From assembly GCF_024198235.1 (NCBI RefSeq), contig NZ_JAKCFB010000008.1:186001-250000 (forward strand): a stretch of DNA of 64,000 nt, read 5' to 3'. The notes beneath the pieces were generated by a model, which was not told where the DNA came from, made no database searches, and was given only the letters and a program-made list of their open reading frames with translations. Shown piece after piece: positions 1-64,000 of this stretch; the first letter of the stretch is position 1, and every line of letters begins with the position of its first letter. Origin of the DNA: Myxococcus dinghuensis (GTDB lineage Bacteria > Myxococcota > Myxococcia > Myxococcales > Myxococcaceae). Made by a program: the position numbers and the translations under genes.

Positions 1-1137
1 GGGGAAATCGTCGGCCTCGCCCAGCTTTCGGACCCGCTGAGCGGCGAGTTCCGCCTGGAGCACTCCCGGGACGCGCGCGTGCTCGCGGACTTCGCGGCCA
101 TCGGCGTGAAGAACGGCCGGCGCATGCTCGCGCTCCAGCGGCTGGGCCTGCGCGACCGTGAGACGGCCGCGTACAACCTCAGCTACTTCACGGACTACGC
201 CTCCAAGGAGATCTACAAGGCCCGCCGCTATGGCCGGACCTTCTCGCTCCTGACGTTCTCCATCGACAACCTGCCGCTGGTGCGGGTGCGCCACGGGGCG
301 GCGGACGCGAAGAAGGCGGTGCGCGGCATCATCCGCGCGCTGAGCAAGATCATCCGCGACTCGGACGTCATCGCGAAGGCGAGCGACCAGGAGTTCTACC
401 TGCTGCTGCCGGAGACGGACTTCTTCGGCGCGATGATGTTCGTGCGCCGCGCCGTCGCCGCCGTGCGCGAGGAGCCGGAGGTGCAGGACGTCGAGCAGCG
501 CCTGCCGCTGGCGCTGGTGGGCGGGGCGAGCACCTTCCCCAAGGACGGCGAGGACTTCGACGAGCTGGTGCACCGCTGCCGCCGCCGCATGGACGAGCGC
601 CGCTCGTCGCTCCAGCGCCGGCTGATGCTGGATGGCCTGCCCTTCTGGGACGAGGTGGACCTGCTGCTGGGCACGCCCAACAGCCCCAGGCTGCCCGTGG
701 ACGAGCGCTCCGAGCCGAGCCGCCGGGGCAAGGTCGCGGACGTCCTCTTCGACGAGCTCCAGGCGGAGATCGCCCGCGAGCTGATGCGAGACCCGGGCTC
801 CCGCGGCCTGCTCTACGTGGGCGGGCCGGAGATTCGCGCGGACCTGCCCATCGCGGCGGGGCTGGAGTCGGCGCCGCCGGACCTGTCCTCGCGCATCTAC
901 CTGCTGGGGCGGCGGGTGGACCTGGAGTCGCATCCCGCGCTGACGCCCGTGTTCCTGGAGGGAGACGAGCGGGTGTCGCGCCACGAGTTCATCCTCTGGC
1001 TGTCGGAGAACGCGGCCTACGCGCTCATCCAGCGGCGCGGGCGCGGCGCGACGTGGGGCTTCCATACCTCGGACACCGCGCTGGTGGACGGGCTCATCTC
1101 CAAGCTGCAGGCCGAGTACGACCTGCAGCCGTACTGA
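1..1137 (+). CDS. GAF / degenerate GGDEF domain signalling protein (5' partial)
   Basis: The reading frame is open from base 1, so the true start lies outside the window. The first residues (GEIVGLAQLSDPLSGEF) look like the end of a GAF sensory domain. Roughly the middle 150 residues follow a diguanylate cyclase (GGDEF) pattern, from YNLSYFTDYASKEIYKARRY to the segment ending MMFVRRAVAAV. The signature loop, however, reads SDQEF where an active enzyme has GG(D/E)EF, so c-di-GMP synthesis is unlikely and a binding or scaffold role is inferred. The C-terminal 150 residues match nothing I recognise. The downstream response regulator begins 15 bases later on the same strand, so the two are probably co-transcribed and functionally linked. 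Confidence 0.8.
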   Translation, partial: GEIVGLAQLSDPLSGEFRLEHSRDARVLADFAAIGVKNGRRMLALQRLGLRDRETAAYNLSYFTDYASKEIYKARRYGRTFSLLTFSIDNLPLVRVRHGAADAKKAVRGIIRALSKIIRDSDVIAKASDQEFYLLLPETDFFGAMMFVRRAVAAVREEPEVQDVEQRLPLALVGGASTFPKDGEDFDELVHRCRRRMDERRSSLQRRLMLDGLPFWDEVDLLLGTPNSPRLPVDERSEPSRRGKVADVLFDELQAEIARELMRDPGSRGLLYVGGPEIRADLPIAAGLESAPPDLSSRIYLLGRRVDLESHPALTPVFLEGDERVSRHEFILWLSENAAYALIQRRGRGATWGFHTSDTALVDGLISKLQAEYDLQPY

Positions 1138-1152
1138 CACGCGGAGCGCACG

Positions 1153-2655
1153 GTGGCCCAGGTCCGGAAGATCCTCATCGCCGACCCCGACCTCGAGTCC
1201 GTTCGAGCGCTGTCGCGCGCGCTGCGCACCAAGGGGTATCAGGTGCACTACGCGCCGGATGGCTCGCGGGCGCTGGAGGTCGCGGTGCTGCGCCACCCGG
1301 ACCTCACGCTGTTCGACGAGGGCTGCCGGCTCCTGGAGGCGCGGACGTTCATCCAGATCCTCCGCACCAACCCGCGCACGGAAGACATCCCGGTGGTGCT
1401 CACCACGGCGAGCTTCGACGGGGACCGCTTCCGCGGCCTGCGCGACGGCTACCTGCGCAAGCCCTTCAACCTGGACGAGGTGCTCAGCCGCATCGAGCAC
1501 ATCTTCCGGCGCAACGAGGCGGCCAAGGACCTCAAGGTCGAGCAGCAGGAAATCGAAGGTTCGCTCAGCCAGCTCAGCATCCCGGACCTGATGCAGTTGC
1601 TCGGCATGAACCGTCGCAGCGGGCGGCTGTCGCTGGAGCGCGGCAACGAGCGCGGGGAGATCGCCGTGGTGGAGGGCCGCCCGGTGAACGCGAAGCTGGG
1701 CCGGGTGGAAGGGGAGAAGGCCCTGTTCCGCCTGCTGGCGTGGGCCGAGGGGACCTTCACCTTCTCGCCTGGGACGAACCAGGTCCGCTCGCGCATCAAC
1801 CGCGCCATGGACGACGCGCTGCTGGAGGGCATGCGGCAGTCGGACGAGGTGAACCGGCTGCTGCCGGGCCTGCCGCCCCGGCACACGCGCCTCGTGCTCG
1901 CGCCGGACGTGGACCTCCAGCAGGACCAGCACCCGGTGACGGCGCAGGTGGTGGACCTGCTGCGCCAGCCGCGCGCGCTGGGAGAGGTGCTCGACCTGGC
2001 GCCCGCGCCGGACCTGGAGGTGCTGGGCGTGCTCACCACCCTGATTCAACGGGGCGTGGCGCGGCTGGCGGATGGGGACGGCTCGGATGCGAACGCCAGC
2101 GAGCTCCTGGGCGCCGCGGAGGTCCACGCCCTGCGCGGTCGCATCCTGCGCACGAAGGCGCCCGCCAAGGTGGCCACGGCGAAGATCTTCGTCTGCGGCA
2201 GCGGGGCGGCGGCGGCGCGGCGGGTGATGTCCCGGGTGCCGGGGCTGGAGGCGCTGTCGGCCGAGCCCACCGCGGTGAAGAGCGGCTTCGGGACGCTGGG
2301 CCGGGTGGTGCTCAGCGACGTGCTGCGCCTGGACTTCTGCGTGCTGCCCCCCGCGGAGGCCGCCCGGCCCCTGTGGCGGCCGTTCAGCGCCGGGGCGGTG
2401 GGCGCGCTGCTCCTGGACGTGTCCGAGGCCGCGGTGGGGCTTGCGCACTACCTGGCGTGGGAGGCGCGGATGCCGGTGATCGTCGTGGGCGCGGAGGTGC
2501 CCGCGTCGCTCCAGGGCGCGCCCGCCGGCGCGGTGGCGGTGGTGGACGACCTGAGCGAGGCGCTGCGGTCCCTGCTGGTGCAGGCCCTCAACCCCGCGCC
2601 CACGCTGCCCGGCGTCCCGCAGGTCCACCGGGCGCCGGTCTCGACGGCGAGCTAG
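1153..2655 (+). CDS. Response regulator with DUF4388 (PATAN) domain and degenerate GTPase-like tail
   Basis: 500 residues from a GTG start. The N-terminal ~120 residues form a receiver domain: acidic residues D11 and D13, probable phospho-acceptor D55 (TLFDEG), T84/T85 and K103 in LRKPF. A DUF4388/PATAN domain follows (about 133-245, SLSQLSIPDLMQLLGMNRRSG), a family common in delta-proteobacterial signalling. The C-terminal part starts KIFVCGSGAAAARR, where a small GTPase of the COG2229/MglA type has a GxxxxGK(S/T) P-loop. Further on, LWRPFSAGAVGALLLDVSEA resembles the segment after the G3 box of those GTPases. The P-loop Lys and the DxxG are missing, so nucleotide hydrolysis is unlikely. It probably works with the GAF/GGDEF protein immediately upstream. 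Confidence 0.85.
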   Translation: MAQVRKILIADPDLESVRALSRALRTKGYQVHYAPDGSRALEVAVLRHPDLTLFDEGCRLLEARTFIQILRTNPRTEDIPVVLTTASFDGDRFRGLRDGYLRKPFNLDEVLSRIEHIFRRNEAAKDLKVEQQEIEGSLSQLSIPDLMQLLGMNRRSGRLSLERGNERGEIAVVEGRPVNAKLGRVEGEKALFRLLAWAEGTFTFSPGTNQVRSRINRAMDDALLEGMRQSDEVNRLLPGLPPRHTRLVLAPDVDLQQDQHPVTAQVVDLLRQPRALGEVLDLAPAPDLEVLGVLTTLIQRGVARLADGDGSDANASELLGAAEVHALRGRILRTKAPAKVATAKIFVCGSGAAAARRVMSRVPGLEALSAEPTAVKSGFGTLGRVVLSDVLRLDFCVLPPAEAARPLWRPFSAGAVGALLLDVSEAAVGLAHYLAWEARMPVIVVGAEVPASLQGAPAGAVAVVDDLSEALRSLLVQALNPAPTLPGVPQVHRAPVSTAS

Positions 2656-3140
2656 GCGGCGTCGCGCGGCGGCTGGCTCCGGGGCACCTCGATGCCGAGC
2701 GCCTCGTTCGCGAAGCGGTACATGCGCGCCTTGAGCTGCTCCAGGGCGTCGAGCAGGTGCTTGCCGGAGCGGTTGGCCGCGTCTTCCAGCCGCTCCTTGC
2801 AGCGCAGGTCGGAGCAGAGGCTGATGCCCACGCGGCGCTTGTTGTCGACGTCCGTGGTGAGCAGCGACACCTCGTTCGACGAGCCGTAGTGGTGGCACCA
2901 CTCGCACATCCGCGAGACGTTCTCCCCACCCGCCGACTCGCTCCGGAAGATGATGCCGATGGGCTGGTGGCTGCCCGGCGCGGAGAAGACGAGGTACACG
3001 CGCGCCCTGGAGGTCTCCGTCCAGGCGAGGTAGTCGCGGACGAAGTGCGGGAAGGTCACGCCTTCGGGCATTTCGATGACGCGGCGATCCCTGGGGCGGA
3101 AGGACTTGATGAGATCCTGGTCGGACTCGAAGCGGAACAC
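2652..3140 (-). CDS. FBP-type treble-clef zinc-finger protein (EF-G-binding-like)
   Basis: 162 residues. The frame can be extended upstream to a TTG, but AAGGAG lies six bases before the GTG at 3140, so that start is chosen. Residues 79-114 carry a four-cysteine zinc site (C79, C82, C109, C114; MCEWCHHYG and SLCSDLRC) typical of the FBP C-terminal treble-clef finger found in FusB/FusC-type elongation factor G binding proteins. Those proteins free EF-G stalled on the ribosome. Whether this one binds EF-G is family inference. The gene is convergent with the DUF4388 regulator: the two stop codons overlap in a single CTAG. A perfect inverted repeat sits over its likely promoter. Confidence 0.8.
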   Translation of the reverse strand: MFRFESDQDLIKSFRPRDRRVIEMPEGVTFPHFVRDYLAWTETSRARVYLVFSAPGSHQPIGIIFRSESAGGENVSRMCEWCHHYGSSNEVSLLTTDVDNKRRVGISLCSDLRCKERLEDAANRSGKHLLDALEQLKARMYRFANEALGIEVPRSQPPRDAA

Positions 3141-3171
3141 GACGGCTCCTTGGAGAACGTCTGGACCTAAC

Positions 3172-3192
3172 AATCAGGAGCACCTGATTCTA
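3172..3192 (-). promoter_or_regulatory. Inverted repeat over the likely -10 of the FBP-domain gene
   Basis: AATCAGG (3172-3178), four bases, CCTGATT (3183-3189): a perfect 7-bp inverted repeat. On the minus strand it abuts TAGAAT (complement of 3187-3192), a good -10 hexamer for the gene starting at 3140. A repressor bound here would cover the transcription start. No clear -35 is visible. The binding protein is unknown. Confidence 0.45.
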
Positions 3193-3491
3193 CCTGAACC
3201 GACCTGGAGGCCGAGCCCCCCGCAGGACGGGCGCCGCCGAGGCGCGCCCCCGGAGCCCCCCCGCTCCCGCGACGCCAGGCCCGGGGACGTCGGCGGCGGC
3301 TCCACTCCCGGTGCCCTCCGGTGGCGATGTGCATCACCGGACGCGACCAGGCGCGTCATCGTCGCGTGAGCCGACGCATGTGTCTGTTGCTGTCCGCCGG
3401 CTGACCCTGGCGTGACATGGGAGTGGGACAAGACTCGCGCGCATCCTGAATCGGTGGCCCCTCGCGCCGCCTGTCATTGGAGTGTCTGCCC
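3193..3491. other. Intergenic region with no supported gene
   Basis: GC-rich spacer between the divergent FBP gene and the fatty acid desaturase. It holds open frames on both strands but none with a Shine-Dalgarno site or recognisable protein content. A GGAG about ten bases before 3492 serves the desaturase. I see no clear promoter hexamers or hairpin. Confidence 0.5.
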
Positions 3492-4493
3492 ATGGACCGA
3501 GTCGCAGCTGTTTCGAGCAAGGACCTCATCGCGCGGACCCGTCCGTTCGCGGTGCAGGAGTCGGCTCGTGCCGTGTGGAACCTCGTCGCGACCTACGCGG
3601 CGCTCGTGGCGGCGGTGGCGCTGGCCGTCGCCGCGCCGTGGTGGCCGCTGCGCATCGTGGGAGGGATTCTGGAGGCGCTCGTGCTCATCCGCGCGTTCAT
3701 CCTCTTCCATGACGCCATGCACGGCGCGCTGCTGTCCACGTCGCGGTGGGGGAGGGTGCTCTTCCATGTGCAGGGCATCCTGACGCTCACGCCCGCGCGC
3801 ATCTGGAATGACACGCACAACCACCACCACGCGAACACGGCGCGCATCGCCGCGGACCCGGCGGGCACGTTCGTGACGTGGACCACGGCGCAGTGGCGTC
3901 AGGCGTCCGGCTGGCAGCGGCTGGGCTACATGGTGGAGCGCCATCCGGTGACGCTGCTGTTCGGCTACTTCACGGCGTTCCTCTTCAGCCTGTGCCTGGT
4001 GCCTTTCGTGAAGAACCCCCGGCGGTACTGGACGTCCGGGCTCGCGCTGCTCGTCCACGGGGTGTTGTCCGGGGGGCTCCTGTACTTCTTCGGCGCGGCG
4101 GTCTACCTGTGCGCCTTCCTGGGGCCGCTCTTCGTCGCGTACGCGCTGGGCACGTACCTGTTCTACGCCCAGCACAACTTCGACGAGGTCAGCATCCTGC
4201 CGGAGGGCGCCTGGACCCACGCGGACGCCGCGCTCGAGGCCTCCAGCTATCTGCGCTGCGGCCCGGTGATGGCCTGGTTCACGGGCAACATCGGCTACCA
4301 CCACGTCCACCACCTGAATCCGCGCATCCCGTTCTACCGGCTGCCGGAGGCGATGGCCGCCATCCCCGAGCTCCAGCGGGCCCACGTCACCACGCTGTGG
4401 CCCTGGGACATCCGGGCCTGCCTGCGGCTGAACCTGTGGGACCCGGACCTGGGGCGGATGGTGCGCTACCGCGACGCGTCCGCGCGCGCCTGA
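3492..4493 (+). CDS. Membrane fatty acid desaturase
   Basis: 333 residues; ATG at 3492 with GGAG about ten bases upstream. It carries the three histidine boxes of the membrane di-iron desaturase/hydroxylase superfamily: HDAMH (73-77), HNHHH (109-113) and HHVHH in the GYHHVHHLNP segment of the C-terminal third. Hydrophobic segments lie around residues 35-70 and in the middle. The role is to insert double bonds (or hydroxyl groups) into acyl chains at the cytoplasmic membrane; chain and position specificity cannot be told. It ends against the convergent ferritin-like gene with a hairpin between. Electron donor genes are not adjacent. Confidence 0.88.
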   Translation: MDRVAAVSSKDLIARTRPFAVQESARAVWNLVATYAALVAAVALAVAAPWWPLRIVGGILEALVLIRAFILFHDAMHGALLSTSRWGRVLFHVQGILTLTPARIWNDTHNHHHANTARIAADPAGTFVTWTTAQWRQASGWQRLGYMVERHPVTLLFGYFTAFLFSLCLVPFVKNPRRYWTSGLALLVHGVLSGGLLYFFGAAVYLCAFLGPLFVAYALGTYLFYAQHNFDEVSILPEGAWTHADAALEASSYLRCGPVMAWFTGNIGYHHVHHLNPRIPFYRLPEAMAAIPELQRAHVTTLWPWDIRACLRLNLWDPDLGRMVRYRDASARA

Positions 4494-4506
4494 GGGGCCT
4501 CGGCCG

Positions 4507-4542
4507 GATGGGCTCGTTCGGGGCCGGCCCGAGGAGCCCATC
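4507..4542. terminator. Bidirectional hairpin between desaturase and ferritin-like genes
   Basis: GATGGGCTC (4507-4515) pairs perfectly with GAGCCCATC (4534-4542). An inner TCGGG/CCCGA extends the stem. It lies between two convergent stop codons, so it probably terminates both transcripts. There is no strong T-tract, as is common in high-GC genomes. Confidence 0.6.
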
Positions 4543-4554
4543 GGGCCGGGCACC

Positions 4555-5115
4555 TCAATTCTCGAGCATGGGGCGCCCCTGGTGCGCCACCAGCAGGTCA
4601 TGCATGTCGTTGGCGTGCTCCTCCTCCTTCGTGAGGATGTCCTCGAGCAGCCGCCGCGTGGTCGGGTCGCGGTCCGCGAAGTAGCGGATCATGTCGCGGT
4701 ACGTCTCGACGGCGATGCGCTCCGCGACCAGGTCCTCGCGAATCATGTCCACCAGGTTCTGTCCCTCGACGAACTGGCTGGCGCTGCGGGTCAGCAGCCC
4801 CTCGGGATTGAAGTTCGGCTTGCCGCCCAACTGGTTGATGCGCTCGGCCAGCCGCAGCGCGTGGTCCTGCTCCTCGCGGGCGTGCGCGCCGAACTCGTCC
4901 TTCACCGCCTCGCTGTGGATGCCCACCGCGGAGATGTAGTGGGACGTGTAGCGCAGCACGCAGACGATCTCCGTCGCGAGCGCGTCGTTGAGCAGCTTCA
5001 GCGTCGTCGAGACATCGCCTTCGTAGTTCTCCGTGACGGCGCCTTCCTCCAGGTGCTCACGGGCACGACGGCGAATCTCCTGGATGTCACTGACGAAGGG
5101 CTGCGACTCGGACAT
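4555..5115 (-). CDS. Ferritin-like (bacterioferritin-family) protein
   Basis: 186 residues from ATG 5115, preceded by AGGAGGAGG, which settles the start against longer frames. Four-helix ferritin-like pattern: a Glu in helix 1 (NDALATEIVCVLRY), EEQDHALRLAERI in helix 2 (ExxH), ERIAVETYRDMI in helix 3 and KEEEHANDMHDLL in helix 4 give the carboxylate/histidine ligands of a di-iron ferroxidase site. Expected role: cytoplasmic iron storage or peroxide detoxification. Similar proteins are labelled bacterioferritin or DPS-like; the haem-ligand methionine of true bacterioferritin cannot be assigned by eye, so the subfamily stays open. Confidence 0.85.
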   Translation of the reverse strand: MSESQPFVSDIQEIRRRAREHLEEGAVTENYEGDVSTTLKLLNDALATEIVCVLRYTSHYISAVGIHSEAVKDEFGAHAREEQDHALRLAERINQLGGKPNFNPEGLLTRSASQFVEGQNLVDMIREDLVAERIAVETYRDMIRYFADRDPTTRRLLEDILTKEEEHANDMHDLLVAHQGRPMLEN

Positions 5116-5423
5116 GGCGGTGCCTCCTCCTGGCGGATGCGTGCCGCAAAGCTGCGCCGCCCCGCCCGGGAATGGCCACCCCTCCCGCCGCGCGCTGGAC
5201 ACGCTCGCGGCCCGCCAGCCCCACCCTCATGTCGGAGGACGATGTCGCCCGCGCGCCAACCAACGCGCCTGGCTCACGGAGGGGGCGCCGGGCTTGCGGG
5301 CGGTTCGGGGCCACGCGGGCCCGGTGGCCGCCACGTGTGATGGCGAGGGGCCCTCCGTGGGGCCCCGGGGCGCCCCCTCCGTAGGCCAGACGCCGGGGCC
5401 TCCGGAAGGCCACCTCGGGAGGT
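5116..5423. other. Intergenic region with no supported gene
   Basis: About 300 bases upstream of the ferritin-like gene and downstream of the DUF6600 gene, both on the minus strand. Apart from the ribosome binding site at 5116-5135 nothing specific is visible. Open frames on both strands here have atypical composition and no start signals. Confidence 0.45.
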
Positions 5424-6527
5424 TCACCGGCCGTGGTGGGGCGCAGGCGCCGGGTGGGGCGCCTCGGTCGGATGGGGCGCCTCGGTCGGATGCGGCGCTT
5501 CGGCGGGATGGGACTCGGGAGGCGGCTCCGAGGCCTTGGGGCGTGGCACGGTGTGCGCCGGCTCCTCGGGCCAGGGCGCTTCCTCTTCCCCGCCGTGGTG
5601 CGCTTCTCCCGCGGGCTTCGTCTCCTTGGGTGGCTGGGCCGGGGCCTGCGGCTGCGCCGGAGCCTGCGGCTGGGGATGCGCCTGCGGCTGGGGATGCGCC
5701 TGCGGCTGGGGATGCGCCTGCGTCGGAGGCCGGGGCGTCACGTTCGTCTGCGGGCGCTCGGGCACGGGCGCGGAGCGTGCCGACCGGGGTGTCTCCGGAT
5801 GGGTTCCCGTCACGGGGGGATGCCCTGTCGGGGGCGCGGTCACCCGTGAGCGGGGCACCGGGTGGCCCGTGACATGGGCGACCTGGTCGGGCGCGGGGCC
5901 CGTGCTCCACTGCCCATGCCGGGCCGGCACATGCCTTCCCACCAACTGGGTCTGCTGGAGGAGGACCGGGACACGGTCGCGGGGGACCACGTACTGGTGC
6001 AGGTGTGGCCTCACGAAGTCCGTGGCTCCGACGAAGTTCCACGACAGCCCCACCGTGATGCCCGGTGGCCCCAGGGGCTGCCAGCCGACGTAGCCGTCCC
6101 CCCAGCGCCAGTCCACCCAGGAGGGCGCCCACTCGTCATCGGGCCACCACACCCAGCCCGCGGACGGGGCGAGGTACCAGCGGCCGTAGTGGAAGGGCGC
6201 CCACCCCCAGCTCCAGCCCGTCTCGAAGGTCCAACCCCAATCGCTGTACGTCCACTGGCCCCCGGTGACGTAGGGCTCGAAGTCAGCGCCGACGATGGAC
6301 GGGTCCGGGCGCCAGACCCAGCCCACGTCCGGTAGCTGTACCCACGAGCCATACGGCGACAGCACGTCCCGGAAGGTCGACACCGGCGCGTTGTCCGGCG
6401 TGGAGCTCGTGGTGACCTGTGCGCCGTAGTCCTCCTGCGCGCTCGCGCACCCGAAGGCCATGAGCAGGGCGCCCGTGCCCACGCCTCCTATCCGCATCCA
6501 TCGCCAGCTTCGATGCCAGGGCCGCAT
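5424..6527 (-). CDS. DUF6600-type Trp-rich lipoprotein with Pro/His/Gln repeat tail
   Basis: 367 residues; ATG at 6527 with GGGAG just upstream. The N-terminus ends in MAFGCASAQ, consistent with a lipoprotein signal. Residues ~45-180 contain the Trp-rich motifs of DUF6600 (YGSWVQLPDVGWVWRP, GGQWTYSDWGWTFE, GRWYLAPSAGWVWWPDDEW, GYVGWQPLGPP), likely an extracytoplasmic beta-rich fold. The last ~150 residues are low-complexity: HPQPQA repeats, then AQPQAP, then HPTEAP repeats ending HHGR. Function unknown; DUF6600 proteins are usually envelope-associated. The tail is encoded by short tandem DNA repeats, so its length may vary between strains. Confidence 0.82.
   Translation of the reverse strand: MRPWHRSWRWMRIGGVGTGALLMAFGCASAQEDYGAQVTTSSTPDNAPVSTFRDVLSPYGSWVQLPDVGWVWRPDPSIVGADFEPYVTGGQWTYSDWGWTFETGWSWGWAPFHYGRWYLAPSAGWVWWPDDEWAPSWVDWRWGDGYVGWQPLGPPGITVGLSWNFVGATDFVRPHLHQYVVPRDRVPVLLQQTQLVGRHVPARHGQWSTGPAPDQVAHVTGHPVPRSRVTAPPTGHPPVTGTHPETPRSARSAPVPERPQTNVTPRPPTQAHPQPQAHPQPQAHPQPQAPAQPQAPAQPPKETKPAGEAHHGGEEEAPWPEEPAHTVPRPKASEPPPESHPAEAPHPTEAPHPTEAPHPAPAPHHGR
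5663..5716 (-). repeat. Three identical 18-bp tandem repeats inside the DUF6600 gene
   Basis: The 18-base unit beginning CCTGCGGCTG occurs at 5663-5680, 5681-5698 and 5699-5716 without mismatch, with a partial fourth copy. It encodes the Gln-Pro-Gln-Ala-His-Pro repeat of the secreted tail. The unit keeps the reading frame, so copy number can change without breaking the gene. Confidence 0.85.
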
Positions 6528-6719
6528 GTGCCCGCTCCCTTCTTCGTATCGGTCACCTTCCTCCGAAAGATGGGGATGCTCTTTCGAGAATGTGGCACTC
6601 GACGTCCGAGGAGATGGGCTCGGTTGCCCTGCGACTGTCGTCACAGGATGGCGCCGACACGTCGCGAAAATTCCCCCGCTGTTGGCGCGTGCGAGCGGAG
6701 GTGGGGCAGACTGGCGCTC

Positions 6720-7403
6720 GTGCGCTCCCGCGTCTTCGTCCCGTGCTTCCTCCTGTTCCCGGCCGCGGCCCTGGCGGGCATGCCCAGCGTGCGGCTGTCG
6801 GACATCGCCTCGCAGCGCGTCGAGGCCATCTCCTTCTTCGTGGGAGTCTTCGCGCTCGTGGCCCTGGCGGTCCGGGTGTTGTGGAACCGGCTGCGCAAGG
6901 ACTTCCCGCGGCTGCCCCTGCTCACCTTCCGCTCCGCGGCGGCGCTGGTGTTCCTGCTCAGCCTGGGCTTCCACCTCGTCCTGTCGATGATCGCGGGCGG
7001 CCGCGAGCTGATGACCCCGGGGGCCTGGGAGCGGTCGGGCGTGACGTATCAGCTCACCTCGAGCCTGCCGCCCTCGGATTCGGACCTGGTGGGGCAGGCG
7101 CGCCGTCAGCGCCTGGAGGAGCTGCGCGTGGCGTTGTGGGCGCATGCCGCCGCGCATGGGGGCGCGTTCCCCGCGAGCGACCTGGGCCCCGAGCTGCCCG
7201 TGGAGCGATGGACCGTGGTGGGCGATTCCGGCATGCACTTCATCTACCGCGGCGGCCTCAAGGCGGATGAAGGCGCGACCCCACTCGCCTACGAGCCCGG
7301 CATCTTCGGGCGCGAGCGGTGGGTGCTCTTCACCAACGGCGAGGTGCGCCGCGCACCCCTCGAGACCATCCACGCGTCCATCGAGCAGGGGGGCGCGCCG
7401 TGA
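6720..7403 (+). CDS. Membrane protein with pseudopilin-like C-terminal domain
   Basis: 227 residues from GTG 6720; a longer frame exists upstream but this start puts a signal-peptide-like segment (FVPCFLLFPAAALAG) at the N-terminus. Two further hydrophobic stretches follow (VEAISFFVGVFALVALAV and SAAALVFLLSLGFHLVLSM). After them, QRLEELRVALWAHAAAHGG and a region ending WVLFTNGEVRRAP resemble the globular part of type II secretion pseudopilin-like proteins (length-checked text and VLF-DG-V motifs). It overlaps the next gene by GTGA and is surely co-translated with it. Function unknown. Confidence 0.6.
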   Translation: MRSRVFVPCFLLFPAAALAGMPSVRLSDIASQRVEAISFFVGVFALVALAVRVLWNRLRKDFPRLPLLTFRSAAALVFLLSLGFHLVLSMIAGGRELMTPGAWERSGVTYQLTSSLPPSDSDLVGQARRQRLEELRVALWAHAAAHGGAFPASDLGPELPVERWTVVGDSGMHFIYRGGLKADEGATPLAYEPGIFGRERWVLFTNGEVRRAPLETIHASIEQGGAP

Positions 7404-8149
7404 ACATCGTCGTGAAGACGCTCCTCGCGGTGTTCCTCCTCTTCGTCGGGTTCATCTTCCTGGCGGTGACGGGGCTCGAGTGGCTGCCGGAGCTGCTGTT
7501 CTTCCTCGCGCTGGGGTGGCTCCCGTTCCTGACGCGCGTGCTCGGCGAGGTGACGATCCGCTGGGGCCCGGTGGTCGAGGCGCTGCTCGTGGCGGGCGTG
7601 CTCGCGGCCGGGACGCATCTGTTCCTGGGGTGGCTGTGGCGTCAGGTCCACGCGGAAGCGGAGAACGCGCGCCCGTGGCCCCTGCGCTGGAGCCTGTCGC
7701 TGGTGGCCTCCCTGGTGCTGCTGTTCTCCGCGACGATGGCCACCGTGGGCATCGCCCACCACGTGGGGTGGCTGGCCTCGGGGCGCTCGCAGTTCCTGAT
7801 GCGGAAGTGGCCGATGTCCGGCCTCCTCGAAATGGAGAAACAACCCACCTACCGGCTGTGCATCCCCGCCCACGAGCTGGTCCGCTCCGGAGTCTCACCC
7901 GAGGGGGTCCCCGCACGCCTCCTCGCGGACAGGACCTCGCGAGAGAAGGCCGAGGCCTCGCACATCCTCGTGACCTCGACGCCCGAGGGGGCGGCGGACT
8001 TCATCGTGTTCTCCCGGGACCCGCGGGTGCGCGCGACGGAGGGGGCCTTCCGCTGCATGATGGCGACGGAGAGTCCGAAGAAGGTGGACGAGGAGGAGCT
8101 GGCCGCCTTGCTGTCGCGCCAACGCGTCGTCGCCCGTCCGGACCCCTGA
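7400..8149 (+). CDS. Polytopic membrane protein of unknown function
   Basis: 249 residues; its GTG start overlaps the TGA of the previous gene. About four hydrophobic segments fill the first 130 residues (LLAVFLLFVGFIFLAV, LPELLFFLALGWLPFL, VEALLVAGVLAAGTHL, SLSLVASLVLLF). A soluble C-terminal domain of ~110 residues follows (TYRLCIPAHELVRSG to LLSRQRVVARPDP). I do not recognise a family. The tight coupling to the pseudopilin-like gene upstream suggests a two-protein membrane complex. Confidence 0.6.
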   Translation: MNIVVKTLLAVFLLFVGFIFLAVTGLEWLPELLFFLALGWLPFLTRVLGEVTIRWGPVVEALLVAGVLAAGTHLFLGWLWRQVHAEAENARPWPLRWSLSLVASLVLLFSATMATVGIAHHVGWLASGRSQFLMRKWPMSGLLEMEKQPTYRLCIPAHELVRSGVSPEGVPARLLADRTSREKAEASHILVTSTPEGAADFIVFSRDPRVRATEGAFRCMMATESPKKVDEEELAALLSRQRVVARPDP

Positions 8150-8261
8150 CCCGCCGCCGGCCGTCCCGGACGACGCGGGGCCCATGGTAGCGTCGCCGGC
8201 TCCGTGCGGGCCCACGGAAGGGTCCCACGGCTCACACCGCTTCGTGGAGAGGAGCCCGAGC

Positions 8262-8624
8262 ATGTTCGCGCGTCTCACGTCGCTGTCCGGGGCCGTTGTC
8301 TGGGGACTCATCACCTTCGCCGCGCCCGTCCTCGCCGAGTCCCTCGGCGAGGAACCGGTGTCTCGCGACCACCCCTCGCTGCTCACCTGTGGCGTGGCGC
8401 GCTGCTCCGAGGACTGGGTGTGCGCCAACCAGTGCCCCCAGGCGGAGTCCGCTGTCTGCGTGAACTTCTATTGCCAGTTCACCTATCCCGACGAGGGTGG
8501 TGGCGGGGGAGGGGGCGGAGGTGGCGGTCCGACGTGCGGGGTGTCCCGCTGCTCCGAGGACTGGCAATGCGTCTGCGACGGCGTGCAGGGCGTGTGTGGT
8601 TCGAACTTCCTCTGCGCCTGGTGA
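8262..8624 (+). CDS. Small secreted Cys-rich protein with two repeats joined by a Gly linker
   Basis: 120 residues; ATG 8262 with GAGAGGAG upstream. Residues 1-25 are a signal peptide ending PVLA. The mature part has two copies of a motif CGV(A/S)RCSEDW(V/Q)C followed by further cysteines (first copy 42-70, second 93-119), separated by a run of eleven glycines. Each repeat has five or six cysteines, so a pair of disulfide-knotted modules is likely after export. No enzyme motif is visible. Candidate roles are adhesin, inhibitor or structural protein; none can be chosen from sequence. Confidence 0.7.
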   Translation: MFARLTSLSGAVVWGLITFAAPVLAESLGEEPVSRDHPSLLTCGVARCSEDWVCANQCPQAESAVCVNFYCQFTYPDEGGGGGGGGGGGPTCGVSRCSEDWQCVCDGVQGVCGSNFLCAW

Positions 8625-8733
8625 GCTTTTCGCGCGTCCGCCACTTGGCGCATGCGCGCACGTGCCTACCTTCCCGCCCTCATCCCGACGCCCGGGCTCG
8701 TGAGCCCCGGCGTCACTACGCGAGGAGCAGAAG

Positions 8734-8970
8734 GTGCAGGCGAAGCTGCTGATGGCCGTGGTGCTCGGCGCCCTGACGTTCGGAGCGGGCTGCCACCGCA
8801 ACACCCGTGAGAGCGCGAAGGACGACGCGGAGCGCGCCGCGGACGAGGCCGGTGACACCGCCGAGGACGCGGCGGACAAGGTCAAGGACACGGCCGAGGA
8901 CGCGGCGGAGAAGACCGGTGACGCCGCCGAGGAGGCGGGCGACAAGATCGAGGACGCGACCGACAGGTAG
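8734..8970 (+). CDS. Small lipoprotein with Ala/Asp/Glu/Lys helical repeats
   Basis: 78 residues; GTG 8734 with GAGGAG nine bases upstream. The N-terminus (LLMAVVLGALTFGAGCHRN) is a signal peptide ending in a plausible lipobox cysteine. The rest is built from 7-11-residue repeats of the type DAADKVKDTAEDAAEKTGD, amphipathic and highly charged as in LEA-like or apolipoprotein-like helices. Such proteins are often linked to envelope or desiccation stress; here that is only analogy. Confidence 0.65.
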   Translation: MQAKLLMAVVLGALTFGAGCHRNTRESAKDDAERAADEAGDTAEDAADKVKDTAEDAAEKTGDAAEEAGDKIEDATDR

Positions 8971-9077
8971 CCGCCCGGCCGCCTCCCCGCTACGCCGCAC
9001 CGCGTCGGTTCAACATTCGCGGTTCGGGGAGGCCCTGGGTTGCCGAGGGTGAGGGGCCTGGCCGAATAATCGCCCCC

Positions 9078-11063
9078 ATGGGAGCGCTCACCCTCAGCGC
9101 GTCAGCGCATCTGTGGGAGCAGTTCCTCGTCGGCGCGTTCGACGAGGCCCCGGATGCGCGTGTGGAGACTCACCCCATCCTGCCCCGCTGGCAGCGCTCA
9201 CGCGCGCTGGGGGCGCCGAGCACGGGCCTGCCGGAAGAGGGGCCCAGTGTCGGCGCGCTCGCGCTCGTGGAGCGGCGCGCGCGCATGGAGCCGGTGTGGC
9301 ACGAGGTCCGGGACCTCCTGGACGTGCTCGCCGCGACGCCGTTGCCGTCGGGGCGCGTGGCGCTGCTGGCGGACCGCGAGGGCGTCATCCTCGCCACCCG
9401 CAGCTCCGGCGGCGACTTCCGGGACCACGCGGACTACGTGCGGCTGGTGCCCGGCGCGTGCTGGGACGAGACGTGCCGGGGGACGAACGCCGTCGGCACC
9501 GCGCTCGCCGAGGGCTCCGCGGTCGCGGTGGTGGGCCCGGCGCACTATGCCCAGCGACACCATGGCCTCGTCTGCTACGCCGCGCCCATCCGGGACCCCT
9601 TCGGCGAGCCCGTGGGGGTGCTGGACATCACCGGGCCCGCGAGCGACGCGGACCCGCTGGTGTTGATGACGGTGGCCAGCATCGCGCACTCGGCGGAGGC
9701 GCGGCTGCGCGAGGTGGCCTGGGCCCGCATCGCGTCCACGGCGCGAGGCGCGCTGGCGTCCCGGCTGGCCCGCGAGGACGCGCCGGTGTTGCTCGTCGAG
9801 GCGCCGGGGCGCGTCAGCCACCTCAACGGGGCGGCCCGGCTGCTGCTCGGCGTGGAGCCGGGGCTGGAGTCGACCCCGGGCCGGGCGCTCGGGTTGTCGT
9901 GGCGCACGCTGAAGGACGCGGCGATGCGCGGCGAGCCGGTGGAGACCGAGCTGCCCGGCGCGGGCGCGCGCTGGCGGGTCCACGCGGAGGCGGTGGGGGA
10001 CGGCTCGGGCGCGCCGCTCGCGGTGCTCGTCCGGCTGGAGCCCCGGCTGGCGCGTGTGCCCGTCCCGGGGCCGCATGGCACCGAACCCTCGCTGGAGGGC
10101 GACGCCTGGGCCGCGCTGAAGGGGAGTGACGCGGGGCTGCGCGCCACGCTCCGCGAGGCGGCGCGGTATGCGCCCACGGCGTTGCCCGTGTTGCTGCTGT
10201 CGGAGACGGGCACGGGCAAGGAGCTGCTCGCGCGCGCCGTCCATGCCGCGAGCGCGATGGCGTCCGGGCCGTTCGTCGCGGTCAACTGCGGCGCGCTCTC
10301 CAGCACGCTGCTGGAGAGCGAGCTGTTCGGCCATGCGCCAGGGGCCTTCACGGGGGCCCGCACGGCGGGCGCGGACGGGAAGCTGGCGGCGGCGGACGGC
10401 GGGACGCTGTTCCTCGACGAGCTGGCGGAGATGCCCGCCGCCCTGCAGGTGATGTTGCTGCGCGTGCTGGAGGATGGCGGCTATTCCCGCGTCGGGGAGT
10501 CGCGCGTGCGGCACTCGCGCTTCCGACTCATCGGCGCCACGTGCAAGGACCTCGACGCCGCCGTGCGCGAGGGCACGTTCCGCCGCGACCTGTACTACCG
10601 GCTGCAAGGCGCCACCCTCCGGTTGCCGCCGCTGCGCGAACGCGAGGACCTGCCGGAGCTGGTGCGGGCGCTGGTGCCTCCACTCGCGCAGGAGGGCGGG
10701 CACCCTCCGTGCGTCGTGTCCCCCTCGGCGCTCGCGCGACTCCAAGCCCACGCGTGGCCCGGCAACGTGCGCGAGCTCAAGACGGTGCTCCGCCTGGCGC
10801 TGGTGCGCGCCATGGGCGCGGACGTGCTGGAGGTGGAGGCGCTGCCGCCCCTGTCGGGAGCCCCCGTGCCGCCTCCTCCCTCACCGACGCGAGAGGCCTC
10901 GGAGCCCGTCGGGCTGCGAGAGCTGGAGGCCAGCGCCATCCTCGATGCGCTGAGCCGCAGTGGCGGCAACGTGGCGCGGGCCGCGCGGCTGCTCGGCATC
11001 GCGCGCAGCACGCTCTACCGCATGGTGGAGCGCTTCGGCCTCGCCATGCCCCCGCGCTCCTGA
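9078..11063 (+). CDS. AcoR-type sigma-54-dependent activator (GAF-AAA+-Fis)
   Basis: 661 residues. An N-terminal AcoR-like region contains a GAF sensor (about 95-205, [10 protein letters not shown] to [10 protein letters not shown]), then a PAS-like segment. The AAA+ domain has Walker A SETGTGKE (375-382, Ser for the usual Gly), the sigma-54 contact loop GAFTGA (422-427) and a Walker B in [13 protein letters not shown]. The C-terminus is a Fis-type HTH ([19 protein letters not shown]). It should drive RpoN-dependent transcription, probably in response to an aldehyde or alcohol. The next gene is an aldehyde dehydrogenase behind a perfect -24/-12 promoter with repeated TGTCGC half-sites, making this its likely regulator. 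Confidence 0.92.
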
Positions 11064-11075
11064 CGCGTGGAGGAG

Positions 11076-11137
11076 GTGTCGCGCGGTGTCGCGCCCCGCG
11101 CCACCTGTGTCCGCGACAGTGTCGCAAGGCGCGACAC
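11076..11137 (+). promoter_or_regulatory. Tandem TGTCGC-type upstream activating sites
   Basis: Four related sites lie 30-90 bases upstream of the -24 box. GTGTCGCGC occurs as a direct repeat (11076-11084 and 11086-11094), TGTC-CGC-GACA is an inverted repeat (11108-11118), and GTGTCGC-aaggc-GCGACAC is a perfect inverted repeat (11119-11137). They are the likely binding sites of the AcoR-type activator encoded directly upstream. Confidence 0.65.
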
Positions 11138-11166
11138 GACGCACCGCGACGTCGATGGGGCGTGGA

Positions 11167-11181
11167 TGGCACGCGTGTTGC
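11167..11181 (+). promoter_or_regulatory. Sigma-54 (-24/-12) promoter of the aldehyde dehydrogenase operon
   Basis: TGGCAC, five bases, TTGC matches the RpoN consensus exactly, with the invariant GG and GC ten bases apart. Transcription should begin near 11193, giving a ~37-base leader with AAGGAG ahead of the ATG at 11230. Confidence 0.85.
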
Positions 11182-11229
11182 CCTGTGCGGGCGCCGGTTC
11201 CCACCCGCAGCCCACGAAGGAGAGCGTCC

Positions 11230-12749
<1,520 letters not shown>

Positions 12750-12750
<1 letters not shown>

Positions 12751-13178
12751 TGAGCGACACCCGCGCCGGCCCCGGTGCGGGAGGGCGGGAGGCGGTGGCC
12801 CGGGTGGCGGTGACGCCCGAGGCCGCCGAGGTCATCCGCTCGCTGCGCGCCGTACACGGGCCGTTGATGTTCCACCAGTCCGGCGGCTGCTGCGACGGCA
12901 GCGCCCCCATGTGCTACCCCCAGGGGGAGTTCCGCGTCGGCCAGCGGGACGTCTTCCTGGGTGAAGTGGAGGGCTGTCCCGTCTACATCGGCGGCGCGCA
13001 GTTCGAGTACTGGCAGCACACCCACCTCACCCTGGACGTGGTGAAGGGCCGGGGCGCGGGCTTCAGCCTGGAGTCGCCCCTGGGCGTGCGCTTCCTCACC
13101 CGGAGCCGCGTCTTCACGGACGAGGAATACGAGCAGATGAAGCAGGCGCCACCACCCCGACGGGGGCCACCGGAGTAG
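12750..13178 (+). CDS. DUF779 protein, aldehyde dehydrogenase partner
   Basis: 142 residues; its ATG shares one base with the TGA of the aldehyde dehydrogenase (TGATG), indicating translational coupling. The DUF779 signature is clear: FHQSGGCCDGSAPMCY, then VFLGEVEGCPVYIGGAQFEYW and a conserved histidine in WQHTHLTLDV. The conserved cysteines suggest metal or redox binding, but the biochemical role is not established. A strong hairpin terminates the operon 20 bases downstream. Confidence 0.85.
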
Positions 13179-13197
13179 GGGCCTCCCAGCGGACGAC

Positions 13198-13227
13198 GGG
13201 GCCCGGAGCGAACCCCCTCCGGGCTCC
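13198..13227 (+). terminator. Terminator hairpin of the aldehyde dehydrogenase-DUF779 operon
   Basis: An 11-bp stem (13198-13208 with 13217-13227, one G-U pair) encloses an eight-base loop, 20 bases after the DUF779 stop. No T-run follows. Confidence 0.6.
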
Positions 13228-13305
13228 GCGGGACCCCACGGCAGGCGGAGGTCCGGGGTTCACGGTGAATCCCGTGTGCGGGCGAGGCGCGGGGGCCTCG
13301 TCGGC

Positions 13306-13650
13306 TCAGGCCGCCTCGTCGAGGATCTCGAGGGCGTCCCGGACGCCGGGCAGGGCGGAGAGCAGCTCCAGCTCCGCGGCCTGGAGGACGGAGACGCGCC
13401 GCCCGGCGACGCGCTCCATCGTCAGCTCGATGCGGTGGTCTCCCGCCGGGTTGACGTGCCGGAAGATGCGGGCCCGGCGGCCCTCCGCCTGGCAGGCGAG
13501 GATGTCGCGTTGGAGGCTGCGCAGCCGCCGGAACACCTTGAGGGCCATGCGCCCCTCGGGGGTGTCGAAGGTGTGGAAGTGCCGGTTGCGCGACAGCGGC
13601 TTGCTGGGGTCATGGAGCCTCTCCACGAGGCGCCGAACGAATGGGTCCAT
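13306..13650 (-). CDS. Conserved-looking small cytosolic protein, function unknown
   Basis: 114 residues from ATG 13650 (MDPFVRRLVERLHDP); the frame extends upstream but into the leader of the divergent TPR gene. The protein is basic in its first half (FRRLRSLQRDILACQ) and acidic-hydrophobic at its end (LQAAELELLSALPGVRDALEIL). No signal peptide, no motif I recognise. Its start is 40 bases from the divergent TPR lipoprotein start, so the two probably share a compact promoter region. Confidence 0.55.
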   Translation of the reverse strand: MDPFVRRLVERLHDPSKPLSRNRHFHTFDTPEGRMALKVFRRLRSLQRDILACQAEGRRARIFRHVNPAGDHRIELTMERVAGRRVSVLQAAELELLSALPGVRDALEILDEAA

Positions 13651-13690
13651 CGACGGCGGAGGATAACATCCGCTACCCTCCGGCTCAGCG

Positions 13691-15019
13691 ATGCACTGGC
13701 GAATTCGACCGCTCCCGTGGACCCTGGCGCTCCTCCTCCCGCTTGCCTGCAAGGAACCGGAGGTGGCGGCCGTCCAGAACCGTGCTCAACAGGCCCAGAC
13801 CGCCCTCGCGGAGGCCAGGTCCCACCTGGCCAACGGGCAGCCGGCCCCAGCCCTGGCGGCCATCCGGCGCGCCGCCACGGCCGCGCCCGACAGCTCGGAG
13901 CCCTACCTGCTGATGGCGGACGCCCAGCGGATGAGCAACAACATTGGCGCCGCCATCATGGCCCTCAAGCAGGCCGAGGCGATCATCCCCGGCACGGACC
14001 CCAACATCCAGAAGCAGTTGGCGGACCTGTACCTGGGCAACGGCAACACCGCGGAGGCCCTCACCATCCTGACCACCCTGCGTGACTCCGGGCTGATGAC
14101 GAACGCGGACGTGCTGGCGCTGGCGCGGCTCCAGGCGAAGGACGGGCAGATGGACGCCGCCTTCACCACCATCGAGGGCGTGCTGCGCGAGAGTCCGGAC
14201 GACCCGGAGGCGAAGGCGGTGGAGGCGGAGGTCCTCCTGATGAAGGGCGACGAGCTGCTCGCCGCCAACCTCATGGACAAGCTGCTGGGCAACAACCCCG
14301 CGCACACCGCCGCGCGGCTGCTGCGCGCCCGGTATTTCCTCGTCAGCGGCGTGCCCCAGATGGCGGAGGCGGACCTGCAGGCCATCGAGCCGAAGGACGC
14401 CAACCGCGCGGACGTCGTCATGCTGCGCGCCCGCGTCATGCTGGCGCTGGGGCGCGCGGCGGACGCGGAGGCGGCGCTCAAGCCGCTGGTGGACTCCGAA
14501 CCCCAGAACGCCGAGGCCCTGGCGTGGATGGCGGAGACGGTGCTGGCGCAGGGCCGCCGCCAGGACGCGCTGTCGCTGGTGGACCGCGCGCTCACCTTCC
14601 GGCCTCGCCTGGCCCGGGCGCTCTATGTGCGGGGGCGTGCTCAGGAGGAGCAGAACGACCGCAAGTCCGCGGAGGAGAGCTACCGCTTCGCGCTGAGCGC
14701 CGACCCGCGCTTCTCGCCCGTCCACGGGCGGCTGTGGCGGATGTACCTGGAGGCGGACCGGAAGGTGGATGCCTACACCTCGCTGGAGCGCCTGCTCGAC
14801 ATGGGCGAGGCCTCCCTGGAGGAGAAGGTCGTGCTGTCGCGGCTGTCCGCCCAGCTCCAGACGCAGATGACCCGCGCGATGAAGCTCATCGACGAGGCCA
14901 TCAAGCGCGACCCGGACAACACCGAATACCAGGAGGTGAAGAAGCAGCTCCTCTCCGTGGCCCCCAAGCCGAAGAAGAAGTCCGAGGGGCCGCTCATCAT
15001 CCGTGGCGGTCGTCGCTGA
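13691..15019 (+). CDS. TPR-repeat lipoprotein
   Basis: 442 residues. The N-terminus WTLALLLPLAC gives a lipobox with Cys20 as the first mature residue. Nearly all of the rest consists of tetratricopeptide-like helical pairs (for example PAPALAAIRRAATAAPDSSEPY, QAEAIIPGTDPNIQKQLADLY, EESYRFALSADPRFSPVHGR), about ten repeats. It ends in a Lys-rich stretch (KPKKKSEG). TPR lipoproteins scaffold envelope, motility or secretion complexes in myxobacteria; no partner can be named here. Confidence 0.85.
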   Translation: MHWRIRPLPWTLALLLPLACKEPEVAAVQNRAQQAQTALAEARSHLANGQPAPALAAIRRAATAAPDSSEPYLLMADAQRMSNNIGAAIMALKQAEAIIPGTDPNIQKQLADLYLGNGNTAEALTILTTLRDSGLMTNADVLALARLQAKDGQMDAAFTTIEGVLRESPDDPEAKAVEAEVLLMKGDELLAANLMDKLLGNNPAHTAARLLRARYFLVSGVPQMAEADLQAIEPKDANRADVVMLRARVMLALGRAADAEAALKPLVDSEPQNAEALAWMAETVLAQGRRQDALSLVDRALTFRPRLARALYVRGRAQEEQNDRKSAEESYRFALSADPRFSPVHGRLWRMYLEADRKVDAYTSLERLLDMGEASLEEKVVLSRLSAQLQTQMTRAMKLIDEAIKRDPDNTEYQEVKKQLLSVAPKPKKKSEGPLIIRGGRR

Positions 15020-15121
15020 GCGAGCAGGGCAAGCGCTTCCCAAGCTCGGGGGCGAGGGTTCGAACGCCGTCCGTCCCTGGACGGGCGCGCGCGGGTGGCC
15101 TCCAATGCGGGGCACCGGTTC

Positions 15122-15889
15122 ATGTCCCTCTTCGATTCCTCGCATGGCGCGGGTGCCGGTGGTGCCCGCGCCCGTTTCCCCACGACGATGGGGTCGGCGC
15201 TCGTAGGCGCCATGAGCGAGGACGCCGCCGAGCGTCACCGCTCCTGGCAGGTGCTCGTCGCCGCCTACTGGAAGCCCATCTACAAGCACCTGCGTTTGCG
15301 GTGGCGCAAGCCTCGCGAGGACGCGAAGGACCTGACACAGGGGTTCTTCGCCCAGGCGATGGACAAGGGCTTCTTCGAAGCCTACCACCCGTCGAAGGCG
15401 CGCTTCCGCACCTTCCTGCGGACGTGTCTGGACGGCTTCGTTGCGAACCAGGTCCAATCCGAGGGGCGGCTCAAGCGCGGCGGCGGTGTCCCCTTGCTCT
15501 CGCTGGACTTCGAGCTGGCGGAGGGCGAACTCGCGCGCCTCGAGCCCGTGGCCCCGGAGTCCATCGAACGGTGCTTCGAGCAGGAGTGGACGCGGAGCCT
15601 GTTCGCGCTGGCCCTCGATGCGTTACGGGATGAGTGCGAGGCCCGAGGGAGGTCGCTCGCCTTCACCGTATTCGAGCGGTACGACGTCCTGGGCGACCCG
15701 GATGCCCGTCCCACCTATGCCCGGCTCGCCGCTGAGTACGGTATCGCCGTGACGGATGTAACCAACCACCTGTTCCAGACGCGGCGCCGGTTCCGGGCGG
15801 TGGTGTTGGACAAGCTGCGCGAGCTCACCGCCACGGACGAGGAGTTCCGGGAGGAGGCCCGGCTGTTGCTGGGCGGGGCGCGTCCGTGA
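15122..15889 (+). CDS. ECF-type RNA polymerase sigma factor linked to a Ser/Thr kinase
   Basis: 255 residues from ATG 15122; a start 27 bases upstream is also possible. Sigma region 2 is recognisable at YWKPIYKHLRLRW..REDAKDLTQGFFAQ and FRTFLRTCLDGFVANQ, and region 4 at LAAEYGIAVTDVTNHLFQTRRRFR. The large divergent form, with a long linker and a FREEARLLL tail, matches sigma factors encoded next to Ser/Thr kinases. There is no anti-sigma gene. Its stop overlaps the kinase start (GTGA), so control by phosphorylation instead of an anti-sigma factor is inferred, as described for ECF43-type EcfP/PknT pairs. Confidence 0.8.
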   Translation: MSLFDSSHGAGAGGARARFPTTMGSALVGAMSEDAAERHRSWQVLVAAYWKPIYKHLRLRWRKPREDAKDLTQGFFAQAMDKGFFEAYHPSKARFRTFLRTCLDGFVANQVQSEGRLKRGGGVPLLSLDFELAEGELARLEPVAPESIERCFEQEWTRSLFALALDALRDECEARGRSLAFTVFERYDVLGDPDARPTYARLAAEYGIAVTDVTNHLFQTRRRFRAVVLDKLRELTATDEEFREEARLLLGGARP

Positions 15890-16941
15890 GGTGGCTCGAC
15901 GACTCGGTTCTGGAGCACCTGCGCGAGGTGGCGGAGCTGCCCGACCTGACGGGGACCCGCTACGAATACGTGGGGCGCCTGGGTGCTGGTGGAATGGGGC
16001 GCGTCTATCGGGTCCGGGACACCGCGCTCGGACGGGACGTGGCGCTCAAGGTGCTCGTCGCCCCTGATGACGGTGGCGCGCTGGAGTCACGCCTGTGGCG
16101 CGAGTCGCGCATCCTGGCCCGGCTGGAGCATCCGAACATCGTCCCCATCCACGACGTGGGCAGGCTCCCCGATGGTCGCGTCTTCTACGCGATGAAGTGC
16201 ATCGAGGGGCAGCGACTGGACGCATGGCTCGCGCAGACGAGGCCCTCGCGTCCGGAGGCGCTGCGGCTCTTCATCAAGATTTGCGAGGCGGTGGCCTTCG
16301 CTCACGCGCACGGCGTCATCCACCGCGACCTCAAGCCCCAGAACGTGATGGTGGGGGCCTTCGGCGAGGCGCTGGTGATGGACTGGGGCCTGGCCCGCGT
16401 GGTGGGGCAGGGCCGCGAGGAGGATGTGCCCGGAGGTCCGCAGGAGGGTGGCTTCCCGCCGGGCGAGGTGCCGACGCTCCAGGGGGTGGTCCTCGGGACT
16501 CCGTCCTACATGTCGCCGGAGCAGGCACGCGGGGACGTCGCGTCGCTGGACGCGCGGACGGACGTGTATGCGCTGGGGGCCATCCTCTACTTCTTGCTCG
16601 AGGGGCGTCCGCCGTTCGAGGGCGCATCGGCCGAAGAGGTCGTGGCGCGGGTGCTCCGTGCGGAGCCGCCCGGGCTCAGGGGGCGGGACACCTCCATACC
16701 CAAAGTGCTGGAGGCCATCTGCCGCGCGGCGCTGGCGCGGCGTCCGGAGGACCGGTACGCGTCCGCCGGGGAACTGGCCGCGGAGGTGGGCCGGTTCCTG
16801 GACGGGCTGCCCGTGGCCGCCTACCGCGAGACACCGTGGGACGTGGTGACGCGGTTGCTGTCCCGGAACAGGACGGTCGTCCTGCTGGTGCTGGCGTACC
16901 TCGCCATGCGTGTGGTGTTGCTGCTCGCGGCGGGGCGCTGA
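15886..16941 (+). CDS. Membrane-anchored Ser/Thr protein kinase
   Basis: 351 residues, GTG start overlapping the sigma factor stop by four bases. Complete Hanks-type kinase: glycine loop GAGGMGRVY (34-42), K55 in VALKV, catalytic HRDLKPQN with D148, a DWG (166-168) in place of DFG, and the GTPSYMSPEQA activation-segment end. The activation loop contains an unusual ~20-residue Gly/Pro/Glu insert. A single hydrophobic segment near the C-terminus (VVLLVLAYLAMRVVLLL) anchors it with no periplasmic sensor. It should phosphorylate the co-translated sigma factor; that is inference from coupling. Confidence 0.88.
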   Translation: MRWLDDSVLEHLREVAELPDLTGTRYEYVGRLGAGGMGRVYRVRDTALGRDVALKVLVAPDDGGALESRLWRESRILARLEHPNIVPIHDVGRLPDGRVFYAMKCIEGQRLDAWLAQTRPSRPEALRLFIKICEAVAFAHAHGVIHRDLKPQNVMVGAFGEALVMDWGLARVVGQGREEDVPGGPQEGGFPPGEVPTLQGVVLGTPSYMSPEQARGDVASLDARTDVYALGAILYFLLEGRPPFEGASAEEVVARVLRAEPPGLRGRDTSIPKVLEAICRAALARRPEDRYASAGELAAEVGRFLDGLPVAAYRETPWDVVTRLLSRNRTVVLLVLAYLAMRVVLLLAAGR

Positions 16942-17013
16942 AAAAAGGAAGAAATGCCGACGCGTAATGGAGGGGCAGGCCCCTGCATGGCGCATCGGGC
17001 CTGGGAGGATGTC

Positions 17014-17379
17014 GTGTCGAAACCGTTGTTGGGGCTCGTGCTGGGGACCGTCCTCGGATTGCTGGATGGTCTCTCTGCGTTCTTCTATCCGGAGGCCGGT
17101 CCGATGATGGCTCAGATCATCATCGGGTCCACCATCAAGGGCCTGGTGTCGGGGCTGGTGATGGGCTTCGTCGCTCGGAGGTTGCAATCACTTCCGCTTG
17201 GTATCGTGTTGGGGCTCTCGTTGGGGCTGCTGCTGAGCTACTTCGCGGCGATGACGCCCGACGCCCAGGGCCAACACCACTACTTCCAGATCATGCTCCC
17301 GGGCGGTCTGCTGGGGCTCATCGTGGGCTTCGCCACGCAGCGCTTCGGACAGGCGCCTCGCAGGGGGGCCGCGTCATGA
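17014..17379 (+). CDS. Small glycine-rich membrane protein, function unknown
   Basis: 121 residues from GTG 17014, preceded by GGGAGG five bases away, which is preferred over two ATGs upstream. Four hydrophobic segments rich in Gly (LLGLVLGTVLGLLDGLSAFF, GSTIKGLVSGLVMGFV, IVLGLSLGLLLSYF, GGLLGLIVGFA) suggest a compact four-helix membrane protein with glycine-zipper packing. Its stop overlaps the next start (ATGA). I do not recognise the family. Confidence 0.6.
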   Translation: MSKPLLGLVLGTVLGLLDGLSAFFYPEAGPMMAQIIIGSTIKGLVSGLVMGFVARRLQSLPLGIVLGLSLGLLLSYFAAMTPDAQGQHHYFQIMLPGGLLGLIVGFATQRFGQAPRRGAAS

Positions 17380-17897
17380 GGTCCCTGGGGCTCCTGATGC
17401 TCGAGGGGATGTGTGCCTGCGCGACCGGGACGCCGGCTCCGGCGCCTTCTCGCGTGGAGACCGCCGAGTTGGTGGGTGAGCTGAAGCCCTATTCGTTCCT
17501 GTTGGGCACCTGGGACGCCGAGGGCGGAGGCTCGCCGGGAGCGTCTGCGGGGCGCTTCACGTTCGAGGCGGACGTCCAGGGGCATGTGCTGGTCCGGCGC
17601 AACGTGTCCTCCACGCCGAAGGGCAAGCACGAGGACCTGGTGGTGCTCTACGTGGCGGAGCCGGGCGTCGTCCGGGCGAGCTACTTCGACAACGAAGGGC
17701 ACGTCATCCAGTACGGCGTCCGCGCGTTGGATTCGCCGCCGGGCGCGGAGTTCGTGACGGCGGAGGGAACAGGAGGTCCTCGTTTCAGGCTCACGAACCT
17801 GCGGACCTCGGATGACACGCTCCTCGTCAGGTTCGAGGTGGCGCCTCCCGGCGGGGCGTTCCGCACGTACCTGGAGGGCACGGCTCGGCGCAGGTAG
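17376..17897 (+). CDS. DUF1579/lipocalin-like beta-barrel protein, probable lipoprotein
   Basis: 173 residues, ATG overlapping the upstream stop. The N-terminus has two cysteines (MCACATG) at a possible lipobox, though the hydrophobic core is short. The body has the pattern LLGTWDAEGGG .. RFTFEADVQGHVLVRR .. YFDNEGHV .. FEVAPPGGAFRTYLEG, typical of ligand-binding half-barrels such as DUF1579/nitrobindin-like proteins. Ligand unknown. The last 37 bases of the gene recur, slightly altered, 1.2 kb downstream (19048-19084). Confidence 0.55.
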   Translation: MRSLGLLMLEGMCACATGTPAPAPSRVETAELVGELKPYSFLLGTWDAEGGGSPGASAGRFTFEADVQGHVLVRRNVSSTPKGKHEDLVVLYVAEPGVVRASYFDNEGHVIQYGVRALDSPPGAEFVTAEGTGGPRFRLTNLRTSDDTLLVRFEVAPPGGAFRTYLEGTARRR

Positions 17898-18139
17898 CCC
17901 CTCTCCCTGTCCGCCGCGTCGAAGGGCGCCCGTTCCTTCCTCGTTCCCAGTGCCCGGCCCCCTGGCTGGGTGACGAGCATGCCCGGGATGGGCGCCCCTC
18001 TTGCTCCAGCAGTGGCCCCTGCAGCCCATGGGCGGCGCGCCCCGTCGATCCACTTCGGGGAAGAGGGCTCCGTTGCGGTGTGTCTTGATCCATTCACGCA
18101 TCACGCATCGCTGACTCACGCACCACGGAAAGGACTTGA

Positions 18140-18898
18140 ATGAAGCGAGCAGGCACGATTGCCCTCCTGATGATGGCTCTTCCCCTGACGACGTGGGCTT
18201 CGCCCGTGTGGAAGGGAGACTTCGAATCGGGAGACCTCTCCCAGTGGACGGGCAGCGACGCCGTGGCGGCGGATCGGCTCCAGATCGTCGAGGACCCCGT
18301 GCGCGAGGGCCGGTTCGCCCTGAAGACGACGGTGCACCAGGGGGACGACCCCATCCACGCGAGCGGCAACCGCAACGAGTTCTTCCACTTCGGCAACGAG
18401 ACCGAAGGGACGGAGTACTTCTACAAGTGGAGCACGATGTTCGCGCCGGACTTCCCCAGCGTGGATACCTGGCAGTTGTTCACGCAGTGGCACCACGACG
18501 GCAACAGCGGCTCGCCGCCCCTGGAGTTCTTCGTGCGCGGCGAGACCATCCACCTGCGCGTCGAGGGACGGGATGACCGCGTCCTCTGGAAGGCGCCGCT
18601 GGAGCGCGGCAAGTGGCTCGACTTCGTGCTGCACGTGAAGTGGTCTTCCGACAAGGAGGTCGGCTTCGTCGAGCTGTACTACAACGGCGAACTCGTCATG
18701 CCGAAGCAGCCCGCCGCGACCCTCTACTGGGGCATGCAGAACTACCTGAAGCAGGGGCTGTACCGGGACAAGGACGTCGCAGCCGATGGCGTCGTCTACC
18801 ACGACGGCATGGTGCAGGCGACGAGCCTCGAGGACGTGATGCCGCAGGCAACCCAGGCGGCGGCTCCTGCGCCGGTGGCGGACGCCGGGCAGCCCTAG
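18140..18898 (+). CDS. Secreted polysaccharide lyase-like protein (heparin lyase I / PL20-type fold)
   Basis: 252 residues; ATG 18140 follows GGAAAGGA. Signal peptide ends TTWA. The mature protein resembles the concanavalin-like jelly-roll of the PF14099 polysaccharide lyase family: FESGDLSQWTG, HASGNRNEFFHF, YFYKWSTMFAPDFP, WQLFTQWHHDG, HVKWSSDKEVGFVELYYNGEL. Expected role is beta-elimination of uronate-containing polysaccharide outside the cell; the active residues cannot be confirmed by eye. The C-terminal ~20 residues are a disordered Ala/Pro tail. The gene stands alone, bracketed by a 37-bp near-repeat. Confidence 0.75.
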   Translation: MKRAGTIALLMMALPLTTWASPVWKGDFESGDLSQWTGSDAVAADRLQIVEDPVREGRFALKTTVHQGDDPIHASGNRNEFFHFGNETEGTEYFYKWSTMFAPDFPSVDTWQLFTQWHHDGNSGSPPLEFFVRGETIHLRVEGRDDRVLWKAPLERGKWLDFVLHVKWSSDKEVGFVELYYNGELVMPKQPAATLYWGMQNYLKQGLYRDKDVAADGVVYHDGMVQATSLEDVMPQATQAAAPAPVADAGQP

Positions 18899-19047
18899 GT
18901 CGGTGGCGACCAACGGGCCCCTCCGCCACGCCCACCCAGGGCTGAGGCCTCGGCAGTCCCCGGGCCGCCGTCCCGAGGGGCGGCGCGGCCCGCGGACCGT
19001 TCGACCGGGACGACGCCGCGGAGGGCTTTGGGAGAGCGGCCGAACGT

Positions 19048-19084
19048 CCGCACGTCCCTGGAGGACACGGCTCGGCGCAGGCAG
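19048..19084 (+). repeat. Displaced copy of the 3' end of the 17376-17897 gene
   Basis: These 37 bases match 17861-17897, the end of the DUF1579-like gene, at 34 positions. The copy still encodes the RT-LE-TARRR pattern, but the original TAG stop is CAG here. It lies in the spacer between the lyase and the LuxR gene. It is probably a remnant of a duplication or recombination that bracketed the lyase gene. Confidence 0.7.
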
Positions 19085-19143
19085 TTGCCCTCGCCTCGGA
19101 TGCGTCCAGACGGCCCCGCGGTGACGCCTCCTTCATGTGAGCG

Positions 19144-19935
19144 TCACGCGGGGCCCTTGTGCATCCGCTCCAGGAACAACGCGAGGAGCGCCGCCCGGGA
19201 CCGCACCCCGAAGTGCTTGTAGAGGGACTTCGTGTATTGGTTCACGGTGAAGCGGCTGATCTCCATCCTCGCCGCGATGTCCTTGTCACCCAGGCCCTGG
19301 AGCAGCAGCGTCAGGGTCTGCCGTTCCCTCGGACTGAGCCTGTCAGCCTGCGGGCGATCTCCGTCTTGCTCCACCGGACCGAGCAAGGCCCAGCACTCGG
19401 AATGGAAGAGGTTCAGCAGCTCCCGCTCCGCGGCGTCGAAGCGGCGCCCGCTCCGCCCCCGGTGGATGCCGATGCCCTGCACGACCCCTGGTCGCTCCGA
19501 CCAGCGTCCCGAGTAGACCGAGTCATCGAGTCCCGTCGGGAGGAGGTGGTGCTCGACATAGGGCGCGGAGTACCACGCACGGTCTCCCACGAGGTCTCGT
19601 CGCATCGCGGTGACGACGGAACCCGGGGCCGGACGTCGCCTCATCAATGCCCGGATGGCGGGATTGCAGGCGCTGCCCATCCGCTGGAGGGACTGCACCG
19701 CGGACAGTCTGTCGGTACCCCACCCGGCGAGGACGGTGGCCGTGAAGGCGCCTGTGCCCTCGGGCCTGAAGTCCTCTTCCCTGACACAGACCGCGGCGTC
19801 CGAGCCGAGGATGCGACAAATCCCGGAGAGCAGATGCCGGGGACGCGCCCCGGGTCCCGCTGGCAACTCGTGCGTCTCGTTGATGAGACGCACCAGCTCA
19901 CGCACGTGCGAACTCCGCAGATGGGCACCCTTCAT
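19144..19935 (-). CDS. LuxR-family transcriptional regulator with N-terminal sensor region
   Basis: 263 residues; GGAGG four bases before the ATG. The last ~65 residues are a LuxR/GerE HTH (LSPRERQTLTLLLQGLGDKDIAARMEIS then FTVNQYTKSLYKHFGV). The N-terminal ~190 residues resemble a GAF/PAS-like sensor (LLSGICRILGSDAAVCVREED, ERELLNLFHSECWALL) without receiver-domain aspartates, so it is not a classical response regulator. It is divergent from a small secreted protein. The shared 21-bp element sits between them and recurs before a metalloprotease, suggesting this regulator controls secreted products. Confidence 0.85.
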   Translation of the reverse strand: MKGAHLRSSHVRELVRLINETHELPAGPGARPRHLLSGICRILGSDAAVCVREEDFRPEGTGAFTATVLAGWGTDRLSAVQSLQRMGSACNPAIRALMRRRPAPGSVVTAMRRDLVGDRAWYSAPYVEHHLLPTGLDDSVYSGRWSERPGVVQGIGIHRGRSGRRFDAAERELLNLFHSECWALLGPVEQDGDRPQADRLSPRERQTLTLLLQGLGDKDIAARMEISRFTVNQYTKSLYKHFGVRSRAALLALFLERMHKGPA

Positions 19936-19970
19936 GAGACCTCCGAGCGCGTTGCTCCGTCGATGTGTTC

Positions 19971-20019
19971 CCTAGTTCTAGCGAATTGCCAGCTTTGTCG
20001 CATTGGACGAGTTTGGTGC
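19971..20019 (+). promoter_or_regulatory. Conserved promoter element, copy 1 (LuxR / secreted protein)
   Basis: CCTAGTTCTAG then CGAATTGCCA (19971-19991) recurs at 21583-21603 with only two differences. In both places GCATTG, one base, ACGAG follows 29-30 bases from the element start (here 20000-20011). The element contains the small palindrome CTAG-TT-CTAG. It lies between the divergent LuxR gene (start 19935) and the secreted protein gene (start 20048), so it could serve either or both. Confidence 0.65.
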
Positions 20020-20047
20020 TCGCAACATCGACCCTCAGGAGCGACAC

Positions 20048-20497
20048 ATGATGAAGAAGCGGCTCACCCAGGCATTCCTCACGATGGTTGTCTTGGCGCC
20101 TTTCGCGGTGATGGCGCGCGCCGTCCCGGCCAGCAGTGGCAGACCCGCGGTCTGGGCGGACGGGGCCTGTTTCCTCATGACCTACAGCACCATGTACAAC
20201 GGCTGCACGGCCCGAAAGAGCTTCGAGTTCCCGCTGCCGGTCGACACGGTCGGCAACAAGACGGCCTACGTCGCGGCGCAGGGGGCGTCCTCCGCGAACA
20301 GCGTCGGCTGCGCCGAGGTCGGGATGAATCGCGAGGGGACGCTCGTCTACGGGGGCGCCCGCAAGTGGCTCACGAGCTTCGGCACGCCGCAGATCATCAC
20401 CCTGACGGATGCCTACATCCCGGCGGGTGGCTATCTGTACGTCAACTGCTCCGTCGACCCGAGCGCCTTCGTCATCTCCATCGACTACAACGCCTAG
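20048..20497 (+). CDS. Small secreted protein of unknown function
   Basis: 149 residues; AGGAG six bases before ATG 20048 (a second ATG follows directly). Signal peptide FLTMVVLAPFAVMARA. The mature ~120 residues include four cysteines (ADGACFLMTYS, YNGCTARKS, NSVGCAEVG, YVNCSVD) and alternate hydrophobic and polar residues, suggesting a disulfide-bonded beta-sandwich. No family recognised. It shares an upstream element with the M4 metalloprotease gene, so the two may be co-regulated exoproducts. Confidence 0.65.
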   Translation: MMKKRLTQAFLTMVVLAPFAVMARAVPASSGRPAVWADGACFLMTYSTMYNGCTARKSFEFPLPVDTVGNKTAYVAAQGASSANSVGCAEVGMNREGTLVYGGARKWLTSFGTPQIITLTDAYIPAGGYLYVNCSVDPSAFVISIDYNA

Positions 20498-20652
20498 CAG
20501 GCGCGGGATTCGGTCCCAGGTGAGCGTGGAGTGCCCATGAGGTCGCGGGCACTCCGCCTCGCTCTTCCTCGGTCCCGGGCGTCATGCCATGCGATTCCTG
20601 CTCATGCGCCCGGGACAGCGACGTGATTCGACAACCCCTGGAGCGCAGCGGC

Positions 20653-21330
20653 ATGACACGCATTGGAGCATGGGTCGGAGGGATTCTCCTCACCGGAGCG
20701 CTGTCCTATGGAGTCTACCGACTCCTCGGCGCGGCTGACTCCCGTGCGAGGGATTCGGAGGAGCAGGCCGCGGGGCTCCAGGCCCTGGAGTCACAGGTCC
20801 GGGAGTTGAAAGCCGCGGTCGCCCAGTCCACGCGGACGGCGCAGGAGGCCCAGGCCGCCGCCCAGGCAGCGCGGCTCTCGGGACCTCGCGCGGAGCCCTC
20901 CGCGACCGCCGGCGTGGGCTCCGGGGGCGCGGGGGCTACTCCACCAGGGGCGTCCCGGGAGGACGCCGCGGCGCCGCCCCGCGAGGCAACGCCAGACGAC
21001 GCGGTCCTCCGGCTCGATGCGCGCTTCTTCGGAGAGAGCGTGGACCCGACCTGGAGAAGGGACGCGGAGCAGCGGACGGAGCGGCTGCGCGCCGAACTCC
21101 CCCGTGGCGTGCGCATCGTCTCGATGGAGTGCCGAAGCTCCATCTGCCGGCTCGAGATGTCACACCCCAGCCTGGAGTCCTTCCAGAAGTTCATCCGCGA
21201 CCGACTCGTCGATGACGTGGCCACGTGGGATGGCCCCTTCATGGCCGCGGTCAAGGGACCGGCCGGGAATGCGGGAGAGGTCGAAGCGGTCGCCTATCTC
21301 GCCCGTCCGGGAACGACCCTGATGCCCTGA
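20653..21330 (+). CDS. Single-pass membrane protein with coiled coil and Cys-containing C-terminal domain
   Basis: 225 residues from ATG 20653 (earlier in-frame starts exist; GGAG precedes this one). One transmembrane segment (IGAWVGGILLTGALSYGVY), a coiled coil about residues 35-70 (LQALESQVRELKAAVAQS), a disordered Gly/Ala/Pro linker, then a ~100-residue domain with LPRGVRIVSMECRSSICRLEM. The CRSSIC pair would form a disulfide if the domain is periplasmic. Domains like this recur in myxobacterial proteins of unknown function. No partner is adjacent. Confidence 0.6.
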   Translation: MTRIGAWVGGILLTGALSYGVYRLLGAADSRARDSEEQAAGLQALESQVRELKAAVAQSTRTAQEAQAAAQAARLSGPRAEPSATAGVGSGGAGATPPGASREDAAAPPREATPDDAVLRLDARFFGESVDPTWRRDAEQRTERLRAELPRGVRIVSMECRSSICRLEMSHPSLESFQKFIRDRLVDDVATWDGPFMAAVKGPAGNAGEVEAVAYLARPGTTLMP

Positions 21331-21582
21331 ACCCTCCCACGGGTAAGCGGGAGGCCACGTTCGGGACGGCGCTCGTCGGCGACTCGTTCAAGCACCAGCT
21401 GACTGCCCTGGATTTTCTCTCGGGCCAGCACCTGATGTGCCGCCGCCGCCCCTTGTCCATCGCCTGGAATCCCCTCACCACCCAGCGCACGGAGGACGAC
21501 GAGGGCACGCCCATGCCTCACGCGAAGCGCCGGCGAATCGACCCCGAAGGGCCTTGGGTCGCGGACCGCGGCCGTCCTCCTC
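21331..21582. other. Intergenic region with no supported gene
   Basis: About 250 bases between a membrane protein and the conserved promoter element. Open frames here have no ribosome binding site and no protein signature. The region is less GC-skewed than genes nearby and contains short AT-rich patches (for example GGATTTTCT near 21410), but I find no repeat, hairpin or promoter I can defend. Confidence 0.4.
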
Positions 21583-21628
21583 CCTAATTCTAGTGAATTG
21601 CCAACCGGGGGAGCATTGCACGAGCTTT
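21583..21628 (+). promoter_or_regulatory. Conserved promoter element, copy 2 (M4 metalloprotease)
   Basis: CCTAATTCTAG then TGAATTGCCA (21583-21603) matches 19971-19991 at 19 of 21 positions. GCATTG-C-ACGAG follows at 21613-21624 in nearly the same spacing. Here the downstream part reads TTGCACG-AGCT-TTGC, one base from the sigma-54 consensus; copy 1 fits sigma-54 poorly, so the sigma factor stays open. The peptidase start is about 130 bases further on. Confidence 0.6.
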
Positions 21629-21757
21629 GCGTTTTGCGGCCTCGACTCCAGAAGAGACGCCCGACGAGGGGGGCGGCGTCTTCACGATGGCGGTCGTGGC
21701 AGCTCGCGTGTCTGTCACGTGCACGCAATCCATCGTGTCTTGCAAAAGGGGTAGACC

Positions 21758-23704
21758 ATGATGCGCAGCAACCGCTGGCTCGCCGCATGTCTGTCGCTCT
21801 CGCTTTCGGGATGTGGCACCGGAGCCCTCGAACCCTCCGAGGCTCCACGAGCAGAAGCCTCGAAGACCGACGCATCGCAGACGGAGGGGCGGGTCCTCAC
21901 CAGCGACGCCCGCCTCCAGGACATCGCGACGGCGCTCAGCGTGTTCCCCGACGTCCAGGTCCTGGGCTCACATCCTGACGGCGTGCCGTACATGATCCAT
22001 GGCGAGCTGGGCGGTGTGGGGCAGGCCCTCGCGGGCGTCACGGCGTGGCAGGCCCACGCGCTGGTGAGCCCGGCGCTGGAGCGCATCGCCCCGTCGTTCC
22101 GTCTGGACGCGCGCGACCTCGTGCCCCAGCGAATCTCGCGGGACGCCCAGGGCCGCACCCATCTGCGGTACGCGCAGACCAAGGAGGGCCTGTCGGTGCT
22201 GGGAGGTGAGCTGGTGGTGCACCTGGACGCGTCTGGCCAGGTGTACGCGGTGAACGGCTCGGCGCGGGATGGAGAGCAGGTGTCGTCCAAGCCCGGCATC
22301 GCTCCGGAGGCCGCCCAGCAGGTGGCCTTGAGGAAGACGCCGGGCGCGAGCGCGTTGGAGGGCGTGCCCCGCCTCGTCTACGTCCGCGCGACCGAGAAGG
22401 ACTCGCTGCGCCTGGCCTGGGAGGTACGGGTGACGGGCAAGCACACCGCCCTCCCTCTGCGCGACCGCGTCTACGTGGACGCCATGGATACCGCCATCGT
22501 CCTGCGTGTGCCGGAGATCCACGCGCTGCTCAACCGCAAGGTGTACAGCGCGAACAACGGCACCAGCCTTCCGGGGACGCTCAGGCGCAGCGAGGGCCAG
22601 GGGGCCACGGGGGATGCCTATGTGGACAGCCACTTCGACGTGCTGGGAACCACGTACGACTGCTTCAGCACCCTGTTCGGGCGTGACTCGTATGACGACG
22701 CGGGCCACGCGCTCAGCAGCACCGTGCACTACTCCAACAACTACGTGAACGCCTTCTGGGACGGCACGCAGCTCGTGTGCGGGGATGGAGACGGCGTCAA
22801 CTCCGGGCCGCTGTGCACGGACCTGGACGTGGTGGTCCACGAGCTGACCCACGCGGTGACGGACTTCGAGTCCGGCCTCGTCTACGCCGGCGAATCCGGC
22901 GCGCTGAGCGAGTCCCTGTCGGACATCTTCGCCGCCACGTGCGAGAGCTGGACGACCTCGTGGTCCACGGGCCCGGACGTCTGGAAGATTGGCGAGGACA
23001 TCTGGACCCCCGCCACGCCGAATGACGCCCTCCGGTACATGGACGACCCGGCCCTGGACGGCGCCTCGCTGGACTCCTACGAGGACTACTCGTCCAGCAC
23101 CGACGTGCACTACGGCTCGGGCATCCCGAACCTGGCGTTCAAGCTGCTGGCCACCGGCGGCGTGCATCCGCGCGGACGCTCGACGATCGAAGTCCCGGGC
23201 ATTGGCGTCGAGGCCGCCGCTCGCATCTTCTACAAGGCCAACACGGACTACTTCACCTCCAGCACGACCTTCGAGCAGGCCAAGACCTATACCGAGTACG
23301 CGGCGCAGGCGCTCGGCTACAGCGCGGCCGTCGTGGAGTCCGTGAGTCTGGCGTGGCAGGTCGTGTACATCCCCCTCAACTTCCCGGTGTTCTGCACGAC
23401 CCTTCCCCCGTTCAGCGGCACGGTGACCAACCTCAGCGGCGTGCTGAACTCGAACCGGTACTACTGCGCGAGTGCCGGCGCATACACCACCACGCTGTTC
23501 ACCATCGGCGGAGGCACGGGGGACGCGGACCTGTATGTCCGCTTCGGCGCGGCGCCGACGAAGAACCTCTACGACTGCCGTCCGTTCACGGGAGGCAACA
23601 CGGAGGTGTGCACCGTCACGGCGCGACCCACCGCGGGCAAGTACTGGATCATGATCAACGCGTACAGGGCCTACTCCGGCGTGACGTTCAGCTATTCCTT
23701 CTGA
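21758..23704 (+). CDS. Secreted M4 (thermolysin-family) metalloprotease with C-terminal PPC domain
   Basis: 648 residues. Signal peptide with a lipobox-like SLSLSGCG. A long propeptide (about 30-265) of FTP/PepSY type (GQVYAVNGSARDG, LAWEVRVTGKH) acts as chaperone and inhibitor. The catalytic domain has HELTH (361-365), the downstream zinc-ligand Glu in GALSESLSD, and the catalytic His in DVHYGSGIPN. A C-terminal ~100-residue pre-peptidase (PPC) beta-sandwich (DADLYVRFG, YWIMINAYRAYSGVTFSY) is usually removed or used for substrate binding. It is a likely predatory or nutritional exoprotease. The upstream element links it to the LuxR locus. Confidence 0.92.
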   Translation: MMRSNRWLAACLSLSLSGCGTGALEPSEAPRAEASKTDASQTEGRVLTSDARLQDIATALSVFPDVQVLGSHPDGVPYMIHGELGGVGQALAGVTAWQAHALVSPALERIAPSFRLDARDLVPQRISRDAQGRTHLRYAQTKEGLSVLGGELVVHLDASGQVYAVNGSARDGEQVSSKPGIAPEAAQQVALRKTPGASALEGVPRLVYVRATEKDSLRLAWEVRVTGKHTALPLRDRVYVDAMDTAIVLRVPEIHALLNRKVYSANNGTSLPGTLRRSEGQGATGDAYVDSHFDVLGTTYDCFSTLFGRDSYDDAGHALSSTVHYSNNYVNAFWDGTQLVCGDGDGVNSGPLCTDLDVVVHELTHAVTDFESGLVYAGESGALSESLSDIFAATCESWTTSWSTGPDVWKIGEDIWTPATPNDALRYMDDPALDGASLDSYEDYSSSTDVHYGSGIPNLAFKLLATGGVHPRGRSTIEVPGIGVEAAARIFYKANTDYFTSSTTFEQAKTYTEYAAQALGYSAAVVESVSLAWQVVYIPLNFPVFCTTLPPFSGTVTNLSGVLNSNRYYCASAGAYTTTLFTIGGGTGDADLYVRFGAAPTKNLYDCRPFTGGNTEVCTVTARPTAGKYWIMINAYRAYSGVTFSYSF

Positions 23705-23747
23705 ACGGCGCCGGAGCGGGGAGGGCGGGCCCCGCATCCAGGCACAT

Positions 23748-23788
23748 GGCCCTTCGTTCCAGCCGCGCGGCGGCGGTCGCGAAGGGCC
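23748..23788. terminator. Hairpin between convergent M4 and M16 peptidase genes
   Basis: GGCCCTTCG (23748-23756) pairs perfectly with CGAAGGGCC (23780-23788); the loop can fold further through GC-rich bases. It lies between two convergent stops. Confidence 0.55.
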
Positions 23789-23800
23789 TCCTGCCGGACT

Positions 23801-25126
23801 TCACCCACGGCGGCCGCTGGCCGCCTTCAGCGCGGGGGCGCCGGGCAGGCCCGGGGCCTCCTCCACCACGCGCTCCAGCGCCTTGAGGCCCTTGCGCTGC
23901 CCCACCGCCACCACCGTGAGGTTCTCCCGGCGGAAGTAGCGCCGGGCCACCTCGCGCACGCGCGCGGCGGTCTGCGAGTCCACCAGGTCCGCCCGGTGGC
24001 TGAAGGTCTCAGGCAGGCGGAACAGCTCCGTGCCGCCGAACCACCCGGCCAGCTCTCCCGGCGAGTCCTGGGAGAACTCCAGCAGCATGCGGTGACGGCG
24101 CTTGGCGCGGCCCAGCTCCTCCTCGCCGATCTCCTCGTCGCACAGCGCGGCCAGCACGCGGAAGGCCTCGGACACCACCTGGGAGGCCTTCTCCGGGGCG
24201 CTGGCGGCCTCGATCTCGAAGATGCCGGCGTCGTGGTACGCGTCCAGCGACGCGTTGACGGAGTACGCCAGTCCGCGCTTCTCCACGATTTCGAACGGCA
24301 GCCGCGACGACAGGCCGTCGTCCAGCACCCGGCGGATGATCTGCAGCGCCGCGTAGTCGTCGTGCTGCTCCGGCACCGTGCGGAAGCTCAGCCGGAACTC
24401 CGTCTGCGACTCGTCGTGGGAGACGAAGTGCAGCCGGGGGCCGGGCAGCGCGTCGGGGGGCGGGGCCTCGGTGCTGGCCGGGCCCTTGGGCAGCCGCGCG
24501 AAGGCGCGCTCGGTCAGCTCCAGCACCTCGTCGCGGCGCACGCGGCCCGCGGCGGTGACCACCAGGTTGCCGGTGACGTAGTGCTGCGCGAAGTGCTCCA
24601 GCACCTGCGCGTGCTTCAGCGCGGTGACGGACTCGCGCGTGCCGGCGATCTTCAGCGCCAGCGGGTGGTCCGGGAAGAGCAGGCGCTTGGACAGGTTGTC
24701 CAGGTCGATGTCCCGCCCCTTGTCGTCCACCTCGTCCAGCATCTCCTCGAGGATGATCTGCCGCTCCACCTCCATGTCCGTCAGGCGGGGGCGGGTGAGC
24801 ATGTCGCCCAGGATGTCCAGGCCCACGCGCAGGTGGGCGGGGTGCAAAGGCGTGTAGTAGTACCCGTGGTCCCGGGTGGTGACGCCGTTGAGGTTGCCGC
24901 CCACCTCTTCCACCGCGGCGTTCATCCGCACGGTGTCCGGCCAGCCCTCGCTGCCGCGGAAGAACAGGTGCTCCAGGTAGTGGCTGACGCCGTTGTTGGC
25001 GGCCGCCTCGTGGCGGCTGCCCGTGCGGACGTAGATGGCGAGCAGGGCGGTGTGGAGGTGGGGCGTCTCGACGGTGACGACGCGCAGCCCGCTGGGCAGC
25101 ACGTCCCGATACGATGTGAAGCTCAT
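23801..25126 (-). CDS. M16-family zinc peptidase
   Basis: 441 residues. The inverted zinc motif HxxEH is at 49-53 (HYLEH), with the third-ligand Glu in the helix IILEEMLDE about 76 residues later. The second half is the usual catalytically dead M16 repeat, with the RGLAYSVNASL (R-Y) motif that contacts substrate. Single-chain two-domain length is normal for the processing-peptidase-like bacterial group. No signal peptide, so it is cytosolic. Its ATG overlaps the stop of the histidine kinase upstream (ATGA), so the two are translated together. Confidence 0.9.
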   Translation of the reverse strand: MSFTSYRDVLPSGLRVVTVETPHLHTALLAIYVRTGSRHEAAANNGVSHYLEHLFFRGSEGWPDTVRMNAAVEEVGGNLNGVTTRDHGYYYTPLHPAHLRVGLDILGDMLTRPRLTDMEVERQIILEEMLDEVDDKGRDIDLDNLSKRLLFPDHPLALKIAGTRESVTALKHAQVLEHFAQHYVTGNLVVTAAGRVRRDEVLELTERAFARLPKGPASTEAPPPDALPGPRLHFVSHDESQTEFRLSFRTVPEQHDDYAALQIIRRVLDDGLSSRLPFEIVEKRGLAYSVNASLDAYHDAGIFEIEAASAPEKASQVVSEAFRVLAALCDEEIGEEELGRAKRRHRMLLEFSQDSPGELAGWFGGTELFRLPETFSHRADLVDSQTAARVREVARRYFRRENLTVVAVGQRKGLKALERVVEEAPGLPGAPALKAASGRRG

Positions 25127-26667
25127 GCGCGGGGAAGCCTTAACACGAAGGCCGTCCCCTGGCCGGGAATACTCTGGCAGGAGAGCGAGCCCCCGTGGGC
25201 CTGGAGGATTTGCTGACTCACCGCGAGTCCCAGGCCCGTGCCCCCCTCCTTGGTGGTGAAGAAGGGCTCGAACAGGTGCTCCCGCACCTCGGCCGTCATC
25301 CCCTGTCCGGTATCGCGCACCGTCACCTCCACGTCCTGCTCCAGGGGGCGGGTGGCGATGGTGAGCTGCCCGCCGTGGGGCATCGCCTCGCGGCTGTTGC
25401 GCAGCAGGTTGAGGAACACCTGCCGCAACTGCCCCTCGTCCGCGAGCACCGCCGGCGTGGTCGGGGCGAACTGGCGCACCACCTCCACGCCCGCGCGCTC
25501 CAACTCCTCGCGCGTGAAGTCGAGCACGCCGTCCAGCACCGCCGTGACGTCGCGCGGGTCCAGGTCCGGCCGCTGCGGGCGGGCCATGCGCAGGTACTGC
25601 TCGGTGACGTCCGCCAGCCGGTCCACCTCGTGGGTGACGGCGGACAGGAGGTGGTTCACCTCGCGGGCCTCCTCGGTGGAGTCGAACCGGGCCTGCTCCA
25701 CCGCGTCCTGGAGCAGCTCCACGTTGAGTCCGATGGAGGACAGGGGGTTGCGCACCTCGTGGACGATCTGCGCGGAGATGCGGCCCACCGCGGCCAACTG
25801 CTCGGCGCGCATCAGCGCCTCCGCCTGGGCCTTGAGCTGGGCCTCGCGCGCCTGGAGCGAGCGGGCCATCTGGTCGAACTCGCGCGCGAGCACGGCCACC
25901 TCGTCGTCACCCCGCACGCCCAGCTGGGCGTTGTAGTCGCCCCGGGCGATGCGGGAGACCCCCTCGATGAGCGTGCGCACCGGGCGCAGCGTGCGCGCGC
26001 TCCACGCGGTGGCGCCCAGCCCCAGCAGGATGGCGGCGACCGACAGGCTGATGATGGCCAGGCCCGTCTGGCGCTCGCGCTCCTCGGCGCCGTCCACCCG
26101 TTCGCGGATGCGGTTGGAGAGGGCCAGGCGCAAGAGGCGCAGCTCGCGGCCGATGGCGTCCTCCATGGACAGCACGTCCGCGGTGGCGCGGTCCACCTCC
26201 AGCTTGTCCGGGGACTGGGTGCTCAGCGCGGAGAAGACACTCTCCGCGGCGCGACCGTACTCCTGGTAGCGCGAGTCCAGCTCCACCATGCGCGCCTCCA
26301 GCTCCCGGATGAAGGGCACCTCGCTCGCGGGGGCCTCCGCGCGCACCTCCTCGGCGCGCTTGCGCGCGTTGGCCAGCCGCTGCGTCATCAGCGTGGTGGG
26401 GACGTAGATGCGCGCCAGCCGGATGATGGCGCGGCGGGTCTCCGGGCTGTCCTCCTCCAACACCCGCGCCGTGTTCTTCTGCTGGTTGGCGTGGTTCATC
26501 TCCATCTCCGCCGCGTCCTGGGAGAGTTGGAGGTAGCCCTGGCTGACGAGCCGGATTTCCAGCCGGTTGCGGTGCAGCTCCGCCACGCTGAACAGGGACA
26601 CCAGCCCGAAGGTGACGAGCACCACCGCGTAGCCGAGGAAGATGCGGGTGGCGAGGGAGAGCTTCAT
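25123..26667 (-). CDS. Sensor histidine kinase (HAMP, NtrB-like core)
   Basis: 514 residues. TM1 at 8-29, a ~170-residue periplasmic helical sensor, TM2 about 203-222, HAMP (RPVRTLIEGVSRIARGDY), a coiled coil, then HisKA with H303 in IVHEVRNPLSS. ATPase boxes: N in NLLRNSREAMPHG, G1 in VRDTGQGM, F in FEPFFTTKEGG, G2 in GTGLGLAVS. HEVRNPL-type H-boxes belong to NtrB-like kinases whose partners often activate sigma-54. No response regulator is adjacent; instead it is coupled to an M16 peptidase. Signal unknown. Confidence 0.92.
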   Translation of the reverse strand: MKLSLATRIFLGYAVVLVTFGLVSLFSVAELHRNRLEIRLVSQGYLQLSQDAAEMEMNHANQQKNTARVLEEDSPETRRAIIRLARIYVPTTLMTQRLANARKRAEEVRAEAPASEVPFIRELEARMVELDSRYQEYGRAAESVFSALSTQSPDKLEVDRATADVLSMEDAIGRELRLLRLALSNRIRERVDGAEERERQTGLAIISLSVAAILLGLGATAWSARTLRPVRTLIEGVSRIARGDYNAQLGVRGDDEVAVLAREFDQMARSLQAREAQLKAQAEALMRAEQLAAVGRISAQIVHEVRNPLSSIGLNVELLQDAVEQARFDSTEEAREVNHLLSAVTHEVDRLADVTEQYLRMARPQRPDLDPRDVTAVLDGVLDFTREELERAGVEVVRQFAPTTPAVLADEGQLRQVFLNLLRNSREAMPHGGQLTIATRPLEQDVEVTVRDTGQGMTAEVREHLFEPFFTTKEGGTGLGLAVSQQILQAHGGSLSCQSIPGQGTAFVLRLPRA

Positions 26668-26909
26668 GCGAGAGCGGGCCGCCTGGCGTCCGAGGCGCCA
26701 TCGCTACGCGCACCCGGGGCCGCCTGCAAGCGAAGCCGTCCTCCCGCCAGCACCCCCGCGGGGGGGCCGGCCATCCGGGCCTGGGGGTCCATGAAACCCA
26801 GGATAGTCCGCCCGGACTGCACGAGCTGCAACCCAGATGCAATGACGGTCGGCCCTGGACGTAGCAGGGGAGCGGTCACACCCGGCCTCCCTCCAAGGAC
26901 CCCTCCTCC

Positions 26910-28688
26910 GTGAACCCCTCCACGGTCTGCCTCTCCCTGGGCGCACTCCTGGCCCTGCTGTCCCTGCCCCCGGTCGCCCACGCGGAGCCGCCTGGGCCCG
27001 CCCCGGCCCCAGCCCCGGACCCCGCCCAGAAGCTGGTGGGCGTGTGGGCCGGGGACATCACCAACGGCCCCGAGGCCCGGGGGCCCCTCACGGTGTCCCG
27101 GGAGGGCGACGCGTGGCGGGCGAGCATCGCGGGCTTCGAGGCGCCCGGGCGGCTGGAGAAGTCGACGCTCACCGTGACGCTGCCCGGAGGGCAGGGCGAG
27201 CTGCGCGCGACGGTGTCGCCGGATGGCCGGCGGATCCTGGGGCACTGGGTGCAGCCCCGCGTCCTGACGGGGGGCGTCCAGTACGCGACGCCCGTGGAGC
27301 TGCGGGCCCTGCGCAAGGGCGTGTGGCGGGGGGACGTCACCCCCTGGGCGGACCGCCTCACGCTGTACCTCACGGTGTACGCGCGGCCGGATGGCTCGCT
27401 GGGCGCGTACCTGAGGGACCCGGAGAAGGGCTTCGGCCGGCAGTTCGCGTTCAACGTCACGATGAACGGCGGCGCCGTGAAGCTCGAGGACCCGCGCGGC
27501 CCCACCGTCTTCGAGGGCACGTATGACGAGCGCCTCGGCCGGCTGACGGTGCCCATCTTCTTCCTGGGGCACGTGGCCTTCACGAAGCGCGACCGGAACC
27601 AGGCGGTGGGGCTCTACCCGCGCACGCCGGCCGCGCCCTACGCGTACACGGTGCCGGTGGCGGACTCGGACGGCTGGGCGACGGCGTCGCTCGCGGACGT
27701 GAAGATGGACCCGGCGCCCATCGCCCAGTTGATCCAGCGCATCCTCGACACGCAGCCGGGCCCCCAGCCCACGCCCGTCATCCAGGGGCTGCTCATCGCC
27801 CGGCACGGCAAGCTGGTGGTGGAGGAGTACTTCCACGGCTTCGACCAGGCGCGCCTGCACGACCTGCGCTCGGCGTCGAAGACGGTGGCGCCCATGCTGG
27901 TGGGCACCGCCATCCAGCAGGGCGCGAAGCTCGGTCCCCAGACGCCCGTGTATCCGCAGTTCCCCGCGTACACCGCCGCCGGGCCCCTGGACCCGCGCAA
28001 GGCGAAGCTCACCGTCGAGCACCTGATGACGATGACGTCCGGCTTCGACTGCGACGACAACGACGACGAGTCGCCCGGCAACGAGAACACCCTCCAGAGC
28101 CAGGAGGGGGACTGGTACACGTACACGCTGAACCTCCCCATGGGGCGGGCGCCGGGGGAGCCCAAGGCGGTGTACTGCTCGGCGGGCATCAACCTGCTGG
28201 GAGGCGTGGTGCGCAACGCCACGGGGACGTGGCTGCCGGAGCACTTCCTGCGCACCCTGGCGTCGCCGCTGGGCATCCGCCACTACGCGATGAACCTGAT
28301 GCCGGACGGCGAGGCGTACCTGGGCGGCGGCCTGTCCCTGCGCCCCCGGGACGCGCTGAAGCTGGGGCAGCTGTACCTGGCGGGCGGGGTGTGGAACGGC
28401 CAGCGCGTGGTCGCCAGGCAGTGGGTCGAGCGCTCCGTCGCGAAGCACTCGGAGATGGAGCCCGGCCGCACGTACGGCTACGCGTGGTGGCGTCACGAGC
28501 TGCGGGTGGGAGGGCGCGTGTACGCGGAATACGAGGCGGGCGGCAACGGCGGCCAGTACGTCATGGTGGTGCCGGAGCTGGACCTGACGGTGGTGTTCAC
28601 CGGCGCCAACTACGCCCAGTTCAACATCTGGAAGACGTTCCGGGAGGAATTGCTGCCGCGATACATCCTCGCGGCCGCCCGTCCGTAG
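26910..28688 (+). CDS. Secreted serine hydrolase of the beta-lactamase (class C) superfamily with N-terminal beta domain
   Basis: 592 residues, GTG start with AAGGA upstream, signal peptide ending AHA. Residues ~40-240 form a beta-rich region (LVGVWAGDITNG, GHWVQPRVLTGG, VWRGDVTPWADRLTLY). The catalytic domain follows, with SASK (S321, K324), YCSAGINLL for the Tyr motif, and a GNGGQY strand in the position of KTG. Members include beta-lactamase-like esterases and D-amino acid peptidases; the modified third motif argues against true beta-lactamase activity. A 13-bp hairpin follows the stop. Confidence 0.85.
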   Translation: MNPSTVCLSLGALLALLSLPPVAHAEPPGPAPAPAPDPAQKLVGVWAGDITNGPEARGPLTVSREGDAWRASIAGFEAPGRLEKSTLTVTLPGGQGELRATVSPDGRRILGHWVQPRVLTGGVQYATPVELRALRKGVWRGDVTPWADRLTLYLTVYARPDGSLGAYLRDPEKGFGRQFAFNVTMNGGAVKLEDPRGPTVFEGTYDERLGRLTVPIFFLGHVAFTKRDRNQAVGLYPRTPAAPYAYTVPVADSDGWATASLADVKMDPAPIAQLIQRILDTQPGPQPTPVIQGLLIARHGKLVVEEYFHGFDQARLHDLRSASKTVAPMLVGTAIQQGAKLGPQTPVYPQFPAYTAAGPLDPRKAKLTVEHLMTMTSGFDCDDNDDESPGNENTLQSQEGDWYTYTLNLPMGRAPGEPKAVYCSAGINLLGGVVRNATGTWLPEHFLRTLASPLGIRHYAMNLMPDGEAYLGGGLSLRPRDALKLGQLYLAGGVWNGQRVVARQWVERSVAKHSEMEPGRTYGYAWWRHELRVGGRVYAEYEAGGNGGQYVMVVPELDLTVVFTGANYAQFNIWKTFREELLPRYILAAARP

Positions 28689-28701
28689 GCGGGGAGGGGA
28701 G

Positions 28702-28735
28702 CCCTGGCTGCGTCTTGGCTCGACGCACGCCAGGG
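28702..28735 (+). terminator. Hairpin after the serine hydrolase gene
   Basis: CCCTGGCTGCGTC (28702-28714) pairs with GACGCA-c-GCCAGGG (28722-28735), a 13-bp stem with one bulged C and a seven-base loop. It lies 13 bases after the stop and 23 bases before queD. No T-run follows, so attenuation into queD is possible. Confidence 0.6.
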
Positions 28736-28758
28736 ACACCGGGTACAAGGCGCCTCCA

Positions 28759-29154
28759 ATGGAGCCTGTCTCGAAGAAAGTCTCGTTGGTGACGGAAATC
28801 TCGAAGGAGTTCACGTTCGAGGCCGCGCATCGCCTTCCAAACGTCCCCGTGGGTCACAAGTGCTCGCGGGTGCACGGGCACAGCTACCGCATCGAAATCA
28901 CCGTGCGCGGTCCGGTGGACCCCCACCTCGGGTGGATCGTCGACTTCGCCGAGCTCAACGCCGCCTGGCAGCCGCTGCACGCGCAGCTGGACCACCGGCT
29001 GCTGAACGAGGTGCCGGGGCTGGAGAACCCGACGAGCGAGCTGCTGGCCGGCTGGCTCTTCGAGCGGCTGACCTTCCCCACCGCGAAGGTGGTGAAGATC
29101 CGCGTCTCGGAGACGTGCACGTCCCAGTGTGTCGTCTACCCCGTGGAGGGGTGA
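28759..29154 (+). CDS. queD: 6-carboxy-5,6,7,8-tetrahydropterin synthase (QueD family)
   Basis: 131 residues, usual length. Zinc ligands H24 (EAAHRL), H39 and H41, with the catalytic Cys35 in the C-x3-HGH arrangement (KCSRVHGH) diagnostic of QueD/PTPS-II. Later catalytic residues are in LDHRLLNEV and VSETCTSQC, and ENPTSE closes the pterin site. It converts 7,8-dihydroneopterin triphosphate to 6-carboxytetrahydropterin for queuosine. Other queuosine genes are not in the window. It is convergent with an SDR and a second PTPS paralogue, suggesting a pterin-related locus. Confidence 0.9.
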   Translation: MEPVSKKVSLVTEISKEFTFEAAHRLPNVPVGHKCSRVHGHSYRIEITVRGPVDPHLGWIVDFAELNAAWQPLHAQLDHRLLNEVPGLENPTSELLAGWLFERLTFPTAKVVKIRVSETCTSQCVVYPVEG

Positions 29155-29161
29155 CGCCCGC

Positions 29162-29183
29162 GGGTCAGGTCTCCACCTGACCC
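29162..29183. terminator. Hairpin at the queD / SDR convergent junction
   Basis: GGGTCAGGT (29162-29170), loop CTCC, ACCTGACCC (29175-29183): a perfect 9-bp stem. It overlaps the last codons of the SDR gene and starts eight bases after the queD stop, so it can terminate queD transcription. Confidence 0.6.
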
Positions 29184-29872
29184 AGGTTGGCGTGGAGGAC
29201 GGCGCCGTTCACCGTCGGCGTCCCCGCGCAGAACCAGACGATGTCGGCGATCTCCGCCGGGGTGATGAGCCGGCCGAAGGTCGTCTTGCTCTTCGCCAGG
29301 GCGAGCGCCTCCAGGCTGCCGCCCAGGTGCGAGCGCAACAGCTCCGTGTCCGTGAAGCCGGGGCATACGCAGGCGGTGTGGACGCGCGTGCCGGCCAGGT
29401 CCTGGCAGGTGGCGCGCATCAACCCGACGAGCGCGTGCTTCGACGTCACGTAGGACGCCGCGCCCCGGACGGCCTTCTCCGACAGGGTGGAGCCCACGTA
29501 GAGGATGGAGGAGCCCTCGCGCAGGTACTCCCGCGTCAGGCGGTTGAGCAGCGCGGGCGCGACGACGTTGACCTCCAGCACCTGGCGCAGGTGGGCCGCG
29601 TCGAGCGACAGCGCGTCGTCGTGCGCGTAGAGCGCCGCGTTGTGCACCAGGCAGACCCGGCCCGTCGCCGCGCCGAGCGCGTCGCGCAGCGCGGAGGTGA
29701 CGGGGCCCTCCCAACCCGGCGCGGCCAGGTCCACGTTGACGTCGACCACGCCCGGCACGAGGCAGGGGTTGCGTGACAACGTCACCACGCCCCAGCCCTC
29801 CTGGCGGAAGCGCGCGGCGATGGCCTGTCCGATGCCCCGGCTGGCCCCCGTGACGATGGCCCAGTCAGTCAT
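29165..29872 (-). CDS. Short-chain dehydrogenase/reductase, possible pterin reductase
   Basis: 235 residues. Classical SDR: NAD(P) site TGASRGIG (9-16), NAA in VHNAALY, catalytic Ser in YVGSTLS and Y-x3-K in YVTSKH. The RN after strand 2 (LSRNP) favours NADPH. The gene overlaps the stop of a PTPS-family gene by eight bases and so is translated with it. Sepiapterin and dihydromonapterin reductases are SDRs found with PTPS-type enzymes, so a pterin substrate is a reasonable inference, not shown by the sequence alone. Confidence 0.85.
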   Translation of the reverse strand: MTDWAIVTGASRGIGQAIAARFRQEGWGVVTLSRNPCLVPGVVDVNVDLAAPGWEGPVTSALRDALGAATGRVCLVHNAALYAHDDALSLDAAHLRQVLEVNVVAPALLNRLTREYLREGSSILYVGSTLSEKAVRGAASYVTSKHALVGLMRATCQDLAGTRVHTACVCPGFTDTELLRSHLGGSLEALALAKSKTTFGRLITPAEIADIVWFCAGTPTVNGAVLHANLGQVET

Positions 29873-30362
29873 GTCCCGACCACTCCCACGACGACCACTG
29901 GCCGGGGCCGGAGGCGCACTTCACCACCAGCCGCGAGACGCGGTCGCGCCGCAGCCCCGCGCCGTCGCCCACCAGCTCCTCGCCGAAGACGCGCGCCAGC
30001 TCCTCCAGCGTCACGTTCTCCACGGGCAGCACGGTGATGTCGCGCTGGAGGAAGCGCAGCGTCTCCCCGTTGAAGTGCGCCGTCACGTCGCCCTTCGCGT
30101 CCGTCTCCAGGCGCAGGTGGGGGGAGCGGCCCGGCAGCATGAACGTCTCGTTCCACGCCTGGCAGCGCGCGATGATGGCGCGCTTCATGGGCTTGTAGTC
30201 GGAGAGCATGCCGTTCTCCGTCACCTCGCCCGTGATCGCGACGTAGACGGTGAAGTTGTGGCCATGCAGGTTCTCGCGCTCCGTGGCGGAGAAGATGGTG
30301 AAGTGCCCCGCCGAGAACTTCATCTCTTCCTTGTGGAGCTCGATGGTCGTCATGCGTGGCAT
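29865..30362 (-). CDS. 6-pyruvoyltetrahydropterin synthase paralogue with ExxHGH motif (PTPS-III-like)
   Basis: 165 residues from ATG 30362 (GAGGTGG upstream; an ATG nine bases later is possible). Zinc ligands H20, H33 and H35 are kept (KFSAGHF, ENLHGHNF). The catalytic cysteine before HGH is absent; the motif is E30-N-L-H-G-H. ExxHGH is the signature of PTPS-III enzymes, which make 6-hydroxymethyldihydropterin and can replace FolB. The glutamate near the C-terminus (VENVTLEELA) is present. It is about 30 residues longer than QueD. Co-translated with an SDR reductase. Confidence 0.78.
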   Translation of the reverse strand: MPRMTTIELHKEEMKFSAGHFTIFSATERENLHGHNFTVYVAITGEVTENGMLSDYKPMKRAIIARCQAWNETFMLPGRSPHLRLETDAKGDVTAHFNGETLRFLQRDITVLPVENVTLEELARVFGEELVGDGAGLRRDRVSRLVVKCASGPGQWSSWEWSGHD

Positions 30363-30515
30363 GGGCGACCACCTCGTTAGCATCAAGCCCGGAGCACCTC
30401 AACGGGCGCGCGCGGCCCGATGTCCACCAGATGTGCAACGCGGTGACGATTATCTCCCGGGCGCCCCTTCGGGCCCTGGCTTCCCGGGGGCGGGTTGCGC
30501 GATTCTGCCGGACCC

Positions 30516-31898
30516 ATGTTCCTGCCCCTGCTCACCCTGGGTGTGGTCCTCGCCGCGAAGCCTGCACCGTCCGAGAAGGTCTTCGTCCCCTGCCAGCGGG
30601 ACACGCCGGAGTGGACCGCCGCGCGCGAGCGGTTCACGGCCCTGGATGCGCGGCTGGGGACGCTCGCGGACGACGCGGACGCGGAGGAGGCCTTCGCGGC
30701 GCTCCAGGAGACCCTGGCGTCGCGCTGCTTCGCGCTGAGCCGCGAGGAGACCGAGCAGCGCCCGAAGAAGGGGGTCCTCTCCAGCCAACTGGCGGCCTGG
30801 TGGCGGGATGGCGGACGCGAGTGGGCGGCGTCGTACCTGGAGCTGGGCGGGCCCGGCGCGCGCGTGGTGGTGCTGCCGCCGGAGGTGCGCGAGGTGCTGG
30901 CGCGCGGGCAGGTGCCCGAGGACCACCGGCTGCGGACGCTGCTGTGCGCGGTGGAGGACGTCGACTGCGCGCGGGAGACTGCGCCGTGGTTCGCCCGCCT
31001 GGACGAGGCCTTCCTGCCCGGCAAGCGCGCGGAGTCCCGCATCTCGGCGGACCCTTCCCACAAGCCCATGTGGGCCGAGTGCGAGAAGTTCGCCCGCAAG
31101 AAGGCGGCGCGCTGGCGCTACATGGCCTGGCGGATATGCGTGGCCGGGCACACCGACTTTTCGTACCGGATGCCCCTGGTCCGGATGCGCGCGCCCCGTG
31201 ATGGGTGGCTCGTGCTGCGGGGGCGCCGCGGCCACTACGCGTTCTGTGACGAGGTGCGCGCCTACCACCTGGGCACGGGGACCGCGTGGATCTCCCAGAG
31301 CTGCTCGGACCTGGTGTTGCGCGAGGACCCCGGACACGAGGGGCGCGTGGACGCCGCGAAGACGGACGCGGCCCGGCGCCCGCGCGTCCAGACGGGCCGG
31401 CTGCCGCCCGAGCAGCTCCAGGAGCTGACCTGGGTGCTCCTGCTCGACGGCGAGGCCGAGCTCACCGGGCGGCCTCGCGCCGTGCGGCGCCCCGTCCCGG
31501 AGGGCCTCTCCCTCGAGTGGCGGGCGGGCGAGGACGTGCCCTTCGGCATCCCTGGCGGCGTCGAGGGTGGCTCCGTCTGGGGCAACTCCGGGCAGACGCG
31601 CATCACCTGGTCCTGGTTCCCCCCGGACCGGGCGGAGCCCCTGGGGGGTGAGTTCACCTGGCCCGAGTCCTCGTCTCCCGAGGAGAACCACGCGGACCAC
31701 CTCGTCGAGGCGCTGGAGAAGACCTTCGTCGAGGGCTGCCCCCAGCGCCCCGCGCCGCTCGACGCGCTCGACTTCACCCGCCCGACGACGGTGAACCACG
31801 TGGATGCCCCGGAGGGCGTGACGAAGACGCAGGACGGCGTCCTCTCCGCCCTGCGCGACTGGAAGGCCCCGGCCTCCTGCGCCGGCACCCCGCGTTGA
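30516..31898 (+). CDS. Large exported protein of unknown function
   Basis: 460 residues from ATG 30516. A short hydrophobic N-terminus (FLPLLTLGVVLAAKPA) looks like a signal peptide. About ten cysteines are spread through the chain (VPCQRD, SRCFALS, LLCAVEDVDC, WRICVAG, AFCDEV, SQSCSDL, EGCPQ). The N-terminal third is helical (ALDARLGTLADDADAEEAFAAL); the rest appears to be beta-rich. No domain recognised. It is followed by a 400-base leader region of the RND operon. Confidence 0.55.
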   Translation: MFLPLLTLGVVLAAKPAPSEKVFVPCQRDTPEWTAARERFTALDARLGTLADDADAEEAFAALQETLASRCFALSREETEQRPKKGVLSSQLAAWWRDGGREWAASYLELGGPGARVVVLPPEVREVLARGQVPEDHRLRTLLCAVEDVDCARETAPWFARLDEAFLPGKRAESRISADPSHKPMWAECEKFARKKAARWRYMAWRICVAGHTDFSYRMPLVRMRAPRDGWLVLRGRRGHYAFCDEVRAYHLGTGTAWISQSCSDLVLREDPGHEGRVDAAKTDAARRPRVQTGRLPPEQLQELTWVLLLDGEAELTGRPRAVRRPVPEGLSLEWRAGEDVPFGIPGGVEGGSVWGNSGQTRITWSWFPPDRAEPLGGEFTWPESSSPEENHADHLVEALEKTFVEGCPQRPAPLDALDFTRPTTVNHVDAPEGVTKTQDGVLSALRDWKAPASCAGTPR

Positions 31899-31994
31899 CG
31901 GGAGGGCCGACCCGGGACGTCTTCCCAGGGCCTGGGAAGATTGCGTTGCGCGGCGGACCCGGGGGTAATTAGTAATGGCGCATGTTGCAATTTA

Positions 31995-32008
31995 CCTCCG
32001 GAAGGAGG
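31995..32008 (+). promoter_or_regulatory. SD-sequestering hairpin with GNRA loop in the RND operon leader
   Basis: CCTCC (31995-31999), GGAA, GGAGG (32004-32008) forms a perfect 5-bp stem with a GGAA (GNRA) tetraloop. The 3' arm is the Shine-Dalgarno site of the 12-codon ORF at 32015. It lies downstream of an AT-rich island (31966-31994, with ATTA-g-TAAT) that is exceptional in this genome and may hold the promoter or operator. Confidence 0.5.
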
Positions 32009-32014
32009 CTGTCC

Positions 32015-32053
32015 ATGTCCCCCGCGCCCCGCTGCTGTCGTCGCCAACGCTGA
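32015..32053 (+). CDS. Putative 12-codon leader peptide upstream of the RND operon
   Basis: ATG at 32015 with AAGGAGG six bases upstream, the strongest ribosome binding site in the region; it encodes MSPAPRCCRRQR and stops at 32051-32053. The peptide is Cys-Cys and Arg rich. It ends 250 bases before the membrane fusion protein gene. Its SD is paired in a GNRA hairpin. Whether it is translated, and whether it affects the efflux genes, is inference. Confidence 0.4.
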   Translation: MSPAPRCCRRQR

Positions 32054-32303
32054 CGTTGGTTCGCTGAAGTCCGTCCGGGACGCCACGTGGCGCACCGGGG
32101 CCTCGTCAGGCTCCGGAGGCCGACGCCGTCACGGCCACTGAAACCCCATACCCCCCAAGCGACACGTCCCCGGTGGCGGCACCGGACGGGTGACGTGCGC
32201 GTGTGTCTTTCCCTCGTCTCGTTCCGTGACGGGTGGCCGGAGGTGTGTCCGCGCGAGCGCGGGCCACCGGGGCCGCCTGGGTCGCGGCGGTTGGAGTCCT
32301 TCG

Positions 32304-33491
32304 ATGAATTGGCGACGTACGGTGGCGGGAGGCGCGCTGGCGCTCCCGCTGGTGGTGGGCGGTTTCGTCCTCGCGCGGGGGGAGGCGGGGGCGCAGGAGG
32401 GGGGAGGGGGCGCGAAGGTGGCGCCGCCGCCCGTGGTGGTGGCGGAGGTGGTGACGCGCCCGGTGGCGGAGAGCGCCGAGTACACGGGCGTGCTCGCGGC
32501 CGTGCAGAGCGTGGAGCTGCGGCCGCGCGTGGGGGGCTTCATCGACGCGGTCCGCTTCGCGGAAGGGGGCTTCGTCACGGCGGGGCAGGTGCTGTTCCAG
32601 TTGGACTCGCGCACGTTCGAGGCGGCGCTGGCCCGGGCGCAGGCGGACCTGAAGCAGGCGGAGGAGCGCCGCACGCTGTCGGAGCGCAAGTTCGAGCGGG
32701 GCGAGAAGCTGGTGGCGGAGGCGGCCATCTCCCGCAGCGACTTCGACGTGTTGATCGCGGAGAAGGCGGAGGCGGGCGCGCGCGTGGAGGCGGCGCGGGC
32801 CGCGGTGCGGGCGGCGGAGATCGACCTTCAGGACACGCGGGTCCGAGCCCCCATCGCCGGACGCGTGGGTCGCGCGCTCGTCACGCCCGGCAACCTGGTC
32901 AGCGGTGGCGGCGCCAACGCCACGCTGCTGACGACGCTCACCTCGGTGGAGCCGTTCCACGTCTTCTTCGACGTGGACGAGGCCACGTACCTGCGCTTCG
33001 CGGGGCATGACTCCGGGGCGCGCGGCAAGGATGGACGCGTCAACCCGGTCCCCGTGCGCGTGGCGCTGAAGGGCGACGAGGGCTTCACGCGTGAGGCGCG
33101 CCTGGACTTCCTGGACAACCAGGTGTCGCCGGCGACGGGGACGGCGCGGGCCAGGGCGGTGCTCCCCAACCCGGACGGGAAGCTGGCGGCGGGGCTGTTC
33201 GCGCGGGTGCGGCTGGAGACGGGCGCGGCGCGGCCCACGGTGCTCATCCAGGACCACGCGGTGGCGACGGACCAGAAGGGCCGCTACGTGCTGGTCCTCC
33301 GGCCGGACCAGTCGCTGGAGCAGCGGCGGGTGGAGCTGGGCGGAACGGAGGTGGGCCTGCGCGTGGTGCGCGCGGGGCTGGCGCCGGGTGAGCGCGTGGT
33401 CCTCAAGGGCCTGGCGCGGCCGGGCATGACGGTGACGCCCACGGTGGTGGCCATGGCCGGCTCCGAGCACGCGGAGGGCGCGCGGCCATGA
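32304..33491 (+). CDS. RND efflux periplasmic adaptor (membrane fusion protein)
   Basis: 395 residues from ATG 32304, GGAG upstream. N-terminal membrane segment (GGALALPLVVGGFVLA) followed by a Gln/Gly-rich stretch. Typical adaptor order: lipoyl half (YTGVLAAVQSVELRPRVGGFI), coiled-coil hairpin (FEAALARAQADLKQAEERRTL to AAVRAAEIDLQDTRV), second lipoyl half (RAPIAGRVGRALVTPGNLV), beta-barrel and proximal domain. It bridges the inner-membrane pump to an outer-membrane channel. Its stop overlaps the pump start (ATGA). No TolC-like gene is adjacent, so the channel must be encoded elsewhere. Confidence 0.9.
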   Translation: MNWRRTVAGGALALPLVVGGFVLARGEAGAQEGGGGAKVAPPPVVVAEVVTRPVAESAEYTGVLAAVQSVELRPRVGGFIDAVRFAEGGFVTAGQVLFQLDSRTFEAALARAQADLKQAEERRTLSERKFERGEKLVAEAAISRSDFDVLIAEKAEAGARVEAARAAVRAAEIDLQDTRVRAPIAGRVGRALVTPGNLVSGGGANATLLTTLTSVEPFHVFFDVDEATYLRFAGHDSGARGKDGRVNPVPVRVALKGDEGFTREARLDFLDNQVSPATGTARARAVLPNPDGKLAAGLFARVRLETGAARPTVLIQDHAVATDQKGRYVLVLRPDQSLEQRRVELGGTEVGLRVVRAGLAPGERVVLKGLARPGMTVTPTVVAMAGSEHAEGARP

Positions 33492-36400
33492 AGTTCGCCC
33501 ATTTCTTCGTGGACCGGCCCATCTTCGCGGCCGTGTTGTCCGTGCTGCTGCTCATCGGCGGGGGGCTGTCGCTGGTGCAGTTGCCCTTGAGCGAGTACCC
33601 GGCCGTGTCCCCGCCCACGGTGGTGGTGCGCGCGGCCTACCCGGGCGCGAACCCGAGCGTCATCGCGGAGACGGTGGCCGCGCCGCTGGAGCAGGAGATC
33701 AACGGCGTGGAGGGCATGCTCTACATGTCCTCGCAGGCCACCAGCGACGGCCGCGTGTCCGTCACCATCACCTTCGCCATGGGCGTGGACCCGGACACCG
33801 CGCAGGTGCAGGTGCAGAACCGGGTGGCGCGCGCGGTGCCGCGCCTGCCCGCCGAGGTGCAGCGGCTGGGGGTGCTCACCGAGAAGTCCAGCCCGGACCT
33901 GCTCATGGTGGTGCACCTGGTGTCCCCGGACGGGAAGCTGGACCCGCTCTACCTCTCCAACTACGCCGTGCTCCAGGTGCGCGACGTGCTCCAGCGCGTG
34001 CCGGGCGTGGGCAACGTGGCGGTGCTGGGCGCGGGCGAGTACAGCATGCGCGTCTGGTTGGATCCGCAGTTGCTGGCGGCGCGCAACCTCACCGCCAGCG
34101 ACGTGGTGAACGCCATCCGCGAGCAGAACGTCCAGGTGGCCGCGGGGGTCATCGGACAGCAGCCGGACGAGCGCTCCGCCTTCCAGCTCACCGTCACCAC
34201 GCAGGGCCGGCTCACGGACGAGGAGCAGTTCCGCGACATCGTGGTGAAGGTGGGGGAGGCGGGGCAGGTGACGCGCCTGCGCGACGTGGCCCGGGTGGAG
34301 CTGGGCGCCAACTCCTACGCGGTGCGCGCGCGGCTGGACGGCAAGCCGGCGGTGGCCATCGGCATCAACCAGGCCTCCGGCTCCAACGCGTTGGACGTGT
34401 CCGCGGGCATCCGCGCGCGGATGGACGAGCTGCGCCTGGCCTTCCCGGAGGGCATGGAGTACCGCATCGCCTACGACCCGACGCTCTTCGTGCGCGCCTC
34501 CATCCGCAACGTGGTGAGCACGCTGCTGGAGGCGGTGGTGCTGGTGGTGCTCGTGGTGTTGCTGTTCCTCCAGACGTGGCGGGCCTCCATCATCCCGCTG
34601 GCGGCGGTGCCCGTGTCGCTGGTGGGCACGGCGGCGGTGATGCACATGTTGGGCTTCTCTCTCAACACGCTGTCGCTGTTCGGCCTGGTGCTCTCCATCG
34701 GCATCGTGGTGGACGACGCCATCGTCGTGGTGGAGAACGTGGAGCGGCACATCGAGCAGGGGGCCAGTCCGAAGGAGGCCGCGCGCCGGGCGATGACCGA
34801 GGTGACGGGGCCCATCATCGCCATCACCTCCGTGCTGTCCGCGGTGTTCGTGCCCACCGCGTTCCTGGGCGGTCTCACCGGCCAGTTCTACCGGCAGTTC
34901 GCGCTGACCATCGCCATCTCCACTATCCTCTCCGCCTTCAACTCGCTGACCCTCAGCCCGGCGCTCGCGGGGGTGCTGCTGCGCGGCCACCACGGGCCGA
35001 AGGACGGGCTCACGCGGCTGATGGAGAAGGGGCTGGGCGGGTGGTTGTTCCGGCCCTTCAACCGCTTCTTCGACAAGGCGTCCGCGGGCTACGTGTCGGT
35101 GGTCAAGCGCGTGGTGCGCGTCAGCGCGGTGGTGCTCGCCGTCTACGTGGGGTTGCTCTTCCTGACGTGGGCGGGCTTCGCCAAGGTGCCGGCGGGCTTC
35201 GTGCCCATGCAGGACAAGTACTACCTGGTGGGGCTGGCCCAGCTCCCGCCGGCGGCGTCGCTGGAGCGCACGGACGCGGTCGTCAAGCGCATGTCGGAGC
35301 TCATGCTGGCCGAGGAGGGCGTGGCCAACGTGGTGGCCTTCTCCGGCATCACCATCAACGGCTTCGTCAACGCGCCCAACTCGGCGGTGGTGTTCGCCAT
35401 CCTGGACGACTTCGAGAAGCGCAAGTCCGCGGACCTGTCCGCCAACGCCATCGCGGGGCGGCTGCAGGGGAAGCTCTGGGCCATCCAGGAGGGCTTCGCG
35501 GCCATCTTCCCACCGCCGCCCGTGCCGGGCCTGGGCTCGCTCGCGGGCTTCAAGCTCCAGGTGGAGGACCGCGCGGGCCTGGGCTCGGAGGCGCTGTACG
35601 AGGCCACCCAGGCGCTGGTGCAGCGGGCCTCGGGGGACCCGCGGCTCATGGGCCTGATGTCGGGCTTCGAGATCAACGTGCCCCAGTTGGAGGCGCACGT
35701 GGACCGGGTGAAGGCCAAGCAGCAGGGCGTGCCGCTGGGCTCCGTCTTCGAGACGCTCCAGGTCCAGTTGGGGTCGCTCTACGTCAACGACTTCAACCGG
35801 TTCGGGCGCACCTACCAGGTGAACGTCCAGGCGGACGCGCAGCACCGCATGGAGCCGGAGGACATCGGTCGGCTCCAGGTGCGCAACGCGCAGGGAGGCA
35901 TGGTGCCCCTGGCGGCGCTGGTGGACGTGAAGCCGTCGTTCGGGCCGGACCAGGTGCTGCGCTACAACGGCTACCCGTCCGCGGACATCAACGGCGCCGC
36001 GGCGCCCGGGGTGAGCACGGGGCAGGCGGTGGCGGCCATGGAGCAGCTCGCGGGGGACGTGCTCCCCGCGGGCATGAGCTTCGAGTGGACCGACCTGACG
36101 TACCAGGAGAAGCTCGCGGGCAGGGAGGGGCTGTTCGTCTTCCCGCTGGCCATCCTGCTGGCCTTCCTCATCCTCGCGGCGCAGTACGACAGTTGGACGC
36201 TGCCGCTGGCGGTGCTGCTGACGGTGCCGCTGGCGCTGCTCAGCGCGCTGGCGGGGGTGTGGCTCGTGGGAGGGGACAACAACATCTTCACGCAGATTGG
36301 CCTGGTGGTGCTGGTGGGCCTGGCGGCGAAGAACGCCATCCTCATCGTCGAGTTCGCCCGCGCGCGGGAGGATGAAGGCGTGGGCGTGGTGCAGGCGGCG

Positions 36401-36676
36401 CTGGATGCGTGCCGGCTGCGCCTGCGTCCCATCCTGATGACGTCCATCGCCTTCATCATGGGCGTGGTGCCGCTCGCGGTGGCGACGGGCGCGGGCGCGG
36501 AGATGCGCCGGGCCATGGGCGTCGCGGTGTTCGCGGGCATGCTCGGCGTGACGCTGTTCGGCCTGGTGCTGACGCCGGTCTTCTACGTCGTCATCCGCAA
36601 GCTCGCCCTGCGCGGCGTGGAGTCCCAGCCCGCGCCCGTGATTCCCGCGGGGGCGACGGGGGCCGAGGGGCACTGA
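33488..36676 (+). CDS. RND multidrug efflux transporter (HAE1 family)
   Basis: 1062 residues, full length. N-terminus FFVDRPIFAAVLSVLLLIGGG is typical of AcrB-type pumps. The proton-relay aspartates are D409 and D410 (GIVVDDAIVVVENVERH) and the partner lysine is K948 (GLAAKNAILIVEF). Twelve membrane segments with two large periplasmic loops are evident. It exports amphiphilic compounds with the adaptor encoded just upstream, whose stop overlaps this start. No local regulator gene is next to the operon. The transcript ends at a clear hairpin. Confidence 0.93.
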   Translation: MKFAHFFVDRPIFAAVLSVLLLIGGGLSLVQLPLSEYPAVSPPTVVVRAAYPGANPSVIAETVAAPLEQEINGVEGMLYMSSQATSDGRVSVTITFAMGVDPDTAQVQVQNRVARAVPRLPAEVQRLGVLTEKSSPDLLMVVHLVSPDGKLDPLYLSNYAVLQVRDVLQRVPGVGNVAVLGAGEYSMRVWLDPQLLAARNLTASDVVNAIREQNVQVAAGVIGQQPDERSAFQLTVTTQGRLTDEEQFRDIVVKVGEAGQVTRLRDVARVELGANSYAVRARLDGKPAVAIGINQASGSNALDVSAGIRARMDELRLAFPEGMEYRIAYDPTLFVRASIRNVVSTLLEAVVLVVLVVLLFLQTWRASIIPLAAVPVSLVGTAAVMHMLGFSLNTLSLFGLVLSIGIVVDDAIVVVENVERHIEQGASPKEAARRAMTEVTGPIIAITSVLSAVFVPTAFLGGLTGQFYRQFALTIAISTILSAFNSLTLSPALAGVLLRGHHGPKDGLTRLMEKGLGGWLFRPFNRFFDKASAGYVSVVKRVVRVSAVVLAVYVGLLFLTWAGFAKVPAGFVPMQDKYYLVGLAQLPPAASLERTDAVVKRMSELMLAEEGVANVVAFSGITINGFVNAPNSAVVFAILDDFEKRKSADLSANAIAGRLQGKLWAIQEGFAAIFPPPPVPGLGSLAGFKLQVEDRAGLGSEALYEATQALVQRASGDPRLMGLMSGFEINVPQLEAHVDRVKAKQQGVPLGSVFETLQVQLGSLYVNDFNRFGRTYQVNVQADAQHRMEPEDIGRLQVRNAQGGMVPLAALVDVKPSFGPDQVLRYNGYPSADINGAAAPGVSTGQAVAAMEQLAGDVLPAGMSFEWTDLTYQEKLAGREGLFVFPLAILLAFLILAAQYDSWTLPLAVLLTVPLALLSALAGVWLVGGDNNIFTQIGLVVLVGLAAKNAILIVEFARAREDEGVGVVQAALDACRLRLRPILMTSIAFIMGVVPLAVATGAGAEMRRAMGVAVFAGMLGVTLFGLVLTPVFYVVIRKLALRGVESQPAPVIPAGATGAEGH

Positions 36677-36699
36677 GGCGTCCGGGCCTCGCGTGGCAT

Positions 36700-36734
36700 G
36701 AAGGGGGCTGTCCCGGTCCGGGGCGGCCCCCTTC
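36700..36734 (+). terminator. Terminator of the first RND operon
   Basis: GAAGGGGGC (36700-36708) pairs perfectly with GCCCCCTTC (36726-36734), followed by TTCGTCT. It starts 23 bases after the pump stop and can also serve the convergent gene's transcript. Confidence 0.75.
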
Positions 36735-36841
36735 TTCGTCTCCCGCCGTGGAGTCCCGCCGCGCGGCTGGCGGGCCTGACGCGCGAGGGGCGCGCCCGAC
36801 GTCGCGAGCGCGCCCCTGGCGAACGACGATGGCCGCCTGGC

Positions 36842-37999
36842 TCAGGGGGCCTGCAGCGGCGTGACGTGCGTGCCGCTGGTGGGCGTCACGTCGAGCCGGC
36901 CGTAGAGGCCATGGCTCTCGTCCTGCGGCCCGGAGGTGAAGAACAGCGTGTCGGCGGGCTGGTTGTCGAGCCCGTTGCCGAAGGCGATCGCCCACAGGCC
37001 GTCGATGGTCACCGCCTTGCCACTGGTGTCCTGGAGCGTGCCGTCCAGCTTGCCCGTCACCGCGTCATAGGCGTGGATGGTGCCGTCGCCGAAGTTGCCC
37101 ACCAGCAGCCGCCCCGCGAAGCGACCGAAGCTCGCCGGAGCCATCGCCATGCCCCAGGGCGCGTTGAGGTCACCCTTGGAGATGAGCCGGCGGATGAAGC
37201 GACCGTTCGCGTCGAAGACGTTGACGTAGCCGAGCCCGGCGCCCTTGACGTCGTCCATCTTCTTGTCGTCCTGCTGCGCGTAGCTCACGTAGAGGTTGCC
37301 GTTGATGTTCTGGATGCCGAAGGGCGCGAAGCCCGCGGGCAGGTTCGGGTCCGTGAAGTCGCCGGAGAGCGTGGCGGGCGCGAAGTTGCTGTCGAAGACG
37401 GCGATCTTCCCGTTGTGGAAGTCGGTGGCGTAGAGGAACGGCGCCGTGCCGTTGGTCGCCAGCGCCAGCCCCTTGTAGACGGCGTTGGAGCTGGAGTTGT
37501 CCACCTGCGTGATGGCATCCGTCGCCGCCGCTTGCGGCGACCACGCCGCGAGCACGCCCTGCTCCGTCACGAAGATGAAGCGGGCGGGGCCGTTGGCGTC
37601 CCCGCTCTTCACGACGAACGCGCTGTCGGAGCCGCTGTAGACGATTCCCGTGGGCGCCGCCGGGTCGGTGACGCCGGCGGGCACGGGAATCGTGACGACG
37701 AGCGGCTGGGCGTTGCCGTCGCCGTCATAGAGCGTCGCCACGCCCTTGCCGTTGTCCGCCACCCAGGCGAAGCCGTTGGAGTTGAAGGCCAGGCCCCAGG
37801 GGTTGACCAGGTTGGAGTCCGTGTGGTCCGCCGTCACGCCTCCGTCGGAGACGAGGTTGCGCTGGGTATAGGAGTTGGGCAGGTCGCTGGGGACTTGCGC
37901 GCCGGCCAGTCCTGGCAGGGCGAAGGCGGTGGCGAGCGACAGACCCAGCACATACTCCCCCCACCGCGGTTGCAGTGAACGACTCGACGATGTCTGCAT
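36842..37999 (-). CDS. TIGR03118-family secreted beta-propeller-like protein
   Basis: 385 residues from ATG 37999, preceded by AGAGAGG; a longer frame exists but lacks an SD. Signal peptide ends GLAGAQ. The mature protein starts YTQRNLVSDGGVTADHTDSNLVNPWGLAF, the characteristic TIGR03118 opening, and continues with repeated blades (PTGIVYSGS, LYATDFHNGKIAVFDSNF, APWGMAMAPASFG, GTIHAYDAVTGKLDG). Function is unknown; an NHL-like propeller in the periplasm or outside the cell is expected. It has its own promoter with an inverted repeat in the spacer. Confidence 0.85.
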   Translation of the reverse strand: MQTSSSRSLQPRWGEYVLGLSLATAFALPGLAGAQVPSDLPNSYTQRNLVSDGGVTADHTDSNLVNPWGLAFNSNGFAWVADNGKGVATLYDGDGNAQPLVVTIPVPAGVTDPAAPTGIVYSGSDSAFVVKSGDANGPARFIFVTEQGVLAAWSPQAAATDAITQVDNSSSNAVYKGLALATNGTAPFLYATDFHNGKIAVFDSNFAPATLSGDFTDPNLPAGFAPFGIQNINGNLYVSYAQQDDKKMDDVKGAGLGYVNVFDANGRFIRRLISKGDLNAPWGMAMAPASFGRFAGRLLVGNFGDGTIHAYDAVTGKLDGTLQDTSGKAVTIDGLWAIAFGNGLDNQPADTLFFTSGPQDESHGLYGRLDVTPTSGTHVTPLQAP

Positions 38000-38019
38000 G
38001 GTCGACCTCTCTTGTGCGA

Positions 38020-38047
38020 ATTTCACTGAGACGCTTCCGTCTGACAA
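38020..38047 (-). promoter_or_regulatory. Promoter with palindromic spacer for the TIGR03118 gene
   Basis: On the minus strand TTGTCA (complement of 38042-38047), 16 bases, TGAAAT (complement of 38020-38025). The spacer contains the perfect inverted repeat AGACG-4 bp-CGTCT (38029-38042), a plausible operator. Confidence 0.5.
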
Positions 38048-38161
38048 AAACGTGCGAGTGCGGGGTGGAAGTCACAATCCGCCCCCACGGACCAGGAAGT
38101 GATGACCTCGCGTCAATGACGGCTTCCGGACGTCGAGAGGGAGCGGGCTAGACTGCCGGCC

Positions 38162-39004
38162 GTGTCCAGCACCTCCGAGCAGGGTCCCCACGATGGTTTC
38201 CGCGCCCGTCTCCACACCGTCATCTTCGAGGCCGACACGCCGGCGGGGAGGGCGTTCGACGTGGCCCTGCTGTGGGCCATCGTGTTCAGCATCCTCGCGG
38301 TGATGCTGGAGAGCGTGGCCTCCGTGCGTGAGCAGTACGGCCTCGCGTTGTCCGTCGCCGAGTGGGCCTTCACGGCCATCTTCGCGACGGAGTACGTCCT
38401 GCGGCTGGTGGCGGTGCGGAGGCCCCTGGACTACGCGCGCAGCTTCTATGGCGTGGTGGATCTGCTGGCGGTGCTCCCGTCGTTCCTGAGCATCCTGTTC
38501 CCCGGCGCCCAGTCGCTGCTGGTGGTCCGCGTGCTGCGGCTGCTGCGGGTCTTCCGCATCCTGAAGCTGGGGCACCTGCTGGGACAGGCGGAGGTGCTGA
38601 TGACGGCGCTGCGCGCCAGCCGGGCGAAGATCACCGTCTTCCTCGTCGCCGTGCTGAGCATCGACGTCGTCATGGGGGCGCTCATGTACATCGTGGAGGG
38701 CCCCGCGCACGGCTTCGACAACATCCCCCGGTCCATGTACTGGGCCATCGTCACGATGACCACGGTGGGGTTCGGCGACATCACGCCGAAGACGGTGCTC
38801 GGGCAGGCCCTCGCCTCGGTGCTCATGCTCATGGGCTACGGCATCCTCGCGGTGCCCACGGGCATCGTCTCCGTCGAACTGGCCAACGCCGCGCGGCAGC
38901 GCCCGGACACGCAGGCCTGCCCGGGCTGTGGGACCCAGGGACACGACCTGGACGCGCGCTTCTGCAAGCACTGCGGGACGGAGCTGGACTGGAAGAAGGT
39001 GTGA
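38162..39004 (+). CDS. Voltage-gated K+ channel-type ion transporter with C-terminal zinc ribbon
   Basis: 280 residues, GTG start. Six membrane segments; S4 is arginine-rich (VVRVLRLLRVFRILKLG, 121-137), the pore helix and filter read TMTTVGFGD (198-206), so K+ selectivity is expected. The C-terminus adds a short zinc ribbon, C253-x2-C256 and C268-x2-C271 (CPGCG, CKHCG), of the double-zinc-ribbon type. Bacterial Kv homologues of this size usually end after S6 or carry RCK domains; the ribbon is a small extra module, perhaps for metal- or redox-dependent gating. Confidence 0.88.
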   Translation: MSSTSEQGPHDGFRARLHTVIFEADTPAGRAFDVALLWAIVFSILAVMLESVASVREQYGLALSVAEWAFTAIFATEYVLRLVAVRRPLDYARSFYGVVDLLAVLPSFLSILFPGAQSLLVVRVLRLLRVFRILKLGHLLGQAEVLMTALRASRAKITVFLVAVLSIDVVMGALMYIVEGPAHGFDNIPRSMYWAIVTMTTVGFGDITPKTVLGQALASVLMLMGYGILAVPTGIVSVELANAARQRPDTQACPGCGTQGHDLDARFCKHCGTELDWKKV

Positions 39005-39146
39005 GCGCGGGCCAGGCGCTCCCGCCGGGCGGCCGGGCGGGGCCTCGGTGTCGACCCCGGGGAGGAGGCTCCCGACCAGGCCCCGGCTTCAACCGGGCGC
39101 CGGGCATGCCCACCTTGAGCCCCACCTGCTTCCTGGAGACCGCACG

Positions 39147-40043
39147 ATGAACCTCTTCATCACGGGCGCCACGGGCTTCATCGGTGGCTCGCTCGCCGAG
39201 TACCTGAAGTCCCGGGGGCACGCCATCCGTGGCCTGGTGCGTGACGACGCCAAGGCCCAGCGTCTGAAGGCGCGCGGCATCGAGCCGGTCCGTGGGGACC
39301 TCGACTCGACCGACGCGCTCCTCGCGGAAGCCCGGCGGGCGGATGGGGTCATCAACGCGGCCAGCAGCGACCACGAGAAGGCCCTCCAGGCGCTCATCGA
39401 CGGGGTGCGTGGCTCCGGCAAGCCACTGCTCCACACCAGCGGCTCGAGCGTGATTGGTGACGACGCGCGGGGCGACTCGCTGTCGCCCAACATCTTCGAC
39501 GAGGACACGCCGTTCATCGTCGAGCCGGACAAGCAGGCCCGGCATGCGTTGGACGACCGGGTGCTCGCGACGCCGGGTGCCCGGGGCATCGTCTTGTGCA
39601 ACACGATGATCTACGGCACGGGGCGTGGCCTGGGCCGCGACAGCGTGCAGATTCCCCCGTTGGTGGCGCAGGCGCGTAAGAGCGGCGTGGTGCGGGTGGT
39701 GGGTCAGGGCCTCAACCGCTGGTCCAACGTCCACATCGACGACGTCGTCACGCTCTACGCGCTGGCGCTGGAGAAGGCCCCGGCGGGCGCGTTCTACTTC
39801 GTGGAGAACGGCGAGGCGTCCTACGCGGAGATCGGCGAGGCCATCGCCCGGCGGCTGAAGCTGGGGCCGGTGCGGCACTGGAGCGTCGAGGAGGCCACTC
39901 GCGAGTGGGGCGAGGGGCATGCGCGCTACTCCTTCGGCTCCAACAGCCGGGTGCGCGCGAAGCGGGCCCGGAGAGAGCTGGGCTGGGCTCCGCGCCACGC
40001 CTCCGTCACGGACTGGATTCGCGACGAGATGCCGGTCGACTGA
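39147..40043 (+). CDS. NAD(P)-dependent epimerase/reductase (extended/atypical SDR)
   Basis: 298 residues from ATG 39147 (GGAG upstream). Rossmann motif TGATGFIG (7-14), catalytic-region Ser in LHTSGSSVIGD, and IYGTGRG at the usual Tyr position, where the YxxxK lysine is replaced (YGTGR). WSNVHIDDVV is the conserved substrate-domain motif. The altered active site places it with atypical SDRs such as NAD-dependent epimerase/dehydratase-like reductases. Substrate unknown; it stands alone. Confidence 0.82.
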   Translation: MNLFITGATGFIGGSLAEYLKSRGHAIRGLVRDDAKAQRLKARGIEPVRGDLDSTDALLAEARRADGVINAASSDHEKALQALIDGVRGSGKPLLHTSGSSVIGDDARGDSLSPNIFDEDTPFIVEPDKQARHALDDRVLATPGARGIVLCNTMIYGTGRGLGRDSVQIPPLVAQARKSGVVRVVGQGLNRWSNVHIDDVVTLYALALEKAPAGAFYFVENGEASYAEIGEAIARRLKLGPVRHWSVEEATREWGEGHARYSFGSNSRVRAKRARRELGWAPRHASVTDWIRDEMPVD

Positions 40044-40049
40044 GGCGCG

Positions 40050-40448
40050 TCAGCGGCGGCAGGTCGGATGCGCCGCCGCGTGGAGGCGGTCGTATTCCTC
40101 GCGGGTGAGCTGATCCGCGAAGAGGGTCATCGCGATCTCCCCCCAGGTGCCACACCAGTCGAAGGGCATCAGGAGGGGGTCGAAGACCACGCCCGGTGGG
40201 GGCGGTGGGGGTGTCACCATCAAGTACTCATCTCCCAGGTGATGGGGCGGCAGGTTCCGCGCGAGGACGCGCCGCTGGAGCTCCTCGAAGGAGAGCTCCC
40301 CACCCTTGTAGCGGATGGCGTCCCCCAGGGCATCGGAGTAGTCCGCGCTCCCTTCGGGAATCATGGGATGGCGGGTGGACGGTTCGTCCCCGGTCTCCCA
40401 GGGCGGGCGCGGTGGCATGGGGGGCGGGCGGGGCGGTGGCGTCGTCAT
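40050..40448 (-). CDS. Small cytosolic protein with Pro-rich N-terminus, function unknown
   Basis: 132 residues from ATG 40448 (GGAG eight bases upstream); longer frames run into the leader of the divergent ankyrin gene. The first 17 residues are mainly proline and arginine, a second proline run lies at 80-85 (VTPPPPPPG), and the C-terminus is helical (ALFADQLTREEYDRLHAAAH-like). No signal peptide. No family recognised. Its stop is six bases from the convergent epimerase stop. Confidence 0.5.
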   Translation of the reverse strand: MTTPPPRPPPMPPRPPWETGDEPSTRHPMIPEGSADYSDALGDAIRYKGGELSFEELQRRVLARNLPPHHLGDEYLMVTPPPPPPGVVFDPLLMPFDWCGTWGEIAMTLFADQLTREEYDRLHAAAHPTCRR

Positions 40449-40653
40449 GGGGCGGCTCCAGGAGTGGCGTCCTCCACTCTCGCTCCCGGAGGTGGATTCC
40501 ACCAGCCCCCGTGGAGTTTCGCGTCCGTGGTGCTTCCTTGTCGTATCCCGGTTGCAGAATGCCTGCCGCCGGGAAGTGGGTTGCGGGTAGTGTGCGAGCC
40601 GCAGCCCGACCCGTTGTCCGGAGGGGACCTCGGTGGTCCCAGGTGCTTCCTTC

Positions 40654-41895
40654 ATGGCGAAGAAGAAGAAGCCGTCGCAGGTGGACCTGTCGCTGATCGA
40701 CGCCGTCGACAGGCGTGACGTGAAGACGGTGCGAAAGGCGCTCGCCGAGGGCGCGGACCCGAACGTGAGCACGACGGTCAACGAGCCGGAGTTGTTCTAC
40801 CCCGTGCTGCTGGACGCCGCCGACAAGGGCGACCTGGCCATGGTGAAGCTGCTCCTGGACGCGGGAGCCGACATCAACCTCCGCAGCAACTACGACTTCT
40901 CCGCGCTGACGGTGGCCGTCGACGGAGGGCACCTTCCCGTCGTGAAGCTGCTGCTGGACCGGGGCGGAGAGGCGACGCCGCTCTTCGGGATGGACGACCC
41001 CCGGTGGTCCTTCACGCTGCTGACCTCCGCGCTGAACCTCGCGGACTCCGCGCCGCCTCCCTCGCTGAAGCTCGTGCGGGTGCTGCTCGAAGCGGGCGTC
41101 GACCCGAACCAGCCGGATGGCTATGGCCAGACGCCGCTGATGCTCGCGGCCCACAGCGGCAAGATGCCCCTGGTCAAGGTGCTGCTCGACGCGGGAGCCG
41201 ACCCGATGCGTGATGGCGGCGTGGGGCTGTTCGCCGTGGACATGTCCGACGCGCAGGGACACGCGGCCATCTCCAAGCTGCTGCGGAAGAAGGGCAGCCC
41301 CACGCCAGAGGTCGCGGCCACCGCGCGCGTGAAGGCCCTGGGCTCCATCGTGGGTGGGAAGCTCCAGAAGCGGGTGAAGCCTCGCGCCGCCGCGTGGTTG
41401 AAGGCCCGCGCCGCGAAGCCGGATGCCATCGACGCGTTGGAGAAGCGGCTCGCCGTGGCGTTGCCCATCGACTTGCGTGCCTGGCTGGCGCTGTATGGCG
41501 GCGGCAAGGGGGAGGGGCCCCTCTTCGTCGGTCATGATGGCCTCTGGCTGGAGGACATCGTGACGCACTGGGAGGGGCAACAGCCGCTGGTGGAGGCCAG
41601 GCCCATCCGTCGGCCGGTGGAGTTGAAGAAGACGCAGAAGCAGGTGCGGTGGACGTGGTGGAGCCCCAGGTGGGTGCCCTTCGCCAGAAGCTTGCGGGGG
41701 GACTTCCTCGTCGTCGACCTGGACCCGGGCGCGGGAGGGCAGGTCGGCCAGGTGCTGCGGTGGAGTCCGAAGACAGGGCCCTCGCTCCCGGTCGCGGCGT
41801 CCTTCAAGGCCCTGCTGGCGTCCTTCGCCCAGGACCTGGACTTCGACTCGTGGCGCTATTCCGGTGGGGTGCTGACGAACACGGACAGGGGTTGA
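40654..41895 (+). CDS. Ankyrin-repeat protein with C-terminal SMI1/KNR4 (SUKH) domain
   Basis: 413 residues from ATG 40654. Residues ~15-215 contain about five ankyrin repeats (LIDAVDRRDVKTVRKALAEGADPN, LLDAADKGDLAMVKLLLDAGADIN, TPLMLAAHSGKMPLVKVLLDAGADP). After a basic linker, residues ~258-400 have the SUKH pattern: IDALEKRLAVALPIDLRAWL, YGGGKGEGPLF, WVPFARSLRGDFLVVDLDP. SUKH and ankyrin proteins are both known immunity modules against polymorphic toxins, and their fusion suggests a poly-immunity or scaffold role. No toxin gene is adjacent. No signal peptide. Confidence 0.8.
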   Translation: MAKKKKPSQVDLSLIDAVDRRDVKTVRKALAEGADPNVSTTVNEPELFYPVLLDAADKGDLAMVKLLLDAGADINLRSNYDFSALTVAVDGGHLPVVKLLLDRGGEATPLFGMDDPRWSFTLLTSALNLADSAPPPSLKLVRVLLEAGVDPNQPDGYGQTPLMLAAHSGKMPLVKVLLDAGADPMRDGGVGLFAVDMSDAQGHAAISKLLRKKGSPTPEVAATARVKALGSIVGGKLQKRVKPRAAAWLKARAAKPDAIDALEKRLAVALPIDLRAWLALYGGGKGEGPLFVGHDGLWLEDIVTHWEGQQPLVEARPIRRPVELKKTQKQVRWTWWSPRWVPFARSLRGDFLVVDLDPGAGGQVGQVLRWSPKTGPSLPVAASFKALLASFAQDLDFDSWRYSGGVLTNTDRG

Positions 41896-41978
41896 GGTCC
41901 TCCCACGAAAGGGCTGCGCGTGGCTCCGGGAGTGCTTAATTGCCCGGAGTCCCGAACCCGTTTCCGAGGAGTGCGCCG

Positions 41979-43280
41979 ATGCGAGCGTTGTTGAAGACCC
42001 TGGCCTGTACCACCCTCCTGACCGTCGCCGGGACGGCCTCCGGCCAGGGGGCCGGCACCTCCAAGCGCCAGGGCGGGAACCTCGCTCCCGGGAAGGCCGA
42101 GGGCAGCCAGCAATCCGTACCGCGGGAGGGGCCCAACCCCACGGGGGCCCCCGTGGAGACCGCGCCGCCCAACGTCCCCGAGTTCAAGCCGGCCTTCCCC
42201 GGACAGACGCGGGCGCCGGGCGTGAAGACGACGACGGCCTTCCAGGTCACCGAGGTGGCCTCCGGCTTCAACCATCCCTGGGCCATCGCCTTCCTTCCGG
42301 ACCGACGCATGCTGGTGACGGAGAAGCCCACGGGGAAGCTCTACATCGTCACGCAGAAGGGCGAGAAGTCCGCGCCCGTGGCGGGAATCCCCAAGGTCGA
42401 CGGACGCAACCAGGGCGGCCTGCTCGACGTGGAGGTGGGCCCGGACTCCGCGAAGAGCGGGCTCATCTACTGGACGTATTACGAGCCGCGCGAGGGCGGC
42501 AACGGGCTCGCGGTGGCGCGCGCGAAGCTGGTGGAGGGCGACAAGCCCCGGGTGGAGGGCCTGACGGTCATCTTCCGGATGCAGCCCACGTTGGACTCCA
42601 CCCTTCACGCGGGTGGGCGCCTCGTGTTCGCGCCGGATGGGACGCTGTTCGTCACGCTCGGCGAGCGCTCCGTGATGGCCGGTCGTGTCCAGGCGCGCGA
42701 CCTCAAGAGCCACTTCGGGAAGATCGTCCGCATCCATCCGGACGGCACCGTGCCCACGGACAACCCGTTCGTGAAGACGCCGGGCGCGCGACCGGAGATC
42801 TGGTCGCTGGGGCACCGCAACGTGCTGTCCGCCGCGCTCGACAAGCAGAACCGCCTCTGGGAGGTGGAGATGGGGCCTCGCGGGGGCGACGAGCTGAACC
42901 TCGTGGGCAAGGGCAAGGACTACGGCTGGCCCACCATCGGCTACGGCGAGGAGTACTCCGGCGCTCCCATCCACAAGTCCACCCAGGGGCCGGGCATGGA
43001 GCAGCCGGTGTACTACTGGGACCCGGTCATCTCTCCATCGGGCATGACCATCTACTCGGGAGACCTCTTCCCGGAGTGGCGGGACAACTTCTTCATCGGG
43101 GGCCTGTCGAGCCAGGCGTTGGTGCGCCTGGTGGTGAAGGATGACCGCGTGGTGGGCGAGGAGCGGCTGCTCACCGAACGCAACGCGCGCATCCGCGAGG
43201 TCGTCCAGGGGCCGGAAGGCGCGCTCTACCTCTTGACGGACGAAGACGACGGGCAGGTGCTCAAGCTCACCCCGCGTTGA
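41979..43280 (+). CDS. PQQ-dependent aldose sugar dehydrogenase-like protein (YliI/Asd family)
   Basis: 433 residues, AGGAG before the ATG, signal peptide ending TASGQ. After a ~70-residue Pro/Gly linker comes the soluble glucose dehydrogenase beta-propeller: SGFNHPWAIAFLPDRRMLVTEK, GGRLVFAPDGTLFVTLGER, EIWSLGHRNVLSAALD, EMGPRGGDELNLVGKGKDYGWP, PVYYWDPVISPSGMTIYSG. These are the PQQ and calcium ligating loops of the family. It oxidises aldoses in the periplasm with PQQ as cofactor. PQQ synthesis genes are not in the window. Confidence 0.9.
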   Translation: MRALLKTLACTTLLTVAGTASGQGAGTSKRQGGNLAPGKAEGSQQSVPREGPNPTGAPVETAPPNVPEFKPAFPGQTRAPGVKTTTAFQVTEVASGFNHPWAIAFLPDRRMLVTEKPTGKLYIVTQKGEKSAPVAGIPKVDGRNQGGLLDVEVGPDSAKSGLIYWTYYEPREGGNGLAVARAKLVEGDKPRVEGLTVIFRMQPTLDSTLHAGGRLVFAPDGTLFVTLGERSVMAGRVQARDLKSHFGKIVRIHPDGTVPTDNPFVKTPGARPEIWSLGHRNVLSAALDKQNRLWEVEMGPRGGDELNLVGKGKDYGWPTIGYGEEYSGAPIHKSTQGPGMEQPVYYWDPVISPSGMTIYSGDLFPEWRDNFFIGGLSSQALVRLVVKDDRVVGEERLLTERNARIREVVQGPEGALYLLTDEDDGQVLKLTPR

Positions 43281-43319
43281 AGTGTCCTCGCCACGCGCGG
43301 CGTCCGGTAGGCTCACGCC

Positions 43320-44651
43320 GTGACGTCGCGCCTGCCTCTCTCGTTGCCAGTGTTGTCTCCCGAGGACTCCGACCGGGCGGTGTCCTTGCTGGGTCGTATC
43401 CATGACCCTCGGAACGGAGGGGCGCCCGGCAAGCCCTACATCCCCCGGACGATGGCGGCCTCGGACGTCGAGTGGCTGCGGACCGTGGGGCTCGACCCCT
43501 GGGCCTTCGTCACGCTGTCGCACGACGCGGTGGTGGAGTCCGTCGTGTCCTCGGGACGCGGCTGGAGCGTCGAGGAGGGCAGCCGGGCCTTCGTGAGCAG
43601 CCTGGATGGAGAAGACGGGCCCCATGGCTGCTTCCTGGAGGCCGTGCTGCTCGCGCACGCCATGCCGGCACATGCGCTGGATGCGCCGGATCCGGAGAGT
43701 GCCTCGGCGTGGTGTCGCGTCTGCGGGCTCGCACCGCAGCTGCTCCTCGAGCCGAGCGAGATGTTCCTCTCCTGGAAGCGGAATGGCTCGGGGATTCCGG
43801 GCGCGATGGATTGGATGCTGGTGGCCCTCGCGCAGCGGAAGGAGTGGGGCGCGCGGGAGCCGACGGCGCGGGCGCGCGCGCTCCTCTCGCGGGCCCTCGC
43901 CACCCTCGATGGGCTCCCGCCCGAGGCCAGCCCGGGTGTGGCCTTCGAGGCGGTGCGCGAGGTGGGGTTCTCCAAGGGGGCGGCGCGTTCCCTCGTGGAG
44001 ACGCTGGCCTTCGTGGGGGTGCTCGAGGCCCCGCCTCATGTGGGCATGGCGACGCGGTTCGTGAGCTTCGCCGAGCGCGAGCGGCGTCCCTCGGTGCGGG
44101 TGGAGGTCGACGCGCCGCTGGGGTTCTGGCGGGGCCGTGACGGTGTGCAGTGGAAGAACGCGGAGGCCCTGTTCGGTCTCCAGAAGGGCACGCCGCCGCC
44201 GCCGTTGGAGCCCGCGCGGCCCGCGAAGAAGGTGGCTCGGAAGAAGGCGGAGCCCGTGCCGGGCAAGAAGGGGCGGGCGAAGACGTTGCCGCGCCGCCCT
44301 CCCGCGGCCGGCGACGTCTGGAGCCTGCGTGTCCGTGAGGATGCCTGGGTGCTCGTCTACGTGTGGTCCCTCGCCCAGACGCCTCGCGGGCCGTATGCGG
44401 TGTGCGAGTTCGTGGGCGAGGTGTCCGCCGAATGTCCGACCCAGGTTCCAGCGCCGCTGGAGATTCGCCCCCGGTACGATGGTCGATGGCAACAGCGGAC
44501 GTCGGCGTTGGAGAAGACGACGGGCAGCGCGCTCATCGCCGAGAAGGTGGCTCCGCCGCTCACGAAGGCGCCTCCGCCCGACCGTGTCCCGTTCGGGTCC
44601 GGCAAGGACCTGTCGTGGCTGGCGCGCGCCTGCTTCGACTCGCTGGAGTGA
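43320..44651 (+). CDS. Cytosolic protein of unknown function
   Basis: 443 residues, GTG 43320, 37 bases after the sugar dehydrogenase stop. N-terminal half is helical (GIPGAMDWMLVALAQRKEW, ARALLSRALATLDG, KGAARSLVETLAFVGVL) with one CxxC (WCRVCG). A basic Ala/Lys-rich linker (about 298-327, AKKVARKKAEPVPGKK) precedes a C-terminal beta-rich domain (AGDVWSLRVREDAWVLVYV). The linker resembles nucleic-acid-binding tails. No family recognised. Possibly co-transcribed with the gene upstream. Confidence 0.55.
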   Translation: MTSRLPLSLPVLSPEDSDRAVSLLGRIHDPRNGGAPGKPYIPRTMAASDVEWLRTVGLDPWAFVTLSHDAVVESVVSSGRGWSVEEGSRAFVSSLDGEDGPHGCFLEAVLLAHAMPAHALDAPDPESASAWCRVCGLAPQLLLEPSEMFLSWKRNGSGIPGAMDWMLVALAQRKEWGAREPTARARALLSRALATLDGLPPEASPGVAFEAVREVGFSKGAARSLVETLAFVGVLEAPPHVGMATRFVSFAERERRPSVRVEVDAPLGFWRGRDGVQWKNAEALFGLQKGTPPPPLEPARPAKKVARKKAEPVPGKKGRAKTLPRRPPAAGDVWSLRVREDAWVLVYVWSLAQTPRGPYAVCEFVGEVSAECPTQVPAPLEIRPRYDGRWQQRTSALEKTTGSALIAEKVAPPLTKAPPPDRVPFGSGKDLSWLARACFDSLE

Positions 44652-44823
44652 GGCCGGACGCTCCGGGAGGGTGGGCCAGGCGATTCGCCGCAACTTCCGG
44701 GTCGCGCTCGGGGCTCGGACGCGACATCTGTCTCCCGACTGGGCGGTGAGGGCCTTGTCGGAGGGAGCGGCGAATGGTGGGAGAGCTGACGAGCGGTGAG
44801 CTGGGACAGTTGGCGACGGGGCG

Positions 44824-45573
44824 GTGGCCGTGACGGCGGCGGCCCGAGCGAGGAGGCCCGCGGTGTCCACGCTGGACGCGCGCCTGTCGCAGGTCGACTG
44901 GAGCGCGCTGGGCGCGGAGCTGGATGCCCGGGGGTGTGCGCCCCTCCGCGGAGTGTTGACGCCCGAGGAATGTACGGCCATCTCGGCGCGCTACGCGGAG
45001 GAGGCTCCCTTCCGGAGTCGGGTGGTCATGACTCGACACGGCTTCGGGCGAGGGGAGTACAAGTACTTCGCCTATCCGCTCCCGGACGTGGTGACGCGAT
45101 TGCGTGTGGGGCTCTATCCGGGCATCGCGCCCATCGCGAACCGCTGGAACGAGGCCATGGGCATCGACGTCCGCTACCCGGGCACGCACGCGGACTACGT
45201 CCAACGGTGTCATGAGGCCGGGCAGCTCCGGCCCACGCCGCTGCTCCTCCAATACGGAGAGGGGGACTACAACTGTCTCCATCAGGACCTCTATGGCGAC
45301 GAGGTCTTTCCGCTCCAGGTGGCGTTCCTGTTGTCGGAGCCCGAACGGGACTTCACCGGCGGCGAGTTCGTGCTCACGGAGCAACGTCCTCGCATGCAGT
45401 CCCGCGTCGAGGTCGTGCCGCTGCGGCAGGGCGACGCCGTCGTCTTCCCCGTCCATCACCGGCCCGTGCAGGGCACTCGGGGCATCTATCGCGTCAACAT
45501 GCGCCACGGCGTGAGCCGTGTGCGCTCGGGACATCGCCACACCCTGGGCATCATCTTCCACGATGCGCTGTGA
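44824..45573 (+). CDS. 2-oxoglutarate/Fe(II)-dependent oxygenase
   Basis: 249 residues from GTG 44824; no clear SD, so a GTG at 44863 is possible. The iron triad is H153-x-D155 (CLHQD) with a distal His at 211/212 (VFPVHHRP), and R238 (GHRHTLGIIFHDA) is placed to bind 2-oxoglutarate. The core is a jelly-roll of the prolyl-4-hydroxylase type. Substrate unknown; protein or small-molecule hydroxylation are both possible. It is convergent with the orphan permease, separated by a strong hairpin. Confidence 0.85.
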   Translation: MAVTAAARARRPAVSTLDARLSQVDWSALGAELDARGCAPLRGVLTPEECTAISARYAEEAPFRSRVVMTRHGFGRGEYKYFAYPLPDVVTRLRVGLYPGIAPIANRWNEAMGIDVRYPGTHADYVQRCHEAGQLRPTPLLLQYGEGDYNCLHQDLYGDEVFPLQVAFLLSEPERDFTGGEFVLTEQRPRMQSRVEVVPLRQGDAVVFPVHHRPVQGTRGIYRVNMRHGVSRVRSGHRHTLGIIFHDAL

Positions 45574-45575
45574 GC

Positions 45576-45598
45576 CGCCGAGGCATCACGCCTCGGCG
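45576..45598. terminator. Bidirectional terminator between 2OG oxygenase and permease genes
   Basis: CGCCGAGGC (45576-45584), loop ATCAC, GCCTCGGCG (45590-45598): a perfect 9-bp GC-rich hairpin three bases after the oxygenase stop and 30 bases from the convergent permease stop. Confidence 0.75.
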
Positions 45599-45628
45599 TG
45601 CCGGGGTGCTCCGTCGCGGGAGGTCCCC

Positions 45629-48061
45629 TCAGTCCGCTCGGAGCGAGACGGCGGGTGAGACACGAGCGGCTCGGCGCGCGGGGATGAAGATGGCGAGGGC
45701 GGCTACCGCGACGAGCAGGAGGGGAACGAGGGCATAGGTGAGCGGGTCGGTGGCTGGGACGCCCCCGAGCAGGTGGGTGAGCGCGCGGCTGGCGGTGACG
45801 GAGAGCCCCAGCCCGACGACGAGCCCCACGAGGGTCAGGCCGAGATAGCGCGACAGGACCAGGCCGGTGACCTGATGGACCCGGGCGCCGAGGGCCAGGC
45901 GGATGCCCATCTCCCGCGTGCGTCGGGACACGACATGGGTCACGACGCCATAGAGGCCCACCGCGGCCAGGGCCATCGCGGTCGCCGCGAAGATGCCGAC
46001 CAGCAGGAGGTAGAAGCGCAGCGGCGCCACCGTTCCGTCCACCACCGAGGAGAGCGTGCGCACGTTGCCGAGCGCGAGGCGCGGGTCGAGCGCGCGGAGC
46101 TCGTCGCGCACCGCCCCCGCCAGCGTGAGTGGGTTTCCGGAGGTTCGCAGCACGAGCGTCATGCTGGTTCCGCGAGCCTGCTCGTAGGGGACGTACACCT
46201 CGGGGACCGCGGGCGCGGCCAGCCCGTCGATGGCCATGTCCTCCACCACTCCGACCACGCGGCCACCGAAGTTCCCGTTGCCCCAGTTCATCGTCGTGTC
46301 CAGCGTGCGCCCCAGGACGGGCTCGCCTGGCCAGAACCGACGGGCCGCCTCCGCGTTGACCAGCACCGCGCGACCTCCGGCACCTCGGTCCTCGGACGTC
46401 AGGCCGCGGCCGTCGAGCACCTTCACGCGCAGCGCCTCCAGCGCACCTGGGGTGACGATGCGTACGCTGGCTTGCCAGGGGATGGCGTCCGGTGCCATGG
46501 GGCGGGCCGGGTCCTTCACCTCGAGCAGCATCTTTCCGCCGTCCATCGGGAGGCCCGCGATGGCGCCAGCGCTCTCCACTCCGGGGAGGCCACGGAGTCT
46601 CGACAGGAGCTGGTCGTGGAACGCCAAGGGCGAGGCGGAGCCGATGGGATACCGATTGGGCGGCAGGTCGAGCCGCAGGGTGAGGACGCCGTCGGGCTGG
46701 AAGCCGGGGTCGACACCGCGCAGCGTGACGAAGCTGCGCAACAACAGGCCCGCGCTGACCAGCAGCACCACCGCGATCGCCGTCTCTCCGATGATGAGCA
46801 GCGAGTGGGTCCGGTGGTGGAGGGCACTGCCGCCAGCCCCCGTTCCGGCGATGCGCAGCCCTCGCCCCAGGTCCAGGCGGGTCGAGACGAGCGCGGGCAC
46901 GAGGCCCGCCATCAGCAAGGTGAGCACCGAGACGCCGACGGTGAATGCCAGCACGTCTCCATCGACGGCGACCTCGTCGAGGCGAGGGATGTCGCGGGGG
47001 CCCAGCGCGACCAACACATCCAACGCCCACATCGACACGAGCAGCCCCGTGGCGCCACCCACGAGGGCGAGCACCCCTGTCTCCACGAGCAGCTCGCGCG
47101 CCAGCCTGCCGCGACTCGCGCCCAGCGCGAGACGGATGGACAGGTCTCCCTCGCGGGAGGCGGCGCGCGCCAGCAACAGGTGGGTGAGGTTCGCGCATGC
47201 GATGAGCAGCACGAAGCCGACCGCTCCCGTGAGCATCAACAGTGATGGACGCGACGGCCCCAGCAAGACGTCCCGCAGGGCTTCCACCCTCGCGCCCAGG
47301 TTCGTGTTGGTCTTCGGGTAGCTGTCCGCGAGGTTCCTCGCGACCGTGGACACCTCCTCGCGCGCCTGCTCCAGCGTGACTCCCGGTGACAGTCGCCCAT
47401 AGACCTCCAGCCAGTGCGCGCCCCGCGACTCCGGGCTCGTCATCGACTCGTCCCAGGTGAGGGGCGTCCACAGCTCCGCGTGCGCCGGGAAGTCGAAGCC
47501 CTCGGCGGTGACGCCCACCACGGTGAAGGGCTCTGGCGCGCCGAGGTTCAGCGTGCGCCCGACGATGTCCGACCTCCCTCCGAAGCGGCGCTGCCACAGG
47601 GCATGGGAGAGGACCGCCACCTTGGGGGCGCCCGGCAACCCATCTTCCGGGTGGAATGCGCGCCCGAGCTGGATGCGAGGTCCGAGCACCTGGAAGAAGT
47701 CCGCGGTGACGAGGCCCGCCTGTCGCTTCTCCGGCGAGGGTTCCATGCTGTCCGCGCCGAGCGTCACCTCCGTGGACGTCGCGGCCGTCAGTCCCACGAA
47801 GGAGCGCGTCTGCTCCCGCAAGTCGGCCAGGTCCGGGGGCGACGTGGGTCCGGGCCCTCGCTGCCCCACGCTGTACAGCCGCACGAGGCGCGCGTCGTCG
47901 TGCATGGGCAGCGGTCGCAGCAGCACCGTGCGGACCACGCTGAAGATGGCGACGTTCGCGCCGATGCCGAGCGCGAGGGTGGCCACCGCGACCAGCGTGA
48001 AGGTCGGGCCTCGCCCCAACCTGCGCAGCGCGTGACGGACGTCCTGGAGGAGAGAGTCCAT
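45629..48061 (-). CDS. Orphan duplicated FtsX-type ABC permease (ADOP family)
   Basis: 810 residues from ATG 48061 (MDSLLQDVRHALRRLGR, the typical opening). Two MacB-periplasmic-core/FtsX modules are arranged in tandem: TLVAVATLALGIGANVAIFS starts the first, GAVGFVLLIACANLTHLLLAR and LIIGETAIAVVLLVSAGLLLRS frame the second, and TREMGIRLALGA and the R-R-AARVSPAVSLRAD end are classical. No ABC ATPase gene is next to it, as is usual for this family, which is abundant in Acidobacteria and myxobacteria. Likely role in envelope transport or mechanotransmission; substrate unknown. Confidence 0.9.
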   Translation of the reverse strand: MDSLLQDVRHALRRLGRGPTFTLVAVATLALGIGANVAIFSVVRTVLLRPLPMHDDARLVRLYSVGQRGPGPTSPPDLADLREQTRSFVGLTAATSTEVTLGADSMEPSPEKRQAGLVTADFFQVLGPRIQLGRAFHPEDGLPGAPKVAVLSHALWQRRFGGRSDIVGRTLNLGAPEPFTVVGVTAEGFDFPAHAELWTPLTWDESMTSPESRGAHWLEVYGRLSPGVTLEQAREEVSTVARNLADSYPKTNTNLGARVEALRDVLLGPSRPSLLMLTGAVGFVLLIACANLTHLLLARAASREGDLSIRLALGASRGRLARELLVETGVLALVGGATGLLVSMWALDVLVALGPRDIPRLDEVAVDGDVLAFTVGVSVLTLLMAGLVPALVSTRLDLGRGLRIAGTGAGGSALHHRTHSLLIIGETAIAVVLLVSAGLLLRSFVTLRGVDPGFQPDGVLTLRLDLPPNRYPIGSASPLAFHDQLLSRLRGLPGVESAGAIAGLPMDGGKMLLEVKDPARPMAPDAIPWQASVRIVTPGALEALRVKVLDGRGLTSEDRGAGGRAVLVNAEAARRFWPGEPVLGRTLDTTMNWGNGNFGGRVVGVVEDMAIDGLAAPAVPEVYVPYEQARGTSMTLVLRTSGNPLTLAGAVRDELRALDPRLALGNVRTLSSVVDGTVAPLRFYLLLVGIFAATAMALAAVGLYGVVTHVVSRRTREMGIRLALGARVHQVTGLVLSRYLGLTLVGLVVGLGLSVTASRALTHLLGGVPATDPLTYALVPLLLVAVAALAIFIPARRAARVSPAVSLRAD

Positions 48062-48224
48062 GGTGCGTGACCCGAGAGCATGGGGCATGCCACGGAGTCC
48101 GCGAAAGCTCCGACAGTCGTGCGGGTCGAAGTCCAGCGCACGCTCCCTGTTCGCTGTTGGGACGCGTGCTTCCCGCAAGCGAACAACCGCGTCCCTGTGA
48201 TGGCGGGGCGCGGCGTGGCGCTGT

Positions 48225-48644
48225 TCAGGGGCGCGACGTCGGAGTGGCCGGGTCTCGGCGGATGTAGGCGATCGCGGTGCCGTGCGCGACGAGGCGCGCC
48301 CGGGTGTCGAGGACCTTCACTTCATAGTTTCCGACGCGGCCACCGCGTTGGAGTTCCCGTGCCTCCGCGACGATGTCCCCGGCCTCGGGGACCGCGACGA
48401 AGGCGAGGTTCATCTGCACGCCTGCGGCCCGGTCGGGGTACGTGTTGCAGGCGACGGCGAAGGCGATATCCGCGCTCGCCATGATGATGCCGCCATGCAG
48501 GGTGCCGATGCCGTTGCGGCATTGCCCCGTCGCGGGAACCCGCACGCGGGCGAAGCCTCGTTCGACCGCATCGAGTTGCATGGCGAGGTTTCGCGCCAGC
48601 TCATCGTGGGCGAAGTAGGCGTGGCCGTGCTCTTCGGGCTTCAT
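48225..48644 (-). CDS. PaaI-type hotdog-fold thioesterase
   Basis: 139 residues from ATG 48644 with CAGGAG upstream; longer frames lack an SD. The hotdog signature GIGTLHGGIIMASADIAFAVACN holds the catalytic acidic residue in the central helix, followed by VQMNLAFVAVPEAGDIVAEA and YEVKVLDTRARLVAHGTAIAYI. It hydrolyses acyl- or aryl-CoA thioesters in the cytosol. No phenylacetate pathway genes are nearby, so substrate is open. Confidence 0.85.
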   Translation of the reverse strand: MKPEEHGHAYFAHDELARNLAMQLDAVERGFARVRVPATGQCRNGIGTLHGGIIMASADIAFAVACNTYPDRAAGVQMNLAFVAVPEAGDIVAEARELQRGGRVGNYEVKVLDTRARLVAHGTAIAYIRRDPATPTSRP

Positions 48645-48871
48645 GAGGGACTCCTGGATGTCGGGTGGGCACCTGGCGGGAGGACTCGCCGCTCGATGCG
48701 ATGAAGGTACCCAGGTCGAGCGAGGCCCGACATGCTCATCGCGGACAAAGACATGTCGGAAGGGGACACGCAGGGGGTGGACCGCGCGCGAGCGAGCGGT
48801 CGTGCACATGGCGCCGGACGCCGCCACGCGGGTGTTTCCTTCCACCCGACTTCACGATTCAATCCAGGGGC

Positions 48872-49855
48872 ATGCGTGTCTTTCGGGTCGCCATCTGCCT
48901 CTATCCAGGCGTCTGGGCCAGCAGCGCGCACCTCGCCGCGGACGTCTGCACGATTGGGCGGATGCTGCTCCGGCCTCGCGAGGAGTCCTCCCTGCGGTTT
49001 GCCTTCATCGCGGCGCAGCCCGTCATCGAGGCGGCGTCGGGGCAGCGGCTCCAGGCCGAGCCCCTGGTCGAGGGGGCGTCACCCGCTGTTCCGCAGGCGG
49101 AGCTGGTGGTCCTGCCCTCGCTGAGTGGCGCGGCGCTGCGCCCGGGCGTGGCGGTGGCCCTCGCGCCCTGGCTGCGGGCCCAGGCGAAGGGGGGCGCGCG
49201 GATGCTGGCGCTCACGACGGGGAGCTGGGTGCTCGCGGACGCGGGGCTGCTCCAGGGGGAGCTGGCGACGACCCATTGGGCCTTCGTGTCGCGCAGCGAG
49301 AGCCAGTACCCGAGCACGCAATGGATGGCGGAGCGCCGCTACACGATGAGCCGGGACGGGCAGTTCCTGACGGCGCAGAACGCGTCCGCGGGGACCCTGC
49401 TCATCTGTCATGTGCTCCGTCAGCGCTTCGGAGCGATGTTCGGCGATCGGGTCTTCAGCTCCGCGCTGGGCGAAGACGACGCGCTCTTTCGCGCGCCCGT
49501 GCTCGCGTTGGCGTCGACCCGTGCCCACGGTGACGCCGCCATCCTCCGGGTGCAGGAGCGGCTCGAGACCCATCCCCAGGAGACCCTGGAGTCCGTCTCG
49601 CGCTTCGCGGCGATGAGCCCGCGGCACCTCCGGAGGCGCTTCAAGGCCGCGACGGGAATCACCGTGCAGCAGTACCTGCGGCATCTGCGTGAGGAGCAGG
49701 GCAAGCGCTTGTTGCGCGGAGGGGGGCTCGGGATCGCCGAGGTCGCGGCCGAGCTCGGTTACGCGGATGCCGCGGCGTTCTCCTCGGCGTTCAAGAAGTG
49801 GACGGGGATGTCGCCCCGGTCGTATCGCGAGAAGGCAGGTTCCATGTCAGGGTGA
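48872..49855 (+). CDS. GlxA-type AraC-family transcriptional regulator (DJ-1/PfpI + HTH)
   Basis: 327 residues from ATG 48872. N-terminal ~190 residues are a DJ-1/PfpI class I glutamine amidotransferase-like sensor domain (VFRVAICLYPGVWAS, AELVVLPSLSG, LTTGSWVLADAGLLQG) where the nucleophile position has Ser/Thr, so it is non-catalytic. The C-terminal ~100 residues are two AraC HTH motifs (ESVSRFAAMSPRHLRRRFKAATG, GIAEVAAELGYADAAAFSSAF). Such regulators often control amino acid metabolism; the glutaminase gene begins 21 bases later. Confidence 0.88.
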   Translation: MRVFRVAICLYPGVWASSAHLAADVCTIGRMLLRPREESSLRFAFIAAQPVIEAASGQRLQAEPLVEGASPAVPQAELVVLPSLSGAALRPGVAVALAPWLRAQAKGGARMLALTTGSWVLADAGLLQGELATTHWAFVSRSESQYPSTQWMAERRYTMSRDGQFLTAQNASAGTLLICHVLRQRFGAMFGDRVFSSALGEDDALFRAPVLALASTRAHGDAAILRVQERLETHPQETLESVSRFAAMSPRHLRRRFKAATGITVQQYLRHLREEQGKRLLRGGGLGIAEVAAELGYADAAAFSSAFKKWTGMSPRSYREKAGSMSG

Positions 49856-49876
49856 GTGGTGTGAGGGTTGCTCGCG

Positions 49877-50791
49877 ATGCATGACTTCCAGGTGGTCCTG
49901 GACGAGGTGATGACTGCGGTCCGGCCGGTCGTGGGGCAGGGCCGTGTGGCCCAGTACATTCCCGCGCTCGCGGCGGTGGACCCCACGCGTTTCGGCATGG
50001 CGCTGGCCACGGTGGATGGCCGGCTGTACGGCGTGGGGGACTGGCGGATGCCGTTCTCCATCCAGAGCATCTCGAAGGTCTTCGTGCTGGCGATGACGCT
50101 GGCGCGGGATGGGGACGCGCTGTGGCGCAGGGTGGGGAAGGAGCCCTCGGGCAACCCGTTCAATTCCCTGGTGCAGCTCGAGTACGAGCAGGGTGTGCCG
50201 CGCAATCCGTTCATCAACGCGGGCGCGCTCGTCATCACGGACCGGCTGCTGAGCCTGACGGGAGACTCGCGTGGCGCGGTGCGCGAGTTCCTCCGCGCGG
50301 AGAGCGGGAACCCCGCCGTGGATTTCGACCCGGTGGTCGCCGCGTCGGAGGCCGAGCATGGCCATCGAAACGCCGCGTTGGCGCACTTCATGGCGAGCTA
50401 CGGCAACATCGAGAACCCGGTGCCTCGGGTACTGGAGCACTACTTCTGGCAGTGCTCGCTGTCGATGAGCTGCGCGGACCTCGCGCGCGCGTGTGGTGTC
50501 CTTGCTCGCCACGGCGAGCGTGCCAATGGCGAACGGCTCCTGACGCGCAGCCAGGCCAAGCAGATGAACGCGGTGATGCTCACCTGCGGCACCTACGACG
50601 CCGCGGGGGAGTTCGCCTATCGCGTCGGCCTCCCCGGGAAGAGTGGTGTCGGTGGCGGCATCATCGCCGTGATTCCGAACGTCTGTGGTCTGTGTGTCTG
50701 GAGTCCAGGGCTCGATGCCCACGGCAACTCCGTGGCCGGTGTCGAGGCGCTGGACCGGTTCACGACCCTGACGGGCCTCTCTGTGTTCTGA
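49877..50791 (+). CDS. glsA: Glutaminase A
   Basis: 304 residues, standard length. Serine-dependent beta-lactamase-like glutaminase: S64-I-S-K67 (FSIQSISKVF), with NPFINAGALV, the Tyr/Asn motifs GNIENPVPRVLEHYFWQCS and KSGVGGGIIAVIPN. It deaminates glutamine to glutamate in the cytosol. A start nine bases earlier (TTG) is possible. It lies directly downstream of a GlxA-type regulator and probably shares its transcript. An 800-bp C-rich repeat array follows. Confidence 0.93.
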   Translation: MHDFQVVLDEVMTAVRPVVGQGRVAQYIPALAAVDPTRFGMALATVDGRLYGVGDWRMPFSIQSISKVFVLAMTLARDGDALWRRVGKEPSGNPFNSLVQLEYEQGVPRNPFINAGALVITDRLLSLTGDSRGAVREFLRAESGNPAVDFDPVVAASEAEHGHRNAALAHFMASYGNIENPVPRVLEHYFWQCSLSMSCADLARACGVLARHGERANGERLLTRSQAKQMNAVMLTCGTYDAAGEFAYRVGLPGKSGVGGGIIAVIPNVCGLCVWSPGLDAHGNSVAGVEALDRFTTLTGLSVF

Positions 50792-50920
50792 GTCTCGGCG
50801 GTCGAAGACGAACCGGTCCTCGCGAAGAAACGCTTCCGCCGAGGACCGGCTCCCTCCTCCCGACCTTCCCGCCCGAGCCGTTCACTCCAGGAGCCGTTCC
50901 CCCGCTCCTCTCGTCGCCCG

Positions 50921-51745
50921 TCCAACCCGCCCGTCCTGCGTGCTGCTCGTCCCTGCGTCCCGCCCTGTCCGACCCGCCGCCCCGTCCTGCGTGCTGCTCG
51001 TCCCTGCATCCCGCCCTGTCCGACCCGCCGCCCCGTCCTGCGTGCTGCTCGTCCCTGCGTCCCGCCCTGTCCGACCCGCCGCCCTGTACTGCCGCGTCCC
51101 GCGTGCTGCTCGTGCCGCGTGCTACCCCGTTCGACCCGCCGCCCTGTCCTGCGTCCAGCCCCTGCGCGCTGCTCGTTCTGCGTGCTGCCCCGTCCGACCC
51201 GCCGCCTTGTACCGCCCCGTCCTGCGTCCAGCCCTTGCGTGCTGCTCGTTCTGCGTGCTGCCCCGTCCGACCCGCCGCCCTGTACCGCCCCGTCCTGCGT
51301 CCAGCCCTTGCGTGCTGCTCGTTCTGCGTGCTGCCCCGTCCGACCCGCCGCCCTGTACCGCCCCGTCCTGCGTCCAGCCCCTGCGCGCTGCTCGTTCTGC
51401 GTGCTGCCCCGTCCGACCCGCCGCCCTGTACCGCCCCGTCCTGCGTCCAGCCCCTGCGTGCTGCTCGTTCTGTGTGCTGCCCCGTCCGACCCGCCGCCCT
51501 GTACTGCCGCGTCCCGCGTGCTGCTCGTTCCGCGTGCTGCCCCGTCCGACCCGCCGCCCATGCCACGTGCTGCTTGTCCTGCGTCCCGCCCGTCCGACCC
51601 GCCGCCCATGCCACGTGCTGCTTGTCCTGCGTCCCGCCCGTCCGACCCGCCGCCCCATCCTGCGTGCCGCCAGTTCTGCGTCCCGCTCTGCCCGTCCGAC
51701 CCGCCGCCCGTCCTGCCCCGCCGTGCTGCCCGTCCCGCCCCATTC
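50921..51745. repeat. C-rich tandem repeat array, about 14 units
   Basis: A core TCCGACCCGCCGCCC recurs near 50921 (degenerate), 50968, 51019, 51070, 51130, 51193, 51266, 51339, 51412, 51485, 51545, 51593, 51641 and 51695. Unit lengths are 47, 51, 51, 60, 63, 73 (four times), 60, 48, 48 and 54 bases. Each unit also has GTGCTGCTCGT-type and CTGCGTCC-type segments. Several units are not multiples of three, so the array is unlikely to be coding although frames stay open on both strands. The plus strand is C/T rich; the minus strand holds many short G-runs. The rest of 50792-51947 has no gene I can support. Confidence 0.85.
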
Positions 51746-51947
51746 GCCCGAGCCGTGTCGGTTCCTCACCGTCGCGCCTCGTCGAGGCAGCACATAGCAG
51801 GGCGCGTGCCGCGCGCGGCGCGACGGTACACTCCAGCACTTACAGGGACTTGCGAGGATCCTCGCGTCCTCGTGACCCTCTCGTCCGGTAAGAAGTCGGG
51901 TCGACTCACTCCGGAATAGGGCGAGCCAGGCCGAAGGTTGACCATCG

Positions 51948-52322
51948 ATGCCCATCAAGACCCAGCGCTGGTGTTCCCCCATGGGGCTCGATGCCGGTCT
52001 TCGCGTGCTCGTCTGCCGCTACCGCCCGCGAGGGTTGCCCAAGTCGCAGGAGACCTGGGACGTGTGGCACCGGGAGCTGGCGCCGAGCCCGGAACTCTTC
52101 GACGCCTTCTACGGCAAGGGCCGCACCCCCATCACCCTGGACGCCTACCGCGAGCGGTACATCCAGGAGATGCAGGCCCAGCAGGCGCTCATCGCGGAGC
52201 TCGCGGCGCGCGTGGACCGGGGCGAGACGGTGACGCTGCTGTGCTCGCGCGACTGCATCCTCGAGCAGGTGTGCCACCGCAGCATCCTCGCCGGGCTCAT
52301 CGAAGCCGCCCGGCGCAAGTAA
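51948..52322 (+). CDS. DUF488-family protein
   Basis: 124 residues; GAAGG upstream of ATG 51948. DUF488 features are visible: VLVCRYRPRGLPKSQETWDVW near the N-terminus, ITLDAYRERYIQEM, and the terminal VTLLCSRDCILEQVCHRSILAGLI with clustered cysteines and a conserved C-H. The family has been proposed to act on nucleic acids or as a nucleotidyl-binding enzyme; no activity is certain. It ends at a strong terminator convergent with the RND operon. Confidence 0.8.
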   Translation: MPIKTQRWCSPMGLDAGLRVLVCRYRPRGLPKSQETWDVWHRELAPSPELFDAFYGKGRTPITLDAYRERYIQEMQAQQALIAELAARVDRGETVTLLCSRDCILEQVCHRSILAGLIEAARRK

Positions 52323-52329
52323 CGACGAA

Positions 52330-52376
52330 GGCACCGCCGGGTGGGCGAGGGGAGGACCCTCGCGCCCGACGGTGCC
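52330..52376. terminator. Terminator between DUF488 and the second RND operon
   Basis: A long interrupted stem: GGCACCG (52330-52336) with CGGTGCC (52370-52376), and an inner GCGAGGG/CCCTCGC. It sits between two convergent stops. Confidence 0.7.
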
Positions 52377-52395
52377 TCGCGGTGAAGCAGCGGCC

Positions 52396-55542
<3,147 letters not shown>

Positions 55543-55620
55543 GGCTTCAGGCCCTCAATCTGGTGGGGGACCCAGGCCTCTCGCGCGCGGCGCGTGCGAG
55601 GCCCGGGGCCCGTGCCTGCT

Positions 55621-56778
55621 TCAGCGGCTGCCCGCGGCGGATGCGCCGGGCGCCGTCACCTGGGTGGCCGGGGCGTCGGCCGTCTTCACCTTCACGGGCA
55701 TGCCGTCGCGCAGCGCCTGGAGCGAGGACACCGCCACGCGGTCCCCCTGCTTCAGGCCGTTCTCCACGACGTAGGCCATGTTGCCCAGCATGCCGAGCGT
55801 GATGGGGCGCCGCTCCACCACCGTCTTGCCCTCCTTGTCCTGCACCACCATGGCGAAGGGCTGGCCGCTCAGGCGCACCACCGCGAGCGCCGGAATCTGC
55901 AGCGCGTCGTGCTTGGCGTAGACGACGCGCGCGCGCACCAGCTCGCTGGGGCGCAGGCCCACCGTGTTCTGGAAGGCCGCCTTCACCTCCACCAGCTGCG
56001 TGCGCGGGTCGGCCTGGGGCGCCACGAAGAACAGGGTGCTGGTGAGCAGCACGTTGCCCTGGCCGTCGAGGATCTCCAGCGCCGTGTCGGGCTTGAGCGC
56101 GCGCGCCCGCTCGGACGGCAGCGACACGCTGACCTCCAGCACGTCCGCCTGGGCGATGCTGGTCAGCGGAGTGGTGGCGCTGACGAAGTCACCCAGGCGC
56201 ACCAGCACGTCGCCCACCGTGCCCGCGAACGGCGCGCGCACGGCGTGGAACTGCAGCTGCACCTGGCGCTGGGCCACCTGGGCGGCGGCCGAGCGCGCGG
56301 AGGCCTCGGCGGCGTCGAGCTGCGCGCGCCCCTGCTCCATCTCCTGGGCGCTGGCGAGGCCCTCCTTGTAGAGGGCCTCCGTGCGCGCGTACGTGCGGCG
56401 CGCCAGCTCCCGGCCCACCTCCGCCGAGCTGTGCTGGGCCTGGGCGCTGTCGAGCGCGGCCGTCTCCTCGCGGGAGTCGACCTCCAGGATGGTCGCCCCG
56501 GCCTCCACCTTCTGGCCGGGCTTCACGAGGATGCGGCGCACGTAGCCGCCCACCTGCGGCAGCACCGTGACGCTCTGCCGCGACAAGAGCGAGCCCAGGT
56601 ACTCCCCGGTGTCCCGCACCTCGCTGGGCGCCAGCGTCAACACCTGCACCTCGCGCGGGGGCGGCGCGGCCGGAGCCGGCGCCTTGCCCGAGCACCCCGC
56701 CGCCAGCAACAGCACGGCACTCCCACACACCGTCTTCTTCAGCGCCTCCAGGGGGCGCACCCGTCTCACCAGTCGCAC
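55621..56778 (-). CDS. RND efflux periplasmic adaptor lipoprotein
   Basis: 385 residues. Lipobox VLLLAAGC anchors it to the inner membrane. Domain order is standard: beta/lipoyl (GEYLGSLLSRQSVTVLPQVGGYV), coiled-coil hairpin (TAALDSAQAQHSSAEVGREL to ARSAAAQVAQRQVQLQ), second lipoyl half (VRAPFAGTVGDVLVRLGDFV), barrel and proximal domain. Its start lies 13 bases inside the 3' end of the outer membrane channel gene, in another frame, so the two are translationally coupled. The pump follows 78 bases later. Confidence 0.92.
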   Translation of the reverse strand: MRLVRRVRPLEALKKTVCGSAVLLLAAGCSGKAPAPAAPPPREVQVLTLAPSEVRDTGEYLGSLLSRQSVTVLPQVGGYVRRILVKPGQKVEAGATILEVDSREETAALDSAQAQHSSAEVGRELARRTYARTEALYKEGLASAQEMEQGRAQLDAAEASARSAAAQVAQRQVQLQFHAVRAPFAGTVGDVLVRLGDFVSATTPLTSIAQADVLEVSVSLPSERARALKPDTALEILDGQGNVLLTSTLFFVAPQADPRTQLVEVKAAFQNTVGLRPSELVRARVVYAKHDALQIPALAVVRLSGQPFAMVVQDKEGKTVVERRPITLGMLGNMAYVVENGLKQGDRVAVSSLQALRDGMPVKVKTADAPATQVTAPGASAAGSR

Positions 56779-58145
56779 CGGGCCTCCGTCAAGAATGCGT
56801 CCAGGCGCGCCTGGACAAGCTCGAATTCACGCAGCGCCAGCGTCAGCTCCGCCTGGCGCAGGGCCGCTCCGCTCTGCACCAGCTCGAGGCTGCTGCCGCG
56901 GCCCACTTCATAGGAACGGCGGGTCAGCCGGTCGGTCCGGTCCGCCAGCTCGCGGGACTCGGACGCCGTCTTCACCAGCGCGTCCGCCACGTCCACGCTG
57001 CGCCGGGCCTGCGCCACCTCCACGGACACGTCGCGGCGGCTGCTCTCCAGCGTCTGCTCCGCCTGCTTCTCGATGCCGGCGCGCTCGCGCACCAGGCCCC
57101 CGCGCAGACCGCCCTCCCAGATGGGGACGGTGAGCACCGCGGCGATGCTCCAGGTGGAGAAGCGGCCGAAGTCCGGGTCCGTGGTCACCGCCTGGAGGCT
57201 GCTCTGCAGGCCCAGGGTGGGCAGGTAGCCGGCGGAGGCCTGGCGGCGGCTGTCGCGCGCTGCTTCCACCTGGGCGCGCGCGGCGACGAGGTCCGGCCGG
57301 GTGTCCTGGTCGTCCAGGGCGACACACGACTTGCGCGTGTCCTCCATGAGGCCGGAGAGGTTGAAGTCCGGGGACACGCCCACCGGCGCGCCGAAGCCCA
57401 GGGCCAGCCCCAGGGCCTCCCGGGCCCGGCGCAGCTGCTCGTCGCCGGACACCAGGGCGCCACGCGCCAGCGCCACGTCCTGGTTCACCCGCACCACGTC
57501 GAGCTGGTTGCTCGCCCCCAGCTCGAACGAGCGCTGGGCGAGGGCGGAGCGCTCCAGGGACTGGAGCAGGCCCACCCGGTTGAGCTCCGCGGCGCGCTCG
57601 GCGGCGACCGTCGCCACCAGCGCCCGGGCCAGGCCCAGGGTGAGGCGGCGGCGCGTGTCGTGGAGCGTCGCCAGGGCGCCCCGCTCGGAGGAGGCCGCGG
57701 AGGACACGCCCCGCCATGCGCCCACATCGACGAGGGACTGGCTCAGCGTCGCGGTGAGTACGCCCACCATGGGGGTGGTCGGCGTGCGGCCCTCCAGATT
57801 GGAGGTGGCGAAGACGCCCACCGGGGTGTCGGGGTTGAGGATGTCGTGGGCGACGCTCGCCGTGGCGCGCGCGTTGGGCAGGAGCGTCGAGAGCGCCTGG
57901 CGCCAGCGGCCCTCGGCCCGCTCGATGCCTGCTTCGGCGCCGCGCAGGTCGGTGGAGCGCTCCTTGACGAGCGCGAGCGCCTGGTCCCAGGAGCCCACGA
58001 GCTGCGGGGCGGGCGGGACCGGGGTGAGCATGGGGTCCTCCACCTTCGGCTGGAACGGAACCGGTGGAGGGACGGAGCTGGTCGACGGCGCCGCCGGCGT
58101 CGACGCCGTGACGAACGCCAGGAGGAGGGCTGAGGAGACGGACAT
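56766..58145 (-). CDS. TolC-family outer membrane efflux channel
   Basis: 459 residues from ATG 58145 (MSVSSALLLAFVTASTPA, a signal peptide); an upstream extension runs into the promoter and is rejected. Two OEP repeats of long helices and short strands are clear (SWDQALALVKERSTDLRGAE, LDVVRVNQDVALARGAL; PDLVAARAQVEAARDSRRQ, LVQSGAALRQAELTLAL). It provides the outer membrane exit for the adaptor and pump downstream. The first gene of the MarR-controlled operon; no strong SD is visible before the ATG. Confidence 0.92.
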   Translation of the reverse strand: MSVSSALLLAFVTASTPAAPSTSSVPPPVPFQPKVEDPMLTPVPPAPQLVGSWDQALALVKERSTDLRGAEAGIERAEGRWRQALSTLLPNARATASVAHDILNPDTPVGVFATSNLEGRTPTTPMVGVLTATLSQSLVDVGAWRGVSSAASSERGALATLHDTRRRLTLGLARALVATVAAERAAELNRVGLLQSLERSALAQRSFELGASNQLDVVRVNQDVALARGALVSGDEQLRRAREALGLALGFGAPVGVSPDFNLSGLMEDTRKSCVALDDQDTRPDLVAARAQVEAARDSRRQASAGYLPTLGLQSSLQAVTTDPDFGRFSTWSIAAVLTVPIWEGGLRGGLVRERAGIEKQAEQTLESSRRDVSVEVAQARRSVDVADALVKTASESRELADRTDRLTRRSYEVGRGSSLELVQSGAALRQAELTLALREFELVQARLDAFLTEARCDW

Positions 58146-58218
58146 ACCTGGGGGAAGGAAAAGAGTGACTTCGTGTGCGACCCGACTCCCCCCGACTTCG
58201 ACGGCTCGCGTCGCGCCG

Positions 58219-58254
58219 ATGTAATTGACAACCGTTGTAGCTGACAACTATTTC
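58219..58254. promoter_or_regulatory. Overlapping divergent promoters and MarR operator
   Basis: Three half-sites: ACAAC (58228-58232), GTTGT (58234-58238) and ACAAC (58244-58248); the last two form the perfect inverted repeat GTTGT-AGCTG-ACAAC. Plus strand: a consensus -35 TTGACA (58225-58230), then TATTTC (58249-58254) 18 bases on. Minus strand: TTGTCA (complement of 58242-58247) and TTACAT (complement of 58219-58224) 17 bases apart. One bound MarR dimer would block both promoters. Confidence 0.75.
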
Positions 58255-58257
58255 GGC

Positions 58258-58722
58258 ATGCGAATGACCTTCGCGGAGCAACTTGCCTCCCTGCGTCGCA
58301 CCGTCCGCCGGCACCTCTCGGAGAGGCTCGGCGGGAGGACGAGCAGGCCCATCACCCAACTGTTGGCGTTGAAGGCCATTTCCGAGGGCGTGCGGAATCA
58401 GGGCTCGCTCGCGGAGCGGCTGATGGTGGACGCGCCCGCGGCGAGCCGCCTGGTCGAGCGGCTCGCGGAGGATGGCCTCGTCCGGCGGATGGCGGGGGAG
58501 GATCGCCGTTGTGTACGGCTGGAGCTCACCCCCGAGGGCGAGGTGGAGCTGGGGCTGTTGCGCGAGACGCTGCGCGAGCTGGACGGCGAGCTGCTCCAGT
58601 ACCTGCCGGAGGCGGAGCTCGCGGAGCTGCAGCGGTTGATGGCGAAGCTGCAACGGGGGTTGGCCGCCCACCCCCAGGGGACGGTGGAGCCTGGCTCGTC
58701 CGAAGGTTGCGGCGGCGACTGA
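58258..58722 (+). CDS. MarR-family repressor of the RND efflux operon
   Basis: 154 residues from ATG 58258. Winged helix pattern: SRPITQLLALKAISEG, GSLAERLMVDAPAASRLVERLAEDGLVRR (recognition helix), then the wing AGEDRRCVRLELTPEGEVEL, and C-terminal dimer helices. It is divergent from the OMP-adaptor-pump operon with overlapping operators between, so it is the likely repressor released by a pump substrate. The ATG lies at the predicted transcription start and has no SD, suggesting a leaderless mRNA. ATG 58264 is an alternative. Confidence 0.9.
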   Translation: MRMTFAEQLASLRRTVRRHLSERLGGRTSRPITQLLALKAISEGVRNQGSLAERLMVDAPAASRLVERLAEDGLVRRMAGEDRRCVRLELTPEGEVELGLLRETLRELDGELLQYLPEAELAELQRLMAKLQRGLAAHPQGTVEPGSSEGCGGD

Positions 58723-58917
58723 GCCTCCGGGGCCCCCGCGACGACGGCCCGACCTCCGACAGGCGTCTTCAGGAGGTGGCGCCGCACGGGGCCGACGTGA
58801 CCTGTCCGTGACGCCGTCCGCCTCCGGACGGGAATCGACGGGGGGACCGGCTCCTGGTGGTCCGTCGTGCCGCGCTCGCGAGGCCGCTCGCCCGGTCCTG
58901 GCGCTGGAAACGACGAA

Positions 58918-58954
58918 GGGCCCGGCTTCCGGACGCCGCCGGAAGACCGAGCCC
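58918..58954 (-). terminator. Terminator of the coiled-coil protein gene
   Basis: Plus-strand GGGCCCGG-CTTCCGG (58918-58932) pairs with CCGGAAG-a-CCGAGCCC (58939-58954), a 15-bp stem with one bulge and one wobble. On the minus strand it is followed by TTCGTCGTTTCC, a weak T-rich tail. Confidence 0.7.
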
Positions 58955-58982
58955 CTCGGGCCCGACATCACCTGTGGGTGAC

Positions 58983-60023
58983 TCAGGCCTGCGGCGCGGC
59001 CTTCGCCTCGGACTCGGCGGCCTGGGCCTCGGTCGCGGTGGGGGCCTCGGCCGGCTGCTGGGCGGCGGCCTGGGTCTCGGACTCGGCGCGCACGCGGGCG
59101 GTCTCCTCGGTGCGCTGGTCGCTGGCGGCCATCTCCTCCGGCGTCAGCTCCGTGCGGTCGGCGAGGATGCCCGTCTTCTTCTCCAGGTCCTTGATGGCGC
59201 GGCGGAGCAGGTCGCGCTCCAGGAGCGTGCGGTTGAGGCGCTTCTCCAGGGCCTTGAACTTGTCCTTCATCAGGTCCAGGTCGCCCTTGGTGGCGGCGTA
59301 GACGCGCTGCTGCGTCTGCTCGCGGCCCTTCACCCGGCGCACTTCCTTCTCCAGATCCACGGCGCGGGCGCGGTCCTTGTTGGCGGCCTGCTCCAGGCGC
59401 TCCATCTTCTCGCGGTCCGCGTCGTTCAGCTCGCGGAAGCGGCGGACGTTCTTCTCCTCGCGGGAGGCCTCGGCGGCGGGCGCCACCGGGACGGCGGCGG
59501 CGACGACGGACTCACCCTCCTTGGCGGGGGCGGCGATCTGCGGGGCCGGGGCGGCGGCGGGCGCGGCGACGGCGGCGGCCGGGGCCGGGGTCTGCTCGCG
59601 ACGACGGCCGCGCGACTCCGACTCCGCCTTCAGGCGCTGGTTCTCCGTCAGCACGGCGGCCAGCTCCTGGCGGGTCTGCTCGAGCTGGATGGAGGCGTTG
59701 CGCTCCACCTCGGCGCGCGCCTTGGCCAGGTCCTGGGAGCCCTTGTCGGACTCCTTCTGCTCGAAGACCTTGCGCTTGGTCTGCTTGAGCTGCTCCTTCA
59801 CCTCCTGGAACTGGCCTCGGACCTCGTCGAGTTCCTTCTGCTTGCGCTGCAGCTCCGCTTCGGCCTTCGCGCGCGCGGCCTTTTGGTCCGCCTCCGTGTC
59901 CGCGCGGGGCGCGTGGTGGGAGGAGGTGGAAGCGGGCAGCGCGGCCTGCTTCGCGCCGCCGAAGAGGTTGAAATAGAGGGAGATGGCGAGCCCGACTGCC
60001 AGGGCGATGACCAGGAACGACAC
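58983..60023 (-). CDS. Membrane-anchored coiled-coil protein
   Basis: 346 residues, GTG 60023 with GGAGG upstream. One N-terminal membrane helix (FLVIALAVGLAISLYFNLF), then two long coiled coils (about 45-140, AELQRKQKELDEVRGQFQEVKEQL; and 190-285, REEKNVRRFRELNDADREKMERLEQ) separated by an Ala/Pro-rich linker and followed by an Ala/Glu/Gln tail. Organisation recalls TolA-like or envelope-spanning structural proteins, but no functional domain is present. Stands alone with its own terminator. Confidence 0.7.
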   Translation of the reverse strand: MSFLVIALAVGLAISLYFNLFGGAKQAALPASTSSHHAPRADTEADQKAARAKAEAELQRKQKELDEVRGQFQEVKEQLKQTKRKVFEQKESDKGSQDLAKARAEVERNASIQLEQTRQELAAVLTENQRLKAESESRGRRREQTPAPAAAVAAPAAAPAPQIAAPAKEGESVVAAAVPVAPAAEASREEKNVRRFRELNDADREKMERLEQAANKDRARAVDLEKEVRRVKGREQTQQRVYAATKGDLDLMKDKFKALEKRLNRTLLERDLLRRAIKDLEKKTGILADRTELTPEEMAASDQRTEETARVRAESETQAAAQQPAEAPTATEAQAAESEAKAAPQA

Positions 60024-60264
60024 GGGACGACCTCCACGGGAGGGATCTGCAAAAAGCGGGGCAGCCTAGCGCCCAGCGCCGAGGCGTCAAGAGTACGCTG
60101 CAAGGCGTCGTGACGAGCCCCACCTCCAGACCCTGGCGGGGCAACGGGCGCAGCCTCGACCCTGTCCCGGTGCCCCCTGGCAGGCATTCGCGCCCGGGTC
60201 TTCCCTGCCCCGGCGCGAGCGGCGATGCTTCCAGGGAGCGTGTCGTTGGAGGAGCGGGCGTGAG

Positions 60265-61074
60265 ATGGCGCACCTGGAGCTGATTCGGAAGAAGCCCCTG
60301 TCGAGCTTCCGCAAGCTGTCGCTGGGCAGTTGGGGGGCGCCGTATGACCCCACGGTCTACGGCACGCTCACGGTGCGCATGGACGAGGCGCTGGCCTACA
60401 TGGCCGCCTTCCGGCGGAGCACCGGCCTGGAGCTGACGGTGACGCACCTGGTGCTCAAGGCCCTGGCGGAGGCGCTGCGGCGCTGTCCGGACGCCAACGC
60501 GGTGGTGCGCTTCGGCCGCATCTACCTGCGCCAGCGGGTGAGCGTGTCCGCGCTGGTGGCGAGCCCCGGGCCCGAGGGGGGCGCGCGCTGGAGGCTGGTG
60601 CGGGTGGAGGACGCGGACCGCAAGTCGCTGGAGGACGTGGTGCGGGAGCTGGGCTCGGCGCGTGACGAGGCGCCCCGCGTGGTGGAGGCCCTGCCCGCGC
60701 CCCTGACGCGGTGGTTCCTCACGGGCCTGTCCTTCCTGGCGACGACGCTCAACCTGGACCTGTCGCGCTTCGGCCTGCCGAAGGACGTGGCCGGCGGCGC
60801 GGTGGTGGCGGACGTGGGGGCGCTGGGGCTGGACGCGGCGTACCTGCCGCTGATTCCGTTCGCGCGCGTGCCCGTGTTCGTCGCGCCGGGCGCGGTGCGG
60901 GAGGTGCCCGTGGTGGAGGAGGGGCGGGTGGGAGTGGGGCGGGTGATGAGCCTCAACGCCTCCATTGACCACCGCTTCATCGACGGCTTCCACGCGGGTG
61001 TGCTGGCCCGCGCGCTCCAGGCGCTGCTCGAGGACCCCGCCGCGGGGTTCGGGCCGGTGGCGCGGGGGCCGTGA
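60265..61074 (+). CDS. Stand-alone 2-oxo acid dehydrogenase acyltransferase (E2) catalytic domain
   Basis: 269 residues; GGAGG before ATG 60265. The chloramphenicol acetyltransferase-like E2 core is complete: RKLSLGSWGAPYDPTVYGT, LTVTHLVLKALAEALRRCPDAN, and the catalytic DHRFIDG (HRxxDG) near the C-terminus. Unlike true E2 subunits it has no lipoyl or E1/E3-binding domain, and no E1 or E3 gene is near. It may transfer acyl groups from CoA to another acceptor, as seen for solitary E2-like proteins; acceptor unknown. Confidence 0.85.
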   Translation: MAHLELIRKKPLSSFRKLSLGSWGAPYDPTVYGTLTVRMDEALAYMAAFRRSTGLELTVTHLVLKALAEALRRCPDANAVVRFGRIYLRQRVSVSALVASPGPEGGARWRLVRVEDADRKSLEDVVRELGSARDEAPRVVEALPAPLTRWFLTGLSFLATTLNLDLSRFGLPKDVAGGAVVADVGALGLDAAYLPLIPFARVPVFVAPGAVREVPVVEEGRVGVGRVMSLNASIDHRFIDGFHAGVLARALQALLEDPAAGFGPVARGP

Positions 61075-61101
61075 CGACCGACCCCCGCGACCGGGCTTGC
61101 G

Positions 61102-62082
61102 TCAGTACGCGTACTCCCAGCCGCCACGGCCGCGCGCACCGCCGGCGCGCATGCCCATCTCGCGCAGGCGGCGCACCCGCTCGGGGATGGGCGGGTGGGT
61201 GGAGAACAGGCCCATCACGCCCCCGCGGTGCAGCGGGTTGACGATGAACAGGTGCGAGGTGGCCGGCGCGCGATCATACGGAATCAGCTCCGAGCCGCGC
61301 TCCAGCTTCAGGAGCGCGTCGGCCAGCGCGTCCGGGTCGCCGTTCAGCTCCGCGCCCGTGGCGTCCGCCCCGTACTCCCGCGAGCGGCTCACCGCCAACT
61401 GCAGCAGCGTGGCGGCGATGGGCGCCACCAGCAGCAGGCCCAGGTTGGCGAACGCGCCGGCCATGCCACCGCCCTCGTCGTCGTCGCTCCGGCTGAGCAT
61501 CGAGCCGCCGAACCAGAAGAGCATCTGCGCCGCGTAGCTGATGATGCCCGCCAGCGTGGCGGCCACCGTGCCGATGAGCGTGTCCCGGTTGCGGACGTGC
61601 CCGATTTCGTGTGCGAGCACGCCCTCCAGCTCGCGCTGGTCGAGGATGTCCAGGATGCCCGCCGTCACCGCGACGGCCGCGTGCTGGGGGTTGCGCCCCG
61701 TGGCGAACGCGTTCGGCGCGCGCGTGGGGAGGATGTAGACCTTCGGCTTGGGCATGCCCGCGCGGGCCGCCAGCCGTTCCACCATCTGGTGCAGCCAGGG
61801 CGCCTGCTCGTAGGGGAGCGGCTGCGCGCCGTGGATGGCCAGGGCGATCTTGTCGCTGAACCAGTACGAACCGAAGTTCATCACGACGGCGAAGAAGCCC
61901 GCGTACATCAGGCCCTGCGCGCCGCCCAGCCGCTGGCCGATGACCAGCACCAGCGCGGTGAGCCCCGCCAGCAGCACCGTCGTCTTGAGCGCGTTGCCGA
62001 GGCGGTGCCACCCACCGCCGCCGCGCGGCGCCGGACGTCCGCCGCCGTACCGGGAAGTTTCGTGGGTGTCGGTGAATGCCAT
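61102..62082 (-). CDS. htpX: Membrane metalloprotease HtpX (M48B)
   Basis: 326 residues. Zinc motif HEIGH (158-162) with the third ligand in SREYGADATG, membrane helices at about 33-50 and 57-72 before and 168-235 after the catalytic helix, and the conserved PNAFATGR segment. HtpX degrades misfolded membrane proteins from the cytosolic face. It starts with a short Gly/Arg-rich cytosolic extension (YGGGRPAPRGGGG) not usual in the family. A sigma-70-like promoter lies 40-67 bases upstream. Confidence 0.92.
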   Translation of the reverse strand: MAFTDTHETSRYGGGRPAPRGGGGWHRLGNALKTTVLLAGLTALVLVIGQRLGGAQGLMYAGFFAVVMNFGSYWFSDKIALAIHGAQPLPYEQAPWLHQMVERLAARAGMPKPKVYILPTRAPNAFATGRNPQHAAVAVTAGILDILDQRELEGVLAHEIGHVRNRDTLIGTVAATLAGIISYAAQMLFWFGGSMLSRSDDDEGGGMAGAFANLGLLLVAPIAATLLQLAVSRSREYGADATGAELNGDPDALADALLKLERGSELIPYDRAPATSHLFIVNPLHRGGVMGLFSTHPPIPERVRRLREMGMRAGGARGRGGWEYAY

Positions 62083-62121
62083 GACCGTGTTCGTTCCTTT
62101 CGCCCGCTCAGGGGCTTCAGA

Positions 62122-62149
62122 AACGTAAACAGGCGGGGCGAGCCGTCAA
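62122..62149 (-). promoter_or_regulatory. Candidate sigma-70 promoter of htpX
   Basis: Minus strand TTGACG (complement of 62144-62149), 16 bases, TACGTT (complement of 62122-62127). The -35 is near consensus, the -10 weak. AAAGGAA serves as ribosome binding site ahead of ATG 62082. Confidence 0.45.
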
Positions 62150-62198
62150 CGAAAGCCCACCCCCAGGCCAATGATGTCGGGGACTTATACACCTGGCC

Positions 62199-62224
62199 GG
62201 CGCCCGGGCGAGCCGCCGGGCGCC
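62199..62224 (-). terminator. Terminator after the imelysin-HTTM operon
   Basis: GGCGCCCGG (62199-62207) pairs perfectly with CCGGGCGCC (62216-62224), loop of eight bases, 25 bases after the HTTM stop on the minus strand; followed on that strand by CCAGGTGTATAAGT. Confidence 0.65.
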
Positions 62225-62248
62225 GCGTCTCCCGCATGTGGGCCGGGC

Positions 62249-63682
62249 TCACCCGGTGGGCGCGCGGGAGGCCCGCAGGGTCGGCCGCAGGTGGATGGGC
62301 TGGGTGTCCGGCGCCGGGAGGATCCACCCCTTGGGCGCAAGCCCGTCCACCTGCCGCGCGAGGTCCACGGACGGGTCCACCAGGGGCTCCGCCGGCCGCC
62401 CGTTCAAGGACGCGCGGGCATCCGCGCGGACCTCGACGTCGTGGTGTCCTCGTGCCTCGAAGTCGCGGGCGATGTGGCGGGCGAGCTGGAGGATGAGGTC
62501 GGGCTGCACGGACATCTCCCGCTCCTGGAGCCGGGTGAGGTACTGGCTGGGGGCGACGTGCCACTCGCGGCCCGTGGCCGGGTCGCGCACCATGAACGTC
62601 ACGCTGCCGTTCTTCTCCCGGGCCATCACCCGCCACGAGAAGCGCATGCCCTGCTCGTGCCAGAGGACGTTGCCGCCATACAGGTGCGTGCGCAGCGGGA
62701 GCGCCACCTGGAGCAGCCCGTAGGCCACGGCCACGCCCAGCGCCGCGCGGTGCCAGCGCGCGGGCATGGGCGTCGCGGACGCGACGACGGGGCTCGGCCC
62801 GGACTCGCGATGCCGCAGCGCGCGCAGGCGCCGTCCCACGCGCCGGGGCCACGAGGACTCGAAGAACACCAGCGCCGCCGTCACCATGATGACGGGGAAC
62901 ATGCCGATGGGGAACAGCAGGGACGTGGCGGCATGGAACCCGAGCACGACGACGTACGCGAAGGGGCGCAGCCGGCGGGACAGGAGGAAGGCGACGATGG
63001 TGGTGTCGAAGAGGAAGCCCGCCCACGCCGCGCCGTACGCCACCCAGCGCTGCTCCAGCAGCGGCCCCACGCCGGGGAGGCTGGTGCGCGCCGACAGCCA
63101 GATGTTGAGGGGCTGCGCGTGCAGGAGCCAGTCGGACGTGAGCTTGGCCAGCCCGGCGAAGACGTAGACGACGGTGACCTGGAAGCGCAGCAGCAGGGTG
63201 CACGCGAAGGGCAGCGTGTCCGCCCGGGGCGTGGCGCCGCGCAGCACGTCGAGCGAGAAGGCGCGGTGCGTGGGCACGAAGACGAGCAGCCCCAGCAGCA
63301 GGCTCACCAGGTAGTAGTGGTTGAGGTAGTTGCTGACGTCGACGAGCTGGACGTACGTGAAGGCCCCGAACAGCAGCACCGTCGTCACCCGGTAGAACAG
63401 GCCCGTCGCCAGGCACAGCCCCAGCACCGCCAGCGCGGCGAAGAGGGCGTGCATCCAGCCGTCGGGCAGCGCGGGGACCCAGTCGAAGCCCCAGTAGGTG
63501 AAGTGGAAGCGCGGGCGCACGAAGAGCACGTCCACCCAGCCGTAGGCGAGGAAGCGGAGCGCCGAGACGGTGATGAGCAGGCCGAGCCCCACGCGCAAGG
63601 CCACCAGCGCCGCGATGTCCCGCGGCGCCAGCAACACGGCCCACAGGCGCGAGGTGGCGCGGCCGGGGACCGGCTCAGTCAT
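62249..63682 (-). CDS. HTTM-domain membrane protein related to vitamin K-dependent gamma-carboxylase
   Basis: 477 residues. About seven membrane helices in the first 300 residues with HTTM features: DIAALVALRVGLGLLI, SNYLNHYYLVSLLLGL, VYVFAGLAKLTSDWLLHAQPLNIWL (the catalytic Lys of gamma-carboxylase lies in such a LAK-L motif), and FHAATSLLFPIGMFP. The C-terminal ~120 residues are soluble (KNGSVTFMVRDPATGREW). Bacterial HTTM substrates are unknown. Its ATG overlaps the end of an imelysin-like gene by eight bases, so they are translated together. Confidence 0.85.
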   Translation of the reverse strand: MTEPVPGRATSRLWAVLLAPRDIAALVALRVGLGLLITVSALRFLAYGWVDVLFVRPRFHFTYWGFDWVPALPDGWMHALFAALAVLGLCLATGLFYRVTTVLLFGAFTYVQLVDVSNYLNHYYLVSLLLGLLVFVPTHRAFSLDVLRGATPRADTLPFACTLLLRFQVTVVYVFAGLAKLTSDWLLHAQPLNIWLSARTSLPGVGPLLEQRWVAYGAAWAGFLFDTTIVAFLLSRRLRPFAYVVVLGFHAATSLLFPIGMFPVIMVTAALVFFESSWPRRVGRRLRALRHRESGPSPVVASATPMPARWHRAALGVAVAYGLLQVALPLRTHLYGGNVLWHEQGMRFSWRVMAREKNGSVTFMVRDPATGREWHVAPSQYLTRLQEREMSVQPDLILQLARHIARDFEARGHHDVEVRADARASLNGRPAEPLVDPSVDLARQVDGLAPKGWILPAPDTQPIHLRPTLRASRAPTG

Positions 63683-64000
63683 TGTCCCCCTCGACGGACT
63701 GGGGCAGCTCCAGGTCCAGCACCGTGACGAGCTCCGTCTTGAGGATGTCCGTGATGCCCTTGACGGCGTCGTAGAGCGCGCGCACGGACGGCTTGTCCTG
63801 GGCCAGGGCCTCCTTGAGGTCCGCCTCCTCGATGGCCGCGAAGCTCGCCGTCGCCGCGTCGAAGCGCTCCGTCATCCGCGTGGCCAGCGCCTCCGCGCCC
63901 GCGGCCTCCAGCAGGTCGTCGAACCCCGTGCCCGCGTGCGCGTCGTCACACCCCTGGGCGATGCGCCGGAAGCCCTCCAGGTTGGCGCGCAGGTTCGCCT
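63675..64000 (-). CDS. Imelysin-family (M75-like) protein, 5' truncated by the window
   Basis: Only the C-terminal ~107 residues are inside the window; the frame is open to the edge (ANLEGFRRIAQGCDDAHAGTGFDDLLEAAG). An internal ATG at 63875 is a false start. The pattern GFDDLL, then ALYDAVKGITDILKTELVTVLDL and a terminal EGDND is characteristic of imelysin-like periplasmic proteins, linked to iron or to surface binding in other bacteria. The GxHxxE motif would be upstream. The gene overlaps the HTTM gene by eight bases. Confidence 0.72.
   Translation of the reverse strand, partial: ANLRANLEGFRRIAQGCDDAHAGTGFDDLLEAAGAEALATRMTERFDAATASFAAIEEADLKEALAQDKPSVRALYDAVKGITDILKTELVTVLDLELPQSVEGDND

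Follow-up and report, generated by a model that had tools for sequence, protein, structure and literature searches.

Gene organisation and a repeated 21-bp motif

The window considered here, that is, the whole stretch of 64,000 nucleotides that was analysed, is part of contig C103 in the 10.4-Mb genome of Myxococcus dinghuensis. It includes a luxR-type gene transcribed divergently from a gene for a small, predicted secreted protein, which is followed by genes for a 248-aa protein and an M4 protease (Table 1). A first-pass annotation made from the sequence had called a LuxR regulator, a secreted protein and an M4 protease, and these calls hold according to Pfam matches and a signal-peptide-like start. 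A polysaccharide lyase gene (PF14099) at 18140-18898 ends about 245 bp from the luxR end, and the motif search revealed no operator before it.

Table 1. Coordinates of the genes and of the predicted regulatory features in the window
Feature	Position	Strand	Basis or remark
luxR-type regulator, 263 aa, GAF/LuxR-like N-terminal domain and GerE HTH	19144..19935	-	Pfam, homologues, predicted fold
Likely luxR ribosome-binding site, GGAGGT	19939..19944	-	read from sequence
Operator copy 1, dyad TCCCTAG-TT-CTAGCGA (7-2-7)	19969..19984	.	dyad and column conservation, 19 sites
-35-like hexamer TTGCCA, secreted-protein promoter	19986..19991	+	TTnCnA conserved, 17 bp to -10 position
-10-like hexamer GAGTTT	20009..20014	+	xAxxxT at same offset, 14/23 sites
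Small secreted protein, 149 aa, predicted jelly-roll fold	20048..20497	+	signal-peptide-like start; model pLDDT 87.6
248-aa protein, N-terminal hydrophobic segment	20584..21330	+	tblastn, ORFs; relatives suggest start 20653
Operator copy 2, dyad TCCCTAA-TT-CTAGTGA	21581..21596	.	dyad and column conservation
-35-like hexamer TTGCCA, M4 protease promoter	21598..21603	+	conserved TTnCnA
-10-like hexamer GAGCTT, spacer 18 (spacer 17 would give CGAGCT)	21622..21627	+	coordinates
M4 (thermolysin-family) protease, 648 aa, lipobox-like start	21758..23704	+	Pfam M4 catalytic, M4_C, FTP (propeptide), PPC

The motif CCTA(G/A)TTCTAG(C/T)GAATTGCCA occurs on the + strand at 19971-19991 and 21583-21603, and the two copies are identical at 19 of 21 positions. 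Both had been reported in the first-pass annotation, exactly as found here, and they are the only two in the window: no third was present when up to three mismatches were allowed, and 100 shuffled sequences gave no match. A genome-wide motif search, which had been proposed as a check, yielded three matches with up to three mismatches in the 10.4-Mb genome and none in a reversed control.

The block GCATTG-x-ACGAG had also been described after a nearly equal gap in both copies. The block does follow at such a gap, 8 nt after copy 1 and 9 nt after copy 2, but it did not stand as a conserved element, since GCATTG is found in three of the 23 sites compared (the two window copies and the close relative G070a) and the end of the block overlaps the -10 position. 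On its own the block is weak because 1.07 chance matches are expected in the window with up to one mismatch; at that tolerance no third was found there. The confinement of GCATTG to the window copies and G070a points instead to a common descent of those promoters.

Anatomy of the probable operator and promoter

Alignment of the sites indicated that the 21-bp motif comprises most of a 16-bp dyad, TCNCTA-N4-TAGNGA, fused to the -35 hexamer TTGCCA; a -10-like hexamer follows 17-18 bp further downstream. The consensus dyad, TCNCTAA-TT-YTAGNGA, consists of inverted heptamers separated by a 2-bp spacer. This anatomy was derived from 19 sites, the 23 minus four near-identical ones (G077, G078a, G078b and G072a), in which the conserved stretch extends from T(-1) to A/G(21). 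Pairing over eight positions reached 67% around centre 6.5, compared with 46% around the next best centre tried, and the individual pairs were present at 3:10 in 19/19, 2:11 and -1:14 in 18/19 each, 0:13 in 17/19, 4:9 in 14/19, 5:8 in 12/19 and 1:12 in 4/19 sites. A first guess for the dyad, AATT-N6-AATT with centre 10.5, was discarded because it gave 46% pairing as opposed to the 67% at centre 6.5.

Downstream of the dyad, T16, T17, C19 and A/G21 make up a -35-like TTnCnA. A hexamer with A at its second and T at its sixth position lies 17 bp past it in 14 of the 23 sites, an offset that was first picked by eye and whose next best competitor gives 5/23, and these hexamers match TATAAT poorly. 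The first-pass annotation had pointed to the likeness of copy 2 to a sigma-54 promoter, and a sigma-54 element common to both genes would be another way to read the motif. Copy 2 has TTGCA behind a run of G, and the relaxed pattern TGG-N9/10-TTGC is present in one of the 23 sites. However, GG-N10-GC occurs at one same place in at most two of the 23, and the parts that are conserved are the dyad and the -35/-10 hexamers at 17 bp. The sigma-54 element was rejected, and a promoter of this class shared by the two genes is hardly conceivable.

The distance from the dyad centre to the first base of the -10 position is 32.5 bp (33.5 in copy 2, with its spacer of 18), which places the centre at about -44.5 relative to the predicted transcription start. 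Such a predicted centre is at the usual place for an activator. The same protein and site could also serve repression, either of the secreted genes until a ligand releases them or mainly of luxR itself. On the luxR strand the dyad overlaps a -10-like string (TAGAAC/TAAAAT), so that binding would block it, and some LuxR-family proteins are described as repressing without ligand (PMC4471428). Against repression, the dyad is located upstream of the weak -35/-10 hexamers and not over them, the usual layout of an activator; as for repression of luxR, no -35 for this gene was seen by eye at a matching distance, and the sites detached from luxR have no luxR gene to repress. Repression is thus considered unlikely, and activation appears likelier from the arrangement of these elements.

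The symmetry of the dyad varies at position 12 (19982 and 21594 in the window). A G that completes the palindrome was counted by hand in four of five sites away from luxR and in two of 18 sites beside it (p 0.008), and the G057 and G058 sites, added later, also have it. Detached sites tend to a perfect TAGGGA and luxR-adjacent ones to an imperfect TAGYGA, copy 2 being an exception; this contrast perhaps reflects a different affinity.

The LuxR-type regulator

The regulator encoded in the window contains a GerE domain (PF00196, E 6e-13; 48.7 bits against a cut-off of 23.5), which was matched in all 26 members of the family. The autoinducer domain PF03472 gave no Pfam match in this protein at E up to 5 and was not among the 25 most shared of 32 families in the 26 members, in searches whose filters drop most weak matches; a PAS domain was not matched by Pfam in the family either. 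In the structure model (pLDDT 84), the N-terminal domain appears closest to LuxR ligand-binding domains, with CepR2 (Z 14.6, 157 aligned, 2.6 A) and VqsR (Z 14.1) at the top and GAF-type domains just behind (Z about 12-13). The LuxI synthase family PF00765 had no match in the genome itself, nor in the control genomes. The PDB sequence closest to the HTH is NarL. The HTH helix SRFTVNQYTK is near-constant in 21 aligned homologues, with the variants SPFTVNQYTK and SRFTVNHYTK in two each, and five remote proteins carry another helix (SxxTVHDYSK) and are devoid of the site.

Searches of 96 genomes of the family with the LuxR protein, at an identity of at least 53%, identified 22 luxR genes, spread over 17 genomes and two genera. 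G068, where a 49% match is limited to LuxR residues 157-260 and no site is present within six mismatches, was not counted as LuxR-bearing. Extension of the search to 195 genomes of the phylum added one remote LuxR (36%, G121), upstream of which the site was not found. The window genome has two LuxR matches, on C103 and C33; the paralogue on C33 (110072-110887, 60%) has its own operator before a lipoprotein-like gene without Pfam family. One of the 22 luxR genes, that of G055, is split into two reading frames (C28, about 136081-136661) with an unmatched middle, and the operator and the 149-aa target look intact. The luxR genes of the window and G070a are sisters (82% identical, support 100/100) and have different targets.

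Co-occurrence of the site and LuxR

In the 96 genomes, the 21-mer with up to three mismatches was found at 14 places in nine genomes. Twelve of these places adjoin a LuxR-like gene, and the remaining two are copy 2 and one in G032. A 17-bp core, CCTNRTTYTAGNGAATT, had 16 exact matches, 15 of them beside a luxR homologue and the sixteenth being copy 2; with up to one mismatch it was found at 28 places, compared with two in the reversed control. The exact core is present in 13 of the 17 LuxR-bearing genomes and in none of the 79 without LuxR (Fisher 6e-13). One-mismatch cores in five LuxR-less genomes (G042, G052, G062, G085 and G086), as well as one in G063 at 9.78 Mb, were put down to chance. 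The position before luxR is nearly fixed: 19 of the 22 genes have CCTNRTTYTAGNGAATT with up to two mismatches between 4 and 39 bp upstream of the start codon used, and the other three have it with three (G022), five (G057) and six (G058) mismatches. In G022, whose luxR lies beside a 149-aa gene, the site is decayed and has a matrix score of 7.6.

The matrix separates the sites, with the 18 training sites at 25.4 or more and the next best of 743,762 positions at 9.8. Both window copies were outside the training set and scored 32.8 and 36.1, the latter value belonging to copy 2 and being as high as those of luxR-adjacent sites. A search with the dyad only in 27 genomes gave 15 matches, all in LuxR-bearing genomes, compared with two in the control. 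When two mismatches were allowed in the same number of genomes, 87 matches were obtained (23 with none or one, 64 with exactly two), compared with 14 for the reversed sequence; 20 of the 64, chosen for inspection in their context, included one that was convincing. The sequence ACTTGTTCCAGAGAATT, which deviates from the motif at two positions, is situated at the very beginning of contig C1 in G069 (126-142) and G072 (45-61), recurs in other genomes and is probably unrelated.

The adjacent LuxR is probably the protein that binds the site, as judged from these distributions. A different, unlinked regulator might bind it instead, with LuxR being a passenger or merely another target, and in line with this the luxR retained in G057 and G058 has no site next to it. 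It is improbable in view of the lack of the exact core in the 79 LuxR-less genomes, the restriction of all 15 dyad matches to LuxR-bearing ones and the persistence in G057 and G058, which keep luxR, of the dyad before a target that has moved. Because most sites adjoin luxR, the co-occurrence count is partly built in, and sites detached from luxR therefore constitute a stronger, independent test.

Sites detached from luxR

Seven copies, including that of the M4 gene, lie away from luxR, and each of them precedes a predicted secreted protein or lipoprotein; the presence of the motif before other secreted-protein genes, named at first pass as a check, is thus what was found. Besides copy 2, before the M4 protease of the window, the window genome has a site on C81, TCCCTAATCTTAGGGA; it precedes by 76 bp a second copy of the 149-aa gene, 54% identical to the first, which is accompanied by a second copy of the 248-aa partner (distances are counted from the first base of the core). 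In G061 (C104) the site is located between two divergent M4 genes, one of which is the 81% orthologue of the window M4; in G070 (C2) it lies 92 bp before an M4 gene and in G067 (C58) 117 bp before a 255-aa lipoprotein. The last two, in G057 (C6) and G058 (C1), are perfect dyads before a 298-aa lipoprotein and lack the AATT/-35 part seen elsewhere. Over 319 aligned columns this lipoprotein shares 49% identity with the 322-aa target that stands beside luxR in G076, and no relative of that target was found in a 20-kb region around luxR in G057 or G058. These two species have lost operator and target beside luxR; the site has followed the target, and control by the regulator would therefore require action in trans. 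Among the sites of the genus with at most one mismatch, six are detached and three of these precede M4 genes, or two of five when copy 2, the starting point, is left aside; for a random site to fall within 300 bp upstream of an M4 gene, p is near 1.4e-4, assuming about five M4 genes per genome.

Copy 2 might also be no more than promoter DNA that was copied and has no regulatory role. The GCATTG spacer shared by copies 1 and 2 and otherwise seen in G070a alone among 23 sites would fit such copying, as would the G061 orthologue of the M4 gene, whose similarity to the window M4 upstream region spans about 18 bp only. By contrast, in other species M4 genes and further genes for predicted exported proteins are preceded by detached copies whose flanks differ, and the matrix score of copy 2 is as high as those of luxR-adjacent sites. 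A copy devoid of function is very improbable. We infer from the sequences that, in the lineage of the window, the neighbouring promoter was copied to the M4 gene. A luxR remnant beside copy 2 was also sought, and tblastn with LuxR in window positions 10001-34000 (E up to 1e-5) found luxR itself only.

Probable target genes and their products

The genes adjacent to luxR that are read in the direction of the site vary between species and encode the 149-aa protein, a lipoprotein (143, about 203 or 322 aa), or proteins of 501 and 184 aa; in G070 they are an M57 peptidase (PF12388, E 4e-17) and an M4 protease, and in G061 (C212) and G067 (C68) the target looks decayed. The 248-aa gene, absent from the first-pass annotation, also lies behind the 149-aa gene in several relatives, and neither protein has a Pfam or NCBIfam family. 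The model of the 149-aa protein resembles several carbohydrate-binding modules (Z about 10-11), which only hints at glycan binding; bacterial toxin domains match the fold at similar E-values in Foldseek, so that the jelly roll alone tells little. Export of the targets is predicted by simple sequence rules: 10 of 14 target starts, beside luxR and detached, pass a hydrophobicity of 2.0, compared with 26% of 207 background ORFs, and a simple pattern assigns a lipobox to eight of the 14.

Among close relatives of the 149-aa gene (at least 54% identical, the window gene included), seven of eight have a site scoring at least 22.6, the exception being the decayed one in G022, whereas more distant matches have a site in two of 18 cases, both next to luxR. 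Two of 30 M4 loci, drawn from 132 M4 matches in 27 genomes and not including the site-bearing G070 M4 genes, have a site. The other 28 have nothing above 14.9 on the matrix, and a general M4 promoter was rejected on this basis. The rarity of the site among relatives of both genes implies that it is not a general feature of either family. In related genomes it is found before other secreted enzymes and lipoproteins, which makes it appear to be a switch common to a small group of secreted proteins. The small exoproduct regulon tied to the adjacent luxR, put forward at first pass, is well supported at the sequence level by the LuxR co-occurrence, the near-fixed place before luxR and the detached copies.

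A proposed model for the regulation of predicted exported proteins

The element probably combines a sigma-70-type promoter with a binding site for the LuxR/NarL-type regulator encoded next to it, and genes for exported proteins would be activated through it. A LuxR dimer would bind directly upstream of a weak -35, at the 7-2-7 dyad TCNCTAA-TT-YTAGNGA, whose predicted centre is about 44.5 bp ahead of the transcription start. Given the right state of its GAF/LuxR-like N-terminal domain, the regulator would then activate the exported-protein gene downstream. Its further targets in the window genome, reached in trans, would be the M4 protease gene at a distance of 1.6 kb and the second copy of the secreted-protein gene on C81, and the paralogue on C33 would use its own copy of the site before the lipoprotein gene. 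The site is also just upstream of luxR and may therefore control luxR itself. In Myxococcus and Corallococcus, regulator and site remain similar while the targets are swapped.

The analysis provides a short operator and a probable regulator for predicted exported proteins of predatory myxobacteria, and an example of a regulator whose targets appear to be swapped while the operator stays. A search of the literature at the level of titles and the beginnings of abstracts found no description of this regulator or operator. In a study of Myxococcus xanthus, the way in which it responds to AHLs was described as unclear, and one myxobacterium only was stated at that time to have a PF03472-bearing LuxR homologue (PMC5348527); a later survey reported LuxR homologues in nearly every Myxococcaceae genome surveyed (PMC7694542). 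A LuxR-type protein whose predicted LuxR/GAF-like sensor fold goes unrecognised by Pfam is a tangible candidate in this context, in those species that possess it. It is a speculative and quite unlikely extension that the family senses a small molecule made by others, such as AHLs of the prey or another ligand, and switches on strain-specific secreted proteases and lipoproteins. If true, the system would resemble a plug-in arsenal in which the weapons can be exchanged while a single sensor and its operator are conserved, and the protein would be a candidate for the signal receptor that has been missing in some predatory myxobacteria.

Comparison with known systems

NarL is reported to bind inverted heptamers 2 bp apart, with the napF site at -40 to -49 (PMC4549865), a range that includes the predicted centre of about -44.5 of the present dyad. 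The operator described here is like these 7-2-7 operators of NarL/NarP in E. coli (napF, yeaR) in the inverted heptamers, the 2-bp spacer and the GerE-type HTH. It differs from them in the heptamer (TCNCTAA/TTAGNGA), in the GAF/LuxR-like domain that replaces the receiver domain and in the targets, which are predicted exported proteins. LuxR solos of the SdiA, CepR2 and VqsR type share the GerE HTH, and the predicted N-terminal fold comes closest to the ligand-binding domains of CepR2 and VqsR. Lux boxes, which are described as centred at -42.5 (PMC4471428), are likewise dyads just upstream of the -35. Unlike in these systems, PF03472 was not matched here and GAF-type domains score nearly as high, and the lux box is 20 bp long. 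A third resemblance is to the PAS-LuxR regulators of Streptomyces, whose PimM-type box CTVGGGAWWTCCCBAG is given as a palindrome in the -35 region (PMC9774167), with half sites resembling CTAGGGA. The half sites of the PimM box are opposite in direction to those of the present dyad, no PAS domain was matched here, and the PimM-type targets reported are antibiotic genes, whereas the genes behind the present operator are predicted to encode exported proteins.
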